64,000 nucleotides of DNA from contig NZ_CP030050.1 in NCBI RefSeq assembly GCF_015291705.1, positions 7,688,001 through 7,752,000 on the forward strand. The letters are read 5' to 3'. Source of the stretch: Bradyrhizobium arachidis (GTDB lineage: Bacteria > Pseudomonadota > Alphaproteobacteria > Rhizobiales > Xanthobacteraceae). Position numbers and translations under genes: made by a program. Positions within the stretch are counted from its first letter, which is position 1; the number at the start of each line of letters is the position of its first letter. Under the pieces are notes generated by a model. It did no database searches, was not told where the DNA came from, and saw nothing but the letters and a program-made list of their open reading frames with translations. Positions 1-64,000 of this stretch are shown one piece after another.

Positions 1-78
1 GGCATCCTGCCGAAGACGTTAGACGTCAGCAAAGCCGTCGACCGCAGCTTCACCGCCGCGGCGGCGGGATCGAACTAG
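1..78 (+). CDS. C-terminal end of an unidentified protein (cut by window start)
   Basis: Frame 1 is open from the first base to a TAG at 76-78. It encodes 25 residues that look like ordinary coding sequence (GILPKTLDVSKAVDRSF followed by an Ala-rich tail). A tail of this kind resembles the ends of some periplasmic ABC substrate-binding proteins, but 25 residues are too few to assign a family. The start lies outside the window. Confidence 0.45.
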   Translation, partial: GILPKTLDVSKAVDRSFTAAAAGSN

Positions 79-92
79 GCGGAAGCAGCGGG

Positions 93-191
93 ATGCGCGG
101 ACCTCGCTTCAAAGCCGGCCCGCTGCATCTCGCCGCGATCGTGCTCATGCATTTCGCCTGCATGAGCCTGATCGTGTGGCTGTCGCTCTAA
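93..191 (+). CDS. possible 32-residue membrane microprotein
   Basis: An ATG at 93 follows a GGAAG-like ribosome site and opens a 32-codon frame ending TAA at 191. After a basic N-terminus (MRGPRFKAG) the rest is almost entirely hydrophobic (LHLAAIVLMHFACMSLIVWL) and would span the membrane once. It starts 14 nt after the preceding stop and ends one base short of the converging Gly/Tyr-rich gene. No family is recognised. It could be a chance frame, but the hydrophobic run and the tight fit between two genes favour a real small protein. Confidence 0.4.
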   Translation: MRGPRFKAGPLHLAAIVLMHFACMSLIVWLSL

Positions 192-192
192 C

Positions 193-624
193 TTACCAAT
201 ATCCGTAGGACCGGTAGTAGCCGTAGCGATAGCCGTAATACGGACGGTAGGGCCGATAATATCTGGGGTAAGCGTAGGCCGGTCCGTAGCCGTAATAGGC
301 CGGCGCATAACCATAACCAGAGCCATAGCCATAGCCGTAGCCCGGATAGCCGTAGCCGCCGTAATACGGACCGCCACCATAATAGCCATAGCCGTAAGGC
401 GCGGTGCTGGCGGCGATAGCGCCACCGATGATTGCGCCGGCCGCGAGACCGCCGAGGCCCCAGCCCCAGCCGCCGCGCCAATACACCTGCGTGACGTCAT
501 CGCCGGCCGCGGCCTTCATGGTCGCGACATTGGTCGGCATCGGCGCCGCATTGGCCTGACCGATTTGACCGGCCATGACCGCGCCCGCCAGCGAACAGGC
601 AATTGCCGTTTTCCAGATCCTCAT
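193..624 (-). CDS. secreted Gly/Tyr-rich low-complexity protein
   Basis: Start chosen at the ATG at 624, which has a GGAG ribosome site about 8 nt upstream; the frame remains open to 675 without support. The 143-residue product begins with a Sec signal peptide ([14 protein letters not shown]..., likely cleaved after QANA). A short region follows, then a Gly/Ala-rich hydrophobic stretch around residues 50-75, and then a long tail of GYGYG, PYYGG and [12 protein letters not shown] repeats to the end. Proteins of this make-up are common in rhizobial envelopes and have no defined biochemical role. Secretion is inferred from the signal peptide only. Confidence 0.7.
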
Positions 625-950
625 CGTCGTGCTCCGTTTGCTTGGAAATGGGATCGCGCAGGCATGATCGGGCATCCTTGCGCCAAGTCAAAGCCTGTTT
701 CTCAAAGCCTGGATTTTGCGTGCGGCGCACAAGACGCGGCCGACCGACGCGCGATGCTGCGTCCGGCCGCACCGATATGACACCGGGACGACGGCGCGAC
801 GGGCCCGGCCTCCGCGGCAAAGCATTAAGCTTCCCGTGTGTTCGCAACCAACAACCACCTTCCCGATTTACTATTCGTACCGTTACTATCGGTTCCAATG
901 CGCGCGGCGGGGAAGCCTCTCGCGAAGCGCCCGAGCTGTGGGAGGATCAC

Positions 951-2213
951 ATGAGTGCCGCGAGACCCGAGCCGCTTGCCCGTCAGGCGCTGGCGTTCGT
1001 CCTGGCCGGCGGACGCGGCAGCCGGCTCCTGGAGCTGACCGACCGGCGCGCCAAGCCCGCGGTCTATTTCGGCGGCAAGTCCCGCATCATTGATTTTGCG
1101 CTGTCCAACGCGGTGAACTCCGGCATCCGCCGCCTCGCGGTCGCCACCCAGTACAAGGCGCACAGCCTGATCCGGCATCTTCAGATGGGCTGGAACTTCT
1201 TCCGACCCGAGCGTAACGAGAGTTTCGACATCCTCCCGGCCAGCCAGCGCGTGTCGGAGAGCATGTGGTATGTCGGCACGGCGGATGCCGTGTACCAGAA
1301 CATCGACATCATCGAGTCGCACAACGCCCGCTTCATCGTGGTGCTCGCCGGCGACCACATCTACAAGATGGATTACGAGGTGATGCTGCGCCAGCACGTC
1401 GACAGCGGCGCAGACGTCACCGTCGGCTGTCTCGAAATGCCGCGTGTGGAATCCTCGGGCTTTGGCATCATGCATATCGACGAGAACGGCTGGATCCAGG
1501 AGTTCCTGGAGAAGCCCAAGAATCCGCCGCCGATGCCGGGCAAGCCTGATGTCTCGCTCGCCAGTATGGGCATCTACGTGTTCGACGCGAAATTCCTCTA
1601 CGAGGAGCTCAAGCGCGACGCTGCGGATCCGAACTCCAACCACGATTTCGGCAAGGACATCATTCCCTACATCGTCAAGAACGGCCGCGCCATCGCGCAC
1701 CAGTTCTCGAGCTCCTGCGTCCGCTCCGGCGACGACCCGCGCGCCTATTGGCGCGATGTCGGCACGGTCGATGCCTATTGGGCTGCCAATATCGACCTGA
1801 CCGACGTGGTGCCCGAGCTCGATCTGTTCGACCGCGCCTGGCCGATCTGGTCCTATGCCGAGATCACCCCGCCCGCGAAATTCGTCCATGACGAGGAGAG
1901 CCGGCGCGGCCAGGCCGTGAGCTCGCTGGTCTCGGGCGGCTGCATCATCTCCGGCGCCTCGCTGCGCCGCTCGCTGCTATTCACCGGCGTGCGCGTCAAC
2001 TCTTACGCCAATGTCGAGAACGCCGTGATCATGCCCTACGTCCATGTCGGGCGCGGCGCTCGCTTAAAGAACGTCGTGATCGATCGCGGCGTGGAGATCC
2101 CCGAAGGCCTCGTCGTCGGCGAGGACCCGGAACTCGACGCCAAGCGCTTCCGCACCACCGAGCAGGGCATCTCGCTGATCACCCAGCCGATGATCGACAG
2201 GCTCAATACATGA
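951..2213 (+). CDS. glgC: glucose-1-phosphate adenylyltransferase
   Basis: ADP-glucose pyrophosphorylase makes ADP-glucose from ATP and glucose-1-phosphate, the committed step of bacterial glycogen synthesis. The ATG at 951 is chosen because a GGGAGG site lies 6-11 nt upstream and it gives 420 residues, the usual length; the frame is open further upstream to 603. Visible hallmarks are the nucleotide-binding loop LAGGRGSRL (about 18-26), [14 protein letters not shown] (36-49), the catalytic Asp in LAGDH (Asp135), the sugar-phosphate motif FLEKP (about 184-188), and a C-terminal left-handed beta-helix. Its stop overlaps the glgA start (ATGA), so the two are translationally coupled. Confidence 0.95.
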
Positions 2214-3667
2214 CGCCTGTTCGCGTCCTCGCGGTCGCCTCCGAAGTCTATCCCATCGTCAAGACCGGCGGCCTCGCCGATGTCGCCGGCGCGTTGCCGA
2301 TCGCGCTCAAGGCGCACGGCGTCGAGATGCGCACCTTGATGCCGGGCTATCCCGACGTGATGCGGCTGCTCGCGGGCGCGGATGAGATCCGGCGCTGGCC
2401 GGATTATTTCGGCGGTCCCGGACGCCTGCTCGCCGGCTCCCATGACGGGCTCGACCTGTTCGTGCTCGACGTGCCGCATCTCTATGCGCGGCCCGGCAAT
2501 CCCTACGTCACCACCGACGGCGTCGACTGGGCCGACAACGGCATCCGCTTCGCCGCGCTGTCGCGCATCGCGGCCGATATCGGCCACGGCCTCGTCCCCG
2601 CTTTCGTGCCCGATGTCGTCCACGCCCACGACTGGCAGGCCGGACTCGCGCCGGCCTATCTGCACTACGACAACCGTCCACGGCCTGGCACCGTGATGAC
2701 GATCCACAACATGGCCTATCAGGGCAAGTTCGACCGCGCACTGATCGGCGCGATCGGCCTGCCCTGGGAGTCCTCGTTCGACGTCCATGGCCTCGAATAT
2801 TTCGGCGGCATCAGCTTTCTGAAAGCCGGCCTCCAACTCGCCGATCGCATCACCACGGTGTCGCCGACCTATGCGCGGGAAATCCAGAGCGACGAAGGCG
2901 GCATGGGTCTCGGCGGCCTGTTGCGCGAACGCGCCGGCGTGCTCAGCGGCATCCTCAACGGCATCGACACCGAGGTATGGAATCCGCAAACCGATCCGCA
3001 CATCGCCTATCGTTTCGGCGCCGGAGACCTGACGTTCCGGGCCGCGAACAAGGCGGTTCTTCAGCAGCAGTTCAATCTGGATTCCTCGGACGAAGCGCCG
3101 CTGCTCGGCGTCATCAGCCGCCTGTCCTGGCAGAAGGGGCTCGATCTGCTGCTGGAGGCCATTCCCACCATCCTGGGCGAAGGCATGCAGCTCGCGCTGC
3201 TCGGCAGCGGCGACCGCGATCTCCAGGAGAGCTATCAGGCCGCCGCCCGCACCAATCCCGGGCGGATCGGCGTCATGATCGGCTATGACGAGGTTTTGGC
3301 GCATCTGGTCCAGGCCGGCTCGGATGCGCTGATCGTGCCCTCGCGTTTCGAGCCGTGCGGCCTGACCCAGCTCTGCGCGCTGCGCTATGGCGCTGTGCCG
3401 ATCGTCTCCCGCGTCGGTGGTCTCGAAGACACCATCGTCGATATCGGCGAGGCCGATGCGTCGGACCGCGATGCCACCGGATTCAAGTTCGGCCCCGTGA
3501 CCATCGATGCCCTCGTCGGCACGCTGCGCAAGGCCAACACCGTCTTCCACGACAAGCTGACCTGGCGCCGGCTGCAACTGAGCGGCCTTGCCACCGATGT
3601 CTCCTGGCGCAACCGCGCCGGCGACTATGCCGCGCTGTATCGCGATCTCATGGTGTCGCGCACCTGA
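2210..3667 (+). CDS. glgA: glycogen (starch) synthase, GT5 family
   Basis: Transfers glucose from ADP-glucose to the non-reducing end of an alpha-1,4-glucan. The 485-residue length is standard. Visible motifs are the N-terminal ADP-binding KTGGLADV (18-25), HAHDW (138-142), and the C-terminal catalytic EPCGLTQL beginning at Glu381. The ATG overlaps the glgC stop by 4 nt, so both enzymes of the ADP-glucose route are made from one message. Branching and debranching genes are not in this window. Confidence 0.95.
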
Positions 3668-3704
3668 GTCATGACCGCCGTCGAATCCATGCTATAGAGC
3701 GCGC

Positions 3705-3965
3705 ATGGAACCATTCGTGATCAAGCTGATCGGCTTTGCCGCCGCCACCTGCACCACCGTGGCCTACGCGCCGCAGGCCATCAAGGTGTGGAAGACCCGC
3801 TCCACCGGCGACATCTCGCTCGGCATGTTCCTGGTCATGGTGCTGGGCCTCGCGCTTTGGCTGATCTACGGCCTGCTCAGCGGCGACGGCCCACTGATCG
3901 CCTCGAACGCCGTCACCATGCTGCTCGCCGGCGGCATTCTGTTGATGAAGCTGAGATACGGGTGA
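3705..3965 (+). CDS. SemiSWEET (MtN3/PQ-loop) sugar transporter
   Basis: An 86-residue protein with three hydrophobic helices and the PQ-loop signature YAPQAIKVWKTRSTGDIS in the first repeat. This is the single triple-helix bundle of bacterial SemiSWEETs, which dimerise to move mono- or disaccharides down a gradient. It lies 37 nt after glgA on the same strand, so co-transcription with glgCA is likely, and a link between sugar entry or exit and glycogen turnover is inferred. The substrate cannot be read from sequence. Confidence 0.85.
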   Translation: MEPFVIKLIGFAAATCTTVAYAPQAIKVWKTRSTGDISLGMFLVMVLGLALWLIYGLLSGDGPLIASNAVTMLLAGGILLMKLRYG

Positions 3966-4012
3966 GGCTGTCTTCGCCGCTCCCCGCAAGCTGGGAGAGG
4001 AAGAAGAAGTCA

Positions 4013-4807
4013 TCACCCAAACACGTACGACGCCATCGCGACGTTCGCGACCTCATCGACGAAGACGCGCTTGCCGACATCGCTGCCGGCGGCGCCGGCC
4101 GCGACCATCAGCGGCAGCAGATGGTCCTCGCGGGGGTGCGCAAGGCGTGCGCTCGGCGCGCTCTCCCAGTCGACCAGCATCGCGTTGCGGCGCGCCGCAT
4201 CCGGGTTGCTGATGGCCTCGTTCAGATAGGCCTCGAAATCATACGAGACCGGCTTGGACTCCGCACGGCCGAAGCCGCGCATGTTGTGATAGGTCAGCCC
4301 GCTGCCGACGATCAGAACGCCCTCGTCGCGGAGCGATGCGATCGCCTGTCCGACCTTGATGTGCTCGGCCGCGTCGTAAGTCGATTTCAGCGACAGCAGC
4401 ACGATCGGCATGTCGGCGTTCGGATACATCAGGCCGAGCGGCACGAAGGTGCCGTGATCGAAGCCCTGGTTGGGATCATCCCGGCAATCGAGGCCCGCAT
4501 GCTTGAGCAGCGCCCTTGCCTTAGCTGCAAGCTCGGGCTTGCCCGGCGCCGGATATTTCAGGTGATAGGTATGCTCGGGGAAACCGTAATAGTCGTACAC
4601 CATCGGCGGATGCGCCGAGGTCGAGACGGTGAAGGCGTCTGCCTCCCAATGTCCGGTGATGACGAGCACGGCCTTCGGCCTTTCCGGCAGCAGCTGCGGC
4701 AATCGGCCGAACGCTTCGGCGGTCTTCGCATATTGCACCCGTCTGTCCTCCATGAACGGCCAGGGGCCGCCGCCGTGCGACAGGAACAGGGTCGGAAATC
4801 GCGTCAT
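4013..4807 (-). CDS. extradiol ring-cleavage dioxygenase, class III LigB/DODA family
   Basis: A 264-residue single-subunit member of the LigB superfamily, related to YgiD/DOPA 4,5-dioxygenase. Candidate metal and active-site histidines lie in SHGGGPWPF (near residue 11), ITGHWEAD (near 52), GFDHGTFVPL (near 117) and HPREDHLLPL in the C-terminal third. The family opens catechol-type rings using non-heme iron or zinc. The natural substrate is not predictable here, and no other aromatic-degradation genes flank it. It converges on the SemiSWEET gene. Confidence 0.8.
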   Translation of the reverse strand: MTRFPTLFLSHGGGPWPFMEDRRVQYAKTAEAFGRLPQLLPERPKAVLVITGHWEADAFTVSTSAHPPMVYDYYGFPEHTYHLKYPAPGKPELAAKARALLKHAGLDCRDDPNQGFDHGTFVPLGLMYPNADMPIVLLSLKSTYDAAEHIKVGQAIASLRDEGVLIVGSGLTYHNMRGFGRAESKPVSYDFEAYLNEAISNPDAARRNAMLVDWESAPSARLAHPREDHLLPLMVAAGAAGSDVGKRVFVDEVANVAMASYVFG

Positions 4808-4962
4808 GGGTAAAGGCCCGGCTCAAAGACAACATGCGCGTAGCAGCTGCGCATCGGCGGCGAGCATAGGCAAACCGGCATGGTTAGCAAGTCGTTAACG
4901 ATTTGCCTCGCAGAATCCCGGCTGTGTGGCCGAAGCAGTCGGCCGGTTGCCAGGGACGTGAG

Positions 4963-5142
4963 ATGAGGAAGTTTGCGCTGGGGGACGTCGTTAACAGTGA
5001 CAAGGGCCGCCGCGGCGTCGTTCGCGCCGCGTTCAAGTCGCGGGAAGGCCAGCAGTTCTATGCCGTCGAGAAGGACGGCGCGGTTGACTATCTGGAGGAA
5101 GACCGGCTGAGCCCGGCGCCGCGCGTCGAGCTCGCGGCCTAA
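4963..5142 (+). CDS. 59-residue conserved-looking hypothetical protein
   Basis: The frame is open from 4903, but the ATG at 4963 is preferred because the product then starts with a compact ordered sequence (MRKFALGDVVNSDKGRRGVV) and the upstream codons look non-coding. It looks like a small soluble beta-rich protein, with several beta-strand-like stretches such as QFYAVEKDGAVDYLEEDRL. No catalytic motif and no recognised family. It is divergent from the dioxygenase and converges on the esterase gene 8 nt away. Confidence 0.6.
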   Translation: MRKFALGDVVNSDKGRRGVVRAAFKSREGQQFYAVEKDGAVDYLEEDRLSPAPRVELAA

Positions 5143-5149
5143 TTCCAAC

Positions 5150-6622
5150 TCATTTTCTGCCCTCACCTGCGAGCCGGTCGAGACGCTCTGACAAGGGGTC
5201 GTCTCCGCTCGCGATGCGGTCGTTCGTGATCAGGAGCAGGAGATCGCGGTCTGCGGCCGCGTCCCAGCGTGGCAAGTCGGGACCGTTGGGATCGCCGCTT
5301 TTTACAAAGTTGATCCAGTAGCTGCGCATGCGGCTTGCGATCTCTCGGTCGCGCCGTGAGAAGATGCCCGCACCCGGCACGCCTTCCACGCCGAAGATCA
5401 ACTGCAACTCCCGCCCGTGGCCGCCTTCGGGATTTGCACGCCGCGCTTCCGGCACGTAGGCGAAGCGATAGCGAAACGTCGGCGCGCCGCTTGCGGCATG
5501 CAGGCGGGCCAGCAGCCGCACCGGCTCGGAGAAGACCTTGTCGGTGTAGAACCGCGCCGCGAGCTCCGAAGGCTTGGCGAGATCGGGATAAAGCTTGCGC
5601 AACGCCTCGCTCGTGGCACCTGATGCTGCGAGCGCCTCCTTGACGTCGAGCTCGGTATCAAAACCCGTCTCGTCATCGTTCGAGCCGATGATCAGGGGAA
5701 TGCGGCTTTCATGCCCGGCCGCAAAGCCTTCGGCAACATCTCCGCTCACCAGAGCTCCATCGATGAATGGCGCAAAGCCGTGCGGCGATTTTTCGAGCAG
5801 ATGTTTTTGGGCGGCAAGCAGGCGCCGCGGCTCGGCCGCGCGCAAATCAGTCTGCGGTCCGAGCGCCGCTGCGAACTGCCGCCCCACGGCTTCCGCCTCC
5901 TGCGCCGAGCGCAGCTGGCTACGACCCGGCACCGATTGAAGGATGGCTTTCTGAAACAGATCGCGCGATGGCGCCGATAGCATCAACAGCGCGATCGACG
6001 TCGCGCCTGCGTCGCTACCAAACAGGGTGACATTGCCGGGATCGCCGCCGAAGGCCGCGATGTTGTCGTGAACCCAGTGCAGCGCCGCGATCTGGTCCAT
6101 CAGCCCGTAATTGCCGGAGCCGCCGTCCGACAATTCGGAATGGCTGAGCCAGCCGAGCGCGCCGAGGCGATAATTCACGGTCACCACGATGAGGCCGGCC
6201 TGTGCGAGCTTTGCGCCGTCGAACAGCGGATCGTTCGCCGTGCCTGAGACGAACCCGCCGCCATGGATGAAGACCATCACCGGCAGCGGGCCATCGACCC
6301 CGAACGGACGGAACACGTTCAGCGTCAGGCAATCCTCGCTCGTATCAGGCAGCGACGGCTGAAGGCACGGCGCGCCGTAATCGTAGACGGTGTGCATCTC
6401 CGAGCTCTCGACGGTCGCCTGCGGCGCCCGCCAACGTAGCGCGCCGACCGGCGGCGCCGCATAGGCCAGCCCCTTGAACGAGGCCACCTCGCCTTCGACG
6501 GCGCCCAGCATCTGCCCCTCACGCGTCAGCGCGAAGGGGAACTGTCCGACCGGCTGCGCGAAGGCGAAGCCGGCACAGCAAAGGAGCGCGGACGTCGTGA
6601 TGAGCGTGAGCAGGGACCGCAT
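5150..6622 (-). CDS. secreted type-B carboxylesterase-like protein with Asp at the nucleophile position
   Basis: About 490 residues with a Sec signal (MRSLLTLITTSALLCC...AFA). The ATG at 6622 is chosen; a TTG at 6637 would add five residues. The order of motifs is that of carboxylesterase/cholinesterase-type hydrolases: the oxyanion segment VFIHGGGFVSG, the SEDCLTLNVF signature, NYRLGALGWLS, and the acid residue in SNDDETGF. The catalytic His lies in EGGHGRELQLIFG. The nucleophile elbow reads VTLFGSDAGA (Gly202-Ser203-Asp204-Ala205-Gly206) instead of FGESAGA, so Asp204 stands where the catalytic Ser should be. The protein may be a non-hydrolytic homolog or use another mechanism; a Ser is present one position earlier. 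Confidence 0.8.
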   Translation of the reverse strand: MRSLLTLITTSALLCCAGFAFAQPVGQFPFALTREGQMLGAVEGEVASFKGLAYAAPPVGALRWRAPQATVESSEMHTVYDYGAPCLQPSLPDTSEDCLTLNVFRPFGVDGPLPVMVFIHGGGFVSGTANDPLFDGAKLAQAGLIVVTVNYRLGALGWLSHSELSDGGSGNYGLMDQIAALHWVHDNIAAFGGDPGNVTLFGSDAGATSIALLMLSAPSRDLFQKAILQSVPGRSQLRSAQEAEAVGRQFAAALGPQTDLRAAEPRRLLAAQKHLLEKSPHGFAPFIDGALVSGDVAEGFAAGHESRIPLIIGSNDDETGFDTELDVKEALAASGATSEALRKLYPDLAKPSELAARFYTDKVFSEPVRLLARLHAASGAPTFRYRFAYVPEARRANPEGGHGRELQLIFGVEGVPGAGIFSRRDREIASRMRSYWINFVKSGDPNGPDLPRWDAAADRDLLLLITNDRIASGDDPLSERLDRLAGEGRK

Positions 6623-6706
6623 CTTGAGGGATCTCAATGCGCGGAAAGGGTTCCTGGCGAGGTTACGTCTTGGATGCGCGAAGAGGCAAGCACCGCCGCG
6701 TTCTTA

Positions 6707-6836
6707 CTTCTCCCCGGCGATGCGAAGCATCGTCCGGTGCGATCCGGGTGAGGGGGTACAGGTCTCGCGGCAGTCGCACGCGCTGAGAGAAGCCCCTCAC
6801 CCGAACCCTCTCCCCGTAAGAACGGAGCGAGGGAGC
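6707..6836. repeat. intergenic palindromic repeat (CTCTCCCC/CCCCTCACCC family)
   Basis: Short inverted arms built from TTCTCCCCGG, GGTGAGGGG, CCCCTCACCC and CCTCTCCCCG, of the same type as the element at 18235-18397. It lies between the esterase start and the 69-residue gene. It has no coding capacity and is probably a non-autonomous dispersed repeat. Confidence 0.55.
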
Positions 6837-6858
6837 GCACCGTCACCGCGGCCGCCGC

Positions 6859-7068
6859 CTAACCGCTCTTCGCAATGATCTCCGCCAGCGCGCGCCTTGC
6901 GATGATGCCGAGCTCGCCGAGCGTGGAATGTCCCGCCTTTGCCGCCTCGATCAGGCGCTCGGCGATGAACCTGCGGCTGTCGTGATCGCCGCCATGCGGC
7001 AATTGGCGGCACGTCTCCTCCAGGACGACGTCCATGTTCGCTTTGGTTCGCTCACTCAACTCTGTCAT
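6859..7068 (-). CDS. 69-residue hypothetical protein
   Basis: The frame is open to 7320, but the ATG at 7068 gives a compact alpha-helical protein (MTELSERTKANMDVVLEETC...) without the Arg/Cys-rich, non-coding-looking upstream part. The sequence is charged and mostly helical, ending LGIIARRALAEIIAKSG. No signal peptide or known domain is seen. It is transcribed away from the monooxygenase-esterase gene, with about 230 nt between the two starts, which may hold both promoters. Confidence 0.6.
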   Translation of the reverse strand: MTELSERTKANMDVVLEETCRQLPHGGDHDSRRFIAERLIEAAKAGHSTLGELGIIARRALAEIIAKSG

Positions 7069-7295
7069 GACGCCCTGGGCACGCGTGGCTTGTAGCCGCA
7101 AGCATACACAGAAGGATGTGCTCTGATTAGCCCGGACAATCCCGGCGATTGTGCATCGCGGTGCGTGTATCGCCGCAATCTTCGCGCGGCCACGATCGCG
7201 CCGCGAATGACTACCGAAGATTGCATTTGTCCTGATGACAGACCAGGCCTGCAGGGCTAGCCTGCCGGCAAAACAAACTACACGGGAGGAATACC

Positions 7296-9986
7296 ATGCC
7301 AGACGCAATGGTCGCCGCACGTGAGTCCAAGGCGGCGAGTGGAACAGCCCAACAAGTCGACGTTGCCGTGGTCGGCGCCGGATTTGCCGGCCTCTATCTT
7401 CTCCATCGCCTGCGCAAGGCCGGCCTCTCGGCCGTCGCGCTCGAAGAAGCCGGCGATGTCGGCGGCACCTGGTACTGGAACCGCTATCCCGGCGCGCGCT
7501 GCGATATCCAGACCATCGACTACAGCTACACCTTCGACCCGGAACTGGAGAGCGCCTGGACCTGGTCGGAGAAATACGCGACCCAGCCCGAGATCCTGCG
7601 CTATCTCGGTTTCGTCGCCGATCGCTACGAGTTGCGTCGCGACATCCGCTTCAACACCAAGGTGACGGAAGCCAAGTGGGACGAGCAGGCCGAACGCTGG
7701 CAGCTCACCACCAGCAATGGCGCACCGGTTTCCGCTCGTCATTACGTCATGGCCACCGGCTGCCTCTCCGCGCCAAAGCCGCCGGAGATCGACGGCGTGA
7801 AGGATTTCAAAGGCGAGGTCTATTTCACCGGGCGCTGGCCGCATGACGGCGTCAACCTCGCGGGAAAACGCGTCGCGGTGATCGGCACCGGCTCCTCGGC
7901 GATCCAGTCGATCCCGATCATCGCCGAGCAGGCTGGCCATCTGACCGTATTCCAGCGCACGCCGAATTTCGCGCTGCCCGCCCATAACGGCCCCTCGCCG
8001 GCCGATCGCATGGACATGTTCCAGAGCGACCGCGCGGCCTATCGCGAGCAGGCGCGCCAGTCGATGACCGGCGTGCCCTATCCGCAGCAGACCGTCGTGA
8101 GCTGGCAGCTCAGCGATGCCGAGCGTCGTGAGCGTTTCGAACGCGCCTGGGCAGCCGGTGACCTCGTCCACATCCTGACGCAGCTTTGGGCTGACCAGGC
8201 GGTCGACGTCGACGGCAACAAGATCGTCCAGGACCTGATCCGCGAAAAGATCCGTGCTGCCGTCAAGGATCCCGAGACGGCGGCGGCGCTGATGCCGGAC
8301 GATCATCCCTTCGGTGCCAAGCGTCCCTGCCTCGACACCAATTACTATGCGACCTACAACCGGCCGAACGTCACGCTGGTCAATCTGCGCCAGGAGCCGA
8401 TCAAGGCGATCACCGGAAGCGGCATCACCACCGGCAAGCGCAATTTCGACGTCGACGTCATCGTGTTCGCGACCGGCTTCGACGCCATGACCGGCGCGAT
8501 CCGCGCTGTGCATCCGATCACCGGACGCGGCGGCAAGTCGCTCACCGATGTCTGGGCGCAGGGGCCGCAGAGCTATCTCGGGCTCACGGTCGAGGGCTTC
8601 CCGAACTTCTTCATGATCACCGGGCCCGGCAGCCCGTCGGTGCTCTCGAACATGGCGGTGTCGATCGAGCAGCATGTCGACTGGGTGGTCGATCGCCTCG
8701 CCGCATTGCGTGATGCCGGCTTCACCACGATGGAGCCGACCGAGACGGCGCAGGCCGCCTGGGGTCGGCACATGGCTGACTGCTCGATGGTGACGCTGCA
8801 CCGGCTCGCCAACACCTGGTACACGGGCGCCAACGTGCCGGGCAAGATCCAGGGCCTGATGCCCTATACCGGCGGCGTTGGTCCTTATCGCAGCATCTGC
8901 GACGAGGTCACGAACCGCGGCATGCTCGGCTTCAAGCTCGGCGGCCCCAATGTCGCCCCGCAATGCAACGACGGCGAGGTGGTGAAGCTGCAACCGGACG
9001 TGCGGCTGGTGCTGAACCTGCTGGCGTCGCTGAACCTGCCGCCGATCGAGTCGATGGGCGCGATCGGCGCGCGCGCCTTCGTCAACGAGTTCAACAAGGG
9101 GCGCCCGGCGGGACGCCTGATCGGCGAGATCGTCGACGGCGCCCTGCCCGGCGCCGATGGCCCGCTGCCCTATCGCGCCTACAAGCCGGCGACGCCGGGG
9201 CCGCATCCGGTCGTGGTCTATTTCCACGGCGGTGGCTGGGTGCTCGGCGACGAGCAGTCGGACGAGCCGTTCTGCCGCGACATGGTGCGGCGGACCGGCA
9301 TGATGTTCGTCAGCGTCGGCTACCGCCACGCGCCGGAGCATCGTTTCCCGGCCGCGGCCGAAGACGGCTATGCGGCGGCGCGCTGGATCGCCGAGCACGC
9401 CACCGAGCTCGGCGGCAGACCGGGACCGGTGCTGGTCGCGGGCTGGAGCGCCGGCGGCAACATCGCCGCCGTCACCTGCCAGCTCGCGCGCGACCGCGGC
9501 GGGCCTGAGATCGCCGGCCAATTGCTAGTGTGTCCGGTCACCGACTGCACCTATGATCGCCCGTCCTACAACGACAATGCGACCGGCTATTTCCTGACGC
9601 GCTCGTTGATGTACTGGTTCTGGGACCTCTACTGCTCACCGGCCGACCGCACCGATCCGCGCGTCTCGCCGCTGCGTGGCAAGGTTTCAGGGTTACCGCC
9701 GGCCTTCGTCGTCACCTGCGAGTTCGATCCCTTGCGCGACGAGGGCATCGCCTATGCCGAAGCAATGGCTGCTGCCGGCGTCCCGGTCGAACAGCTCAAG
9801 GCGCGCGGCCATTTCCACTCGTCCTTTGCGATGGTCGACGTGGTGATCACCGGCGTCCAGGGCCGCGTGCAGATGGCCGAAGCCCTGCGACGCTTTGCGG
9901 GGCTTCCGCCGGAGGTCAGCCGCGGCGACGAGACCAGCCACGGTCATGTCAGTCCGGGGCACAAGATCGCAGCGGCCGCAAGCTGA
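7296..9986 (+). CDS. fused Baeyer-Villiger-type flavin monooxygenase and HSL-type alpha/beta hydrolase
   Basis: A single 896-residue polypeptide. Residues about 20-545 form a class B flavoprotein monooxygenase with an FAD Rossmann loop GAGFAG (27-32), [17 protein letters not shown], and an NADPH loop GTGSSA (197-202). The BVMO fingerprint region [12 protein letters not shown] (171-182) has Phe177 where the consensus FxGxxxHxxxW has His. Residues about 565-870 form a hormone-sensitive-lipase-family hydrolase: oxyanion HGGGW (644-648), nucleophile GWSAGG (Ser718), Asp811 in [10 protein letters not shown], and His841 (or His839) in GHFHSSF. A plausible logic is ketone to ester to acid plus alcohol in one protein; this is inference. 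The ATG at 7296 follows a GGGAGG site. Confidence 0.85.
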
Positions 9987-9996
9987 CGGCAACAAG

Positions 9997-10022
9997 GCGG
10001 CCGGGAACCTTTTCCCGGCCGC
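9997..10022 (+). terminator. strong GC hairpin after the fusion gene
   Basis: A perfect 11-bp stem (GCGGCCGGGAA paired with TTCCCGGCCGC) and 4-nt loop begin 10 nt after the TGA of the monooxygenase-hydrolase gene. No strong T-run follows, so it may be a weak terminator or a 3-prime end stabiliser. Confidence 0.5.
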
Positions 10023-10115
10023 CGCGTTGTGTGGCTGCGGCATTGAGATGCAGCGATAGTGGGCCCCGGCACGCCAACCAGCGTGCTGGGGTGTTTTTGC
10101 GTGAGGGCGGGGACA

Positions 10116-10391
10116 ATGAGGGACGCATCAGTTGCAGGTTCAAAGGTCGATTTCAGCGCGCTTGCGGTGCTGCACAAATGGCCGTCACTGGCGAATCAGC
10201 GCCGGCCGGACAGGGACACCTATCAGGTGAGCGAAGGCACGCTCGATCAGTGCATCTCCGCTTTCATGGGCAAGCCGGCGGCGACCAGACATCTTTATGA
10301 AATCCACACGACGGCGCAGCCGCCGCTGGTCACGGGCGTCCTCTCGCCCGAGCACGTCGCAGAGCTGTCGCGCTTGCGGGAATATCTCTGA
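10116..10391 (+). CDS. 91-residue hypothetical protein
   Basis: The ATG at 10116 has a G-rich ribosome site (GAGGGCGGGG) just upstream; the frame also reaches back to 10059. The product starts MRDASVAGSKVDFSALAVLHKW and contains a segment QVSEGTLDQCISAFMGKPAA followed by LYEIHT. It is soluble, with no signal peptide and no domain recognised. It ends 80 nt before the next small gene on the same strand. Confidence 0.55.
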   Translation: MRDASVAGSKVDFSALAVLHKWPSLANQRRPDRDTYQVSEGTLDQCISAFMGKPAATRHLYEIHTTAQPPLVTGVLSPEHVAELSRLREYL

Positions 10392-10471
10392 TTGCGTGCA
10401 GGCGCGGAAAGCTGCACGCGCGCGACAAGCTTCCGATCAAGGCAGGAACCTTCTTCCGGTTTTTCCCGTTA

Positions 10472-10810
10472 ATGGGGATCGGAAGTCAAGACGAGTGCCT
10501 CAAGATGCTTGAAGCCAGCGTACCATCTTCCATCGTGCCTTATGGCGCAGATCAGACCCTGATCGTGGTGATCGATCGCCTCGACAAGGCAACTGAGATT
10601 CGGGTCGAGCGCAGCGATCTCGAAGCCACCATCGGCGAGCTCGTCGCCGGCTGCTTCAACGATCCCATCAAGGTGATTTCCTTCAACACGCTCGAGCACT
10701 GGATGAAGGACATCTCCACCGATGTCGCCGGCGAGATCAAGGCGCGTTGCGACATCGACGGCGTGACGCTGCCGGATTATCTCAGCGACTTCGTCGAGAG
10801 CCACACCTGA
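10472..10810 (+). CDS. 112-residue hypothetical protein
   Basis: A compact acidic protein. An alternative start at the ATG at 10505 (MLEASVPSSIVPYGADQT) would give 101 residues and may be the true one, since neither start has a clear ribosome site. The body TLIVVIDRLDKATEIRVERSDLEATIGEL and the C-terminus LPDYLSDFVESHT suggest a small alpha/beta protein. No known family is recognised. It is followed by a good intrinsic terminator at 10858. Confidence 0.65.
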   Translation: MGIGSQDECLKMLEASVPSSIVPYGADQTLIVVIDRLDKATEIRVERSDLEATIGELVAGCFNDPIKVISFNTLEHWMKDISTDVAGEIKARCDIDGVTLPDYLSDFVESHT

Positions 10811-10857
10811 TCGCGCATTGTGCAATTGACGGACATCAAATCGCAGGCAACAAAAAA

Positions 10858-10879
10858 GCGCCGCGTCCGCGGCGCTTTT
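10858..10879. terminator. bidirectional intrinsic terminator
   Basis: A GCGCCGC/GCGGCGC stem with a 4-nt loop is followed by TTTT on the plus strand and flanked by an A-run on the other side. It can therefore end both the 112-residue gene (plus) and the 28-residue microprotein transcript (minus). Confidence 0.75.
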
Positions 10880-10902
10880 CCGTACTTCAACGTTCGTGCT
10901 TG

Positions 10903-10949
10903 AGCATGATCTTGTCGGAAAACCGCTCTACACTTTTCCCGATCATGCT
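10903..10949 (-). repeat. 47-nt palindromic element, copy 1, abutting a stop codon
   Basis: Arms AGCATGATC/GATCATGCT with an inner GGAAAA/TTTTCC pairing. On the minus strand the element begins at the first base after the TAG of the 28-residue microprotein. Copies 2 and 3 are at 44647-44693 and 60502-60548, with identical length and orientation relative to a stop codon. Confidence 0.85.
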
Positions 10950-11036
10950 CTAGTGGTGCCAGAACAATGCCAGCAGCAGAATGATCGGCAGCGGCACGCC
11001 AAGCAGCCAAAGCAAAGCACCTCTTCCAAAACCCAT
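10950..11036 (-). CDS. 28-residue membrane microprotein
   Basis: The ATG at 11036 has a very strong ribosome site (a run of AGGAGG repeats about 6 nt upstream) and opens a 28-codon frame to TAG at 10950. The product MGFGRGALLWLLGVPLPIIL is followed by LLALFWHH. One basic residue and then a single membrane-spanning helix suggest an inner-membrane microprotein. The initiation site is one of the best in the window. Its stop codon abuts palindromic element copy 1. Confidence 0.7.
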   Translation of the reverse strand: MGFGRGALLWLLGVPLPIILLLALFWHH

Positions 11037-11138
11037 GATGTCCTCCTCCTCTTGCCTCGCCCAGATGACGCGGCAGGCGAAAAGAAGTTCCGCGCCTCAA
11101 AGAGAGGGCGAATGCGTTCAGTGCATGGATTACGGGAG

Positions 11139-11294
11139 TTATGCGCGCCGGTACTTGCCAGCGATCAGTTCGATCTCGCGGCGGCGGTCGCCGGCGAAGG
11201 TCAGCAGCTTTTCGATCGTCAGCGTATCCGTGATCCGTTTGGCGAGGCGCTCGGCGCGCGCGGCCTGATCTTCGAGATACTGGATCGTGTTCAA
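11139..11294 (-). CDS. 51-residue hypothetical protein, TTG start
   Basis: The frame is open to an ATG at 11336 without a ribosome site. A TTG at 11294 has GGGGAGG about 6 nt upstream and gives a product starting (L)NTIQYLEDQAARAERLA, so TTG is preferred. The protein is helical and charged with an amphipathic character throughout, ending ELIAGKYRRA. No domain is recognised. Confidence 0.55.
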   Translation of the reverse strand: MNTIQYLEDQAARAERLAKRITDTLTIEKLLTFAGDRRREIELIAGKYRRA

Positions 11295-11397
11295 GCGCCC
11301 GCCTCCCCAACCGCCCCGAATTGTTCGGGCAGCCATCGTGCGCGAGAAGCAGCTAACAGCCGGTTAAGCGCGGCGCGTCTCAGCTCGATGAATCGCG

Positions 11398-11919
11398 CTA
11401 TCGCACGACATCGAGCCTGACATTGGTGATGCCCTTGTCGACCATGCCAAGCGCCTCGGCCGCGGACGGCGAGACGTCGACCACGCGTCCGCGAACGAAC
11501 GGCCCGCGATCGTTGACCCGGACGGTGACGAAGCGGCCGGAGGAAACATCGGTGACACGCAGCTTGGTGCCGAACGGCAGGGTCGGATGGGCCGCGGTCA
11601 ATTCGTTCTTGTCGAACTTCTCGCCGCTTGCGGTTTCCGTATCCGAATAGAAGCTGGCAACGCCATGCGAAGCGTTTTGCTTTGCCTCGCGAGTATTATT
11701 GGGAATGCGCGCCCGGTGGATCGGCCGCGGGCGGAATGCCGCGACCCGGTGCGGCCGCTCGATCGTGGCCTGCCGGCTGGTGCCGAGATCCGCCCTCTGG
11801 CGGCCGGCCGGCGACTGCGCGCACGCGGCGAGCGAAGCGGCACCGACGATGACCAGCAGCAGCCGGCTCGAGGTTGCCAGGGACATCCGGGCAGTTTCGG
11901 CACTTGCAATGCGAGACAT
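11398..11919 (-). CDS. rlpA: RlpA-like septal ring lipoprotein (lytic transglycosylase family)
   Basis: The ATG at 11919 is chosen for a GGAGGGCGC site. The 173-residue product has a lipoprotein signal with lipobox LAAC (lipidated Cys33), so it should be anchored in the outer membrane. The C-terminal half is a double-psi beta-barrel beginning GVASFYSDTETASGEKF and continuing LPFGTKLRVTDVSSGRFV, then VRVNDRGPFVRGRVVDVS. RlpA homologs cleave denuded glycan strands of peptidoglycan and act at septa. No SPOR domain is present, which is usual for short alphaproteobacterial forms. Activity is inferred from the family. Confidence 0.85.
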   Translation of the reverse strand: MSRIASAETARMSLATSSRLLLVIVGAASLAACAQSPAGRQRADLGTSRQATIERPHRVAAFRPRPIHRARIPNNTREAKQNASHGVASFYSDTETASGEKFDKNELTAAHPTLPFGTKLRVTDVSSGRFVTVRVNDRGPFVRGRVVDVSPSAAEALGMVDKGITNVRLDVVR

Positions 11920-12071
11920 GATGCGCCCTCCGAACAACCCCAAGTTTCGGTCGGCAATGAGGGCAGAACCTTGTCTGAACAGAAGCGGCCTTGCGGCCGC
12001 GGTCCTTTCGCGCCAGCTGTGGCCATTCCACCACAGTCGCTGTCGTGAATCGGAACAAAATTCGCGGAAAA

Positions 12072-12236
12072 TCAGCCCGATACGACCCGCAAAATGATCG
12101 GACGCGAATCCGGGCTGGGCTCACCGGTATCGGCGTCCCCCTTCAGGAGCCGCATCAGCTCGCGCCGATAGAGCCGTCGCCAGCCGGTTTTCAGGCTGGC
12201 GAGAAAGTCGAGCTCCAATTGCGTCAGTGTGCACAT
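12072..12236 (-). CDS. possible 54-residue hypothetical protein
   Basis: A short frame with coding-like third positions: ATG at 12236, TGA at 12072. The product begins MCTLTQLELDFLASLKTGWR and continues RLYRRELMRLLKGD, with a polar C-terminus. It would otherwise leave an unusually long gap between rlpA and the DUF1501 gene. The ribosome site is weak and no family is recognised. Confidence 0.4.
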   Translation of the reverse strand: MCTLTQLELDFLASLKTGWRRLYRRELMRLLKGDADTGEPSPDSRPIILRVVSG

Positions 12237-12266
12237 CACGAACCCGATCCGGTTGCGACAACGCCG

Positions 12267-13517
12267 TCAGCCGACGAGGCCTCCCATCGGTTTGACCTCA
12301 GTGCTGCCGGGGAAGACTGTATCTGCCAGCACCTTCTCCTCAACGCGCAGGTGATCCCGCAGCAAGCCCTTCAGCACCGCGCGCAAATCCGTGGTTGGCT
12401 TGAGATCGCGATCCTCGAACAGCTGCGCCGGCTTCAGGCCCGGCCAGTCCGCGATCACGCGGCCGCCGGCGAGTCCGCCGCCGATGAGGAAGGCGACCGT
12501 GCCCGTGCCGTGATCCGTGCCTTGCGTACCGTTGATGCGCGCGGTGCGGCCGAACTCGGTGACGACGGCGACCACAGTCTCGTTCCATGCCTCGCCCATG
12601 TTGCTCTCGATCGCCGCGAACGCGCCGTCGAGCGCGCCGAGCAGATTGTAGAGCTGGCCGGACGCTGCGCCTTCCGCAATATGCGTGTCCCAGCCGACGA
12701 AGCCCATGGCGCCGACGCGCGGGCCGTCGGGCTTTGCGAGATAGCGCGCGGCGGTGCCGGCGGCTTCGGCGAAATAGGCGCGCACGCGCGCGATGCCCGG
12801 AGGCGCCAGGGTCGGATCGTCCGACATCGGATCGCCCGCGCCCGGTGCGCCGCCGAGCGAGGCCAGCTTCATCCGCGCCTGGAGCACGGTCGCGAGTTTC
12901 GGGTCGGTGTGCTGGTAGAGATCGAGCAGACGGTTCTGCGTGTCCTCGCTCGCCGGCAGCAATTTCTGTGGCACCCATGTCATCACCGGCGCCGAGCCGC
13001 GCACCACCAGCGGCGTCACCGAACCGATGCCGAGCGCGCGGCTGCCGCGCGGATCGACGCGCCCGCCGGATTCCATCGCAAGCAGCGCGCGGTTGAGCCA
13101 TCCCGACGCGGTCACGCCGGGTTTGGAAATGCCGCTCTCCAGCACGTCCTGGCCATCGAAATGCGAACGCTCGCGATAGGGCGTCGCGCAGGCGTGGACG
13201 ATCGCGGCCTTGCCGCTTTTGTAGAGCCGGTGCAGGTTCGGCATCGCCGGGTTGAGCGCGAAAAAGGAATCGAGCGGCAGCGCCGGCGGCTTGCCGTCCA
13301 GCAGTAGCGCGCGATCGCCGCGCAAGGAGGCCCAGTCGGGATCACCGACCGGCGCGACCGCGCCGAGGCCATCGAGCGCGCCGCGCAGCACGATGACGAG
13401 CAGACGCGGATCGCGGCCTTCGGCGCGCGCGATCCGCGGCATCTGGCTCCAGGCGAACAGCGCACCGGAGCCGACCAGAAGCTCGCGCCGCGTGGGCAGA
13501 TGATGATCGAAGCCCAT
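12267..13517 (-). CDS. DUF1501 family protein, Tat-exported
   Basis: A 416-residue protein from the ATG at 13517 with an AGAGGAGGTGAGC ribosome site. A twin-arginine leader (TRRELLVGSGALFAWSQ) predicts export in folded form. The body is alkaline-phosphatase/sulfatase-like DUF1501: LLVIVLRGALDGLGAVAP at the start, HFDGQDVLESG, FVGWDTHIAEG, VVTEFGRTARING and GTDHGTGTVAFLIGGGLAGG. DUF1501 genes almost always sit beside DUF1800 genes and the pair has no established biochemical function. Here it starts two bases after the DUF1800 stop, in one operon that carries a BlaI-type operator (15044-15073). Confidence 0.9.
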   Translation of the reverse strand: MGFDHHLPTRRELLVGSGALFAWSQMPRIARAEGRDPRLLVIVLRGALDGLGAVAPVGDPDWASLRGDRALLLDGKPPALPLDSFFALNPAMPNLHRLYKSGKAAIVHACATPYRERSHFDGQDVLESGISKPGVTASGWLNRALLAMESGGRVDPRGSRALGIGSVTPLVVRGSAPVMTWVPQKLLPASEDTQNRLLDLYQHTDPKLATVLQARMKLASLGGAPGAGDPMSDDPTLAPPGIARVRAYFAEAAGTAARYLAKPDGPRVGAMGFVGWDTHIAEGAASGQLYNLLGALDGAFAAIESNMGEAWNETVVAVVTEFGRTARINGTQGTDHGTGTVAFLIGGGLAGGRVIADWPGLKPAQLFEDRDLKPTTDLRAVLKGLLRDHLRVEEKVLADTVFPGSTEVKPMGGLVG

Positions 13518-13519
13518 GC

Positions 13520-14995
13520 TCACCTCCTCTGAAAATCCGCCGACATGAACAGCAGCGCGAGCGCCTGCTGCCGGCTCTCGGCGCGGCCGACCGCCTGCTT
13601 CACCTCGCTCGCGATCTCTGATGCGAACACGTCCTCGATGATCACTTGCGGATCGGCCATGCCGGTGATGCGCTCGGCGAAATTGTTGGCGACGTCGAGC
13701 CGCCGGCCGACGCCGTCGATCCAGCTCGCCTCGTCGTCCGGATAGCCCTTGGGCATCGACGGACGCCACAGCGGTTCGCCGAGCAGTTGCTGGCCGCCGG
13801 TGTAGCGGACGGGATCGACGAGCGTGATGCCGGTCGCACGCACCATGCCGACGACCCATTCGCCGGGACGCTTGAGCTTCGACGGCGGCCCGCGCCAGGC
13901 GTCATCCGACGACACCATCGCGATCGCGACCTGCTTGAGATCGCCTTCGGTGTCGCGAAAGGTCTTCGCCAGCTGCTCGATCAGCGCCGGCGGCGGCTCG
14001 TCCGCAACGAAGTGCCGCGCGAGCTTGGTTGCGACATGGGTTGCGGTCGCCGGATGCGCGGCGAGGTCGCGCAGCACGGCGCGGCCCTGCTCGGCGTCTT
14101 CCTGCTCGTAGCGCTTGCCGAGCACGGTCTGCCCGCCGGGCTCATGGAGCCGCGGATTGAAGGTGAACTCGCCGCCGTGAGTGGGATCGGCGCCCGGCGG
14201 CACCAGGGTCCAACCCGTCAGCACATTGGCGAAACTGATGACGTCGTCCTGGGTGTAGCCGGTGCGCACGCCGAGCGTATGCAGCTCCATGATCTCGCGC
14301 GCAAAATTCTCGTTGAGGCCGCGGCTGCGGTTGATGCCGGCGGTCGAGTTCGCGCCCATCGATTCCAGATTGTCGAGATAGAACAGCATCGCCGGATGGC
14401 CCTCGGTGGCCAGCAGCAGATCGACGAAGCGGCCGAGCGCATTGGCACGCACCGCTTCGCGCTCGTAGGCGCCGGACATGCTCTGAATCCGGTTGGCCGA
14501 GATGCAGAAATGATTTGACCAGAACCACACCAGCCGCTCGGCGAAGCCGATCTCGGCAGACAGCGCGGCCTCCGTGCGCAGCTTGGCTTCCTGCAAATAG
14601 ATCGGGCGGCCGGGATCGGGAATGGCGTCGGCAGCCTGCTTCGCCGCCATCTCGGCAGCGTCCTTCTCCTGGCCTTGCGCCGGCGCCTGCCCTTCGCTCT
14701 GCGCCTGGCTTTGCTCGCCCGCAGCCACTTGCGTCGCAGCCATCTGCTGCTTCTTGGCCTGCTGCTGCGCCTGCTTGGCGCGCGCCGTCCGCCGCGCATT
14801 GGCATCGGCCACGGTGCGATAGGCCTTCGCACTCGTCGGAAGACTGGCTGCGGCGGTCAGCGTGAGCGGCCGGTCGAGCTCTGCGATCAGCGCGCCGCGC
14901 GGGTCGGTCCCGATGGCGGCGATCGATCCCGGCCGTGGTCCCATCCCGAAGCGATGGAGCGCCAGCACGACCTCGGCCTTTGCAGCATTGCTCAT
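13520..14995 (-). CDS. DUF1800 family protein
   Basis: A 491-residue protein from the ATG at 14995 (MSNAAKAEVVLALHRFGMGP); the frame extends upstream to 15094 through implausible Cys/Arg-rich sequence, so the internal start is preferred. DUF1800 hallmarks are HRFGMGPRPG near the N-terminus, an Ala/Gln-rich low-complexity insert (KAQKQ-type, roughly residues 55-110), ERLVWFWSNHFCIS, NFAREIMELHTLGV and YTQDDVISFANVLTGWT. No signal peptide is evident. It is the first gene of the DUF1800-DUF1501 pair. The double operator 49-78 nt upstream implies repression by the adjacent BlaI-like protein. Confidence 0.9.
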   Translation of the reverse strand: MSNAAKAEVVLALHRFGMGPRPGSIAAIGTDPRGALIAELDRPLTLTAAASLPTSAKAYRTVADANARRTARAKQAQQQAKKQQMAATQVAAGEQSQAQSEGQAPAQGQEKDAAEMAAKQAADAIPDPGRPIYLQEAKLRTEAALSAEIGFAERLVWFWSNHFCISANRIQSMSGAYEREAVRANALGRFVDLLLATEGHPAMLFYLDNLESMGANSTAGINRSRGLNENFAREIMELHTLGVRTGYTQDDVISFANVLTGWTLVPPGADPTHGGEFTFNPRLHEPGGQTVLGKRYEQEDAEQGRAVLRDLAAHPATATHVATKLARHFVADEPPPALIEQLAKTFRDTEGDLKQVAIAMVSSDDAWRGPPSKLKRPGEWVVGMVRATGITLVDPVRYTGGQQLLGEPLWRPSMPKGYPDDEASWIDGVGRRLDVANNFAERITGMADPQVIIEDVFASEIASEVKQAVGRAESRQQALALLFMSADFQRR

Positions 14996-15043
14996 GACGA
15001 ATGCCCAATCTTTCGAGACTGCCCGACGGCAGCGCCATCGGCA

Positions 15044-15073
15044 GCTACGACTTGTAGTGCTACAAATCGTAGC
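15044..15073 (-). promoter_or_regulatory. double BlaI/MecI-type operator of the DUF1800 operon
   Basis: Two CTAC-N5-GTAG dyads in tandem, at 15045-15057 (CTACGACTTGTAG) and 15060-15072 (CTACAAATCGTAG). Together they form a 30-nt inverted repeat with one mismatch per arm, 49-78 nt before the DUF1800 ATG. A 23-nt part (15051-15073) matches 18 of 23 positions upstream of blaI (18088-18110). The assignment to BlaI is by location and by resemblance to TACA/TGTA operators. Confidence 0.7.
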
Positions 15074-15152
15074 ATTCAACCAATGGACGGGCAAGCGGAG
15101 ATTGGGACACCGCCGTCAAGAAATCGCGAGCCGCCGGCCGGCAGCAGCCGTC

Positions 15153-17672
15153 CTAGAAATTCGGCCCGAGCGCGATCTTGGTGATCGTGCCGTTCCTGAC
15201 GCCGATACGCCATTCCGCCGAGCCGTTGGCGAACTGGGCGACATAGATGTCGCTGTCGAGCGCGGTGACGCCGCGGAAGGAGACCGCGCGCAGCGCACCT
15301 AACCGCGCCAGGATCGCCTGGTCGAACGGCAGCTGCTGACGCGTGATGTCGGCGACCTCCGGCGTCATGTGCTCGTAGTCAGGCTGGCCCTTGCCGACGC
15401 TCTCGATGTAACGGCGCAGCATCTCCTCGCCATTGGCGATCGGAACGGCGCGGCGTGCCGCGCGGCCCGGACGCGCGCCGAGGTTCGACGCCTCGACATT
15501 GTGGAAGCGGGTCTGTCGGCCCGGCACCAGGATCTCCATGCACCGCCCCGCCTTGTCGGCGATCACCCAGGGATTGTTCACGGTGGTGGTCGCGGCCCAG
15601 GTCGCGTTGGGCCTGACGAGGCTCTGCATCCTGCGATTGCCGCTCGCATCGAGATTGAAGACCTGGATGTCGTCGCCCATCTCGTTATAGAGCATGATCC
15701 TGATCGGCGAGGTACCGGCGCGGCCGCGCACGCTCGCTTCCTCCGCGCAAGGCACGATGCCTCCGAGCTCGTCATTGCCGTCGGCCCGGAACAGCACGTC
15801 GCCGACCTTGCCGTCGGGCTCGAGCAGCAGGCGGAATTCCGCCGTGCCGTTCTCGAACTTCGCGCCATAGATGTCGTAGCCGCCGGGGCCGACGCCGCGG
15901 AAGAAGAGCGACTCGACTGCACCGAGCGCTGCGAACGTCGCCTGCGTTTCATTGAGCTGACGATGGATCTTGGCAGCCAGCGGCGCGCTCATGCGATCGT
16001 AGTTCGGCGTGCCGCGCCGCAAGTCCTCGATCCCGCGCAAGATCAAGTCCTTGCCGCCGGCGACCGGGACCTGCTCACGGAAGCGATCCGGAACTTCCGC
16101 GACACGGCGCGCGAAATCGGCCTCGATCGCCTGCGCCACCGACGCGTCGATCCGCGGCGCAAGCCGCGCGCCGAAGACCGCGTTCTGGACCAGAACCCGC
16201 GAGACCTTGGCTTGCTCGTCGCGCAGGAAGATCAGCAGATTGTCGCCGTGGATCGAGAAGACGTCGGCACCCTCGGCGAGGAGCGCCGCCCGGCCCTGCA
16301 CGGTTTCCTGTACCTGGAGACGATCGCCGTCGCGGCGCACGGTGAGCACGCGGTTCGGCGCGACCCTGTACCAGCCGACATATTGATCGAGCGCTGCGGA
16401 ATCGGCCGCCGCCGTCGGCATTTCGGCGACGCGAACCGCGCGGATGTCGCGGCCGTTCATGCGCAGCATCAGCTCGGACGAGCGGCGCTCCGCCTCGAGC
16501 TGGAACGTGATCTCGCCGGACGAAGCCGCGTAGGACGCGGTGCCGTCGCTGCCAACCGTCAGGCGCAGTCTGCGCTGCCCGGTAAGCTGACCGTAAACCT
16601 CGTCGCCCTCGCGGAAGATCGCGAACACGGAAGACGGCCCCATGGCGTAGAAATTGACGAAGGGACGGTAATGCTGGGCCGGCACCTCGCCGGTGTCCGC
16701 GGCGACGGGCGCAGGGTCGGGGCTGCGATAGGCGATCATGCCCGCGGAGACGATCACGGCCGGCACGATCGCCGCCGCGATCCACAGCCGCTTGCGCCAG
16801 CCGACGGCGACGGGCATCGCGGCTGCCGCGATGATGCGCTCGACACGGGCGCGCACGGTCGAGGCGCGCGCCATCGCGAGCTCCACCGGCCGCGGCTTCA
16901 CGGTGCTGGCGAAATCCAGCAGGATTTCGGCATAGGACAGGCGGTCGTCGATCACCTCGATCGCTTCGGCGTCGCTGATGATCTCGGCGAGCTCGGCGAG
17001 GCGCGCGAGCTGCCACCACGAGAACGGGCTGAACCAGAACACTGCGCGGTTGAGCGAAGCCAGCAGCAGGATGTAGAAATCGCAATTGGCAACATGCGCG
17101 CCTTCATGCGCGAGCACCGCGAGACGCTTCTTCGCATCCCAGGCTGCAAATTGCGGCGGCACCAGGATGGTCGAGCCGAAGGTGACAGGACCGCCGACGT
17201 CGCGGCTGACGCGCACGTCGGCTCCGATCATGGCCGCGGCGCTCACGGGCTGCGCCGCCCGCGCCAGGCGCCAGGTCAGGCAAAGGCCGATGGCGAGCCG
17301 CAACAGCAACAGGCCGGCGACGCCGGCATAGACGATGGTGGCGACCAGCCACCAATTGATCGAGAACCCGCTTCCAGGCGGCGCCACGACGGCGGCGCCC
17401 GCTGGCATTGCCAGGGCTGGCTGCGGCGTCTCCAGCATCGAGATGTCAACTGGGGCGACATCGTCCGGCATGGGCATCGGCAGAGGCAGCCGCGTGATGG
17501 TCAGCGTCGGCCAATGCATCACGAAAGGCATCGCCAGCGATGCCAGCAGCACGACGATCCACGCCGTCATGTGGACGTGTGGATTGCGCACGCGAAAAAG
17601 ATAGAGACCGAACCAGACGACGCCTCCCAGCACAAGGGAGCGCAGCGCCGCCTCCGCCAGAGTTGCGATCAT
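15153..17672 (-). CDS. BlaR1-like M56 metallopeptidase sensor with VHL-beta-like and duplicated C-terminal domains
   Basis: An 839-residue membrane protein. The N-terminal about 320 residues are BlaR1/MecR1-like: hydrophobic helices near 12-30, 38-54 and 105-130, a zinc-peptidase motif HEGAH (189-193), the AEIISDAEA segment carrying the likely third ligand, and another helix near 297-315. No penicillin-binding sensor domain follows. Instead there are beta-rich segments (YVGWYRVAPNRVLTVRRDGD region), then a roughly 95-residue unit at about 536-631 repeated at about 742-839 (shared pattern G-P-Y-M, QA, LGA, FRGV, DIY, F-NG-AE-R). Between them (about 654-725) is a segment resembling the VHL beta domain (MLYNEMGDD...PW-I-D-AGRCMEI). 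The start overlaps the blaI stop (ATGA). The family cleaves a repressor after sensing an external signal; the signal here is unknown. Confidence 0.8.
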   Translation of the reverse strand: MIATLAEAALRSLVLGGVVWFGLYLFRVRNPHVHMTAWIVVLLASLAMPFVMHWPTLTITRLPLPMPMPDDVAPVDISMLETPQPALAMPAGAAVVAPPGSGFSINWWLVATIVYAGVAGLLLLRLAIGLCLTWRLARAAQPVSAAAMIGADVRVSRDVGGPVTFGSTILVPPQFAAWDAKKRLAVLAHEGAHVANCDFYILLLASLNRAVFWFSPFSWWQLARLAELAEIISDAEAIEVIDDRLSYAEILLDFASTVKPRPVELAMARASTVRARVERIIAAAAMPVAVGWRKRLWIAAAIVPAVIVSAGMIAYRSPDPAPVAADTGEVPAQHYRPFVNFYAMGPSSVFAIFREGDEVYGQLTGQRRLRLTVGSDGTASYAASSGEITFQLEAERRSSELMLRMNGRDIRAVRVAEMPTAAADSAALDQYVGWYRVAPNRVLTVRRDGDRLQVQETVQGRAALLAEGADVFSIHGDNLLIFLRDEQAKVSRVLVQNAVFGARLAPRIDASVAQAIEADFARRVAEVPDRFREQVPVAGGKDLILRGIEDLRRGTPNYDRMSAPLAAKIHRQLNETQATFAALGAVESLFFRGVGPGGYDIYGAKFENGTAEFRLLLEPDGKVGDVLFRADGNDELGGIVPCAEEASVRGRAGTSPIRIMLYNEMGDDIQVFNLDASGNRRMQSLVRPNATWAATTTVNNPWVIADKAGRCMEILVPGRQTRFHNVEASNLGARPGRAARRAVPIANGEEMLRRYIESVGKGQPDYEHMTPEVADITRQQLPFDQAILARLGALRAVSFRGVTALDSDIYVAQFANGSAEWRIGVRNGTITKIALGPNF

Positions 17673-18061
17673 TCTTTCTTCACTCCCCTCGCCTTCTTCG
17701 CCTTGGCCACCTGGTCGGCCAACGTGCGCAGCTGCTGCTGGTCGAGCATCGCATTGTCCACCATGCCGACGAGGACCTCCTCGATCGAGCCGTTGCAGAA
17801 CCAGTCGACGATGCGCTGCACGGCCTTGGCCGCGACCTTCGCGCGTGGTTCGGCGGCGGTGTAGACATAGGTCCGTCCGTCCACGGTGTGGTTAGCATAG
17901 CCTTTTTCCTCGAGCCGGCGCAGCACGGTGCGCACGGTCGACTCCTTCAGGCGCCGCGACAGCCGCTCACGCACGATTTCGGCCGTGACAGGACCATGGG
18001 CCCAAACCAATTGCATGACCTCGCGCTCGAGGTCTCCCAGTTCGGGCAAACGATCGTCCAT
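17669..18061 (-). CDS. blaI: BlaI/MecI/CopY family winged-helix repressor
   Basis: A 130-residue protein with the BlaI winged helix: LGDLEREVMQLVWAHGPVT, then ESTVRTVLRRLEEKGYANHTV followed by a wing GRTYVYTAAEP, and a C-terminal dimerisation region (VLVGMVDNAMLDQQQLRTL). BlaI dimers repress until a partner BlaR1 protease cleaves them in the C-terminal half. The gene overlaps the BlaR1-like gene by 4 nt. A candidate operator lies 27-49 nt upstream, implying autorepression. No beta-lactamase is nearby; the only other gene set with the operator is DUF1800-DUF1501. Confidence 0.9.
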   Translation of the reverse strand: MDDRLPELGDLEREVMQLVWAHGPVTAEIVRERLSRRLKESTVRTVLRRLEEKGYANHTVDGRTYVYTAAEPRAKVAAKAVQRIVDWFCNGSIEEVLVGMVDNAMLDQQQLRTLADQVAKAKKARGVKKE

Positions 18062-18087
18062 GGCGGCTTACCTTGCGGCTTGAGTTT

Positions 18088-18110
18088 CTTGTAACGCTAC
18101 AGATTGTCGC
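18088..18110 (-). promoter_or_regulatory. BlaI-type operator upstream of blaI
   Basis: The site contains CTTGTA, then GCTACA, then ATTGTCGC. It aligns without gaps to 15051-15073 at 18 of 23 positions and keeps a degenerate CTAC-N5-GT(A/C)G dyad at 18097-18109. It lies 27-49 nt before the blaI ATG, where a repressor would block its own promoter. Confidence 0.6.
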
Positions 18111-18234
18111 ATATAGCGCCGCGCGGCACAACGGCGATTCCACCTGGAATGGTGGTGGCGGGCTGGCCTGACGCCGAACTGAAAACGACTGAGGCGTCGG
18201 GTGGGCTTTCAATCTGGCCTGCAGGCGTGCCTTG

Positions 18235-18397
18235 CCCCTCACCCGGATTGCTACGCAATCCGACCTCTCCCCGCAAAGAGCGGGGAGAGGTTAAGAGGCG
18301 GCACGGCAAACGATCTGGCTGGTCATCCCACGTCAGGGACGCACCGCTCTCGCCCTCCCTCGCCCCGTTCTTACGGGGAGAGGGTGGGGTGAGGGGC
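18235..18397. repeat. intergenic inverted-repeat element (CCCCTCACCC arms)
   Basis: Outer arms CCCCTCACCC at 18235 and GGGTGGGGTGAGGGG ending at 18397, with inner hairpins ACCTCTCCCCGC/GCGGGGAGAGG and CGCCCCGTTCTTACGGGG. It is the same family as 6707-6836. It fills most of the 368-nt gap between the blaI and malic enzyme genes; the rest of that gap holds only the blaI operator. Confidence 0.65.
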
Positions 18398-18429
18398 CGC
18401 CTCCACAAGTTCGGCTTGAATTGTGAGCC

Positions 18430-20082
18430 TCAGTACGCCGGCTCGTACATCTGCGACTGCACCAGCGCCTTGACGTCGTTCGGCGCCGGTCCCTCCGCGA
18501 GCCCGCGCTGATAGGCAACGTCGGCCACAGCCGCCGCAATCCGCGCCGAGACCTCGCGGATGCGGGGCAGCGCCGGGTAGAGGCTGCCTTGCGCGAGGTC
18601 CTCCTTGCCGACGCAGTCGGCGAGCGTATGGGCGGCCGCCATGAACATCTCGTCCGTCACCAGGCGCGAACGGCTGGCGATGACGCCGAGACCGACGCCC
18701 GGGAAGATGTAGGAGTTGTTGCCCTGGCGCGGCACGAAGGTGCGGCCGCTCAGCTTCACCGGATCATACGGGCTGCCGCAGGCGAACAGCGCGCGGCCCT
18801 CGGTGTAGCGGTAGGCATCCTCCGCCGAGCATTCGGCCTTCGAGGTCGGGTTGGAGAGCGCGAACACGATCGGCTGCTCGTTGAGCTCGGCCATCGCCTT
18901 GAGCACGTCGGGCGTGAAGGCGCCGCCGACCGCGGCAACGCCGATGATCGCCGTCGGCTTCAGCGTCTTGATGGCGGTGAGGAAGTCGGCGATCGGCGCC
19001 TGGCCCGCATGGGCATAGCGCAGCTTGTGGCCGTGAAGGCCGTCACGGCCGCCAACGACCAGGCCGCGGGAATCCACCAGCCAGTTGCGGCGGAGCGCGT
19101 CGGCTTCCGTTGCGCCCTCCGCCATCATGGCGGAGACCACGAGATCGGCGATGCCGGTCGCCGCTTCGCCCGCGCCGAGGAACAGGATTCGCTGATCCCT
19201 GAGCTTGCCGCCGGAGACACGCAGCGCCGAGAACAGGCCCGCGAGCGCCACCGCCGCGGTGCCCTGGATGTCGTCGTTGAAGACGCAGGCATCATCCCGG
19301 TATTTGTGCAGCAGCTTGAACGCGGAGTGATTGGCGAAATCCTCGAACTGGATCAGCACGCCCGGGAACGTCTTCCGCGCAGCCTGCATGAACTCGTCGA
19401 CGAAGCTGTCATAGGCCTCGCCCGTGAGCCGCCGCTCGCGCAGACCGAGATAATAGGGATCGTTCAAGAGCTCTTCATTGTTGGTGCCGACGTCGAGCAC
19501 GATCGGCAGGCATTGCTCGGGGTGCACGCCGGCGCAGGCGGAATAGAGCGAGAGTTTTCCGACCGGAATGCCCATGCCGTTGGCGCCGAGATCGCCGAGG
19601 CCAAGGATGCGCTCGCCGTCGGTGACGACGATCAGCTGGGCCGGATAGGGCCAGTTCTTCAGGATCTCCGCGATCTGGCCGCGATCGCGCGAGGAGATGA
19701 ACATGCCGCGCGGCCGCTGGAAGATCAGGCCGTATTTCTGGCAGGCGAGCCCGACCGTCGGCGTGTAGATGATCGGCTGGATCTCGTCGATGTTGTCGAC
19801 GACGACGCGGAAGAACAGCGCCTCGTTGCGGTCATGCAGCGCGTTCAGCGCGACGTATTTTTCGAGGTCCGTCGGCAGGGTGCGGAGGTTGGTGAGCACG
19901 CGCTCGGCTTGCGTCTCCATCGTCAGCACGCAGGGCGGCAACAAGCCGCGCAGGCCGAGCGCCGCGCGCTCCGCTTCGGTGAAGGCGGTGCCCTTGTTGA
20001 GCAGGGGATCGCGCAGCAGCGTCATGCCGTGCGCGGCGTCGGATGATGTCGAATGGGCGCTGACCCGAGCAGGTCTATTCAC
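18430..20082 (-). CDS. maeA: NAD-type malic enzyme
   Basis: Oxidative decarboxylation of malate to pyruvate. At 550 residues this is the stand-alone, MaeA-like form without the phosphotransacetylase-like tail of many rhizobial DME/TME proteins. Recognisable segments are RGLLPPCVLTMETQ, IIYTPTVGLACQKYG, VVTDGERILGLGDLGANGMG, FEDFANHSAFKLL, VFNDDIQGTAAVALAGL (metal and substrate residues) and ILFLGAGEAATGIADL (NAD Rossmann). The start is GTG at 20082 with a GGGGGAATTC site. It feeds pyruvate and acetyl-CoA supply during growth on C4 acids. Confidence 0.9.
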   Translation of the reverse strand: MNRPARVSAHSTSSDAAHGMTLLRDPLLNKGTAFTEAERAALGLRGLLPPCVLTMETQAERVLTNLRTLPTDLEKYVALNALHDRNEALFFRVVVDNIDEIQPIIYTPTVGLACQKYGLIFQRPRGMFISSRDRGQIAEILKNWPYPAQLIVVTDGERILGLGDLGANGMGIPVGKLSLYSACAGVHPEQCLPIVLDVGTNNEELLNDPYYLGLRERRLTGEAYDSFVDEFMQAARKTFPGVLIQFEDFANHSAFKLLHKYRDDACVFNDDIQGTAAVALAGLFSALRVSGGKLRDQRILFLGAGEAATGIADLVVSAMMAEGATEADALRRNWLVDSRGLVVGGRDGLHGHKLRYAHAGQAPIADFLTAIKTLKPTAIIGVAAVGGAFTPDVLKAMAELNEQPIVFALSNPTSKAECSAEDAYRYTEGRALFACGSPYDPVKLSGRTFVPRQGNNSYIFPGVGLGVIASRSRLVTDEMFMAAAHTLADCVGKEDLAQGSLYPALPRIREVSARIAAAVADVAYQRGLAEGPAPNDVKALVQSQMYEPAY

Positions 20083-20450
20083 GAATTCCCCCAGGGAGTT
20101 TCTTATTGAAGGGCGGCCATTGTCGGCCAGTGCTCACCCGAGATCAAGGACGCAGGCATCCCGGCATCGATTGTGATCTCGCACCGCAGCGAGGTTTTCG
20201 AGAACGATCCGCAGTTGCGCGCGCAAGTTAACACGGCGACGTTTTTGCTCCTGATGATGAGGGATTGAGGGGCGGCCTGCCCTCTCCCCCCGTCATTCCC
20301 CGGGGCGCGACGAAGTCGCGAACCCGGAATCCATCGATCCGCAGATACCGCCGCCGCAATGGATTCCGGGCTCGCGCTGACGCGCGCCCCGGAATGACGA
20401 GAAAAACCTCACAAACCATCAGGAAGACGAAGGACTATACGGCGACAACG
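20083..20450. other. 368-nt intergenic region with a dispersed repeat
   Basis: It contains the upstream region of the malic enzyme gene, a coding-like but start-less plus-strand frame at 20110-20268 (see findings), and a dispersed inverted repeat at 20291-20399. No other gene is seen. Confidence 0.5.
20291..20399. repeat. dispersed inverted repeat, CGTCATTCCGGG family
   Basis: Outer arms CGTCATTCCCCGGGGCGCG and CGCGCGCCCCGGAATGACG enclose inner arms GGAATCCAT/ATGGATTCC. Relatives in this window lie at 24092-24121, 46009-46048, 53258-53404 and 55284-55366. Confidence 0.7.
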
Positions 20451-21449
20451 CTATTCCGGCTTGATATCCGCGGCCTTGACGATCGGCCACCATTTCTCGA
20501 TCTCGGCCTTCTGGAACGCCGCGAGTGCCGCGGGCGTCTGCTGATCGGACGGCGGAATCTCCTGCCCGAGCTCAGTGAAGCGCTGCTTGACGGCGGGATC
20601 CGCAAGAACCGTGACGATCGCCGCGTTGAGCTTTGTGACAATATCTTTCGGCGTGTTCTTCGGTGCCCAGATGCCATGCCAGTAGGAGATGTAGAGACCG
20701 GGCAGCCCCGCCTCGTCGACGGTCGGGATGTCAGGCGCGGAGACAAGCCGTGTCGGCGAGGTCACCGCAAAGGCCTTGATCGCGCCGTTCTTGTATTGCG
20801 GCAGCGAGTTCGAGGCCTGGTCGAACATGATGTCGATCTGGCCGGCGACGAGATCGATCATGGCGGGCCCTGCGCCGCGATAGGGCACGAACTGGAAATC
20901 GGTGCCGGTCTTCTCCTTGAAGAACACGCCGGCGACATGCGCGCCGGTGCCCGCACCGGCCGTGCCGGCGGTGGCCTTGCCGGAATTGGCCTTCAGCCAG
21001 GCGATCATCTCTTTCAGATTGTTGGCCTCGAGCGACTTGCGGCCAACGATGAGCTGCGTGCCCATCGCGATGGTCGCCACCGGCTCGAAATCGGCGAGCA
21101 GATCATAGGGCAGCTTGAAGATCGCGCCGTTGAGCACATGCGTGCCCCAATGGCCGATGGTGATGGTCGTACCATCAGGCGTCGCGCGCGCGACGCGGGC
21201 ACCGGCGATGCTGCCGGAGGCGCCGGCGACGTTCTCGACCACGACCGTGGCGTGCAGCTCGGCGGCGATCCGCTCCGACAGGATCCGCGCCAGCGTATCG
21301 GTCGGGCCGCCAGCCGCGAACGGCACGACGAGGGTGATGGGACGCGACGGGAATGGCTGCGCACTCGCTGGCGCGGTCCACGACGCGCATCCAATCAGCG
21401 CGCAGATGACGATCACATGACCGCGTAATCCGGCCCACAGCCCCCGCAT
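20451..21449 (-). CDS. Bug/TctC family periplasmic solute receptor
   Basis: A 332-residue tripartite-tricarboxylate-transporter receptor. Signal peptide MRGLWAGLRG...CASWTAPASA, then the Bug signature FPSRPITLVVPFAAGGPTD and the carboxylate-contact loops (GASGSIAGARVARATPDG, GTGAHVAG, VPYRGAGPAMIDLVAGQID). These proteins bind carboxylates through two conserved waters. No TctA/TctB genes are adjacent, so it is an orphan receptor, which is common for this expanded family. The ligand is unknown. Confidence 0.85.
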   Translation of the reverse strand: MRGLWAGLRGHVIVICALIGCASWTAPASAQPFPSRPITLVVPFAAGGPTDTLARILSERIAAELHATVVVENVAGASGSIAGARVARATPDGTTITIGHWGTHVLNGAIFKLPYDLLADFEPVATIAMGTQLIVGRKSLEANNLKEMIAWLKANSGKATAGTAGAGTGAHVAGVFFKEKTGTDFQFVPYRGAGPAMIDLVAGQIDIMFDQASNSLPQYKNGAIKAFAVTSPTRLVSAPDIPTVDEAGLPGLYISYWHGIWAPKNTPKDIVTKLNAAIVTVLADPAVKQRFTELGQEIPPSDQQTPAALAAFQKAEIEKWWPIVKAADIKPE

Positions 21450-21540
21450 CGTTCTCTCCCACCCTTTTTGCCGCCCGCATGTTGTCAGCGGGTTGGAGCC
21501 GGAGTGAACGCTGCCGCGCTGGCCGAGGCAAGCCCAGAAA

Positions 21541-23871
21541 TTATCCAGCCGCCCGCCGCGGCGTCAGATTGGCGGCACTATCCGCAGGTGGCGCGATCTG
21601 CATCAAGATGGTCTGGACTGGGGACGCGATCTCGATGCCGTGCTGCTGGAAGCGCAGCTTCATGCGGCGGTTGAACTCGCGCTGGACCGGCCAGCGGCCG
21701 GCCTCGGTGCAGCGGATCTGGCCGACAATCGACACCATGGCGCCGTCGACCTTGTCGATGCCCCACAGATCGAGATCGCCGCGGATCGCCGCGCGAAACT
21801 CCGGCTCGCGCCGCATCTCGTCGACGATGTCCTTGAGGATCTGGCCGGCGCGGTCGGTGTCCTCCTTGTAGGCGACATTGACGCTGACCGAGGCGTTGCC
21901 GGCGCCGCGGCTGGCATTGGTGATGGTGGTGACCGCGCTGAACGGCACGATGTGCACGGCGCCGTCGCCGGCGCGCAGGCGGATGGTGCGGATCGAGACG
22001 TTCTCGACGACGCCAGAGAGCCCCGAGACGCTGACGGTGTCGCCGACCTGGACCGTGTTCTCCAGCAGCAGGAACAGGCCGGTGATGAGATCCTGCACCA
22101 GCTTCTGCGAGCCGAAGCCGATCGCGATGCCGACGATGCCGGCGCCGGCCAGCAGCGGGGCGACATTGACGCCGATCTCGCTCAGCGCGGTGAGGCCGAC
22201 GACGGTGGCGATCAGGCAGAGCAAGGCAGTTCGCAGCATCGGCTGGAAGGTGCGCAGGCGCGCGGCACGGGCATAGTGCCCGTCGCGCGACAGCGAGTTG
22301 ATCTGGCGGTCCAGCAGTGCGTTGCTGGCTTCCCAGATGGCTGCCGCGATGAACACGGCCAGGCCGATCGTCACCACGGCCGAGATCAGCCGGTTGCCGA
22401 TCTGACCGCCATAGAACCAGACGATGGCATCGACGCCCCAGACTTCGAGCACGGCGACGAAGCCGATGAAGGCGATCACGCCGGAGACGATCCTGCGCAG
22501 CAGCGGCAGATAGCGGTTGGCGCGGACCTCGAGGCCCGGAAAACGCTGGAGGATCTCCGGCCTGATGCGGAAGCCGCGGTCGATCAGGCTCAAGGTCACC
22601 ATGATGGCGACGCGGGTGATCAGCGCCACCACGATGGTGCCGACGAAATATTGCAGCAGCAGCGAATAGCCGTTGCGGATGTTGAGCGCCCACACCGCCC
22701 ACAATGCGAGATCGAGCGCGATGGCGAGGTAGTGCCAGCCGGCAGCGATGCGGTTGCGCAGGCGCGCAGCGATGCCCTGCCGGTCGGCCGGCGCACGGAT
22801 GGAATCGGCGACCTGGCGGCGGCATTGCAGGATGATGACGACGACGAAGAGATGCACGACCAGCATCACCATGCGCAGCAGCGCGGCGTAGCCGGCGCGG
22901 TGCAGCCCGAGCAGCAGCGCCACATTGGCAAAGGCGATGCCAGAGACGCCGACGCCGACGATGCGGCGTGCCCAGATCTCGATATAGGCCGCGGTCTCGG
23001 CGCGCACCGGAAACAGGCCGAATGGCCCGGCCAGCGCGCGGACCACGCAGATGAGCCCGCGCGAGAATGCATAGGCGTTGACGACCGCAAGGATCACGAA
23101 GCGGACCGTGACGGGATCGCCGATCTCGGTGCCGAGCAAGGCGGTCGCGACGCCGATGAAGACGAACACCGGAAGCAGCTCGAGCAGGAGGCGGCCGAGC
23201 ACGAAGGGCAGCCGCAGCAGCAATTGCCAGACCCGCGCCAGGCTATGGCGTCGCTTCTGCAATTCAGGCGCCGGCGTCACGTCGGCCACCGACGATGGCG
23301 GATCGGCGATCGGCAGCGCCTGCACCGGCAGGCGCGCGGTATGCGGCACGCGCCCCTCGAGGAATGCCACCGGACGCCGGATCAGGCGGAAGATCACCCA
23401 TTCCGCCGCAAGCGCGCAGCCGAGCACCAATGCAAGCTTCCAGGCGATCTCGATCAGGAGATTGTAGGCGGCGGGATCGTTGGCGGTGCGCACGATCCAG
23501 TAATAGAACGCGGGGAAATGCGTCAGCGTCCGCGCCACGCTGGCGATCTCGCGCGAGATGTCGCCGATCTGCTCCGACACTGTGAGCAGGAGTTGCGCGC
23601 CGAGACCGTCCGCCGAGAGCGGTATCGGCGACTTCTGCTCGGGCGCGGGCTGCTGTGGGCCGGATGCGTTCGCGATCGCGCGCAACGTGTCGATCATCTG
23701 CGCGCGCTTCTTGTCGTCCTGGAGCGTCTCCAGCGCGCGCTTCGCCTCGTCAGGCGACAGCGCGGCCGCCTGGTTGGCGGCCGGAGCAGCCGGCTCGGCG
23801 TGGGCGCCACAGAAAGACGAGATCGCGAGGAAGAGAGCGGCGAGGACCGCCGGGGCAAGCTTATGCGACAC
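21541..23871 (-). CDS. large MscS-family mechanosensitive channel
   Basis: A 776-residue protein with a signal peptide (MSHKLAPAVLAALFLAISSF), a periplasmic helical region to about 130, and then many transmembrane helices. The C-terminal MscS core has the pore-lining helix LLAGAGIVGIAIGFGSQKLV, VQDLITGLFLLLENTVQVGD, and the beta domain VSGLSGVVENVSIRTIRLR with FSAVTTITNASRG. It is probably a YbiO-like channel that opens under hypoosmotic tension. It is transcribed away from the PPK2 end, with about 1 kb between. Confidence 0.85.
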   Translation of the reverse strand: MSHKLAPAVLAALFLAISSFCGAHAEPAAPAANQAAALSPDEAKRALETLQDDKKRAQMIDTLRAIANASGPQQPAPEQKSPIPLSADGLGAQLLLTVSEQIGDISREIASVARTLTHFPAFYYWIVRTANDPAAYNLLIEIAWKLALVLGCALAAEWVIFRLIRRPVAFLEGRVPHTARLPVQALPIADPPSSVADVTPAPELQKRRHSLARVWQLLLRLPFVLGRLLLELLPVFVFIGVATALLGTEIGDPVTVRFVILAVVNAYAFSRGLICVVRALAGPFGLFPVRAETAAYIEIWARRIVGVGVSGIAFANVALLLGLHRAGYAALLRMVMLVVHLFVVVIILQCRRQVADSIRAPADRQGIAARLRNRIAAGWHYLAIALDLALWAVWALNIRNGYSLLLQYFVGTIVVALITRVAIMVTLSLIDRGFRIRPEILQRFPGLEVRANRYLPLLRRIVSGVIAFIGFVAVLEVWGVDAIVWFYGGQIGNRLISAVVTIGLAVFIAAAIWEASNALLDRQINSLSRDGHYARAARLRTFQPMLRTALLCLIATVVGLTALSEIGVNVAPLLAGAGIVGIAIGFGSQKLVQDLITGLFLLLENTVQVGDTVSVSGLSGVVENVSIRTIRLRAGDGAVHIVPFSAVTTITNASRGAGNASVSVNVAYKEDTDRAGQILKDIVDEMRREPEFRAAIRGDLDLWGIDKVDGAMVSIVGQIRCTEAGRWPVQREFNRRMKLRFQQHGIEIASPVQTILMQIAPPADSAANLTPRRAAG

Positions 23872-24091
23872 GATGATTCCCTGGAAAAAATGAATGCGCC
23901 GGCGGAGTCGGCATCGTCACCGCCGAAGCACTGCGTCATGTCGGACCGCTGTCATTCGCCCCGGCGCTGTGTCGGAAGTTGGCCAATGTGGCGACATTCT
24001 CTTGGCATTTGCCGCAGTGCAGGAATGGGAACTGCGAGCTTCCGTGCGGCCGCGGGCCGTCTTCGCCGTGAGACACGCGCCAAAACTCTCC

Positions 24092-24121
24092 CGTCATTCC
24101 GGGAGTCGGCCCGGAATGACG
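24092..24121. repeat. short hairpin of the CGTCATTCCGGG family
   Basis: CGTCATTCCGGG and CCCGGAATGACG form a perfect 12-bp stem around a 6-nt loop. This is the minimal form of the dispersed repeat seen at 20291 and 46009. Confidence 0.7.
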
Positions 24122-24572
24122 GCGAGGAGGAGGAGAGAGAAAACAGGATGTCAAACACGCCGGTCGGCCTCGTCGGCCATCCGCTGCGCTCAGCGCACTA
24201 TCAAGGCGCTATCGAATACAGCGCCGGGACGGTAGGGGCCTTGCCTCACTGATGCAGCCCGCTAAACCTTGTCCCGGCGTGCCGTTCGCGGTTTTCGCCG
24301 CTATGCGATAGTCCGAACGAGCTCCATCGCAATTAACGCGGCTGGATTTGCGGAGGTGGAGTCATAGACCTCCCCTTGCTCTGATGTGGACGTTGGGCGT
24401 CGCTTGTTTGCGACCGTAAGGATGCTCCTCCCGTGCCACAAAACTGTCAAGCAGGATCAATGGCGCAGGGATCACATTTAACGCGAGTTCCTTAGGCCGC
24501 AACGGTAGCAACGATCTCGCGTCGAGCGCTCCTGATCGAACGAGGCTACGAACGATCGACTCACACCGCAAT

Positions 24573-24665
24573 CGTAGGGTGGGCAAAGGCGCACTTGCGC
24601 CGTGCCCACCAACTCTCTCAGGTCGCAAAAATGCGTGGGCACGCTTGCGCTTTGCCCACCCTACG
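24573..24665. repeat. 93-nt inverted-repeat element with CGTAGGGTGGGCAAAG ends
   Basis: The terminal arms CGTAGGGTGGGCAAAG and CTTTGCCCACCCTACG pair perfectly, and inner arms (GCGTGCCCAC-like) give a second pairing. No coding potential; it resembles a small non-autonomous element. No target-site duplication was confirmed. Confidence 0.6.
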
Positions 24666-24856
24666 AGATCCGAACGCGACCTGCTGCGATGATGACACCA
24701 TACCCCTGTTTTGCCCGACGCGTCAATTTAATTTCGAAAAATCCGCAATGACCTTCACCTACATCGCCAAACCGTTGACCCAGCTATCGCCGGCTACTGT
24801 GCATGGGGTTGTTTTCGATTTTTTGTTCTGACATGTGCTGGCGCCGCCGCTCACCG

Positions 24857-25777
24857 TCACTTCTTGCCGCCCTTGCCCTCCTTCTCCAGCGCCTTGCGTA
24901 CGGCCTTGAATTCCTCGAGCGAAGCCTTGTCGGCGCGCGGGAAGCGCAGGTCGAGCTTTTCGAGCGCAGCATTGATCACCGAGCCGATCACGACGCGCGC
25001 GAACCATTTGTGGTCGGCCGGCACGACGTACCAGGGCGCGTGCGGCGTCGACGTGTGGCGGACGATGTCCTGATACACCGCCTGGTAGCGCGGCCACAGC
25101 GCGCGCTCCTTGATGTCGTCCATGGAGAACTTCCACTGCTTGGACGGAATCTCCAGCCGGTCGAGAAAACGGTCGCGCTGTTCGTCCTTGGAGAGGTTGA
25201 GGAAGAACTTCAGCACCACGGTGCCGTTGCGCGCCAGGTAACGCTCGAAGGCGGAGATGTCCTCGAACCGCTCCTTCCAGATGTTCTTGGTCACGAGCTT
25301 TTCCGGCAGCTTCTCCTTGGCGAGGATCTCCGGGTGCACGCGCGTCACCAGGCATTCCTCGTAATGCGAGCGATTGAAGATGCCGATATGGCCGCGCTCG
25401 GGCAGCGCGACGACGTGCCGCCAGAGGAAATCGTGGTCGAGCTCATTGCTGCTCGGCGCCTTGAAGGCGGTGACCTCGCAGCCCTGCGGATTGATGCCCT
25501 CGAAGATCGCCTTGATGGCGCTGTCCTTGCCGGCCGCGTCCATGGCCTGGAACACGATCAGCAGCGACCAGCGGTCCTGAGCGTAGAGCTTCTCCTGGAA
25601 TTCGACCAGCCGCTTCTTGTTGGCGTCGAGGATCTCCTGCGCCTTCTCCTTGTCGAGATCGCCCTTCTCGTTGGTCTTGTAGTCCTTGAGGTGAAACTTG
25701 CCCGATCCGTCGTAACGGAAGGGCGTGATGTAGCGGTCAAGTTCCTGGGCGAGCGATTTGGACGGCTTCTTGCTCAT
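24857..25777 (-). CDS. ppk2: polyphosphate kinase 2 family protein
   Basis: A 306-residue single-domain PPK2, which transfers phosphate between polyphosphate and nucleotides. The Walker A loop is AMDAAGKDS (78-86); a Walker B-like IGIFNRSHYEECLVTRVH follows, then the lid region with ERYLARNGTVVLKFFL and the helical C-terminus DDIKERALWPRYQ. Class and direction (NMP or NDP phosphorylation) cannot be settled by eye. The ATG lies inside livM: the two genes overlap by 41 nt in different frames, so expression with the transporter operon is expected. Confidence 0.9.
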   Translation of the reverse strand: MSKKPSKSLAQELDRYITPFRYDGSGKFHLKDYKTNEKGDLDKEKAQEILDANKKRLVEFQEKLYAQDRWSLLIVFQAMDAAGKDSAIKAIFEGINPQGCEVTAFKAPSSNELDHDFLWRHVVALPERGHIGIFNRSHYEECLVTRVHPEILAKEKLPEKLVTKNIWKERFEDISAFERYLARNGTVVLKFFLNLSKDEQRDRFLDRLEIPSKQWKFSMDDIKERALWPRYQAVYQDIVRHTSTPHAPWYVVPADHKWFARVVIGSVINAALEKLDLRFPRADKASLEEFKAVRKALEKEGKGGKK

Positions 25778-26756
25778 GAGCGCGGGGCACCTTGCGTTGG
25801 GGCTTCAATCGGTCGAGCAAGCTACCAAGGATACCCTTGGGAAGGAATATGATGAAGAGCACGAGCAGCACGCCATAGACGAGGTTGTCCCAGCCAACCG
25901 CCTTGGTGCCGAAGCCGATGCGCAGGGTCTCGGCCAGCAGGATCGTGATGATGGCGCCGAAGGTCGGACCGAGCGAGACGAACAGGCCGCCGACGATGGC
26001 GGCGAACACCATCTGGAGCGACACCGCGATGCCGCTGACCGTGTCGGGCGTGATGAACATCTGGTACTGGCAGTAGATCGCGCCGGCGAGCGCCGTCATC
26101 AGCGCGCTGAGCAGCGTGATCTTGAGCTTCTCCGCGGTGACGTTGACACCGGCGGCGGCGGCGGCGTCCTCGTCCTCCGAAATCGCCTCCAGCGCATAGC
26201 GCGCCATGCTGCGGTCGACCCAGTGCCAGGCCACGATGCCGAACAGCCAGACCGCGAGCGCGATCAGGTACCAGGTGGTCTTGTCGTCGAATTGCAGCGC
26301 CAAGAGCTTGTTGCCGGAGGCTCGGTTCGGCGTGTAGCCGAGCGAGCCGCCGGTATAGTCGCGCGTCGCGGTGATGACCTGGAGCACGATGCCCGACAGC
26401 GCCAGCGTCACCAGCACGAAATAGTGGCCGGTGATGCGGAAGCGGAAACAGGGATAGCCGACGATCAGCGCCAGCGCGCCGGCCGCGACCATGCTGATGG
26501 GAATGCCGATCCAGGGCGACAGTCCCAGATGATTCCACAACAGCGCGGTGACATAGGCGCCGATCCCCATGAAGCCGCCATGGCCGAGCGAGACCAGGCC
26601 GAACCGTCCCATCATCGACCACGACGTATAGGCGAACGACCAGATCAGGATCAGCACCAGGATGTGCAGATGATAGGGATCGCGATAGACGAACGGCAGC
26701 GCGACCAGCGCCGCCAGTCCGATCCCCCATGCGGCGAGACGCCCCTGCCCCGTCAT
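25737..26756 (-). CDS. livM: branched-chain amino acid ABC transporter permease LivM
   Basis: The ATG at 26756 overlaps the livH stop by 4 nt; the frame beyond it is non-coding-like. The 339-residue product is a polytopic membrane protein with the LivM signature GRFGLVSLGHGGFMGIGAY, YPCFRFRITGHYFVLVTLAL and the cytoplasmic coupling loop YALEAISEDEDAAAAAGVNV. It pairs with LivH to form the channel of a HAAT-type importer. The last 41 nt overlap the start of ppk2. Confidence 0.9.
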   Translation of the reverse strand: MTGQGRLAAWGIGLAALVALPFVYRDPYHLHILVLILIWSFAYTSWSMMGRFGLVSLGHGGFMGIGAYVTALLWNHLGLSPWIGIPISMVAAGALALIVGYPCFRFRITGHYFVLVTLALSGIVLQVITATRDYTGGSLGYTPNRASGNKLLALQFDDKTTWYLIALAVWLFGIVAWHWVDRSMARYALEAISEDEDAAAAAGVNVTAEKLKITLLSALMTALAGAIYCQYQMFITPDTVSGIAVSLQMVFAAIVGGLFVSLGPTFGAIITILLAETLRIGFGTKAVGWDNLVYGVLLVLFIIFLPKGILGSLLDRLKPQRKVPRAHEQEAVQIARPGT

Positions 26757-27639
26757 CGGCGCCTCGCCAGCAGGCCCGCGGGCCGGATGAACATCATGAC
26801 GATGAAGAAGGCGAAGGCGAGCACATAACCCCATTCGAGATCGGAGAACAGTCCGCCGAGCGAGATGATCTCGGCGAACACGAAGGCGGCGATGAAGCCG
26901 CCGATGAAATTGCCGAGGCCCCCGAGCACGCAGATCAGGAAGGTGATCGGCCCGAACGAGAGGCCGACGAAGGGATGCACGTCATATTGCAGCACCAGGA
27001 GGCAGGCGGCGAGCCCGGCCAGCCCGCCGCCGATCGCGGAGGTGATGAGATAGATGCGCCTGGTGTCGACGCCCATCAGCGCCATGATCTGCCGGTCCTG
27101 CGAGATGGCGCGGATCGCGGTGCCGGTGAAGGTCCGCGTCATGAACAGATAGACCGCGACCATGCCGACCAGCGCCGCGAGAAACGAGAGCAGTCGTGCG
27201 TAGCTGAAATTCATGTCGCCGAAGGCGAGCACCGGCAGGCGGATGCCGAGATTGCGGAAGTCGATGCCGAAGGCGACGGTGGCAAAGCTCTGGAGCACGA
27301 ACAGCACGCCGCCGGTCGCGAGCAGCTGGTTGATCGGCGGCGCCGTGAGCAGCGGCGCGATCACGAGGTAATGCAGCGCGGCACCGAGCAGCGCGACCAG
27401 CAGGATCGTCAGCGGTGCCGCGACGAAATAGCTGACGCCATAGTACTGCACCATGAAATACATGGCGTACATGCCGATCATCACCAGCTCGGCATAACAG
27501 ATCCAGGTCACATCGATGACGCCGAAGATCAAATTGAGCCCGAGTGCGAGCAGCGCCAGCACGCCGCCGAGCAGGATGCCGTTGATCACGGCCTCCAACA
27601 GGTAGATGTCGAAAATATCGAGGAACGCCTGCATACCCA

Positions 27640-27640
<1 letters not shown>
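26753..27640 (-). CDS. livH: branched-chain amino acid ABC transporter permease LivH
   Basis: Start ATG at 27640, overlapping the livF stop by one base (TGATG); a second ATG two codons in is possible. A 295-residue polytopic permease: GILLGGVLALLALGLNLIFGV at the N-terminus, the coupling loop GTAIRAISQDRQIMALMGVDT, and C-terminal VLGGLGNFIGGFIAAF. It is the partner of LivM. The substrate class (branched-chain amino acids, amides or other small amino compounds) is not determined. Confidence 0.9.
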
Positions 27641-28343
<703 letters not shown>

Positions 28344-28347
<4 letters not shown>

Positions 28348-29114
28348 TGGCCTCCCGCGCGGCGGCGCGCTTCGGCGGCCGCGGCCTGCGTGGTCTCGGC
28401 ATCGGTGCCGAGATAGACCTCGATGACGCGCGGATCGCCGGCGACCGCGCTCGGCAACCCTTCCGAGATCTTCTCGCCGTGGTCGAGCACCATGACGCGG
28501 TCGACGACGCGCATCAGGACGCCCATGATGTGCTCGACCCAGATGATGGTGATGCCGAGCTCGTCGCGGATGTTGCGCAGCATGTCGGCAGCCTGATCCA
28601 TCTCGGCCTCGTCGAGGCCGCCGAGGCTCTCGTCGGCGAGCAGAAGCTTTGGCGCGGTGGCGAGCGCCTTTGCGAGCTCGAGCTTCTTCAGGCCGGCGGC
28701 GCCGAGGCCATCGACGCTGGCGTGCCGATCGGTCGGCAGGCCGACCATGGCGAGCGATCGCTCGGCCGCCTCCTCCGCCCTGGCGCGGCTGTGGCGGCCC
28801 TGGCCGTAAAAGCCGGCGAGCGCGACATTCTCGAAAATCGTCAGGCGGCGGAACGGGCGCGGAATCTGGAAGGTACGGCCGATGCCGCTGTTGATGATCC
28901 GGTGCGGCGCGAGGCCCGCGATCTCGGCGCCGCCGAACAGGATCGAGCCTGAGGTCGGCGCCAGCGTGCCGGAGAGCATGTTGAAGATCGTGCTCTTGCC
29001 CGAGCCGTTGGGGCCGATCAGGCCGAGGATCTCGCCCTGCTCGACCTTGAACGACACGTTGTTGACGGCGGTGAAGCCGCCGAACCGTTTCACCAGCCCG
29101 CTGACCTCGAGCAC
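28344..29114 (-). CDS. livG: branched-chain amino acid ABC transporter ATPase LivG
   Basis: A 256-residue ATPase: Walker A GPNGSGKST, the LivG-type GIGRTFQIPRPFRRLTIFEN Q-loop, a degenerate signature GLGAAGLKKLELAKALA, Walker B LLLADESLGGLDEAE, and the H-loop IIWVEHIMGVLM. The signature LGAAG and ADESLGG differ from the more common LSGGQ and DEPAAG forms, but such variation is seen in this family. It forms a heterodimer with LivF and starts 30 nt after the receptor gene. Confidence 0.9.
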
Positions 29115-29144
29115 CGCCCCGCTCTCCTTGTCAAAAGTATTGCG

Positions 29145-30455
29145 CTACTGGTTGCTGTAGGTGGTGCCCTTCGGCAGCGGCAGCACGGCGTCGCGCTGCG
29201 CTTGGCTCTTGGGCCACACCACGGAGGATTTGTCGTCGATGTACTGGATCACCACCGGGAAGGAACGCTCGTTCTGGCCGGCCATCGGCGTGCCCTCGCC
29301 GTAGAACTTGACGCCGAAGCCGAGCATGGTGCCGCCTTCGGGGATGTCGGTGTCGAGCGCGGCCTTGCGCAGCGCGTCCGGATCGACCCCGCCATACTTC
29401 TTGATCGCGCGCGGCAGCACGTCGTTCATGAACACGTAGGTGTTGGACGCGCCGATGCCGACATGGGCGGAGCGGATGGCAACGCCAGGCTTGATCTTGT
29501 CGAACTCCTCACCGACCATCTTGATGATGGGCGCGAGTTTCGGGTCCATCGTCTTCTGGTTGGCGAGCCAGATCGAGATCGGGTCGGTGTTGAAGATGTA
29601 GTTGGCGTCCGCGCCCATGCCCTCCTTGAGCTTCTCATAGACGCCGTAGCCGGCGCCATGCCCGACCAGGGCGCCGAATTTCAGGCCCTGCTCGCGGGCC
29701 TGGCGCAGCAGCAGCGTGATGTCGGGGTTGTAGCCGGTGTGGAAGATCACGTCCGGCTTGGCGCGCTTGAGCTTGGTCACCAGCGCGGAGAGATCGGGTG
29801 CGGTCGCCGAATAGCCTTCCTTCAGCACGACGTTGAAACCGGCTTTCTTCGCACCGGCCTCGTTGCCTTTGGAGACATCGACGCCATAGGAGCCGTCCTC
29901 GTGGATAATGGCGACGCGCAGATCCTTCGGCTCCTTGCCGAACTTCTCCTTGGCGTTCTGCGCGATGAAGTCCATCGTCATCATGCCGAACTGATCGCCG
30001 CTCGCCTGCGGACGGAACACGTATTTGTAGTTCTTCTCGTTGAACACGGCGGACGAGATGCAGGTCGTCATCCACATGAACTTCTTGAGCTGCTCGACGC
30101 GGGCGGCCACCGGCACGCATTGCGCCGAGGAGAAGAAGCCGAGCACCAGGTCGACCTTCTCTTGCTCGAGCAGGCGGACGGATTCATTGATGGCGATGTC
30201 GGGCTTGCTCTGCGCATCGGCATAGACCGCCTCGATCTTGTAGCCCTCGACGCCGGTCTTGCCGAACTGGTCGAGGATGATCTTGGTGCCGATATATTCG
30301 AGCTCGGACCCGCCGCCCGCGAGCGGCCCGGTCAGGTCGAAAATCACGCCGATCTTGATCTTCTTCTCTTGAGCGTCAGCGGACGCCGCCAAGCCCGTCG
30401 CTGCTATCGCGACCAACAGCCCACGTACCAAGCGGGCAGCCATGCGCAGGCGCAT
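29145..30455 (-). CDS. ABC transporter periplasmic receptor, LivK/amide-binding type
   Basis: A 436-residue Peripla_BP_6 receptor. Start at 30455 with a GGGAGGTTTAG site. Signal peptide (MRLRMAARLV...ASADA), then IKIGVIFDLTGPLAGGGSEL and the usual two-lobe pattern (DLVLGFFSSAQCVPVAA, PDVIFHTGYNPDITLLLRQ). It is the first gene of the receptor-livG-livF-livH-livM-ppk2 operon. Branched-chain amino acids, amides, urea or aromatic acids are all possible ligands. Confidence 0.88.
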   Translation of the reverse strand: MRLRMAARLVRGLLVAIAATGLAASADAQEKKIKIGVIFDLTGPLAGGGSELEYIGTKIILDQFGKTGVEGYKIEAVYADAQSKPDIAINESVRLLEQEKVDLVLGFFSSAQCVPVAARVEQLKKFMWMTTCISSAVFNEKNYKYVFRPQASGDQFGMMTMDFIAQNAKEKFGKEPKDLRVAIIHEDGSYGVDVSKGNEAGAKKAGFNVVLKEGYSATAPDLSALVTKLKRAKPDVIFHTGYNPDITLLLRQAREQGLKFGALVGHGAGYGVYEKLKEGMGADANYIFNTDPISIWLANQKTMDPKLAPIIKMVGEEFDKIKPGVAIRSAHVGIGASNTYVFMNDVLPRAIKKYGGVDPDALRKAALDTDIPEGGTMLGFGVKFYGEGTPMAGQNERSFPVVIQYIDDKSSVVWPKSQAQRDAVLPLPKGTTYSNQ

Positions 30456-30550
30456 CTAAACCTCCCTGGACGATTGTGCATTGCATTCTTGTTGCTTTTG
30501 CTTTTTGGCCCATCACATGGGCTGCGCGCAGCGATGTCAAGCCTCGCGCA

Positions 30551-31255
30551 TCAACGCGATGCGAACTGCTGCGCGATAAAGGCCGTGACAAATCGCGGCA
30601 TGGTCGGCGTGAGATCATCCATCCCGCGCACGAGATGAATGGCCGACAGCTCCGGCTCGGCCTCGCGCGCGAGATTGGCTTCGATCCGGGCACGGGCGAC
30701 GTCGCCCGGCATATCCAGGTTGAGCACCTTGATCATTGCAATCGCGCGGTGGGAGACGACACAGTGCCAATCTGCTTCGGCCCGATAGTCGTCGGCCGTG
30801 AGCCCGGTCTCCTCCTCGAGCTCGCGGACGACGCTGCCGGGAATATCGAGCCTGCCGTCCCTGACGTCGCCCGGATCGGGTGTGCCCGAGGGGAAATAGA
30901 TCCGCCCTGCATTGGCGGTGTGGGGCGCCATTTCGCCCATGATGAAAGCACCGTCGGAGGCGCGCAGCGCCCCCATGCCGAAACCGTTGAACACGGTAGG
31001 ATCGGGAAATCCCCAGTCGCGCCAGGCGAGGAAGCTTGCGAAATCCACTTCGGAATAGGTCGCGGCGAAACCGCCATCCGAGAACACGGGATCGCGGCCG
31101 AGCAGGATGCGACCGTTCCAGATCTTGGGCCGCTCGCGCTGCTTTTCGGCGAAATGCGCCGCGATCTCGGCGCGGCGCTCCTCTGCGAACGGCCAGGAGA
31201 TCGGCCGCACGGCAAGATCAAGCGTCGTGACGCGATGAATGGCTGGTGACGTCAT
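30551..31255 (-). CDS. Nudix hydrolase family protein
   Basis: A 234-residue protein. The Nudix catalytic helix is visible as GSVVRELEEETGL, which contains the metal-binding RELEEE core; the canonical upstream Glu of the Nudix box is replaced (RLDIPG precedes), so the motif is a variant. An N-terminal region of about 95 residues (IHRVTTLDLAVRPISWPF...) precedes the fold. The substrate is probably a nucleoside diphosphate derivative, but this is unknown. It ends 95 nt before the liv receptor start on the same strand. Confidence 0.8.
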   Translation of the reverse strand: MTSPAIHRVTTLDLAVRPISWPFAEERRAEIAAHFAEKQRERPKIWNGRILLGRDPVFSDGGFAATYSEVDFASFLAWRDWGFPDPTVFNGFGMGALRASDGAFIMGEMAPHTANAGRIYFPSGTPDPGDVRDGRLDIPGSVVRELEEETGLTADDYRAEADWHCVVSHRAIAMIKVLNLDMPGDVARARIEANLAREAEPELSAIHLVRGMDDLTPTMPRFVTAFIAQQFASR

Positions 31256-31284
31256 GACGCCTGATTACAACGCGTTCGCGTCAG

Positions 31285-32310
31285 TTATTTGGCGCTCCCC
31301 GTGGTCTTCTTGGCCTGGTCGACGAACTTGTTGGTGAAGGTCTTGCTGACGTCGATCTTGGCATTGGCGACGTCCGGCGAGCCGACGCTGAACACCGCGA
31401 GCACGGCGTCGGCGCCCTTCGGGTCCATCTTGCCAGTTTCGGAGAACATCGGGATCGTGTTCTTCAGCGCGGCGAGATAGAGGTCCTTGTTCTTGCCGAC
31501 CATCTCGTCCGGCATCTTCGCCATGATCTCCTCGGGCGAATGCGAATGGATCCAGGCGAGCGTCGCCAGCATCGCATTGGTGAGCGCCTGCGTCTCCTTC
31601 TCGTGGCCGTTGACCCAGGCCGCGGTCGAGTACAGCGCGCCGCCGGGATATTCGCCGCCGAACGTCTCGAGCGTGTCCTTCTGGGTGCGGGTGTCGGAGA
31701 GGATGCGCAGATCCTTGTGGCTGCCCTGGAGCACGGTCACGGAGGGATCGAGCATCACGGCCGCGTCGATCTGGCCCTGCTCCATCGCGGCGACCGCGGT
31801 GGCGCCGAGGCCGACGCCGATCACGGCGGCGCTGGTGGGATCGAGCCCGTTCTTCTTGAGCATGTATTTCAGGAAGAAGTCCGTAGACGAGCCGGGCGCG
31901 CTGACGCCGACCTTCTTGCCGGCGAGGTCCTTGACCGACTTGATGTCATTGGTGCGCGACGGCGCGACCACCAACACGAGGCCAGGATAGCGGTCATAGA
32001 CCACGAAAGACTGAAGCTCCTGCTTCTTGGCGGCGAGGTTGACGCAATGGTCGAAATAGCCGGAGACGACGTCGGCGCTGCCGCCGAGCACGGCCTTGAG
32101 CGCGTCCGAGCCGCCCTTGAGGTCGACCAGCTCGACATTGAGGCCGGCCTTCTCGTATTCGCCGAGCTGCTTGGCCAGCACCGTCGGCAGATAGCACAGG
32201 CAGGCGCCGCCGCCGACCGCGATGGTGACCTTGCTTTGCGCCGCGGCAAATCCGGTGGTGAGCGTCAGCGCGAGCAGCGCGCCGGCGAGCCTGGCAATCG
32301 TGTTCTTCAT
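31285..32310 (-). CDS. NitT/TauT-type ABC substrate-binding protein
   Basis: Start at the ATG at 32310 with a GGAGGAAACC site; 341 residues. Signal peptide MKNTIARLAGALLALTLTTG ending AAA, then KVTIAVGGGACLCYLPTVLA, DLKGGSDALKAVLGGSADVV and KDLAGKKVGVSAPGSSTDFF, the pattern of SsuA/TauA/nitrate-type receptors. Two adjacent Cys (ACLCY) near the N-terminus are unusual. It may serve the permease/ATPase pair at 36414-38017, which lacks its own receptor gene, but it is separated from it by five genes. Confidence 0.85.
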   Translation of the reverse strand: MKNTIARLAGALLALTLTTGFAAAQSKVTIAVGGGACLCYLPTVLAKQLGEYEKAGLNVELVDLKGGSDALKAVLGGSADVVSGYFDHCVNLAAKKQELQSFVVYDRYPGLVLVVAPSRTNDIKSVKDLAGKKVGVSAPGSSTDFFLKYMLKKNGLDPTSAAVIGVGLGATAVAAMEQGQIDAAVMLDPSVTVLQGSHKDLRILSDTRTQKDTLETFGGEYPGGALYSTAAWVNGHEKETQALTNAMLATLAWIHSHSPEEIMAKMPDEMVGKNKDLYLAALKNTIPMFSETGKMDPKGADAVLAVFSVGSPDVANAKIDVSKTFTNKFVDQAKKTTGSAK

Positions 32311-32447
32311 TGGTTTCCTCCGTTCGGCTGGCGGCACCATAATGCAGCGCACCCGGCTTGAGAAGCGCAACTCAGGGCTCTGGCCATCGGCCTTTCGGCG
32401 CAATAGCATGGGCCCACAACAACAAGTCTTGATGGGGAGGATCATCC

Positions 32448-32897
32448 ATGAATCGCCTTGCTGCCGGGCTCGCGCTCGCCGCCGCCTTTGCCGCAGGATG
32501 CGGCGCCAACCAGCTGCTCCGGCCGGCGCTGGCCGCCGAGAACATCACCGCACAGATCATCCATACCGGCGAGATGGATGGCGATGCGCTCGGGTCCGCC
32601 AACAATGTCGGCTTCCGCTCAAAGATGTTCGCGAGCGCCGACGGCGCCACGATCTCGATCCAGGTCGGCAACGTGCCCAAGCACATGCATCCCAACACCA
32701 ACGAGATCCAGTACATCCTGGACGGGACCGGGACGATCTGGCTCGGCGACAAGGAGGTCACGGTGAAGCCCGGCGACCTCGTCATCATCCCGAAGGGCAC
32801 CGCGCATGGCGGCACCAAGCCGATCAGCGGCCAGGTCAAGGCAATCGCGATCAAGACGCCGCCGCAGGCGCCTGATGATACCAAGCTGCTGGATTGA
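32448..32897 (+). CDS. exported small cupin-domain protein
   Basis: A 149-residue protein beginning with a signal-like leader (MNRLAAGLALAAAFAAGCGA; the AAGC could be a lipobox). The mature part is a single cupin barrel: VPKHMHPNTNEIQYILDGTG carries the first metal-binding set (two His and a Glu), and PGDLVIIPKGTAHGG the second His. Such exported cupins have no fixed activity. It lies alone, divergent from the substrate-binding protein. Confidence 0.75.
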   Translation: MNRLAAGLALAAAFAAGCGANQLLRPALAAENITAQIIHTGEMDGDALGSANNVGFRSKMFASADGATISIQVGNVPKHMHPNTNEIQYILDGTGTIWLGDKEVTVKPGDLVIIPKGTAHGGTKPISGQVKAIAIKTPPQAPDDTKLLD

Positions 32898-32927
32898 AGC
32901 CGCGAAAACGGAGCGTGGCTGAGTGCC

Positions 32928-32956
32928 CGGGCTCGCACGGCCGTGCGGGCCCGTTT
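32928..32956. terminator. hairpin between the convergent cupin and anti-sigma genes
   Basis: The stem CGGGCTCGCACG/CGTGCGGGCCCG with short loop and one mismatch is followed by TTT on the plus strand. It lies 30 nt after the cupin stop and 15 nt beyond the anti-sigma stop on the other strand. Confidence 0.5.
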
Positions 32957-32970
32957 CGTCAATTCCGGTG

Positions 32971-33744
32971 CTAGATCGGGCGCGTCTGCTTGCGGATCTC
33001 GTTTGCGATTGGCTTGAGGGTGTCCCCCGGAAGCTGGCCGACGAGCGTGTAACCCATGCCGCCCTCCGCCCACACGAAGCCCGCAACATCGCCGGTCGAT
33101 TGCGGCATCATCGGCGTATCCAGATTGCGGTTGCTCATCGGGCGCGTCAGCACCACGAGGCGGTCGCCGCGATCGTCGTCGTACATGAACATCGCGGCCG
33201 GACCATGCGACGTCGGAACCAGGCGGCCACCCATCAGCCTATAGCCCGACACGGAGAGGTCCGGCACCTTGACCGCCTGCTTCAGCCGGTTGGAGACCCA
33301 CTGTGTGAGCTCGGCGCTGTTGGACGCCCTTATCTCGACCGGCCGCACGCGATCGGGTGCAAAGACGTTATAGGAGTAGGCCGCCTCCTGCGCCAATGCG
33401 GACAGCCCGTTCGAGCCATCCTGCAACACGCTGCGCATGGTCCATCCGCCGAGGCCGCCAATGCCGAGAAGCAGCATCGCAGCGATCGCACCCCATAGCC
33501 GGAGCGGACGCCGCTTCCGGCCCTCGATGATGTGCGACAGGTTCAGCTCCGCCGGCAGTGGCTCGTCGGCAATCGAGGCCAGCGCGCCACGCAGCTGCTC
33601 GCGCTGGGTGGCGAAGGCGGCAACGCGGCTGGCGACATCCGGATGATCATCCAGATAGGACACGACCTCCGCGCGACGCTCGGGCTCGAGCACCTGGTCC
33701 ACATAGGCGTGCAGATCGTCTTCCGTGATCGGCCGCTGGTTCAT
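32971..33744 (-). CDS. anti-sigma factor (membrane-anchored, partner of the ECF sigma)
   Basis: A 257-residue protein from the ATG at 33744, which overlaps the sigma factor stop by 4 nt. The N-terminal cytoplasmic part (ITEDDLHAYVDQVLEPERRA...YLDDHPDVASRVAAF) is the usual sigma-binding anti-sigma domain without the zinc-binding His-Cys-Cys residues. One membrane helix follows (LWGAIAAMLLLGIGGLGGW), then a periplasmic domain of about 150 residues that may sense the signal. The signal is unknown. Confidence 0.85.
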   Translation of the reverse strand: MNQRPITEDDLHAYVDQVLEPERRAEVVSYLDDHPDVASRVAAFATQREQLRGALASIADEPLPAELNLSHIIEGRKRRPLRLWGAIAAMLLLGIGGLGGWTMRSVLQDGSNGLSALAQEAAYSYNVFAPDRVRPVEIRASNSAELTQWVSNRLKQAVKVPDLSVSGYRLMGGRLVPTSHGPAAMFMYDDDRGDRLVVLTRPMSNRNLDTPMMPQSTGDVAGFVWAEGGMGYTLVGQLPGDTLKPIANEIRKQTRPI

Positions 33745-34259
33745 TTCAAGCTCCGCAATGCCACGACATTCCCCGGTGCAACGCCATCCATCTCCTGTTG
33801 CAGCCTCTCCCGCGCGCGCGAGAGGCGTGACATTACCGTACCGACCGGGACGTTGAGAACTGCCGCAGCGTCCGCATAGGAAAGATCTTCGACCCCAACG
33901 AGCAACAGCACGGCCCGCTGCTCCTCCGGGAGCTTTGCAAGTTTGCTCAGGACATCCTGATAGATCAGCCTCAGCTCCTGTGCTGCCGCACTGACGAGTT
34001 CCTGCTCGCCTGCATCGTCGATCGGCATGTGCCTGCCTCGCGCTCTGGCCTGGCGGAATTGGCTGACCGCCAGATTGTGGAGGATGGTGAACAGCCAGGC
34101 ACGCACGCTTCCGTCGCGTCGTTGATGCCAGCGGCTGACGGCGCGCTCCAGGCAATCCTGGACCAGGTCGTCAGCCGCCGAGCGGTCGCGCACGAGGGCG
34201 CGCGCATAGCGACGGAGCGCAGGGATCAGCGGTTCGACCTGAACCAGCATGTCCTTCAT
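33741..34259 (-). CDS. ECF-type RNA polymerase sigma factor
   Basis: A 172-residue sigma-70 family protein. The ATG at 34259 (MKDMLVQVEPLIPALRRYAR) with GGAG upstream is preferred; the frame extends to 34355 with low-quality sequence. Region 2 is seen as ALVRDRSAADDLVQDCLERA and the promoter-melting RAWLFTILHNLAVSQFRQ. Region 4 is the helix-turn-helix LSYADAAAVLNVPVGTVMSR followed by LSRARERLQ. It overlaps the anti-sigma gene and lies 40 nt downstream of the beta-propeller gene, so all four are probably one autoregulated operon. Confidence 0.9.
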   Translation of the reverse strand: MKDMLVQVEPLIPALRRYARALVRDRSAADDLVQDCLERAVSRWHQRRDGSVRAWLFTILHNLAVSQFRQARARGRHMPIDDAGEQELVSAAAQELRLIYQDVLSKLAKLPEEQRAVLLLVGVEDLSYADAAAVLNVPVGTVMSRLSRARERLQQEMDGVAPGNVVALRSLK

Positions 34260-34299
34260 GACGCGCTCCGTCACCTCTTCGTGGCTGCTTTGGCCGAGG

Positions 34300-35769
34300 T
34301 CATTGCGCCTCGACCTGGACGGCCTCGCCGGGCGCGGCCGCATCGCCGGCGGCAATCACCAGGTAGCGCTTTGCGGCTGCGGCAGACTGATCGACGATCT
34401 GTCGGATCGGGCCGGCCGCGTTGACGATAGCAGATCCGGCCGGATTGGTCATGAACGCGGCCAGCGGCTGCAGCGGGCCGCTACCGTCGCCATGCTCCGC
34501 CAGGGCAAGCACATATTTCTGCTTGGGCTGCAGTCCCGTCACCGAGGCCTGCAAGATCTGAATCAGGCCTTGGTCGAACAGCGACACGCTGGTCGGCGGC
34601 TTGCCGTCCTTTGCACCATCTTTCGACGCGAGCGACAGATGAGCCACCTGTCCGGCAACGCCGAGTGCCTGAAGATTCTGGCGGTCATCGGGGTCGGGCG
34701 CAGCATTTGGAACATAGGCGATCGCCTGCGGCGCCTGGCCGATCGGAACGTTCCCGACCACCGTGTTGGTCGCCGTGTCGATGGCCACCAGCGCGTCGGC
34801 GTTCTCCAGTCCCACATAGATCCGGGTGCCGTCGCCGGATGGCCACACGCCGTGCGGCAGATTCCCAACCGGGATCGTGGCGACAAGCGAGAAGTCGTCG
34901 GTGCGGAACACCTTCACTTCGTTCAGTCCGCCGATGGTGACATAGGCGAACGTGCCCTTGGTGGTGTGCGCGAAGTTGACGTGATTAGTGATTGGACCGG
35001 TATCGATCGTCTTGATCGCGTTGAACGGGGGCTTGGCGTTGAACACCTGGGTACGGCCGACGTCCTTCAGCGTGAACCAGACCTGGTTTCCATCGGGCGT
35101 CGCCGCGATGTTCGGACAGAACGGACTTTCCTGCTTCACCTTGGCAATGATCTTGTGCTCGGCCACCGCGACGACGTCGGTCTCGGGATTGAACGACGAG
35201 CAGATGTAGCCGTACTTGCCGTCTGGTGAGAAAATCTGCATGCCCGGCCCGTTCGGAGTCGTGATGCGGGTCTTCTCCTTGAAGCTGACGGGGTCGATGA
35301 CGGAGATGTAGTTCTCGCCGCGAACGGTGACCCAGACCTCCTTGCCGTCGGGGGTGAAGAACGCCTCATGCGGCGATCGTCCGACATAAGTGGTGTGCTT
35401 GACCGCGTTGGTCGCGGTATCGATGAACGTCACCGAATTCGAGCCGATCGACACCACGGCAAGCGTCTTGTGATCGGGCGAATAGCCCATGCCGTGCACA
35501 AGCACCTGCCCCTTGTACAGCGGGCTGAAATTGCCGGGCTGCGGGTCGCCCAGCCGGATTACGCCAAGCAGCTTGTTGTCGACGGGGTCGGTGACCGAGA
35601 CCGTGTTCGAGAACTGTTCCGCGGCGTAGAGGCGGTCGTGGTGGCTGACCGGAATATCGGGGGCGGATAGCGCACCCGGCGCCTGCCCTGCCCATGCGGC
35701 AGAGCCCGTGGCGAGCATGGAGGCTGCCAGAAAGATGCTCTTCATCATATTGATTGGTGACGTGGTCAT
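34300..35769 (-). CDS. exported YVTN-type beta-propeller protein
   Basis: A 489-residue protein with a signal peptide (MKSIFLAASMLATGSAAWAG after a short N-terminal extension; GGAG site before the ATG at 35769). It is built from repeated propeller blades of the YVTN/cytochrome-d1 type, for example TVSVTDPVDNKLLGVIRLGD, SVTFIDTATNAVKHTTYVG, ALVAIDTATNTVVGNVPIG and FSPDGKYGYICSS. Residues about 370-489 form an extra C-terminal domain. No heme-binding CxxCH is seen. It lies 9 nt after the DUF305 gene. The role is unknown; metal or stress-related functions are inferred only from the neighbours. Confidence 0.8.
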   Translation of the reverse strand: MTTSPINMMKSIFLAASMLATGSAAWAGQAPGALSAPDIPVSHHDRLYAAEQFSNTVSVTDPVDNKLLGVIRLGDPQPGNFSPLYKGQVLVHGMGYSPDHKTLAVVSIGSNSVTFIDTATNAVKHTTYVGRSPHEAFFTPDGKEVWVTVRGENYISVIDPVSFKEKTRITTPNGPGMQIFSPDGKYGYICSSFNPETDVVAVAEHKIIAKVKQESPFCPNIAATPDGNQVWFTLKDVGRTQVFNAKPPFNAIKTIDTGPITNHVNFAHTTKGTFAYVTIGGLNEVKVFRTDDFSLVATIPVGNLPHGVWPSGDGTRIYVGLENADALVAIDTATNTVVGNVPIGQAPQAIAYVPNAAPDPDDRQNLQALGVAGQVAHLSLASKDGAKDGKPPTSVSLFDQGLIQILQASVTGLQPKQKYVLALAEHGDGSGPLQPLAAFMTNPAGSAIVNAAGPIRQIVDQSAAAAKRYLVIAAGDAAAPGEAVQVEAQ

Positions 35770-35778
35770 CTGCGGCTC

Positions 35779-36312
35779 CTACTTCTTCATTCCATTGGAC
35801 GTGTCCATCTGCATGCCCGGATGATGACCGGCAGCGACGGGAACGGGTGCCGACTGGGTTGGAGCAGGCGTGGTGTCCGTGGCAGGCTCGCCAATGGCGA
35901 GCTTCATGGCCGCGATCTCCTGCATCTGGTCGACGATGATTTCCTGGGCGATGCGCCTCAGCTGCTCGTTCTTGCCGTAGCGCAGTTCGATCACCGCCAT
36001 GTCGATCGCGCCCTGATGATGCGGGTTCATCATCGCGACGAAGTCGCGGTCGACGTCGCCGGTCGGCTTGACCGTCATGTCGTTCATCATCTTGGTCATG
36101 GCGGCTTCGTTTTCTTCCAGGAACGCCCGTTCTTCTGCATTTTGCGCGGCCGGCGGGGCGGCTGGATGGGCTTCATGCGCGAACGCGAGCGGAGGCACCG
36201 CGAATGCGACCAAAATGCGCGCGGCAAGGAACGCCGTGCCGAGGCCGGGCCTGGGCCATCGACATCTGCTTGCGAGCGCTGCTACGGCGCGGCGAAATTG
36301 TAAGGAGGACAT
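35779..36312 (-). CDS. DUF305 family exported protein
   Basis: The ATG at 36312 (MSSLQFRRAV) with a GGGAG site is preferred over the upstream ATG at 36339. The 177-residue product has an N-terminal leader (ILVAFAVPPLAFAHEAHPAA), a linker, and the DUF305 four-helix-type motif DRDFVAMMNPHHQGAIDMAV with the paired His, then EIIVDQMQEIAAMK. The tail is Pro/His/Met-rich (GHHPGMQMDTSNGMKK). DUF305 proteins often accompany copper-handling genes and His/Met-rich tails suit metal binding, but a copper role here is inference. It is the first gene of the sigma/anti-sigma operon. Confidence 0.85.
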   Translation of the reverse strand: MSSLQFRRAVAALASRCRWPRPGLGTAFLAARILVAFAVPPLAFAHEAHPAAPPAAQNAEERAFLEENEAAMTKMMNDMTVKPTGDVDRDFVAMMNPHHQGAIDMAVIELRYGKNEQLRRIAQEIIVDQMQEIAAMKLAIGEPATDTTPAPTQSAPVPVAAGHHPGMQMDTSNGMKK

Positions 36313-36347
36313 CGAAAACTCCCATGCGGGTGGTTGCATGGGGGTTT

Positions 36348-36372
36348 GACGCGCGGGCGCCCGTTCTATTCC
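36348..36372 (-). promoter_or_regulatory. candidate ECF-type promoter of the DUF305 operon
   Basis: On the minus strand GGAAT (36372-36368) is followed after 16 nt by CGTC (36351-36348). This has the layout of an ECF promoter (GGAAC-like -35, CGTC-like -10). The predicted start site would be about 30 nt before the DUF305 ATG. The match is short and could be chance. Confidence 0.35.
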
Positions 36373-36413
36373 GGCCGCTCAATCACATAAATGTCAGCGG
36401 GCAACGAGCCGGC

Positions 36414-37199
36414 CTAGCCGCGCCCGTCCACCGTCGGCCGCCACACCAGCAGCCGTCGCTCCACCAGCGTCACCCCGAAGTCGATCAGGATGACGAACGC
36501 CGACAGCACGAACATGCCGGCGAACACGCCGGCGACGTCGAACACGCCCTCGGCCTGCTGGATGAGATAGCCGAGCCCCGCCGCCGATCCCAGATATTCG
36601 CCGACGACCGCGCCGACCACGGCGAAACCGACCGAGGTGTGCAGCGAGGAGAACATCCAGGACAGCGCCGAGGGCCAATAGACGTGCTGCATCAGCTGCC
36701 GCTCGCTCATGCCGAGCATGCGGCCGTTATCGAGCACGGTGCGGCTGACTTCCTTGACGCCCTGATAGACGTTGAAGAAGACGATGAAGAACACCAGCGT
36801 CACCCCGAGCGCGACCTTGGACCAGATGCCGAGGCCGAGCCACAGCGCGAAGATCGGCGCGAGCACGACGCGCGGCAACGCGTTGACCATCTTCACGTAG
36901 GGATCGAACACCGCGGCAACGATCGGCTGGCGCGCGAACCAAAAGCCGACAAGAACGCCACCGAGCGATCCGATCACGAAGGCGAGGATCGATTCCGCGA
37001 GCGTGATGCCGAGATGCTTCCAAATCACGCCGGAGGCGAACCATTTCACGATCTGGCTGAAGACGTCGAACGGGTTGGAGAAGAAGAACGGCGGCAGCAG
37101 GATCTTGCCGAACACGGGAACGGTCGACAGCACCTGCCACAGCACGATGCAGACGACCGCGACCAGGACTTGCAGCGCGAACAGCGTCGGGCGCGACAT
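36414..37199 (-). CDS. NitT/TauT-type ABC transporter permease
   Basis: A 261-residue BPD-type permease of the SsuC/TauC family with about six membrane helices. The coupling motif lies in KEVSRTVLDNGRMLGMSERQ and VYWPSALSWMFSSLHTSVGF. Substrates of this subfamily include nitrate, taurine, sulfonates, pyrimidine precursors and others. The start overlaps the ATPase stop by one base (TGATG). No receptor gene is adjacent. Confidence 0.9.
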   Translation of the reverse strand: MSRPTLFALQVLVAVVCIVLWQVLSTVPVFGKILLPPFFFSNPFDVFSQIVKWFASGVIWKHLGITLAESILAFVIGSLGGVLVGFWFARQPIVAAVFDPYVKMVNALPRVVLAPIFALWLGLGIWSKVALGVTLVFFIVFFNVYQGVKEVSRTVLDNGRMLGMSERQLMQHVYWPSALSWMFSSLHTSVGFAVVGAVVGEYLGSAAGLGYLIQQAEGVFDVAGVFAGMFVLSAFVILIDFGVTLVERRLLVWRPTVDGRG

Positions 37200-38017
37200 C
37201 AGACCGCCTCCGCCGCGTGGGTGGACTGCGCGTAACCCTTCATCACCTCGTCCTTCAGCACGCTCCAGATCTCGCGATGAAGCGCGTGGAACTCCTTGTC
37301 GAGCCGCACCTCGAAAATGTCGCGCGGGCGCGGCAAGCTCACGCGCCAGTCGCCGATGATTCGCGAGGACGGCCCTGCCGACATGATCACCACGCGATCG
37401 GCGAGCGCGATCGCCTCTTCCAGGTCATGGGTGACGAACAGCACGGCCTTGCGGTCGGCGTTCCAGAGGTCGAGCAGCAGATTACCCATCACCTGCCGGG
37501 TCTGCGCATCGAGCGGCCCGAACGGCTCGTCCATCAGCAGGATCTTAGGATCGCGGATCAGCACCTGCGCCAGCGCCACGCGCTTGCGTTGGCCGCCGGA
37601 GAGCATGTGCGGATAGCGGCCGGCGAAGGCGCCGAGGCCGACCGACGTCAGCCATTTCTGCGCCCTTGGCAGCGCCTCGGCGCGCGGCGTGCCCTTGATC
37701 TCGAGCCCGATCGCGACATTGTCGAGCGCGGTCTTCCAGGGGAACAGCGCGTCGGCCTGGAACAGGTAGCCGGCGTCCCGGTTCAGCCCCGCAAGCGGCC
37801 GGTCGAATATCTTGACGTTGCCGGCAGCGGGCTTCAGCAGGCCGGCCGCGACGTTGAGCAGCGTCGATTTCCCGCACCCCGTGGGCCCGACGATGGCGAC
37901 GAACTCGCCCTGCGCGACCGTAAGATGCGCCTTCTCCACCGCCGTATAGACCCGCCCGTCCCCGAGCCGGAACGCAACCTTGGCATCTTCCAGCGCCACT
38001 GCCGTGGGCGTTGTCAT
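37199..38017 (-). CDS. NitT/TauT-type ABC transporter ATPase
   Basis: The ATG at 38017 is chosen for a GGAGGGAATAC site; the frame runs to 38071. A 272-residue ATPase: Walker A GPTGCGKST, Q-loop AGYLFQADALFPWKTALDN, signature LSGGQRKRVALAQVLI, Walker B ILLMDEPFGPLDAQTR and H-loop LFVTHDLEEAIALAD. It is first in a two-gene operon with the permease. The NitT/TauT receptor at 31285-32310 could complete the system. Confidence 0.92.
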   Translation of the reverse strand: MTTPTAVALEDAKVAFRLGDGRVYTAVEKAHLTVAQGEFVAIVGPTGCGKSTLLNVAAGLLKPAAGNVKIFDRPLAGLNRDAGYLFQADALFPWKTALDNVAIGLEIKGTPRAEALPRAQKWLTSVGLGAFAGRYPHMLSGGQRKRVALAQVLIRDPKILLMDEPFGPLDAQTRQVMGNLLLDLWNADRKAVLFVTHDLEEAIALADRVVIMSAGPSSRIIGDWRVSLPRPRDIFEVRLDKEFHALHREIWSVLKDEVMKGYAQSTHAAEAV

Positions 38018-38110
38018 GTATTCCCTCCAGACTTGACCCGATGCCTTAGCCGCTCGCGCCGCCAAGTTCAATCAAGCCGCCAAGCGTGCTACGCATGGGC
38101 TCTTGCCGTG

Positions 38111-38277
38111 CTCTTACCCTCCCCTGGAGGGGGAGGGTCGGCTCACATGAGCGCAGCGAAATGTGAGACGGGATGGGGTGACAGGCTCTCCAATGAGGCG
38201 GTGCCCGTGTTGAGAGATCACCCCACCTCGCTCGCGCTTCGCGCGATCGCCCCTCCCCCTCCAGGGGAGGGTAAGAG
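38111..38277. repeat. 167-nt MITE-like element with perfect 27-bp terminal inverted repeats
   Basis: The left arm (38111-38137, beginning CTCTTACCCTCCCCTGGAGG) and the right arm (38251-38277, ending CCAGGGGAGGGTAAGAG) are exact reverse complements. The interior holds no gene. The element ends 16 nt before the ATG of the next ABC gene and makes up nearly all of the intergenic space with the divergent transporter. No target duplication was identified. Confidence 0.75.
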
Positions 38278-38293
38278 AAGCGAGCCGCGTCGA

Positions 38294-39076
38294 ATGCCTT
38301 CCAAGCTGGCCATCAGCTACGCCCACGTCACCAAGAGCTTCGGCACGCTCAAGGCCGTCGACGACGTATCGCTTGATATCGCCGAGGGCGAGTTCGTAGC
38401 GATCGTCGGCGGCTCGGGCTCGGGCAAGACCACGTTGCTGCGGCTCGCCAACCGGCTGATCGAGGCCGCCGGCGGCACCATCACGGTCGAGGGCGAGGAC
38501 GTGCGAAACGTCGATCCGGTCGCGCTGCGGCGGCGGATCGGCTACGTCTTCCAGAGCGGCGGGCTGTTCCCGCATTTGAGTGTCGCCGACAATATCGGGA
38601 TCACGCCCAAATTGCTGGGCGCGCCGGCGGCGGATATCGCGGTGCGGGTCGACGAGCTGCTGGAGCTCGTACAGCTCGACCGTAGCGCCCATCGCGACCG
38701 CCTCCCCGAAGCGCTCTCGGGCGGTCAGCAGCAGCGCGTCGGCGTGGCGCGGGCGCTCGCGGCACGCCCGCGCATCGTGCTGATGGACGAGCCGTTCGGC
38801 GCGCTCGATCCCCTCACCCGCGATGCGCTCGGCGACGATTATCGCGCGCTGCACAAGAAGCTCGGCCTGACCACCGTCATGATCACGCATGACATGACCG
38901 AGGCGATCCTGCTTGCCGACCGCATCGCGGTGATGCGCGGCGGCAAGCTGCTGGCGCAGGGCACGCCGGCGGAGCTCTCGAACAGCAGCGATGCCTATGT
39001 GCTGGAGCTGCTGAGGACGCCGCGGCGCCAGGTCGAGCGGCTGAACACGCTGCTGCCGCAGAGCGGTGCGGCATGA
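38294..39076 (+). CDS. glycine betaine/osmoprotectant-type ABC transporter ATPase
   Basis: The ATG at 38294 gives 260 residues; earlier in-frame codons lie within the 167-nt repeat. Walker A GGSGSGKTT, Q-loop IGYVFQSGGLFPHLSVADN, signature LSGGQQQRVGVARALA, Walker B IVLMDEPFGALDPLTRD, H-loop MITHDMTEAILLAD. There is no CBS tail, unlike OpuAA and ProV. It overlaps the fused permease-receptor gene by 4 nt, forming a complete two-gene importer for quaternary amines or similar solutes. Confidence 0.9.
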   Translation: MPSKLAISYAHVTKSFGTLKAVDDVSLDIAEGEFVAIVGGSGSGKTTLLRLANRLIEAAGGTITVEGEDVRNVDPVALRRRIGYVFQSGGLFPHLSVADNIGITPKLLGAPAADIAVRVDELLELVQLDRSAHRDRLPEALSGGQQQRVGVARALAARPRIVLMDEPFGALDPLTRDALGDDYRALHKKLGLTTVMITHDMTEAILLADRIAVMRGGKLLAQGTPAELSNSSDAYVLELLRTPRRQVERLNTLLPQSGAA

Positions 39077-40632
39077 GCCTCCTCAATGATCCGCGCTGGG
39101 GCGAGGCGCTGGCGCATTTGCCCGACTATCTCGGCAACCATGTGCGGGTGAGTCTTGCCGCGCTCGCGCTTGGCCTTGCCGTCAGCCTGCCGCTCGCGAT
39201 ACTGACGCGCAACCGGCCCGCGCCGCGCGCGGTTCTGCTCGCGCTCGCCAGCATCGTGCAGACGGTGCCGGGGCTGGCGCTGCTGGCGCTGTTTTATCCA
39301 CTGCTGCTGCTAGCTGCCTCGGTCACGCTCGCCTGGTTCGGCGTCTCTTTCTCCGCCTTCGGCTTCCTGCCGGCGATGCTGGCGCTGGCGCTCTATTCCA
39401 TGCTGCCGGTGCTGCGCAACGGCATCACCGGCCTCAACGGCATCGATCCCGCGCTGATCGAGGCCGCCAAGGGCGTCGGCATGACCGCACGGCAGTCGCT
39501 CGTCATGGTCGAGCTGCCGCTGGCGCTGCCGGTGATGATGGCGGGCATTCGCACCGCCGCGGTGTGGGTGATCGGCACCGCGACGCTCTCGACCCCGATC
39601 GGGCAGACCAGCCTCGGCAACTACATCTTTGCGGGATTGCAGACCCAGAACTGGGTGTTCGTGCTGTTCGGCTGCTTTGCCTCGGCGCTGCTGGCGCTCG
39701 CGGTCGATCAGCTGCTCGGCCTGATCGAAGGTGGCCTGCGCCAGCGCCGCCGCCTGCGCACCGCGCTTGGCGGTATTGGAATTGCGGCGCTGGTCGCCGC
39801 AACGCTGGTGCCGACGATGGGGCGCTCGCCGCAGAATTATGTAGTCGGGGCCAAGACCTTTGCCGAGCAATACGTGCTGTCGTCCCTGCTCCGCGACCGC
39901 CTCCAGGCCGCCGGTCTCACCGCCACAGCGCGTTCGGGCCTCGGCTCCAGTGTGATCTTCGAGGCGCTGAAGGCCGGCGACATCGATCTCTATGTCGATT
40001 ATTCCGGCACGCTCTGGGCCAACCAGCTGCACCGCACCGACATTAAGCCGCGGGCGGAACTGTTGGCCGACCTCAAAACAGCGCTCGCGAAGGATAACAT
40101 CACCCTGCTCGGCGAGCTCGGCTTCGAGAACGCCTATGCGCTGGTGATGCCGAAGCAGCGCGCCGAGGCGCTTCATATCCGCAGCATCGCCGATCTCGCC
40201 GCACACGCGCCGACGATGTCGATTGCCGGCGACTACGAATTCTTCTCGCGGCCGGAATGGGCGGCGCTGCAAAAGGCCTATGGCCTCTCGTTCCGCGCCC
40301 AGCGCCAGATGCAGCCCGACTTCATGTATGCCGCGGTCGCCAGCGGCGAGGTCGACGTCATCGCCGGCTACACCAGCGACGGGCTGATTGCGAAATACGA
40401 CCTCGTCGTGCTCGACGATCCCAAGCACGCGATCCCGCCCTATGACGCGATCCTGCTGCTCGCGCCAAAGCGCGCCGGCGATGAAAAATTGCAGACGGCG
40501 CTCGAGCCGCTGCTCGGCAAGATCGACATCGCGACCATGCGCGAGGCAAACCTGCGCGCCAGCGGCAATGATGCGAATTCATCACCCGATGCGGTGGCGA
40601 AGTGGCTGTGGGAGAAGGTGGGCCGGCGCTAG
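39073..40632 (+). CDS. osmoprotectant-type ABC transporter permease fused to its substrate-binding domain
   Basis: A 519-residue fusion. Residues 1 to about 240 are an OpuBB/ProW-like permease (SIVQTVPGLALLALFYPLLL, coupling loop IEAAKGVGMTARQSLVMVEL, then TLSTPIGQTSLGNYIFAGLQ). Residues from about 255 form an OpuBC/OpuAC-type receptor (NYVVGAKTFAEQYVLSSLLR, LDTYVDYSGT-like segment YVDYSGTLWANQLH, VASGEVDVIAGYTSDGLIAK). Such permease-receptor chimeras are known in the Opu/Glu-type group. Substrate is not resolvable: choline, betaine, carnitine or other. Confidence 0.9.
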   Translation: MSLLNDPRWGEALAHLPDYLGNHVRVSLAALALGLAVSLPLAILTRNRPAPRAVLLALASIVQTVPGLALLALFYPLLLLAASVTLAWFGVSFSAFGFLPAMLALALYSMLPVLRNGITGLNGIDPALIEAAKGVGMTARQSLVMVELPLALPVMMAGIRTAAVWVIGTATLSTPIGQTSLGNYIFAGLQTQNWVFVLFGCFASALLALAVDQLLGLIEGGLRQRRRLRTALGGIGIAALVAATLVPTMGRSPQNYVVGAKTFAEQYVLSSLLRDRLQAAGLTATARSGLGSSVIFEALKAGDIDLYVDYSGTLWANQLHRTDIKPRAELLADLKTALAKDNITLLGELGFENAYALVMPKQRAEALHIRSIADLAAHAPTMSIAGDYEFFSRPEWAALQKAYGLSFRAQRQMQPDFMYAAVASGEVDVIAGYTSDGLIAKYDLVVLDDPKHAIPPYDAILLLAPKRAGDEKLQTALEPLLGKIDIATMREANLRASGNDANSSPDAVAKWLWEKVGRR

Positions 40633-40658
40633 AGCGAGGCTCTGCGCCGCCGCCCTTG

Positions 40659-41036
40659 CTAGACCTTCTCGGTTGCCCCTCCGGCGTCGACCCAGTCCTT
40701 GAAGCCGCCGACGTTGTAGACATGGCTATAGCCCATGTCCTGAAGCAGCTTGCCGGCCAGCGCCGAACGGCCGCCCGAGGCGCAATAGAGGATCACCGTC
40801 TTGTCCCTGGCGAGAGCCTTGTCGTGATAGGGCGAGTCCGGATCGGCCCGAAACTCCAGCATGCCGCGGGAGACATTCAGTGCGCCGGGAATCTTGCCGC
40901 TCTTCTCGATTTCCGGCGCATCGCGCACGTCGAGCACGAGCGCGCCCTTGCCGATCATCTCCTTCGCCTGGGCCGGCGTGATCTTCGGCACGGCGGCGTT
41001 GGCGGCTTCGAGCATCTGTTTCACGGATATTGCCAA
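40659..41036 (-). CDS. single-domain rhodanese-like sulfurtransferase
   Basis: A 125-residue protein with one rhodanese domain. The active-site loop is CASGGR with Cys85 (VILYCASGGRSALAG), preceded by the structural motif LVLDVRDAPEI and IPGALNVSRGML. It transfers sulfane sulfur to a thiol or other acceptor; the physiological donor and acceptor are unknown. No signal peptide. It converges on the Opu-type gene 26 nt away. Confidence 0.88.
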   Translation of the reverse strand: MAISVKQMLEAANAAVPKITPAQAKEMIGKGALVLDVRDAPEIEKSGKIPGALNVSRGMLEFRADPDSPYHDKALARDKTVILYCASGGRSALAGKLLQDMGYSHVYNVGGFKDWVDAGGATEKV

Positions 41037-41172
41037 TGTCGTCTCCTTAGGGTTGGCTGTTTGTCAAGCGCCCCCTTAGCCGGCATCGTCTGTCGTCGCG
41101 TCCACCGTTTGGAGGACAGCGCGAGGTGAAATATCGACGGATGCGGTGGCGAATGAATGGCCGCGATGGAAA

Positions 41173-42885
41173 CTACAGCCCCCGGATCATCCCGGCATTG
41201 ATCAGCAACCGATTCAACCGCCGCGCCTCCGCGCCGTCCTTGCAGCCGTAGAAGATGCCCTTGCAACGGAGCATGATCTGCTTCTGCTCGGCGAAGGACG
41301 GATCGAGCGGGATGCCGGCAGTCTCCTGGATCACCAGCGGCAGATACGGGCCGTCGACCGTGTCCATCACGGCCTCGGTTTTGACCGGCTCGAAATTGAC
41401 GGCATCAATCGCGTAATAGGTCGCGTAGAGACGCGGATCGTAGGCATCGAGCTTCTTGCCGATCGCGCCCTCGTCGAGCCCGGGCTCGAGCAGGTTCGGC
41501 GCGAATTCCGGCTGGTGATCGCCATAGCGCACGATCAGGAACGGCTCGCTCGGAAAGTTCTTCTTCAGACCCGCGACGAACGCCTTATACTGCTCTGCGC
41601 TCATCGCCTGGCGGCGCAGATATTCGTCGATGGACGGAACATTGCCCGGCGCACGCCAGTTCGGCAGCAGGTCCGGACGGTAGCGCGTCTCCCAGGGGAA
41701 ATGATTGGCGCCGAGATAGATGAAGGTGAACAGCGGCTTGTTCGGCGGCTGCTGGCCCATCAGCTGCAGCGCCTTGTCGTAGAAGAAGCTGTCGGGCTCG
41801 ACATCCCTGGCGCCGAGGTCCTTCGCGTCGAGAAAGCGCTCGACGCCGGTCGTCAGCTGGAAGCTGCGCGCGCCCATGAAGCCGCCATGGGCGGGATAGA
41901 GCGAGAGCGTATCGTAGCCGCAGCGGCGCAGCGCCAGCGGCAGGCCGCGTTCGACCCGGTTGGATGCGATACGCGTCACGAAATAGGCGAAGCGGCCGAA
42001 CGAACGCGAGGAAAGTCCCGCGAGCACGTTGTATTCGGTGAACCAGCTCGGCCCGCCATTGCTTTCCGCAAGGAAGGTGCGCTGCCTGCCGTCCCAGGAC
42101 TTGAAGTGATTGCCATAGCCCGGCGGCACCTTGATGCCCTGCGCGGCGCGGATGTCGAAGCTCGATTCATCATGGATCATGATGATGTTCGGCCGGCGGC
42201 CCGCGGGATGGCAGGCATCGACCAGCGGCATGTTGAGCCGCTCATTGGTCGAGGCCGCCGACTCCATGAGGCCGTACTGCGCGAAATCGGAGACCGCGGT
42301 GACGCCCGAGCGGAAGAATTTCGAGAGATAGCCATCGTCGTAATAGCCGCGCCAGGCCTCATCGGGATGATAGAGCGAATAGCCGACCAGCCCAGCCACG
42401 CAGGCGAGCATGGAAGCAAGCGCCGGCAAGCGGCGGATCCGAAACGGATCGAGCCACCACAGCGCGTACATCAGCGGCAACGTGACGAGACCGGCCAGGA
42501 TCACCGACCAGCGCAGACTCGGGAAGATCGTGAACAGGAACGCGACGGTGTCGCGGTCGATCATCATCAGGTCGATGAAGTTGACCGTCATCTGCACGAC
42601 GTCGTGCTTGAGCCGCGATAGCAGCACCAGCACGACGACCATGGTCAGCGACAGCGCGCCCGACAGCGCCGGCCGCCGCAGCAGCGTGATCCAGAAGAAG
42701 TTGAGGATGCCCCAGGCGAGCGCGAAGGCGAGACGCGAGCCGAAATCGGTCTCAGTCTCATACATCAGCGCCAGCGCGGCGAGATGCGGCACCGCAACCG
42801 CGAGCAACCGCCAGATGCCGAGCGCGGCGACGCTCGCCAGTACGGCGGTGGTGGCAGAAGGACCTGGATTGGGCGCGGACGCCAT
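41173..42885 (-). CDS. membrane sulfatase-fold enzyme (LtaS/OpgB/phosphoethanolamine-transferase-like)
   Basis: The ATG at 42885 is preferred, giving 570 residues; the frame runs to 43011 through low-complexity sequence. About five N-terminal membrane helices (residues about 15-185) precede a periplasmic alkaline-phosphatase-fold domain: PNIIMIHDESSFDI (metal site), GGPSWFTEYNVLAGLSSRSF (nucleophile loop, possibly Ser in place of the usual Thr), YLGANHFPWETRYRP and IVRYGDHQPEFAP (second metal site). Enzymes of this group move phosphoglycerol or phosphoethanolamine onto envelope glycans or lipids. Which one applies is unknown. Confidence 0.8.
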   Translation of the reverse strand: MASAPNPGPSATTAVLASVAALGIWRLLAVAVPHLAALALMYETETDFGSRLAFALAWGILNFFWITLLRRPALSGALSLTMVVVLVLLSRLKHDVVQMTVNFIDLMMIDRDTVAFLFTIFPSLRWSVILAGLVTLPLMYALWWLDPFRIRRLPALASMLACVAGLVGYSLYHPDEAWRGYYDDGYLSKFFRSGVTAVSDFAQYGLMESAASTNERLNMPLVDACHPAGRRPNIIMIHDESSFDIRAAQGIKVPPGYGNHFKSWDGRQRTFLAESNGGPSWFTEYNVLAGLSSRSFGRFAYFVTRIASNRVERGLPLALRRCGYDTLSLYPAHGGFMGARSFQLTTGVERFLDAKDLGARDVEPDSFFYDKALQLMGQQPPNKPLFTFIYLGANHFPWETRYRPDLLPNWRAPGNVPSIDEYLRRQAMSAEQYKAFVAGLKKNFPSEPFLIVRYGDHQPEFAPNLLEPGLDEGAIGKKLDAYDPRLYATYYAIDAVNFEPVKTEAVMDTVDGPYLPLVIQETAGIPLDPSFAEQKQIMLRCKGIFYGCKDGAEARRLNRLLINAGMIRGL

Positions 42886-43202
42886 CGACGGGCACGCAAC
42901 TTCTGGTCCGGCGCGGTGATGCCAAGCCGTCGAGCCGGCCCCAGGACGGCTGCGGCGTCCGGCGCAGCCGGAAGCCTGCACCGTGTCACAAAACTGTAAC
43001 GGAACCGTCACGGGCAGGCAACGCGATCCGGCGTCCGACCTTCGCTTAATGTTAGCAACGCGCGAATGTGCCGCACGCTTGGGCGCGCTGCCTTCAACTC
43101 TATCGGCTCACCCGAGGAGCCCGCGAAGCGCGCGGGGGGGCAGCTGGGGCCTCTATGGTTCGAGACGGCGCTGCGCGCCTCCTCACCATGAGGGTCGGAT
43201 GG
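42886..43202. other. 317-nt intergenic region with repeat remnant
   Basis: No supported gene. From about 43108 to 43200 it contains a repeat-like hairpin sequence (CGAGGAGCCCGCGAAGCG...CGCGCCTCCTCACCATGAGGG) resembling a dispersed bradyrhizobial element; copy number cannot be checked here. Confidence 0.4.
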
Positions 43203-43856
43203 CTAGGCCTTCGCGATCCCGGCGATGAACAGATCGATCACCCCCTCCGCCATGCGGTCGATCTCGCCCGCCGCCACGCCCCAGCGCGGGAAGTGGCCGT
43301 CCAGATTCATCCGGGCGAAGCCATAGACCAGGGCGCGGCCGGCGATCTGGATGCGCTTGAGGTCGGCCGATCGCAGCAGGCCTTGGCTGGCGGCGTCAGC
43401 CAGCATCTGCTCGGTCAGCGCGATCAATTCGGCATTGTCGCGAGTCAGCTCGGTGGAGCTGCCATGGGCGAAATAGCGCCCGGTGGAGATGATCTCGAAA
43501 TGCGCGGGGTTGCGCATCGCCCAGCGCAAATACGCAAGGCCGAAGGCGCGGAAGCGGCCGAGTGGATCGGCGGCTGGGGCCTGCCCCAGCGCCACCTCAA
43601 TCTCGGCACGAAAGCGCCGCTGTGCCTCCTCGGCCACCGCCGCCATGAGGGCATCGCGGTTCGGGAAGTGCCGGAATGGCGCCCCCGGCGACACAGCGGC
43701 ACGGCGGGCAGCCTCGCGCACCGAGACCTCGGCACCCTCTTCTGCCAGTTGCAACGCAGCATCGATCAGCACACGGCGGAGGTCGCCATGATGATAGGGC
43801 CGAGCTTCAGGTGTCTGGCGGCGGGCGCGCGGTTTGGACGGCTGTCGGGCAGGCAT
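43203..43856 (-). CDS. TetR/AcrR family transcriptional repressor
   Basis: The ATG at 43856 is chosen for an AGGAAG site; the frame continues to 43874. The 217-residue product has a basic N-terminal tail (RQPSKPRARRQTPEARPYHH) and then the TetR helix-turn-helix (LIDAALQLAEEGAEVSVREA followed by ARRAAVSPGAPFRHFPNRDAL). The C-terminal ligand domain includes LAYLRWAMRNPAHFEIIST, similar to the WHG-type C-terminal domain. It is divergent from the membrane gene at 43963, with two matching palindromes between them, so it very probably represses that gene and itself. Confidence 0.9.
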   Translation of the reverse strand: MPARQPSKPRARRQTPEARPYHHGDLRRVLIDAALQLAEEGAEVSVREAARRAAVSPGAPFRHFPNRDALMAAVAEEAQRRFRAEIEVALGQAPAADPLGRFRAFGLAYLRWAMRNPAHFEIISTGRYFAHGSSTELTRDNAELIALTEQMLADAASQGLLRSADLKRIQIAGRALVYGFARMNLDGHFPRWGVAAGEIDRMAEGVIDLFIAGIAKA

Positions 43857-43885
43857 GGCGCTTCCTAGCATCACCCGAACGTGAA

Positions 43886-43902
43886 TGTAAGCAGTGATTA
43901 CA
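43886..43902. promoter_or_regulatory. TetR operator 1
   Basis: TGTAAGCAGTGATTACA is a 17-nt palindrome with one mismatch (TGTAA/TTACA arms). It differs by one base from operator 2. It lies 30 nt upstream of the TetR start. Confidence 0.75.
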
Positions 43903-43928
43903 CCGTTGACGGACTTACCGCCACGAAA

Positions 43929-43945
43929 TGTAATCAGTGATTACA
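43929..43945. promoter_or_regulatory. TetR operator 2
   Basis: TGTAATCAGTGATTACA is a perfect 17-nt palindrome, 43 nt centre to centre from operator 1 and 17 nt before the ATG at 43963, where it would overlap the promoter and start region of the target gene. Confidence 0.8.
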
Positions 43946-43962
43946 TAACGGAGGCGATTGCC

Positions 43963-44583
43963 ATGTCACAACGTCAAGGCCGGTTCGAAGGCTGGCGGCT
44001 GCTCGCCGTACTCACCCTGAGCCTGCTCGCGCTCAGCCTGTGGATCGCCTCGATGCGGCAGTTCGAGGTCGAGGGCGTACGCATGGTGATCCGCTTCACG
44101 GCGCGCAGCTCGCTGCTACTGTTCTGCCTCGCCTTCAGCGCCGCGGCTTTGGCCCGGCTCTGGCCCAACCCCTGGACGCGATGGCAACGCCGCAACCGCC
44201 GCTATCTGGGCTTGAGCTTTGCGGCCTCCCACGCCATCCATGCGGCGGCGATCGTCGCCTTTGCCAACATGGATCCGGCCGGCTTTGCCGGGGCCACCTC
44301 CGCCGCCTCCTACATCTTCGGCGGCATCGGCTATGGCTTCATCGTCGCGATGAGCGCGACCTCGTTCGACCGCACCGCGGCGCTGGTCGGGCCGCGCGCC
44401 TGGCGCGCCCTGCACCTTGTCGGGGGCTATTACCTCTGGTTCCAGTTCATGGTGTCGTTCGGCAAGCGCGTGCCGGCGATGCCGCTCTATGCCGCGTTCC
44501 TCGTTCCGCTGCTCGCGGTAATGGCGCTGCGGCTGATCGCGATGGCCGCGCGTCCGCGCGGGCAAACCGTGGCGGCGGGCTGA
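43963..44583 (+). CDS. integral membrane protein, ferric-reductase/MsrQ-like
   Basis: The ATG at 43963 has a GGAGG site. The 206-residue product has five or six membrane helices with conserved His residues in SFAASHAIHAAAIVAF and LHLVGGYYLWFQFMVSF, the arrangement of heme-binding ferric-reductase-like transmembrane proteins such as MsrQ. No MsrP partner and no flavin domain are next to it. Two TetR operators precede it. The assignment rests on helix and His pattern only, so it is tentative. Confidence 0.65.
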   Translation: MSQRQGRFEGWRLLAVLTLSLLALSLWIASMRQFEVEGVRMVIRFTARSSLLLFCLAFSAAALARLWPNPWTRWQRRNRRYLGLSFAASHAIHAAAIVAFANMDPAGFAGATSAASYIFGGIGYGFIVAMSATSFDRTAALVGPRAWRALHLVGGYYLWFQFMVSFGKRVPAMPLYAAFLVPLLAVMALRLIAMAARPRGQTVAAG

Positions 44584-44592
44584 GGGGCCCGC

Positions 44593-44635
44593 CTAAAGCG
44601 CGATGAGATTGGGATGAATCGTCATCGCGCTTTAG
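44593..44635. repeat. 43-nt palindromic repeat (CTAAAGCGCGATGA arms)
   Basis: CTAAAGCGCGATGA and TCATCGCGCTTTAG form a perfect 14-bp stem around a 15-nt loop. It begins 10 nt after the TGA of the membrane protein gene and probably acts as its transcript end. It is a different family from the 47-nt element directly downstream. Confidence 0.75.
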
Positions 44636-44646
44636 GTTGTTGTTTA

Positions 44647-44693
44647 AGCATGATCTTTTCGGAAAACCGCTTCGCACTTTTCCGGATCATGCT
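44647..44693 (-). repeat. 47-nt palindromic element, copy 2, abutting a stop codon
   Basis: Arms AGCATGATC/GATCATGCT with internal GGAAAA/TTTTCC. On the minus strand it begins at the first base after the TAA of the SDR gene. Same length and orientation as copies at 10903 and 60502. Confidence 0.85.
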
Positions 44694-45542
44694 TTAGTGC
44701 GGCAACAGCCCGAGCCGCTTGGCGATGATGCGATCGAGCATCCGCTTCGGCAGCACGGCGCCAATCAGATGGCGCAGCGGATCCGGCGTGATCTGGTAAC
44801 GTACCTTGGGGCTTGCCGCAGTCAGCGCTTCGAACACGATTTCGGCGATGCGCTCGGCGGGCAGGCCCTTGGCGCCGATCTCCATCATGAACGCCATGAC
44901 CTTGTTCAGCGCCGGCAGGTAGGGCGAGTTCTGGTAGACGGACAGATCGATCTCTTCCGCCTTGCTCCAGATCGGCGTCTTCACCGCGCCGGGGGCGACG
45001 ATGATGACGTCGATGCCAAACAGCATCAGCTCGCGGCGCAGGCTCTCCGACAGCCCCTCGACGGCGTGCTTGGACGTGCAATAGGGCGCCGACAACGGAT
45101 TGCCGTTCCTGCCCGCGACCGAGCTGATCATCACGATCCGTCCCTTCGGCCCCTTCAGCGACGGGTCGGCGCCGAGCAGCGGCCCGAACGCCTGCGTCGC
45201 GATGACGGGGCCAATGACGTTGATGTCCATCTGGCGGCGGAAGTCGTCGGCCGACAATTCGAGCACGGGGCCGGCGACCGCGATGCCGGCATTGTTGACG
45301 AGGCCGGCCAGCGTCTCACCGCCGAGCGCCTCGCGAACTTGTCGCGCTGCAGCGAGGACTGCGGCCTCGTCGGTGACGTCGAACAGCAGCGGCGTGAAGT
45401 TGTCGCTGAACTCACCCTTGAGCCGGTCGGCATCGGCCTGCTTGCGGACGCTGCCGAAGACGCGATAGCCGCGCCCGATCAGGAATTTCGCAGCGGCCCA
45501 GCCGATGCCGGTGGATGCGCCGGTGATGACGACGGATCGCAT
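44694..45542 (-). CDS. short-chain dehydrogenase/reductase
   Basis: A 282-residue classical SDR: cofactor loop TGASTGIG (7-14), NNAG in LVNNAGIAVAGP, catalytic Ser in MISSVAGRNG and the YxxxK pair in PYCTSKHAVEG. A C-terminal extension of about 40 residues (VRYQITPDPLRHLIGAVLPK) suggests a retinol-dehydrogenase-like or lipid-type subgroup. NAD(P) preference and substrate are not clear. The ribosome site is GGGAGGGGACC. Confidence 0.9.
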   Translation of the reverse strand: MRSVVITGASTGIGWAAAKFLIGRGYRVFGSVRKQADADRLKGEFSDNFTPLLFDVTDEAAVLAAARQVREALGGETLAGLVNNAGIAVAGPVLELSADDFRRQMDINVIGPVIATQAFGPLLGADPSLKGPKGRIVMISSVAGRNGNPLSAPYCTSKHAVEGLSESLRRELMLFGIDVIIVAPGAVKTPIWSKAEEIDLSVYQNSPYLPALNKVMAFMMEIGAKGLPAERIAEIVFEALTAASPKVRYQITPDPLRHLIGAVLPKRMLDRIIAKRLGLLPH

Positions 45543-46008
45543 GGTCCCCTCCCCCTCGAGTTCCCGGGATCATGCAGGAGAAGGGTACGCCAGTGCAATG
45601 GACGGGGTTCTCAGGCCGCGCAACGACGGCGCTTTTCGTGCGAGTGAGGCGCCGCAAAGAAGGTGCAGCGGATGTGGAATCTTAGAATGAAGCGGCACGC
45701 GAACGGCGCTCGGCGAGATAACGAGCGCGATGAGACCGCGGATGAAGAGCCGAATCTTTGACTCTGAAGACGCTGGGCTTTTGGCGATCGGTATGTCTGA
45801 AAAAGTTCTGAGAAACGACGCGAGGTCAAGAATGTGGTTTAAGCGTCAGTTCTTGCTGCTCAGAGAGCAATTCAGCTCGCGAAGAATTTGAATGAAGCAG
45901 CAAAGCTTCGGGTGAGATGGAGAGAGCGAGAACGCCATTTGCGATCTCGCTCGTTTGTAGGGACGAAGGTTTAAGATTTGGTTTGGCGAGCGAAGCTTGT
46001 GCTTAACC
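45543..46008. other. 466-nt gap without a supported gene
   Basis: The plus strand from about 45640 to 45990 is purine-rich and less GC-rich than its surroundings, with short GAGCGAG and GAAGC runs. The minus frame 45611-45829 reads as a Ser/Arg/Phe-rich sequence without a ribosome site and is not accepted. No RNA gene is recognised. Confidence 0.5.
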
Positions 46009-46048
46009 CGTCATTCCGGGCGCGCGTTCGCGCGAACCCGGAATGACG
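46009..46048. repeat. CGTCATTCCGGG-family hairpin downstream of ilvC
   Basis: CGTCATTCCGGG and CCCGGAATGACG make the outer stem, with GCGCG pairs inside. It lies 9 nt beyond the ilvC stop on the minus strand and may end that transcript. Confidence 0.7.
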
Positions 46049-46057
46049 GCGATGCCG

Positions 46058-47155
<1,098 letters not shown>

Positions 47156-47209
47156 CTAGAGCATTTCGGCCCCTTAGGGAAACCCGTTTCTGCATGGAAA
47201 TCCGCGACA

Positions 47210-47812
47210 TCATGCATCCATGAAAACGGGGTAGAGGGAGGCGAGCAGCAGGATCGCCATCAGGATATTGAAGGCGCGGACCAGCCGCTCGGAGGTCAGG
47301 ACGGGCCGCAAGGCAGTGCCAAACAAGGCCCAGACCACGGTCGAGACCGTTCCGACCAGCAGGCTGATCAAGGTCTGGATCGCGATGTTCAGGGGGAATT
47401 GGGCGATCGCTGCATAGGCGGTGATGGTGCCGATCACGATCACCCAGCCCTTGGCGTTGATCCACTGGAACATCGCCGCACCCCAGAAGGTCATCGGGCC
47501 GCGGGCGCTCTCCTCGCCCGGCTTGGCCGGTCCGGAGAAGGCGATCACGACGGCGAGGTAGATCAGGTAGGCGGCGCCGGCATATTTCAGGATGGTCTGA
47601 AGGATCGGATAGGCCAGGAAGACGGTGCCGAGCCCAAGGCCGACGGTGGCGACCATGAAGGCAAAGCCGAGGACGATGCCGACGATGTGCGGGATGGTGC
47701 GGCGGAAGCCGTAGGTGAGGCCCGACGACAGCAGCATGATGTTGTTCGGCCCGGGCGTGAAGTACATCACGACCATGAAGGCGAGGAAGGCGTAGAACAG
47801 CGAGTAGGCCAT
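47210..47812 (-). CDS. LysE/RhtB family amino-acid exporter
   Basis: The second ATG (47812, MAYSLFYAFLAFMVV) has GAGG 5 nt upstream; an ATG at 47815 and a GTG at 47818 are also in frame. About 200 residues and six membrane helices. The LysE signature lies in YFTPGPNNIMLLSSGLTYGF and GAAMFQWINAKGWVIVIG. It follows the EamA gene by 7 nt, so two efflux-type carriers are co-expressed beside branched-chain synthesis genes. Export of amino acids is family knowledge; the actual substrate is unknown. Confidence 0.85.
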   Translation of the reverse strand: MAYSLFYAFLAFMVVMYFTPGPNNIMLLSSGLTYGFRRTIPHIVGIVLGFAFMVATVGLGLGTVFLAYPILQTILKYAGAAYLIYLAVVIAFSGPAKPGEESARGPMTFWGAAMFQWINAKGWVIVIGTITAYAAIAQFPLNIAIQTLISLLVGTVSTVVWALFGTALRPVLTSERLVRAFNILMAILLLASLYPVFMDA

Positions 47813-47819
47813 CATCACC

Positions 47820-48695
47820 TCACGCGGTCTTCGGCAGCGCCCGGGGACGCTGAGCCAGCACCATCACGGCGATGCCGGCGATCACAGTCACCATGCCGGC
47901 CAGGCGCAGCGGCCCGAACCGCTCGCCGAAGACGATGCTGGAGGCCGCCGAGCCGACGAACGGCACCAGCAGCGCGAACGGCACCACCTGGGCCGCCGGG
48001 TAATCGCGCAGCAATCGGCCCCAGAGCCAGTAGGCAATGCTGGTGGAGATGGCGCCCAGCGCCAGCATGCAGAGCGCTGACGTCAGCGACATGTGTGTCA
48101 GCGAGGTCCAGGTGGGAGCGGGACCGTTGGCGACCAACGCCAGCACGAACAGCGGCACGGCCGAGGCAAGGCACAGCCAGGCGAACAGGTCGAACATCGG
48201 CACACCGCGGGCACCACGCAGCAGGAGATTGCCGACAGCAAAGCTGACCGGCGAGATCATCAGCACCGCAAAGGCACTGACGGTGAAATCATAGCCAACG
48301 GTGCCGCAGATCATCAGGAGGCCAGCGGCGGCGATGACGATGCCCAGCGTCTGCACCGGCGTCGGGCGTTCGCCGAAGGCGATCGCGGCGAAGCCGATGG
48401 TGAACAGCGCCTGGCTCTGCACGACGACGGAGGTCAGCCCCACCGGCACGCCGTGGGCGATGCCGTAGGCCTGCGACAGGAACTGGCCGAGGAACAGCGT
48501 GAAGCTGATCGCGATCAGCAGCGACCAGGCGACCTTCGGTTTGCGGATGAACAGGCACGGCACCGCGGCAATCGTAAAGCGCAACGCCGTCATCAGCTCC
48601 GGTGACAACTCGTCGAGCGCAATCCGGCTTGCCACGAAGGCAAGCCCCCAGATGATCGCCACCATGACGGCGATGAGGATGTCGGCCGGCTTCAT
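47820..48695 (-). CDS. EamA/DMT family transporter
   Basis: A 291-residue protein of ten predicted membrane helices with two EamA repeats (IWGLAFVASRIALDELSPEL in the first, ALGAISTSIAYWLWGRLLRD in the second). These carriers commonly export amino acids or metabolites such as cysteine pathway products. It lies between the methyltransferase and the LysE exporter on the same strand. Substrate unknown. Confidence 0.85.
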   Translation of the reverse strand: MKPADILIAVMVAIIWGLAFVASRIALDELSPELMTALRFTIAAVPCLFIRKPKVAWSLLIAISFTLFLGQFLSQAYGIAHGVPVGLTSVVVQSQALFTIGFAAIAFGERPTPVQTLGIVIAAAGLLMICGTVGYDFTVSAFAVLMISPVSFAVGNLLLRGARGVPMFDLFAWLCLASAVPLFVLALVANGPAPTWTSLTHMSLTSALCMLALGAISTSIAYWLWGRLLRDYPAAQVVPFALLVPFVGSAASSIVFGERFGPLRLAGMVTVIAGIAVMVLAQRPRALPKTA

Positions 48696-48764
48696 TGTTG
48701 TTTCCGGTTCTGCCTTGTCGTGCAGCCCTGTTTGTTGTTCTGGTCTAGCCTTGCTCGCCGGCCT

Positions 48765-49454
48765 TTACGTGGAAGAATTGGGTTTCCGCAGCAGATACGT
48801 GCCGTGCATCGGCGCGTGGTAATCGGCTGAGACCAGCGTGAAGCCGACATCGGTCAGCATCCGCTCCATCACCCAGCCGAAGGTGGAATATTCATCGCGC
48901 ATATGCGTCACCACGCCCCCGCGGGAAAAATCGTGGTTCTTGATCTGGAAATCGGCCCATTGCTCGACGTCGCGCTCGATCGCATCGGGCATCGAGGCGT
49001 AGACGATGTCGCGCAAATAGAAGCTGCCACCGGGCTTGAGCGCACGATAGATCCGCGACATCGCCACCGCCTTCCAGAAATCCGGCAGATGGTGCAGCGT
49101 GAACTCGCTGACGATCAGGTCGTAGGATTCCGGCCGGTAGGCGAAGCTGAGCAAGCCGGCGGACTGGGTGCGCACGGGCGCCTTGCGGTCGCGGGCGTAG
49201 ATCTCGGCGAGCGCCAGCATCGCCGGCGAGATGTCGATGGCGTCGGCCTCGGCGCCCATCAGCGCGGCTTCGGTGGCAAGCACACCGTTGCCGCAGCCGA
49301 TATCGGCGATGCGCCAGCCGCGCTGCACTCCGAGCATTTTCAGCGCGGCGCGCGCCCGCAGGTCGGCATCGTCATGGTTGTCGTAGATCGAGGCCACAGC
49401 GGGCTCGATCCCCATCCGGTTCCGCTCGTTGTAATACCAGTCGCGCGCCAGCAT
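48765..49454 (-). CDS. class I SAM-dependent methyltransferase
   Basis: A 229-residue protein. Motif I is IADIGCGNGVLATEAAL; the acidic end of beta-2 is seen in ADAIDISPAMLAL, motif II in YDLIVSEFTLHHL, and motif III in RALKPGGSFYLRDIVY. The methyl acceptor is not predictable. The ATG lies 3 nt after the ilvH stop with a GAAGGGA site, so it is coupled to ilvH. This linkage to branched-chain synthesis is unexplained. Confidence 0.85.
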   Translation of the reverse strand: MLARDWYYNERNRMGIEPAVASIYDNHDDADLRARAALKMLGVQRGWRIADIGCGNGVLATEAALMGAEADAIDISPAMLALAEIYARDRKAPVRTQSAGLLSFAYRPESYDLIVSEFTLHHLPDFWKAVAMSRIYRALKPGGSFYLRDIVYASMPDAIERDVEQWADFQIKNHDFSRGGVVTHMRDEYSTFGWVMERMLTDVGFTLVSADYHAPMHGTYLLRKPNSST

Positions 49455-49457
49455 GGT

Positions 49458-50000
49458 TCACATCCCTTCAGGCCCGCGACCGATCGCGGCAACACCCGTG
49501 CGCGACACCTCGACAAGTCCGAGCGGGCGCATCAGGTCGATAAACTGGTTGATCTTGTCCGTGTTGCCTGTGATCTCGAACACGAAGCTCTCGGTGGTGG
49601 CGTCGATCACGCGGGCGCGGAACGCATCCGCCAGCCGCAGCGCCTCGACGCGATGCTCGCCCTGCCCGCGCACCTTGACCATCGCCAGCTCACGCTCGAT
49701 CGAGCGCTTGGTCTGGGTCATGTCGACGACGCGGTAGACCGGGACCATGCGGTCGAGCTGGTGCTTGATCTGCTCGATCACCATCGGCGTGCCCGTCGTG
49801 ACGATGGTGATGCGCGACAGGTGCTTCTGGGCTTCGGTCTCCGAGACGGTGAGGCTCTCGATGTTGTAGCCGCGCCCCGAGAACAGGCCGATCACGCGCG
49901 CGAGCACGCCGGGCTCGTTCTGCACGAGCACCGCGAGCGTGTGCGTCTCGTTGGGATCGTGACGGTCCTCGATGAAGTAGGCGGATGCAGGCTGGTTCAT
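49458..50000 (-). CDS. ilvH: acetolactate synthase small (regulatory) subunit
   Basis: The ATG at 50000 gives 180 residues, with GAGGGGACGAC upstream. An N-terminal ACT domain (HTLAVLVQNEPGVLARVIGL then FSGRGYNIESLTV) binds valine for feedback control, followed by the C-terminal IlvH domain (DATTESFVFEITGNTDKINQ). It partners the large subunit at 51150-52925, from which it is separated by a threonine-dehydratase-like gene. Confidence 0.95.
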   Translation of the reverse strand: MNQPASAYFIEDRHDPNETHTLAVLVQNEPGVLARVIGLFSGRGYNIESLTVSETEAQKHLSRITIVTTGTPMVIEQIKHQLDRMVPVYRVVDMTQTKRSIERELAMVKVRGQGEHRVEALRLADAFRARVIDATTESFVFEITGNTDKINQFIDLMRPLGLVEVSRTGVAAIGRGPEGM

Positions 50001-50023
50001 TGTCGTCCCCTCTTGTCTCTCCG

Positions 50024-50995
50024 TCACGCCATGGCCGGCGCGTCCGTTCCGACCCAACGGCGGAACAGATCGAAATCGATATTGCCGCCGGACAGCACGA
50101 GACCGACGCGCTTGCCCTTCAGCTTGCTCTTTTCTTGCAGTGCCGCAGCGAGCGCGGCTGCGCCGGCGCCTTCGGCGAGATTATGTGTGTCAGTCCAGTA
50201 GGCGCGAATTGCGGCGGCGACCTCGTCGTCGGTGACCTGAACGATGCGCGAAGCGCCCTTGCGGATCAGCGCCAGCGCATCCTCGTCAGGGATACGCGTT
50301 GCCATGCCGTCGGCGAGCGTATTGGCCGTCTCAGTCGTCACGATCGTGCCGGCTGCGAACGACAGCGCATAGGATGGCGCTTCCGTCGACTGCACGCCGA
50401 CGATCTCGGTCTTCAGGCCCAGGAGATCGCGTGCCATGATGCAGCCGCAGATGCCGGAGCCCTGCCCGATCGGCACATAGAGAATGTCGAGATCGGGCGC
50501 GGCCCTGAACAGCTCGAGCGCATAGGTCGCAACGCCCAGCACGAGGTCCGGATGGAACGACGGCACCATGTGGAGGCCGGCGAATTGCGCGCGGCGCTCG
50601 GCCTCCTCGCGGGCGGCCTGGAAGTCCTCGCCATGCTCGACCAGCTCGGCGCCGAACGCCCTCATCGCCCGGTTCTTCTCGACCGAGTTGCCTGATGGCA
50701 CGTAGATCACCGCGGGCACGCCGTGTCGGCTCGCCGCGAATGCGAGGCTCTGGCCGTGATTGCCGCGCGTCGCCGAGATGATGCCTGGCGTGTTCGGCCG
50801 CTCTCGCTTCAGGCGGTCGAGATAGACCAGCCCGCCGCGCACCTTGAAGGCGCCGATCGGCGTATGGTTCTCGTGCTTGACCACGACCTCGGTGCCGAGG
50901 CGCTCGGCGAGCAGCGGCCAGCCGCGCGCCGGCGTTGCCGGCACCGCCTGCCCCACGATCGCATGTGCGCGCTCGAGCTCCGTCAGGTCGAACAT
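50024..50995 (-). CDS. threonine/serine dehydratase-like PLP enzyme
   Basis: A 323-residue fold-type II PLP protein from the ATG at 50995 (AAGGACC site). The PLP lysine is in HTPIGAFKVRGG, the asparagine loop in SATRGNHGQSLAFAA, the phosphate-binding loop in PIGQGSGICG, and the C-terminal VLSGGNIDFDLF. It lacks the ACT-like regulatory domain of biosynthetic IlvA, so it is a catabolic-type or ectoine-cluster-type threonine dehydratase. As it lies between ilvB and ilvH, supply of 2-oxobutyrate for isoleucine is a reasonable inference. Confidence 0.85.
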   Translation of the reverse strand: MFDLTELERAHAIVGQAVPATPARGWPLLAERLGTEVVVKHENHTPIGAFKVRGGLVYLDRLKRERPNTPGIISATRGNHGQSLAFAASRHGVPAVIYVPSGNSVEKNRAMRAFGAELVEHGEDFQAAREEAERRAQFAGLHMVPSFHPDLVLGVATYALELFRAAPDLDILYVPIGQGSGICGCIMARDLLGLKTEIVGVQSTEAPSYALSFAAGTIVTTETANTLADGMATRIPDEDALALIRKGASRIVQVTDDEVAAAIRAYWTDTHNLAEGAGAAALAAALQEKSKLKGKRVGLVLSGGNIDFDLFRRWVGTDAPAMA

Positions 50996-51026
50996 TGTGG
51001 TCCTTCCATCGACCATCTCATGCAGC

Positions 51027-51127
51027 CGTCATCCCCGCGAAGGCGGGGATCCAGTATTCCAGAGGCCCATGAGATTGATCGAGAGGCCGCGGCGTACTGG
51101 ATCGCCCGGTCAAGCCGGGCGATGACA
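51027..51127. repeat. 101-nt inverted-repeat element (CGTCATCCCCGCGAAGG type)
   Basis: Left part CGTCATC plus a CCCCGC/GCGGGG hairpin and CCAGTA; right part TACTGGATC, then an inner CGCCCGG/CCGGGCG hairpin and GATGAC. It separates ilvB from the threonine-dehydratase-like gene and may cause partial termination between them. Confidence 0.6.
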
Positions 51128-51149
51128 GCGGAGTTTGTGACCATCGCGC

Positions 51150-52925
51150 TCACACCAGCGCCTTGCCGCCGGCGAACGCCTTCGCCGTCGCCTCGTCGTT
51201 GGCCTGCTCGGGCAACAGCATCTCGTTGTGCGCCTTGCCGGAGGGGATCATCGGGAAGCAGTTTTCGAGCGCCGCGACGCGGCAGTCGAACAGCACCGGG
51301 CGCTTGACCGAGATCATCTCCTTGATGGCCCCATCGAGATCAGAAGGCTTGTGCACCTGCAGGCCGACGGCGCCATAGGCCTCCGCGAGCTTGACGAAAT
51401 CGGGGAGCGCCTCCGAGTAGGAATGCGACAGCCGGTTGCCGTGCAGCAGCTGCTGCCACTGCCGCACCATGCCCATGTACTGGTTGTTGAGGATGAATAT
51501 CTTGATCGGCAGCTCGTACTGCACCGCCGTCGACATCTCCTGCATCGTCATCTGCACCGAGGCATCGCCCGCAATGTCGATGACGAGGCTGTCGGGATGG
51601 GCCACCTGCACGCCGACCGCGGCCGGCAGGCCGTAGCCCATGGTGCCGAGCCCGCCCGACGTCATCCAGCGATGCGGCTCCTCGAAGCCGTAGAACTGCG
51701 CCGCCCACATCTGGTGCTGGCCGACCTCGGTCGTGATGTACGTATCCTTGCCACGCGTTGCCTCGAACAGGCTCTGGATCGCGTGCTGCGGCAGGATGAC
51801 GTCGTTGCTCTTCTTGTAATAGAGCGAATTGCGGGCCCGCCATTGCGTGATCTGCTGCCACCACGACTTGATGTCCGGCTTCTTCGCCTCCGCCTTGAAC
51901 ACCTGGATGATGTCGCCGAGGACGTTGCCGCAGTCGCCGATGATCGGCACGTCGACACGGATGTTCTTGTTGATCGAGGACGGATCGATGTCGATGTGGA
52001 TCTTCTTCGAGCCGGGCGAGAACGCATCGACGCGGCCGGTGATGCGGTCGTCGAAGCGCGCGCCGACGCACAGCATGACGTCGCAATCATGCATCGTCAT
52101 GTTGGCCTCGTAGGTGCCGTGCATGCCCAGCATGCCGAGCCAGTTCTTGCCCGAGGCCGGATACGCGCCGAGGCCCATCAGCGTGGACGTGATCGGGAAG
52201 CCGGTGACCTCGACCAGCTCGCGCAAGAGCTTGGTCGCCTCCGGGCCGGAATTGATGACGCCGCCACCGCTGTAGATCACGGGACGCTTGGCATTGGCGA
52301 GCAGAGACACGGCTTTCCGGATCTGCGTCGCATCGCCCTTCACGCGCGGCGCGTAGGAGCGGTGCACGTCGGATTTGCGCGGCGGATGATAGGTGCCGGT
52401 TGCGAACTGCACGTCCTTGGGCACGTCGACCAGCACCGGGCCTGGACGGCCCGACGTGGCAACATAGAAGGCTTCGTGCAGGACCTTGGCGAGATCGTTG
52501 ACGTCGCGGACCAGCCAGTTGTGCTTGGTGCAGGGCCGCGTGATGCCGACCGTGTCGCATTCCTGGAACGCGTCGTTGCCGATCAGATGCGTCGGCACCT
52601 GGCCGGAGATGCAGACCAGCGGGATCGAGTCCATCAGCGCATCGGTCAGCGGCGTCACCATGTTGGTGGCGCCCGGACCGGAGGTCACCAGCGCAACGCC
52701 CGGCTTGCCGGTCGAGCGCGCATAGCCCTCGGCGGCGTGGCCCGCGCCCTGCTCGTGGCGGACCAGGATGTGCTGGACCTCGCTCTGCTGGAAGATCTCG
52801 TCATAGATCGGAAGCACCGCGCCGCCGGGATAGCCGAAAATGTCGGTCACGCCGTGGTCGATGAGCGCGCGGACGATCATCGCGGCGCCGGTCATCTGGT
52901 TCGGATCGTGGCTCTTGTCGGTCAT
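51150..52925 (-). CDS. ilvB: acetolactate synthase large (catalytic) subunit
   Basis: A 591-residue TPP-dependent acetohydroxyacid synthase. The TPP-activating Glu lies in ILVRHEQGAGHAAEGYARST; FAD-region motifs and the C-terminal TPP/magnesium motif (VIDIAGDASVQMTMQEMSTA, then ILNNQYMGMVRQWQQLLHGN) are present. It condenses pyruvate with pyruvate or 2-oxobutyrate. Upstream lies a leader peptide and an intrinsic terminator (52977-53097), so transcription is probably attenuated by branched-chain aminoacyl-tRNA levels. Confidence 0.97.
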   Translation of the reverse strand: MTDKSHDPNQMTGAAMIVRALIDHGVTDIFGYPGGAVLPIYDEIFQQSEVQHILVRHEQGAGHAAEGYARSTGKPGVALVTSGPGATNMVTPLTDALMDSIPLVCISGQVPTHLIGNDAFQECDTVGITRPCTKHNWLVRDVNDLAKVLHEAFYVATSGRPGPVLVDVPKDVQFATGTYHPPRKSDVHRSYAPRVKGDATQIRKAVSLLANAKRPVIYSGGGVINSGPEATKLLRELVEVTGFPITSTLMGLGAYPASGKNWLGMLGMHGTYEANMTMHDCDVMLCVGARFDDRITGRVDAFSPGSKKIHIDIDPSSINKNIRVDVPIIGDCGNVLGDIIQVFKAEAKKPDIKSWWQQITQWRARNSLYYKKSNDVILPQHAIQSLFEATRGKDTYITTEVGQHQMWAAQFYGFEEPHRWMTSGGLGTMGYGLPAAVGVQVAHPDSLVIDIAGDASVQMTMQEMSTAVQYELPIKIFILNNQYMGMVRQWQQLLHGNRLSHSYSEALPDFVKLAEAYGAVGLQVHKPSDLDGAIKEMISVKRPVLFDCRVAALENCFPMIPSGKAHNEMLLPEQANDEATAKAFAGGKALV

Positions 52926-52976
52926 TGGCTTGCTCCGGATGCGCTGTTGTCAGCGGCTTTCGTTCTGGGTTCGGGA

Positions 52977-53002
52977 AATAAAAAAGGCCCCGAAGAGGGC
53001 CC
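52977..53002 (-). terminator. ilvB attenuator terminator
   Basis: On the minus strand the stem GGCCCT/GGGGCC with loop CTTC is followed by TTTTTT. It lies 52 nt before the ilvB ATG and 30 nt after the leader peptide stop, the position expected of an attenuator. Confidence 0.8.
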
Positions 53003-53004
53003 AT

Positions 53005-53053
53005 GCACACCGCCTGTCTTGTGGATGGCAGCTAGCCACCCCCGGCGGTGTGC
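53005..53053 (-). promoter_or_regulatory. ilvB leader hairpin (1:2-type stem)
   Basis: GCACACCGCC pairs perfectly with GGCGGTGTGC across a 29-nt loop. The 5-prime arm overlaps the end of the leader peptide frame and the 3-prime arm lies directly before the terminator hairpin, so ribosome position could control the fold. Confidence 0.65.
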
Positions 53054-53097
53054 CTGGGTACGACGGCGATAAGGAGTTTGGTAATAATGTTACGCAT
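53032..53097 (-). CDS. ilvB leader peptide (attenuation)
   Basis: A 21-codon frame from ATG at 53097 to TAG at 53032. The peptide begins MRNIITKLLIAVVPRH and ends in Gly residues; seven of residues 4-13 are Ile, Leu or Val (Ile-Ile, Leu-Leu-Ile, Val-Val). Such regulatory codons followed by alternative hairpins are the hallmark of ribosome-mediated attenuation of ilv operons. It is too short for routine gene prediction. Confidence 0.8.
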   Translation of the reverse strand: MRNIITKLLIAVVPRHTAGGG

Positions 53098-53418
53098 GGC
53101 GGGCGCTCGGCTTCCCAAAGGTTGCGCGAAACATAACGGCCAAAGCCTAGATGTCAAGGCAAAGCGGCCGTTCCCGCGCGATTTAGGAAGTGTAGCGGTG
53201 TTCCCGGGGTTCGGCGAGAGGTAAATGCGGGAACCCGAACACAAAAGCGCGTCAGCCCGTCATTCCGGGGCGATGCGCAGCATCGAGCCCGGAATCCATA
53301 GCCACAGGCCTCGCTGGGGTCCGAGGGGTCGCAGAATGCCGTCGCCACACGAGCGCTTGGGGGTATGGGTTCCGGGCTCGCGCTGCGCGCGCCCCGGAAC
53401 GACGATCGAGCGAGGCTC
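53098..53418. other. 321-nt intergenic region upstream of the ilvB leader
   Basis: It must hold the ilvB promoter, though no clear -35/-10 pair was singled out. The second half is occupied by a dispersed inverted repeat (53258-53404). No other gene is seen. Confidence 0.5.
53258..53404. repeat. 147-nt inverted repeat, CGTCATTCCGGG family
   Basis: Outer arms CGTCATTCCGGGGCG and CGCCCCGGAACGACG-like at the two ends, with inner pairs (GAGCCCGGAATCCAT and ATGGGTTCCGGGCTC). It ends 15 nt from the miaA stop and may serve as a 3-prime end. Confidence 0.65.
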
Positions 53419-54360
53419 TTATTCCTCGTCCCGCGTCGCGTTCACGGCGGCGGCGAGCCATCCCCTCGCCTCCTCCAGCTTCACCCACTCGAATTCGGGG
53501 AGTTGATGCCGGAACCAGGTGAATTGCCGCTTGGCATAGTGGCGGGTGTCGGCGCGGCCGATCGCGGCGGCGTCCTCCAGGCTGAGCTCGCCGCGCAGAT
53601 GCCGCATCAGCGCCGGCACGCCATGGGCCTTCATCGCCGGCAGCAGCGGATCGAGCTGGCGGGCGGCCAGCCGCTCGATCTCCTTCAGCGCGCCGGCACC
53701 CAGCATCGCGTCGAAGCGGGCATCGATGCGGGCATAGAGCTCGTCGCGCTCGGGCGCGAGGAAGACCGCACGATAACTGTCCTTGGGCAATAGCGGCGGC
53801 TGGCCCTCATGGTGCCAGTCCAGCAGCGAGCGGCCGGTCGCCTCGATCACTTCGAGCGCGCGCGAGATCCGGGTCCGGTCGCGCAGGTTCAATCGCTCGG
53901 CCGCACGCGGATCGCGGCGTGCGAGTTCCGCATGCAGCGCCTCGACGCCGTTCTGCTCCAGCCGCGCCCGTACGTCCTCGCGCACCTGCGCAGGGATCGG
54001 GGGCACCACGGAAAGGCCCACCGTCAGCGCCTTGAAATAGAGCCCGGTACCGCCGATGAAAATCGCTAGACGGCCTTCGGCTTGCGCCTCCTCGAGCGCC
54101 TTGGCTGCATCGCTCACCCAGGCACCGGCCGAGAAATTCACGGCCGCATCGACATGGCCGTAGAGCCGGTGCGGCGCGCGCGCCTCCTCGCCATGGGTGG
54201 GGCGTGCCGTGATGATGCGGAGGTCGCGGTAGACCTGCATGGAATCGGCATTGATGACGATTCCGCCCGCGCTGAGGGCAAGCTCCAGCGCCAGCGCCGA
54301 CTTGCCGCTGGCGGTCGGGCCTGCGATAAGCACGGCCTTGCTCGTACGTCCCTCGCTCAC
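53419..54360 (-). CDS. miaA: tRNA dimethylallyltransferase
   Basis: Adds the isopentenyl group to A37 of UNN-reading tRNAs. The 313-residue protein starts at GTG 54360, with GAGG 5 nt upstream. P-loop GPTASGKS (14-21), [20 protein letters not shown], the [12 protein letters not shown] segment and [17 protein letters not shown] are all as in the family. It is arranged head to head with serB, only 11 nt between the two start codons. Confidence 0.95.
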
Positions 54361-54371
54361 GAAAACCTCAA

Positions 54372-55277
54372 ATGTCCCTCGTCGCCACGCTGATCTGCAA
54401 CCCCGACAATCCCGCGCTCGACTCTACCATCGTCGACGGCGCCCGCGCCGTGCTGCCGAAAGCGCAACCGGCGCACTGGCTGTTCGACGGGGTTGCGGTC
54501 GATATTCCTTTCGGCGCGCAGGATAACCTCGAAGGCGACCGTCACGCCATCGAGCAGCGGCTCCGCGAGCTGCGCGGCGACCTGCCGATCGACATCGTGG
54601 TGCAGCCTGTCGGCTTCCGGCGCAAGAAGCTTTTTCTCGCCGACATGGATTCCACCATGATCGGCCAGGAATGCATCGACGAGCTCGCCGATCTCGTCGG
54701 GATGAAGGCCCATGTCGCAGCAATCACAGAACGCGCGATGCGCGGCGAGATCGAGTTCGAGCCGGCGCTGCGCGAGCGCGTCGCGCTGCTGAAAGACCTT
54801 CCCGCCAGCGTGGTCGACGAGGTGCTGGCCAAGCGCATCACGCTGACCCCGGGCGGCCGCGAATTGGTGGCGACCATGCGCAAGCACGGCGCCTATACCT
54901 GCCTCGTCTCCGGCGGCTTCACCCTGTTCACCAGCGCGGTCGCCGCGAAGATCGGCTTCCAGGAGAACCGCGCCAACGAGCTCGTCGTGCGTGACGGCAA
55001 GTTCACCGGCGAGGTCAAGGAGCCGATCCTCGGCCGCGCGGCAAAGCTGGCGACGCTGGTGGATCTGATGGAATCGTTCGATCTCGACGACATCGACTCC
55101 GTCGTGGTCGGCGACGGCGCCAATGACCTCGCGATGATCCAGGCGGCGGGACTGGGCGTTGCGTATCACGCCAAGCCGGCGGTGGCCGCGGCTGCGGCGG
55201 CGCGGATCGATCACGGTGATCTCACCGCACTGCTTTATGCGCAGGGGTATCGGCGCGAGGAGTTCGTGGAGACCTGA
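54372..55277 (+). CDS. serB: phosphoserine phosphatase
   Basis: Last step of serine synthesis. A 301-residue HAD hydrolase with an N-terminal ACT-like region (to about 75). The nucleophile motif is [20 protein letters not shown]; motif II is [15 protein letters not shown] and motif [22 protein letters not shown]. The start ATG at 54372 has no clear ribosome site, so initiation may be leaderless or weak. It is divergent from miaA. Confidence 0.93.
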
Positions 55278-55283
55278 CACAGT

Positions 55284-55366
55284 CGTCGTTCCGGGATGGT
55301 GCGAAGCACCAGACCCGGAACCTAGAGATTCCGGGTTCGGTGCTTCGCACCGCCCCGGAATGACAG
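55284..55366. repeat. 83-nt inverted repeat between convergent serB and degP
   Basis: CGTCGTTCCGGG/CCCCGGAATGACAG outer arms and GGTGCGAAGCACC-type inner hairpins (GGTGCTTCGCACC in the right half). Lying 6 nt from each stop codon it fills the convergent gap and probably acts as a bidirectional transcript end. Confidence 0.65.
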
Positions 55367-55372
55367 ATGAGG

Positions 55373-56869
55373 TTACTGCACGCTCAGCGCGACGAACCGC
55401 AATTCGCCATCGCCGTTCGAGACCAGCAGCAGCACGGACTTCTTGCCGTCCTTCTTGAGCTGGTCGACGCGCTTCTGGATGTCGGCGCCGCTGGAGACGG
55501 CCTCCTGTGCCACTTCGACGATGACGTCGCCCGCGGAGAGGCGCTTCTCGGCCGCATCCGAATTGGCATCGACATTGGTGACGACCACGCCCTTGACGCT
55601 GTCCTTGATCTTGTAGCGCGAGCGCAGGTCCTTGCTGAGCGCTGCGAGATCAAGGCCGAGCGCTTTCTGCGTCACCAGCTTCTCGGGCGGGGGCTCGTCG
55701 GTCTTCACCGCGGCCTGCACCTTCTCGGGATCCTGCAAGCGGCCGAGCGTGACCTTCTTGGTCTGCTCCTCGCCCTTGCGGATGATGACGACGTCGACCT
55801 CCTTGCCGACCGCGGTGTCGGCGACGACGCGGGAGAGGTCCTTCGGGTCCTTGACGTCCTTGCCGTCGAACTTGACCACGACGTCGCCGGGCTCGATGCC
55901 GGCGGGCTTGGCCGGGCCCTTGTCGTCGACCCCCGCAACCAGCGCGCCGCGCGCCGGCTTGATGTTGAGGCTCTCGGCGATCTCGTCGGTGACGCTCTGG
56001 ATGCGCACCCCGAGCCAGCCGCGGCGGAGTTCGCCGAACTGGCGCAGCTGGTCGACGACACCCGCGACCGTCTTCGACGGCACGGCGAAGCCGATGCCGA
56101 TCGAGCCGCCGGACGGCGAGATGATCAGAGTGTTGACGCCGATGACGTCGCCTTCGAGGTTGAACAGCGGGCCGCCGGAATTGCCGCGGTTGATGGCGGC
56201 GTCGGTCTGGATGTAGCTGTCATAGGGTCCCGAGGAGATGTCTCGGTTCTTGGCCGAGACGATGCCGGCAGTCACCGTGCCGCCCAGGCTGAACGGATTG
56301 CCGATCGCGACCACCCAGTCGCCGAGGCGCAGCTTGTCGCTGTCGCCGAACTTCACCGCGACCAGCGGCTTCGGCGGCTTGAACTTGAGCACGGCGAGGT
56401 CGGTCTTCTTGTCGACGCCGACCAGCTCGGCCTTGATCTTGGTGCCGTCGTTGAGGATGACGTTGATCTCGTCGGCATCCGCGATGACGTGGTTGTTGGT
56501 GACGACGACGCCCGCCGTGTCGATGATGAAGCCGCTTCCGAGCGAGTTGGTCTTGCGCGGCGGCCCGCTGCCATTATCGCCGCCCTTGCTGCCGCCACCG
56601 GGGCCTTTGCGGTTCTTGAAGAAGTCGTCGAAGAACTCCTCGAATGGCGAGCCGGGCGGCAGTTGCGGCATGGTGTTGGCGCCGCCCTTGGCCTCGACGG
56701 TCTGCGAGGTCGAGATGTTGACGACCGCGTCGATCACCTTCTCGGCGACGTCGGCAATGCCCTCCGGTCCACGCGCGTAAGCCGGCGTGCCGAACACGCT
56801 GAATGCACTGACGGCGAGCGCGGCCAGCCCTAAACGCAAGCGGGTCGGGGCAATGGTGGCAGCGGTCAT
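55373..56869 (-). CDS. degP: periplasmic Do-like serine protease (DegP/HtrA family)
   Basis: Start at the ATG at 56869 (TGGAGAAACC site); 498 residues. Signal peptide ending GTPAYA; trypsin-like domain with triad His127 (TNNHVIAD), Asp157 (KTDLAVLKF) and Ser231 (RGNSGGPLF); then two PDZ domains (about 290-380 and 410-495). Degrades or holds misfolded envelope proteins. Downstream of hflKC and DUF2065 in the same direction, the common alphaproteobacterial order. Confidence 0.95.
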   Translation of the reverse strand: MTAATIAPTRLRLGLAALAVSAFSVFGTPAYARGPEGIADVAEKVIDAVVNISTSQTVEAKGGANTMPQLPPGSPFEEFFDDFFKNRKGPGGGSKGGDNGSGPPRKTNSLGSGFIIDTAGVVVTNNHVIADADEINVILNDGTKIKAELVGVDKKTDLAVLKFKPPKPLVAVKFGDSDKLRLGDWVVAIGNPFSLGGTVTAGIVSAKNRDISSGPYDSYIQTDAAINRGNSGGPLFNLEGDVIGVNTLIISPSGGSIGIGFAVPSKTVAGVVDQLRQFGELRRGWLGVRIQSVTDEIAESLNIKPARGALVAGVDDKGPAKPAGIEPGDVVVKFDGKDVKDPKDLSRVVADTAVGKEVDVVIIRKGEEQTKKVTLGRLQDPEKVQAAVKTDEPPPEKLVTQKALGLDLAALSKDLRSRYKIKDSVKGVVVTNVDANSDAAEKRLSAGDVIVEVAQEAVSSGADIQKRVDQLKKDGKKSVLLLVSNGDGELRFVALSVQ

Positions 56870-57026
56870 TGGTTTCTCCAGAGAAAAGGAATCGGCGCCA
56901 AGAATTCGGCTCCAAGACTGCGCTCGAACGGGGGGACGGCGCAAGCACGGAGCTTAACGGGCCTCAGGACCGGAATAATACGGCGAAAACCGGTTCTTCG
57001 CCTTCACTTTGGCGTTGTCGTGACGC

Positions 57027-57233
57027 TTAAACCGGGCGGCGCATAACCCAGATCAGGATCAGACCGGCCACAGCCGAGCCGATCCCGACCGCCCGCAGGA
57101 TGTTGTCCGGTGTGGCGATGGCGCTCTTCATGGCCTTGCGCATCCAGTTCGGACTTGCCGCGAACATCAAGCCTTCCAGCACGAACAGGATGCCTAGGCC
57201 GATGAGGAAGTCGGCGAACGCAATGGACCTCAT
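57027..57233 (-). CDS. DUF2065 family small membrane protein
   Basis: 68 residues with two membrane helices (FADFLIGLGILFVLEGLMFA and AVGIGSAVAGLILIWVM), the DUF2065 layout. The gene is habitually found between hflKC and degP in alphaproteobacteria. Function unknown; linkage suggests a role with the HflKC-FtsH membrane protease assembly, which is inference. Confidence 0.9.
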   Translation of the reverse strand: MRSIAFADFLIGLGILFVLEGLMFAASPNWMRKAMKSAIATPDNILRAVGIGSAVAGLILIWVMRRPV

Positions 57234-57273
57234 CGGATTGGAACCTCCCGTTGTGCTGTTCTTGTGTGGACGC

Positions 57274-57295
57274 AGGGCGGCAGACCTGCCGCCCT
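57274..57295. terminator. hairpin between hflC and DUF2065 genes
   Basis: AGGGCGGCAG and CTGCCGCCCT form a perfect 10-bp stem with a 2-nt spacer, 8 nt beyond the hflC stop. There is no T-run, so it may be an RNA-processing or attenuation hairpin rather than a full terminator. Confidence 0.4.
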
Positions 57296-57303
57296 CGTCT
57301 AGC

Positions 57304-58200
57304 TTACGGTTTCGCCGGCGTCTCGGTCGCCGTCTTGCCGGACGGGCTACCGAAATACCGGAAGAAGTCCGAGCCCGGCCGCAGCAGGAAGCGTGTGTCG
57401 CTCGCCTTCAGCCCGTTCTCGTAGGCGGTCATCGACCGGTAGAAGGCGAAGAAGTCGGCATCCTTGCTGTAGGCCTCGGCGAACAGGCGGTTGCGCTCGG
57501 CATCGCCGGCGCCGCGGGTCTGCTCGGCCTGCGAATTGGCTTCCGCGACAATGACGGTCGCCTCGCGGTCGGCCTTCGACTTGATCTCCTGTGCCTTCTG
57601 GCCGCCCTGGGCGCGGAACTCGGCAGCTTCGCGCTCGCGCTCGGTCTTCATGCGCAGATAGACCGCCTGGCTGTTCTGCTCCGGCAGATCGGCGCGGCGG
57701 ATCCGGACGTCGACCACCTGGATGCCGTAGCCGTCGGCCTCGCGATCGAGCTGGTCGCGGATGCGCAGCATCAGCTTCTCGCGGTCGTCGCGCACCACGT
57801 TGATGAAGGTGACCTCGCCGAGCACACGGCGCAGCGCCGCGTTGAGGAGCGTGGTGAGCTGGATGTTGGCGGCCTGGATCGAGCCGACGCTCTGGTAGAA
57901 GCGCAGCGCGTCCTTGATGCGGTAGCGCGCGAAGGCGTCGACCACGAGCCGCTTCTGGTCGGACGCGATCGCTTCCTGCGACGGGTTCTCGAGGTCGAGG
58001 ATCCGCTTGTCGATGTTGATCACCGAATTCCACGGCGCCTTGAAGTGCAGGCCGGGTGCGGTGACGACGTCGACGGGCCGGCCGAACTGCAGCACGATGG
58101 TCTGCTCGGTCTGCTGCACCGTGAACAACGACATGTAGCCGACGATCACGACGAGCAGGAGCGCGAGCAGCGTGACGATACCTGTGACCGGAGACCTCAT
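57304..58200 (-). CDS. hflC: HflC, SPFH/prohibitin-domain regulator of FtsH
   Basis: A 298-residue membrane protein with one N-terminal helix (MRSPVTGIVTLLALLLVVIV) and an SPFH domain (TEQTIVLQFGRPVDVVTAPG, VVDAFARYRIKDALRFYQSV, YGIQVVDVRIRRADLPEQNS). It then has a charged coiled-coil region rich in Ala/Glu/Lys. Forms a cage with HflK around FtsH. Overlaps hflK by 4 nt. Confidence 0.95.
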   Translation of the reverse strand: MRSPVTGIVTLLALLLVVIVGYMSLFTVQQTEQTIVLQFGRPVDVVTAPGLHFKAPWNSVINIDKRILDLENPSQEAIASDQKRLVVDAFARYRIKDALRFYQSVGSIQAANIQLTTLLNAALRRVLGEVTFINVVRDDREKLMLRIRDQLDREADGYGIQVVDVRIRRADLPEQNSQAVYLRMKTEREREAAEFRAQGGQKAQEIKSKADREATVIVAEANSQAEQTRGAGDAERNRLFAEAYSKDADFFAFYRSMTAYENGLKASDTRFLLRPGSDFFRYFGSPSGKTATETPAKP

Positions 58201-59333
58201 CGGTTGCCTCCGCCCGACTGCTGGCCGCTGGTCGGCGGCCGCTTGGTCGTCAATTCATTGAGCGGAAGGAAGGGCACGACGCCCTGGCCCGAGGGGCCGC
58301 CGTCATAGACGAGCTTGTCCGCGCCGCCGAGCACCCGCTCCATGGTCTCCAGATAGATCCGTTCACGCGTCACGTCGGGCGCCTTCTTGTATTCCTCGTA
58401 AACCTTCAGGAAGCGCGCACTCTGGCCCTTGGCCTCGGCGATCGCCTGCTCCCTGTAGCCTTCGGCAGCCTGGAGGATCTGCGCCGCGCGTCCGCGCGCC
58501 TGCGGCACCACCTGGTTGGCGTAGGTCTGGGCTTCGTTCTGCAGCTGCTCGAGATTGGCGCGTGCCGCCTGGACGTCGCGGAAGGCAGCAATCACCTCGC
58601 CCGGCGGGTCGACCTTCTGCATCTGCACCTGGGTGATGAGAATGCCGGAGCCGTAGCCGTCCAGGGTCCTCTGGATCAGTTCCTGCACGCCCTGCTCGGT
58701 GACGTTGCGCGCGCCGGTCAGGATCGGCTGGATCTGCGATCGGCCGATCACCTCGCGCATCGCGCTCTCGGCGACCGCCTTCACGGTGCCTTCGGGGTTC
58801 TGAATGTTGAAGAGGAAGTCACCGACCCCGTCCGGCTTGATGCGCCAGAGCACGGTGAAGTCGACGTCGACGATGTTCTCGTCGCCGGTCAGCATCAGGC
58901 TCTCTTCCGGCACGTCACGAATGGAGCGGCCGCGCCGCGCCGGATCGTCGATCAGCGTCATGCCGATCGAGATGGTGTTGACGCGCAGCGCCTTCGGCAG
59001 CAGCACGGTCTCGATCGGATAGGGCAGATGATAGTTCAGGCCCGGCTGCACGGTGCGAACGTGCTTGCCGAAGCGCAGCACGACGCCGAGCTCTTCGGAC
59101 TGCACGCGGAAGAAGCCCGACAGCAGCCAGAACGCAACGATGATCAGGATGATCAGCGTGATGCCGATGCCGGAGAAATAGCCGCCCGGCATGATCTGCT
59201 GGAGACGATCCTGGCCGCGGCGCAGAAGGTCTTCCAGATCCGGCGGCCTCGGCCCGACCGGTTGCGGGCCCGTGCCCCATGGTCCTTTCGGACCCGAGCC
59301 CCATGGGCCACCGCCCTGATTCTTCCACGGCAT
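58197..59333 (-). CDS. hflK: HflK, SPFH/prohibitin-domain regulator of FtsH
   Basis: Start at the ATG at 59333 (GAGGAGAGCG site); 378 residues. A Gly/Pro-rich cytoplasmic N-terminus (MPWKNQGGGPWGSGPKGPWG), one membrane helix (GIGITLIILIIVAFWLLSGF), the SPFH domain (SEELGVVLRFGKHVRTVQPG...) and a coiled-coil. Longer than HflC, as usual. Binds HflC and FtsH in the inner membrane. Confidence 0.95.
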   Translation of the reverse strand: MPWKNQGGGPWGSGPKGPWGTGPQPVGPRPPDLEDLLRRGQDRLQQIMPGGYFSGIGITLIILIIVAFWLLSGFFRVQSEELGVVLRFGKHVRTVQPGLNYHLPYPIETVLLPKALRVNTISIGMTLIDDPARRGRSIRDVPEESLMLTGDENIVDVDFTVLWRIKPDGVGDFLFNIQNPEGTVKAVAESAMREVIGRSQIQPILTGARNVTEQGVQELIQRTLDGYGSGILITQVQMQKVDPPGEVIAAFRDVQAARANLEQLQNEAQTYANQVVPQARGRAAQILQAAEGYREQAIAEAKGQSARFLKVYEEYKKAPDVTRERIYLETMERVLGGADKLVYDGGPSGQGVVPFLPLNELTTKRPPTSGQQSGGGNR

Positions 59334-59492
59334 TCGACGCTCTCCTCGGCAGACCGGGACTAGAACTAACCCGGCCCGCATTGTCCGGTCCGGCTTTATA
59401 GGGGACCGGCAGGTCCCTTACAACGCAGCCCTCGCCGCCTTCCGAGCTATGCTCGGGCACGAAAAAGTCAATGTAAACATTGGCGAAAGCGG

Positions 59493-60002
59493 TTAATGGG
59501 GCGACCGCCGACGATATGTCACATAGGAGTAGTCGGCGCCGTCGTCGGGACCGGCAGGATGGCGGACACGCGCCGTCTCCTCCCAGTCCGCCTTGTCGAT
59601 CTCGAAATACGTGTCGCCCTCGGGGCTCGCATGCACTTCGGTGATTTCGAGGCGATCGGCGCGATCGAGCCATTGCCGATAGATCTCGGCACCGCCGATC
59701 ACCGCGATTTCAGTGACCGAACGCCGCAGGGCATCGCCGCGCGCGACATCGCCCGCATCCGCGGCCGATGTCGTGACAATGGCACCCGCGGCGCGATAAT
59801 CCGCATCGCGCGTGATCACGATGTTGGTGCGTCCCGGCAGCGGCCTACGCAGGGACTCGAACGTCTTGCGGCCCATGATCACGGGCTTGCCGATGGTGAG
59901 CGCCTTGAAGCGCGCCATGTCGGATTTCAACCGCCATGGGATCGCGTTGCCGGCGCCGATGACACCGTTCTCCGCGATCGCGACGACGAAGACGATCTCC
60001 AT
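59493..60002 (-). CDS. folA: dihydrofolate reductase
   Basis: 169 residues. Reduces dihydrofolate with NADPH. Conserved positions are visible as VVAIAENGVIGAGNAIPWRL, with the catalytic acid in LKSDMARFK, then PVIMGRKTFESL, LPGRTNIVITRD and VIGGAEIYRQWL. The ATG overlaps the GNAT stop by one base (TGATG). Just downstream of thyA, whose reaction generates its dihydrofolate substrate. Confidence 0.95.
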   Translation of the reverse strand: MEIVFVVAIAENGVIGAGNAIPWRLKSDMARFKALTIGKPVIMGRKTFESLRRPLPGRTNIVITRDADYRAAGAIVTTSAADAGDVARGDALRRSVTEIAVIGGAEIYRQWLDRADRLEITEVHASPEGDTYFEIDKADWEETARVRHPAGPDDGADYSYVTYRRRSPH

Positions 60003-60487
60003 CAGTTAGCGCTCCCGGCAAGCCGCCTCAAGGCAGGACCAGAGACGCGGCACAGCGTCCAGTCGTCCATCATCACCGCGCCGAGCGATTTGTAGAACGC
60101 GATCGACGGCGCATTCCAGTCGAGCACCGCCCATTGCAGGCGCGACCAGCCATTGTCGACGCATTCCTTGGCGAGATAGACCAGCAGCGCCTTGCCGAGG
60201 CCCTTGCCCCGATGCGACGGCCGCACATAGAGATCTTCGAGATAGATGCCGTGACGGCCGCTGAAGGTGGAGAAATTCGTAAACCACACCGCGAAGCCGA
60301 CAGCCTCGCCGTCCCATTCGCCGATTGCGCAATAAAGCCGCGGGTTGCTGCCGAACAGCGCCTCCGCAATCGTCTGCTCCGTCGCCTCGACCTCGTGCGA
60401 AAGCTTTTCGTACTCGGCGAGTTCGAGGATGAAGGCAAGAACGAGCCCGGCCTCGTCCGGGCGCGCGCGGCGGATGCTGAGAGACAT
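60002..60487 (-). CDS. GNAT family N-acetyltransferase
   Basis: 161 residues with the GNAT acetyl-CoA-binding motif in LEDLYVRPSHRGKGLGKALL and the C-terminal WNAPSIAFYKSLGAVMMDDW. The pattern YLEDLYV-RGKGLG and FYKSLGA resembles diamine/spermidine-type acetyltransferases (SSAT-like). Substrate unproven. It sits between thyA and folA and is translationally coupled to folA. Confidence 0.85.
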   Translation of the reverse strand: MSLSIRRARPDEAGLVLAFILELAEYEKLSHEVEATEQTIAEALFGSNPRLYCAIGEWDGEAVGFAVWFTNFSTFSGRHGIYLEDLYVRPSHRGKGLGKALLVYLAKECVDNGWSRLQWAVLDWNAPSIAFYKSLGAVMMDDWTLCRVSGPALRRLAGSAN

Positions 60488-60501
60488 CGCTTTAAAGAGC
60501 C

Positions 60502-60548
60502 CGCATGATCATATCGGAAAACCGCTGCACACTTTTCCGGATCATGCG
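60502..60548 (-). repeat. 47-nt palindromic element, copy 3, abutting a stop codon
   Basis: Arms CGCATGATC/GATCATGCG, with the outer A-T pair of copies 1 and 2 replaced by C-G. On the minus strand it begins at the first base after the thyA TGA and ends 14 nt before the GNAT start. Confidence 0.85.
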
Positions 60549-61343
60549 TCAGACCGCGACTTCCGCCTTGATGTGCGGATGCGGGTCGTAGCCGACGAGC
60601 TCGAAATCCTCGTAACGGAAGGAGAAGATGTCCTTCACATCGGGATTGATGCGCATCACCGGCAGCGCGCGCGGCGCGCGCGTCAGCTGAAGCCGCGCCT
60701 GCTCCAGATGGTTGGAATAGAGGTGGGTGTCGCCGAGCGAGTGCACGAAATCGCCGGGCTTCAATCCCGTGACCTGCGCCACCATCATGGTGAGCAGCGC
60801 GTAGGAGGCGATGTTGAAGGGCACGCCGAGGAAGACGTCGGCCGAGCGCTGATAGAGCTGGCACGACAGCTTGCCGTTGGCGACATAGAACTGGAACAGC
60901 AGGTGGCAGGGCGGCAGCGCCATCTTCTCGACGTCGGCCGGATTCCAGGCGGTGACGATCAGCCGGCGCGAATCCGGGGTGCGCTTGATCATCTCGATGA
61001 CATTGGCGATCTGATCGATGCTGCGCCCGTCGGCCGTGGGCCAGGAGCGCCATTGATGGCCGTAGACCGGGCCGAGGTCGCCGTTGGCGTCGGCCCATTC
61101 GTCCCAGATGGTGACGCCGTTGTCCTTGAGATACTTGATGTTGGTGTCGCCCTTCAGGAACCACAGCAGCTCATGCACGATCGCCTTCAGCGGCAGCCGC
61201 TTGGTGGTCAGCATCGGGAAGCCGGCGGACAGATTGAATCGCATCTGATGGCCGAACACCGACAGCGTGCCGGTGCCGGTCCGATCTGTCTTCTCGGCGC
61301 CGTCTGAAAGAATCCGCTCGAGCAGGTCCTGATACTGGTGCAT
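60549..61343 (-). CDS. thyA: thymidylate synthase
   Basis: 264 residues from the ATG at 61343 ([20 protein letters not shown]), the exact length of the E. coli enzyme. The catalytic nucleophile is Cys146 in [30 protein letters not shown], the folate/dUMP segments ([20 protein letters not shown]) and the C-terminal IKAEVAV are present. Makes dTMP from dUMP with methylene-tetrahydrofolate, producing dihydrofolate for FolA encoded nearby. Confidence 0.97.
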
Positions 61344-61464
61344 GTGCCAATGAGCCTTTGGGGAGGCGGCGAACTTAACGGCCGCCCCCGCGCTGCGACA
61401 GCAGCGATTCGCTGCTCCCACAGATTATACCCGGAAAAGGTGAGCGTTCCCGCGGCAAACGACA

Positions 61465-61490
61465 AGGGGCGGAACTTAAGTCCCGCCCCT
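61465..61490. terminator. hairpin between the TctC-type gene and thyA
   Basis: AGGGGCGGAACTT and AAGTCCCGCCCCT are reverse complements with one mismatch, giving a 26-nt palindrome 25 nt beyond the receptor stop. No strong T-run on the minus strand, so termination strength is uncertain. Confidence 0.45.
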
Positions 61491-61514
61491 CGCCTATCGG
61501 CTTGAAAGTGCTGG

Positions 61515-62498
61515 TTAAGTCGCCGGCTTGAGCACCGGGCTCCACTTCGCGATCTCGTTCTTGACGAGGGTTGCCAGGGCTTCCGGCGTCCGGTCCTTGG
61601 GGGCCGGGATGACACTGCCAAGCTCGAGCAAGCGCTTCTTCACGGTCTCGTCGTCGAGCGCCTTGATGGCGGCGGCGTTCAGGCTGGCTATGATCGCGGG
61701 CGAAGTTCCCTTCGGCGCGAACATTGCGTTCCAGGCCTGGGCCTGGAAGTTCGGCAGGCCGGCTTCCGCGGTCGTCGGCACGTTCGGCAGCGACGGATTG
61801 CGCTCGGGCGTTGCGATCGCATAGGCCTTGATTGTGCCGGCGTTGATCTGCGGAACCGCGTTGACGATCTGATCGCACATGTAGTCGACCTGTCCCGCCA
61901 CCAGCGCGTTCATCGCGGGACCCGTGCCGTTGAAGGGCACGCCGACCGGCTTGATGTCGAGGATGGAGTGCAGGAGCTCGCAAGAGACATGCGAGACCGA
62001 GCCGACGCCGGCATGCGCAGCGTTCACCTTCTCGGCATTGGCCTTCACGTAAGTCACGAACTCCTTGAGGTCCTTCGGCGGAAAATCCTTGCGTGCGAGG
62101 ATCAGGATCGGCGTGCCCGCGAGCAGCGCGACCGGCTCAAAATCCTTTTCGGGATGATAGGCGAGCTTGGGATAGAGCGGCACGGATGCCGCGTGCGTGC
62201 CCATATGCCCGGTGATGAGCGTATAGCCGTCATTGGTCGCGCGTGCGGCGCGCGTGGTTGCGGTGGTGCCGCCGGCGCCGACCACGTTCTCGATGATGAT
62301 GCTCTGCCCCAGCGTCTGCGCCATATGCGCGGTGACGATGCGCGAGATGACGTCGGTCGGGCCGCCCGCTGCGAACGGCACGATCATGGTGATGCTGCGC
62401 GTCGGATAGCTTTGCGCTTTCGCCGGTGCGACAAAGGCGCACAGCGATGCGAGCGCGGCAGCACATGCGCCCGTAGCAAGCGCGCGAAGAGAGGTCAT
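61515..62498 (-). CDS. tctC: tripartite tricarboxylate transporter receptor (TctC/Bug)
   Basis: 327 residues from the ATG at 62498 (GGGGAAAACG site). Signal peptide ending APAKA, then YPTRSITMIVPFAAGGPTDV and the Bug loops GAGGTTATTRAARATNDG, HAGVGSVSHVS and VPFNGTGPAMNALVAGQVD. Two Cys (SCELLH, YMCDQ) occur in the mature part. It is downstream of tctA on the same strand, so it is probably the receptor of that permease. The carboxylate ligand is unknown. Confidence 0.9.
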   Translation of the reverse strand: MTSLRALATGACAAALASLCAFVAPAKAQSYPTRSITMIVPFAAGGPTDVISRIVTAHMAQTLGQSIIIENVVGAGGTTATTRAARATNDGYTLITGHMGTHAASVPLYPKLAYHPEKDFEPVALLAGTPILILARKDFPPKDLKEFVTYVKANAEKVNAAHAGVGSVSHVSCELLHSILDIKPVGVPFNGTGPAMNALVAGQVDYMCDQIVNAVPQINAGTIKAYAIATPERNPSLPNVPTTAEAGLPNFQAQAWNAMFAPKGTSPAIIASLNAAAIKALDDETVKKRLLELGSVIPAPKDRTPEALATLVKNEIAKWSPVLKPAT

Positions 62499-62521
62499 AT
62501 CGTTTTCCCCGGGACACAAAC

Positions 62522-62553
62522 AAAAAAATGCCGGCCACAAGGGCCGGCATTTT
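62522..62553 (-). terminator. intrinsic terminator after tctA
   Basis: ATGCCGGCC and GGCCGGCAT form a perfect 9-bp stem around ACAAG; on the minus strand it is followed by a run of seven T. It lies about 94 nt after the tctA stop and only 24 nt before the tctC-type ATG. Confidence 0.8.
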
Positions 62554-62646
62554 CATGTCACGAAGACATCACACACGTCGATTCGACTTCCGAATGCGGC
62601 GTGCGGACGCAGGGCGCCGCGCGGACGCAGGGCCGCGCGGACGCGA

Positions 62647-64000
62647 TCAGTTCTCGGACTCGGTGAACACCTCGTCGCGCTTGGCACGCAGCGTCGGCAA
62701 CACCGTCAGCACCAGAAGGCCGAGCGAGATCGCCAGCAGCACCGCCGAGAGCGGCCGCGTCAGGAACACGCTCCAGTCGCCGCGCGAGATCAGCAGCGCG
62801 CGGCGCAGGTTCTCTTCCATCAGCGGTCCCAGCACCATGCCGAGCAGCAGCGGCGCCGGCTCGAAATCGTGCTTGATCAGCCAGTAGCCGACCAGACCGA
62901 ACACGCCGGCGAGGATGACGTCGACCGGTGCGTTGTTCACCGAGTAGATGCCGATCGCGCAGAAGATCACGATCGAGGGGAACATCAGCCGGTAAGGCAC
63001 GCGCAGCAGGCGGACCCAGATGCCCACGAGCGGCAGGTTGATGATGATCAGCATCAGATTGCCGATCCACATCGAGGCGATCATGCCCCAGACGAGATCC
63101 GGCTGCTTCTGCATCACCTGCGGACCCGGCACGATGCCGTGGATGGTCATCGCGCCCACCATCAGCGCCATCACCGCGTTCGGCGGGATGCCGAGGGTGA
63201 GCAGCGGGATGAAGGAGGTCTGCGCTGCGGCGTTGTTGGCGCTTTCCGGCGCCGCCACGCCTTCGATCGCGCCGCGACCGAACCGCTTCGGATCCTTCGC
63301 GAGCTTCTTCTCGAGGGTGTAGGCCGCGAACGAGGCGATCACCGCGCCGCCGCCCGGAAGGATGCCGAGGATCGAGCCGAGCACGGTGCCGCGCAGGATC
63401 GGTGGCGTCGAGTCGACCAGGTCCTTCCTGGTCGGCATCAGGCCGGTGATCTTCTGCTGCACGAGGTCGCGGTTCATCTCGGCGCCTGCGTCGAGATTGC
63501 GGATGATCTCGGCGAAGCCGAACACGCCCATCGCCACCGTGGCAAAGCCGAGACCGTCGGCGAGCTCCGGAATGTTGAAGGCCATGCGCGAGGCGCCGGT
63601 CTCGATGTCCGAACCAACCATCGAGAGCAGGAGGCCGAACACGATCATCGCGATCGCCTTCAGCACCGAGCCCTTGGCCAGCACGACCGCGAAGATCAGG
63701 CCGAGCACCATCAGCGAGAAATATTCGGCCGGACCGAACGCCAGCGCGAGCTTTGTGAGTGGCGCGCCGAGGACGGCGATCAAAACGGTCGCGACGCAGC
63801 CGGCAAAGAACGAGCCGATCGCCGCGATCGCCAGTGCCGGGCCGGCACGGCCCTGCTTGGCCATCTGGTGACCGTCGATGGCGGTGACGACCGATGTCGC
63901 CTCACCTGGAATGTTGACCAAGATGGACGTGGTCGAGCCGCCATATTGCGCGCCGTAATAGATGCCGGCGAGCATGATCAGCGCGCCGACCGGCGGCAGG
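62647..64000 (-). CDS. tctA: tripartite tricarboxylate transporter large permease TctA (5-prime end outside window)
   Basis: The frame stays open to the window edge, adding LPPVGALIM before the first internal ATG, so the gene starts beyond 64000. About 450 residues are present, roughly 90 percent of the usual 500. Many membrane helices and the TctA signature YYGAQYGGSTTSILVNIPGE, plus ESANNAAAQTSFIPLLTLGI and MALMVGAMTIHGI. TctB (small permease) would be expected upstream, outside the window. Confidence 0.93.
   Translation of the reverse strand, partial: LPPVGALIMLAGIYYGAQYGGSTTSILVNIPGEATSVVTAIDGHQMAKQGRAGPALAIAAIGSFFAGCVATVLIAVLGAPLTKLALAFGPAEYFSLMVLGLIFAVVLAKGSVLKAIAMIVFGLLLSMVGSDIETGASRMAFNIPELADGLGFATVAMGVFGFAEIIRNLDAGAEMNRDLVQQKITGLMPTRKDLVDSTPPILRGTVLGSILGILPGGGAVIASFAAYTLEKKLAKDPKRFGRGAIEGVAAPESANNAAAQTSFIPLLTLGIPPNAVMALMVGAMTIHGIVPGPQVMQKQPDLVWGMIASMWIGNLMLIIINLPLVGIWVRLLRVPYRLMFPSIVIFCAIGIYSVNNAPVDVILAGVFGLVGYWLIKHDFEPAPLLLGMVLGPLMEENLRRALLISRGDWSVFLTRPLSAVLLAISLGLLVLTVLPTLRAKRDEVFTESEN

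Follow-up and report, generated by a model that had tools for sequence, protein, structure and literature searches.

A BlaI/BlaR1-like pair with a DUF3471 sensor and its predicted operators at a DUF1800-DUF1501 operon of Bradyrhizobium

Among the closest described systems are the BlaI/BlaR1 and MecI/MecR1 pairs of Staphylococcus aureus, in which the receptor carries a penicillin-binding domain, the BlaI/MecI palindrome has a spacing of 4 and the repressor has Phe at the expected cut. The locus reported here differs in each respect, with a DUF3471 sensor, palindromes with a spacing of 5 and Met or Ile at the aligned position, and its predicted targets, a DUF1800-DUF1501 pair, a small open reading frame (ORF), an S9 peptidase and PF00144 hydrolases, are likewise unlike those of the S. 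aureus systems. Mycobacterium tuberculosis BlaI (Rv1846c), whose regulon is the subject of Sala et al. 2009, is reported to have targets beyond a beta-lactamase, as would be the case here, and these are other genes than those of the present locus. DUF1800 and DUF1501 form a common bacterial gene pair without known function, and only two papers of the open-access literature searched name both. Passages of a work on CopY/CopR-type operators give these as RNYKACANNTGTMRNY, built of half-sites YKAC and GTMR and present in more than one copy at a promoter, as found here, whereas the half-site gap is 4 there and one base longer (5) here (PMC7253601). In BlaI/MecI repressors the Phe following the scissile bond is almost invariant according to the relevant passages of PMC9834060. 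Passages of another paper describe DUF1800-DUF1501 operons adjoining bacterial chitin synthase genes, with a twin-arginine motif in DUF1501; the pair is the same as here, and these passages do not name BlaI/BlaR1 (PMC5122149). Searches of the open-access literature returned nothing on BlaI/BlaR1 in combination with operator and M56, no report of DUF1501 together with BlaI or of DUF1501 in Bradyrhizobium, three papers that name BlaI and BlaR1 along with alphaproteobacteria, and, for Bradyrhizobium with BlaI/BlaR1, one review whose Bradyrhizobium passages concern FixK2.

The window, a stretch of 64,000 nucleotides of the Bradyrhizobium arachidis genome, carries blaI, blaR1, DUF1800 and DUF1501 in this order on the minus strand, as confirmed by Pfam. 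An RlpA-like gene (PF03330) lies downstream. The repressor gene blaI (17669..18061, minus strand) encodes 130 residues with a winged-helix Penicillinase_R domain (PF03965, E 5.1e-29; 101 bits vs a cut-off of 22.6) and is the single match in the genome; solved BlaI/MecI chains match the protein, and the CopY model stays below its cut-off (72 bits vs 121.95). Among 58 BlaI sequences including that of the window, LKESTVRTVLRRLE is invariant, and the residue aligned to the expected cut is Met in 55 and Ile in three, Phe in none.

The neighbouring blaR1-like gene (15153..17672, minus strand) encodes an 839-residue M56 membrane protease with a DUF3471 sensor (PF05569 and PF11954). The M56 assignment is supported by a PF05569 score of 49.7 bits against a cut-off of 31, by the motifs HEGAH (residue 189) and EIISD (residue 230), and by conservation of both gluzincin motifs among relatives (HExxH in each of the 55 sequences listed out of 56, ExxxD in 56/56). 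Neither Pfam nor NCBIfam detected a penicillin-binding (class-D-like) sensor in this protein, DUF3471 being the only domain found outside M56, and the NCBIfam BlaR1 model covers residues 154-283 only, with 31 bits vs a cut-off of 400. No solved chain matched by sequence. The predicted structure is poor overall (mean pLDDT 53.2), and Foldseek searches with it returned many unrelated propeller chains, the barrel and M56 matches coming from further inspection. In this model the DUF3471 part is predicted to form a lipocalin-like barrel that resembles accessory barrels, as in PBP-type D-aminopeptidase and its relatives (1ei5, 7spn, 8fek, 6ksv), and not catalytic domains; unlike PBP-type D-aminopeptidase, the BlaR1-like protein lacks a domain of the serine hydrolase kind. 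The lack of a recognisable beta-lactam sensor had gone unmentioned in the first-pass annotation, which noted the absence of a beta-lactamase, and it is the more informative difference of the two.

The same annotation had proposed that two similar sites place the DUF1800 operon under control of the BlaI/BlaR1-like pair. Direct comparison bears out the 18/23 identity between 18088-18110, upstream of blaI, and 15051-15073, upstream of DUF1800, as well as the double operator at 15044-15073, which reads CTAC-N5-GTAG-TG-CTAC-N5-GTAG and equals its own reverse complement at 26/30 positions. Apart from the palindromic counterpart of the latter site at 15044, no match of at least 16/23 to either site occurs elsewhere in the 64-kb window on either strand. 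The genome-wide operator scan that had been suggested (23-mer, up to 3 mismatches, 9.87 Mb) recovered both sites, one of them on both strands, with two additional places at 3 mismatches, and the reversed-pattern control gave two matches. Chance resemblance of the two sites was rejected by the window comparison, this genome scan and a pattern search across genomes. Both sites share the element GYKAC-N5-GTARC-RYTAC(-N5-GTARC), which overlaps the promoter -10 box and contains three to four conserved half-sites, two or three of them beyond that box; the TACA-NN-TGTA arrangement was not found, as the half-sites YKAC and GTAR are present and 5 apart. The predicted operator of blaI (18091..18112, minus strand) consists of one palindrome and a half-site, with a -10 GACAAT at 18103-18108 and a -35 TTGTGC at 18126-18131, while that of the DUF1800 operon (15044..15075, minus strand) consists of two abutting 15-bp palindromes, with a -10 TACGAT at 15066-15071 and a -35 TTGCCC at 15089-15094.

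We surveyed 146 Bradyrhizobium genomes, 63 with and 83 without a BlaI match. In the pattern search the element was present in 54/63 genomes of the former group vs 1/83 of the latter, counts that stem from related genomes and thus not from independent samples. At up to 2 mismatches it lies 5' of blaI at 54 of 58 placed starts and 5' of DUF1800 at 41 of 43, and a -35 hexamer starting with TTG, 16-17 bp from a -10 box within half-site 1, accompanies the element in 94 of 95 cases. All 44 close DUF1800 orthologues occur within BlaI genomes, a co-occurrence that is partly linkage because blaI and DUF1800 are mostly adjacent; one genome has the DUF1800 operon relocated far from blaI and retains the site. 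The same genome as the window holds a second DUF1800 gene, which lacks the site, its best match having 7 mismatches. A clade with BlaI of 66-69% identity (L131-L133) shows 3-4 mismatches at the blaI site and no site 3' of blaR1. In two further loci, L128 and L129, most or all of blaR1 is missing. Single sites in G013, G020, G108 and G173, and a further one in G261, with 2 mismatches and 5' of a LanC-like gene, may be chance. The same module was found in two non-Bradyrhizobium genera (L295, L297), with the site 5' of S9-DUF1800 or DUF1800-DUF1501. The idea that BlaI generally accompanies DUF1800 was rejected: BlaI/BlaR1 occurred at 0/46 non-Bradyrhizobium DUF1800 loci (L231-L278 minus L232 and L235) within the stretch fetched, some stretches being only 3.5-9 kb, and the two nearest of these loci have no site (7-8 mismatches).

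The first gene of the predicted operon encodes a DUF1800 protein of 491 aa (13520..14995, minus strand; PF08811, E 2.4e-115) and the second a DUF1501 protein of 416 aa (12267..13517, minus strand; PF07394) with an Arg-Arg motif at its start. R10 and R11 are invariant in 32 DUF1501 sequences, and the protein is probably a Tat-exported enzyme with a predicted alkaline-phosphatase-superfamily fold. D49, S118, H119, D277, H279, D335 and H336 are invariant in the same sequences and may correspond to the Asp/His metal ligands and the nucleophile of that superfamily. Profile searches of the PDB with DUF1501 and DUF1800 gave no matches, and single-sequence searches only matches with E >0.1. The operon probably extends past 12267 into a 54-codon ORF (12072..12236, minus strand; MCTLTQLELDFLASLKTGWRRLYRREL...) 30 bp past DUF1501, which shows coding constraint by codon count, is present in 53/146 genomes, 52 of these with BlaI, and has no Pfam match. 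Its new 54-residue protein, an S9 peptidase and beta-lactamase-fold serine hydrolases are additional predicted targets of BlaI. The close orthologues of the S9 gene, eight in number, all come from genomes with BlaI; seven have the site, and the eighth is the third gene of the DUF1800 operon. In some relatives PF00144 (Beta-lactamase family) serine hydrolases, which may or may not cut beta-lactams, lie at the element or locus. The earlier description of a system not involving a beta-lactamase thus holds for the targets in the window, which lack a beta-lactamase domain by Pfam, and not without reservation for these relatives.

Control of DUF1800-DUF1501 by BlaI is strongly supported by these comparisons, since the promoter-overlapping element co-occurs with BlaI across the Bradyrhizobium genomes, and since the relocated DUF1800 keeps its site and further hydrolase genes have the element. 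We consider it quite probable that the locus encodes a BlaR1/BlaI-type proteolytic switch whose regulon includes this pair and which works as follows. BlaI dimers would occupy the 15-bp palindromes GYKAC-N5-GTARC, as the conserved sequence suggests, and block transcription of blaI from the palindrome and half-site over its own -10 box, and that of DUF1800, DUF1501 and the small ORF from the two abutting palindromes. By analogy to the BlaR1 family, binding of an extracytoplasmic ligand by the DUF3471 sensor would switch on the M56 protease, which would cut BlaI and free both promoters. Derepression would then yield hydrolases: the probably Tat-exported DUF1501 enzyme, partnered by DUF1800, to which some relatives would add a peptidase of family S9 or a serine hydrolase with a beta-lactamase fold. 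Points against this reading are the operator spacing and the residue at the expected cut, both unlike the staphylococcal ones, the weaker blaI site and missing second site of the clade L131-L133, and the loci with blaI and blaR1 matches that have a weak second site or none.

The element could instead be a mere kind of promoter, or be bound by some other regulator, with BlaI uninvolved. This agrees with its -35 and -10 boxes; the conserved half-sites outside the -10 box, the single occurrence, at 1 mismatch, among the 83 genomes without BlaI, and the position 5' of blaI itself, as expected of an autoregulated repressor, make this highly improbable. An ordinary switch that senses beta-lactams or wall damage, with targets that mend the wall or destroy the drug, would fit the sequence families of BlaI and the BlaR1-like protein, the PF00144 hydrolases of some relatives and the downstream PF03330 gene. 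This default reading is lowered because the penicillin-binding domain was not found, and the weak, partial match to the BlaR1 model, the likeness of the sensor barrel to accessory rather than catalytic domains and the lack of a beta-lactamase domain in the window's targets also speak against it, so that we regard it as unlikely.

The small ORF might instead be the true target, with DUF1800-DUF1501 as a passenger inserted between operator and ORF in some lineages. Fourteen Bradyrhizobium loci have blaI and blaR1 matches and neither pair nor hydrolase; ten of them have a clear second site 3' of blaR1 (scores of 11.6-25.1, against no more than 6.6 for shuffles), L130 has a weak one on the opposite strand, and three have none. 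The small ORF lies further downstream at pair-less loci, and by eye a similar ORF follows the site in another genus (L300). Against this stand the stronger sites of pair-bearing loci, with half-site 4 in 34/41, the sites 5' of S9-DUF1800 or DUF1800-DUF1501 in two other genera, and some pair-bearing genomes in which the small ORF is matched only weakly or over a short length; we hold the passenger explanation to be rather improbable.

Within the favoured proteolytic switch, our guess, weakly supported, is that the system detects an extracytoplasmic compound, peptide-like or an ester, and removes it. A more specific version, possible although doubtful, is that a lipocalin-like barrel of the D-aminopeptidase type has replaced the penicillin-binding sensor and responds to a non-beta-lactam peptide-like ligand, e.g., a wall D-amino-acid peptide or a competitor lipopeptide, and that the controlled hydrolases (DUF1501 with DUF1800, S9 peptidase, serine hydrolase) clear such compounds. 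If true, this would be the first inducible function for DUF1800-DUF1501, and a dedicated switch over the pair makes its function testable. The architecture suggests BlaR1 as a modular receptor with exchangeable sensor, and M56 proteins named 'antirepressor regulating drug resistance' may be unrelated to drug resistance. One target hydrolase from another genus bears DUF3471 like the BlaR1-like protein.

The genes blaI (17669-18061), blaR1-like (15153-17672), DUF1800 (13520-14995) and DUF1501 (12267-13517) all lie on the minus strand in the order blaI-blaR1-DUF1800-DUF1501, with 157 bp between blaR1 and DUF1800, in a host genome of 9.87 Mb assembled as one contig. Pfam confirms the gene identities (PF03965 BlaI, M56 plus DUF3471, DUF1800 and DUF1501), and the double site described in the first-pass annotation upstream of the DUF1800 operon (15044-15073; predicted operator 15044-15075) falls within the 157-bp gap. 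The match of 18 of 23 positions reported between 15051-15073 in this site and 18088-18110 upstream of blaI (predicted operator 18091-18112) holds exactly, and nothing else in the window approaches it.

To score the element, the 250 bp upstream of each start were searched for the closest match to ATGYKACRNTNNGTAGCRYTAC in 60 stretches fetched from Bradyrhizobium genomes and in the window, where 58 blaI and 43 DUF1800 starts could be placed (the count omits genomes G113, G097, G096 and G011, and no blaI start was placed in G101). Mismatch numbers of 0, 1, 2, 3 and 4 were found for 37, 12, 5, 3 and 1 blaI starts and for 28, 12, 1, 1 and 1 DUF1800 starts. Among sites that have complete flanks and no more than 2 mismatches, the DUF1800 site consists of two abutting 15-bp palindromes (half-sites 1-4 in 41, 41, 41 and 34 of 41) and the blaI site of a single palindrome plus one half-site (53, 53, 51 and 0 of 53). 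Half-site 1 contains the -10 hexamer, and 94 of 95 sites also have a hexamer beginning with TTG at a distance of 16 or 17 bp upstream of it (best spacing 17 bp, in 92), compared to 21/972 and 16/738 background offsets, statistics whose significance is overstated since the compared genomes are related. Judged from the sequence, this layout is the geometry of a repressor blocking RNA polymerase.

The element follows the predicted repressor. A BlaI match (E <= 0.001) was obtained in 63 of 146 Bradyrhizobium genomes, including G011 with merely 31% identity, and the pattern at <=1 mismatch is found in 55 genomes, comprising 54 of these 63 and only one (G108) of the 83 others; it yields 103 hits compared to 16 for the backwards-read control (hand tally, 146 genomes). 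A close DUF1800 orthologue (72-100% identity; rows counted by hand) occurs in 44/146 genomes, all of which belong to the 63. Some DUF1800 is encoded in 136/146, most genomes carrying a more distant one of about 45-49%, and for the second DUF1800 of the window's own genome the best element match within 300 bp upstream has 7 mismatches.

In G087 the DUF1800 operon and blaI-blaR1 share a contig of 8.17 Mb, on which they occupy positions 31 kb and 7.8 Mb, respectively, a distance of about 0.4 Mb should the contig be a closed circle; their neighbour genes differ, and a 0-mismatch site is retained at both places. The two parts also lie on separate contigs in G069, where blaI-blaR1 stands alone on a contig of 3264 bases, so that an assembly gap is a possible cause. 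The worst DUF1800 site of the set, with 4 mismatches, belongs to G101, whose blaI is split between frames; this single case perhaps reflects decay of the site following loss of the repressor, or perhaps a sequencing error. Loci L128 and L129 contain BlaI while blaR1 is mostly or wholly absent.

Nine hits at <=1 mismatch in the 146 genomes are remote from any blaI or DUF1800 gene. Five (G135, G156, G070, G152, G016) lie upstream of the same S9 peptidase gene and the other four are in G117, G013, G020 and G108. Close S9 orthologues (72-100%) occur in eight of 146 genomes, all with BlaI; seven have the element directly upstream (two with 2 mismatches, by eye), and in the eighth, G121, S9 comes third in the DUF1800-DUF1501 operon, with an overlap of 4 bp. 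The orthologue search found no close S9 orthologue in the window's own genome. In G117 the pair is replaced downstream of the site by a serine hydrolase of family PF00144 whose start is Tat-like (locus L119, 3649-4938, minus strand); its starting residues (MSNSAKA) resemble the DUF1800 start. Hydrolases of the PF00144 type lie between blaR1 and DUF1800 in L076, L104, L217 and L113, and on the opposite strand in L112 (Pfam check for L076, L112, L113 and L119). In G013 an exported-looking protein with HELSH (L170, 2733-3587, plus strand) adjoins a 0-mismatch site, its Peptidase_MA match being weak and below the cut-off.

Across the family, 19 of 296 genomes have a BlaI match, nine of them outside Bradyrhizobium, of which eight were inspected. 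L297 (G261) has the order blaI-blaR1-site-DUF1800-DUF1501, and L295 (G235) reads blaI-blaR1-site-S9-DUF1800 up to a contig end that cuts the locus, its S9 peptidase (1340-3370, minus strand) having a Tat-like start. An additional site in G261, with 1 mismatch, lies 46 bp upstream of a PF00144 serine hydrolase bearing DUF3471, the domain that is also the sensor of the BlaR1-like protein. In these eight genomes the pattern at <=2 mismatches gives 13 hits compared to 10 for the backwards control, and thus a lone weak hit there means little. A LanC-like gene (PF05147; L320, 2144-3334, plus strand) follows 29 bp past a 2-mismatch site in G261, which may be there by chance. In another genus, an exported-looking ORF adjoining blaI-blaR1 (L301, 5109-5873, oriented) resembles, by eye, a stand-alone DUF3471 sensor. 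In L300, blaR1 and a 3-mismatch site are followed, from 7546 on (oriented), by an ORF resembling the small ORF described below and then by genes that, by eye, resemble RND efflux genes.

At the sequence level, the locus has a shared element that overlaps a promoter, conserved protease motifs and a different sensor. In the proposed switch BlaI would bind and repress both sites, and its cleavage by the BlaR1-like protease would follow sensing of a ligand. The expected cleavage place holds Met or Ile, whereas Phe is almost invariant there according to PMC9834060, and the operator spacing is 5 compared to 4 in PMC7253601; these differences from the staphylococcal system alone do not argue against a functioning switch. 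A DUF1800-DUF1501 operon adjoining chitin synthase genes, with the DUF1501 Tat motif, is already described in PMC5122149, and both families are listed in a type VI secretion cluster table in PMC6653060. Our search, covering few subscription journals, found no publication connecting DUF1501 with BlaI.

An unannotated small ORF of 54 codons (12072-12236, minus strand) starts 30 bp after DUF1501 and has no Pfam match. Of the 146 Bradyrhizobium genomes, 53 contain a match to it; 52 of these also have BlaI, and in the remaining one, G075, the match is weak (E 7.4e-5). Comparison of 28 sequences indicates coding constraint, with 0.088 differences per site at first, 0.066 at second and 0.203 at third codon positions; in G033 a stop codon lies inside the match. 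Among fourteen Bradyrhizobium loci that match blaI and blaR1 and lack both the pair and the serine hydrolase, ten (L118, L120-L127, L303) have a second site directly past blaR1, scoring 11.6-25.1 where shuffles reach at most 6.6, with the small ORF farther along. L130 has a weak second site on the opposite strand (10.8), and the scan past blaR1 found none in L131-L133; the score exceeds the locus's own highest shuffle in 16 of 21 loci scanned. Downstream of the small ORF in the window, a PF03330 gene (Pfam; 11398-11922, minus strand) is RlpA-like. Elsewhere in the window, 20287-20399 and 38112-38276 match other loci of one relative and partially match themselves when inverted, and are probably interspersed repeats.
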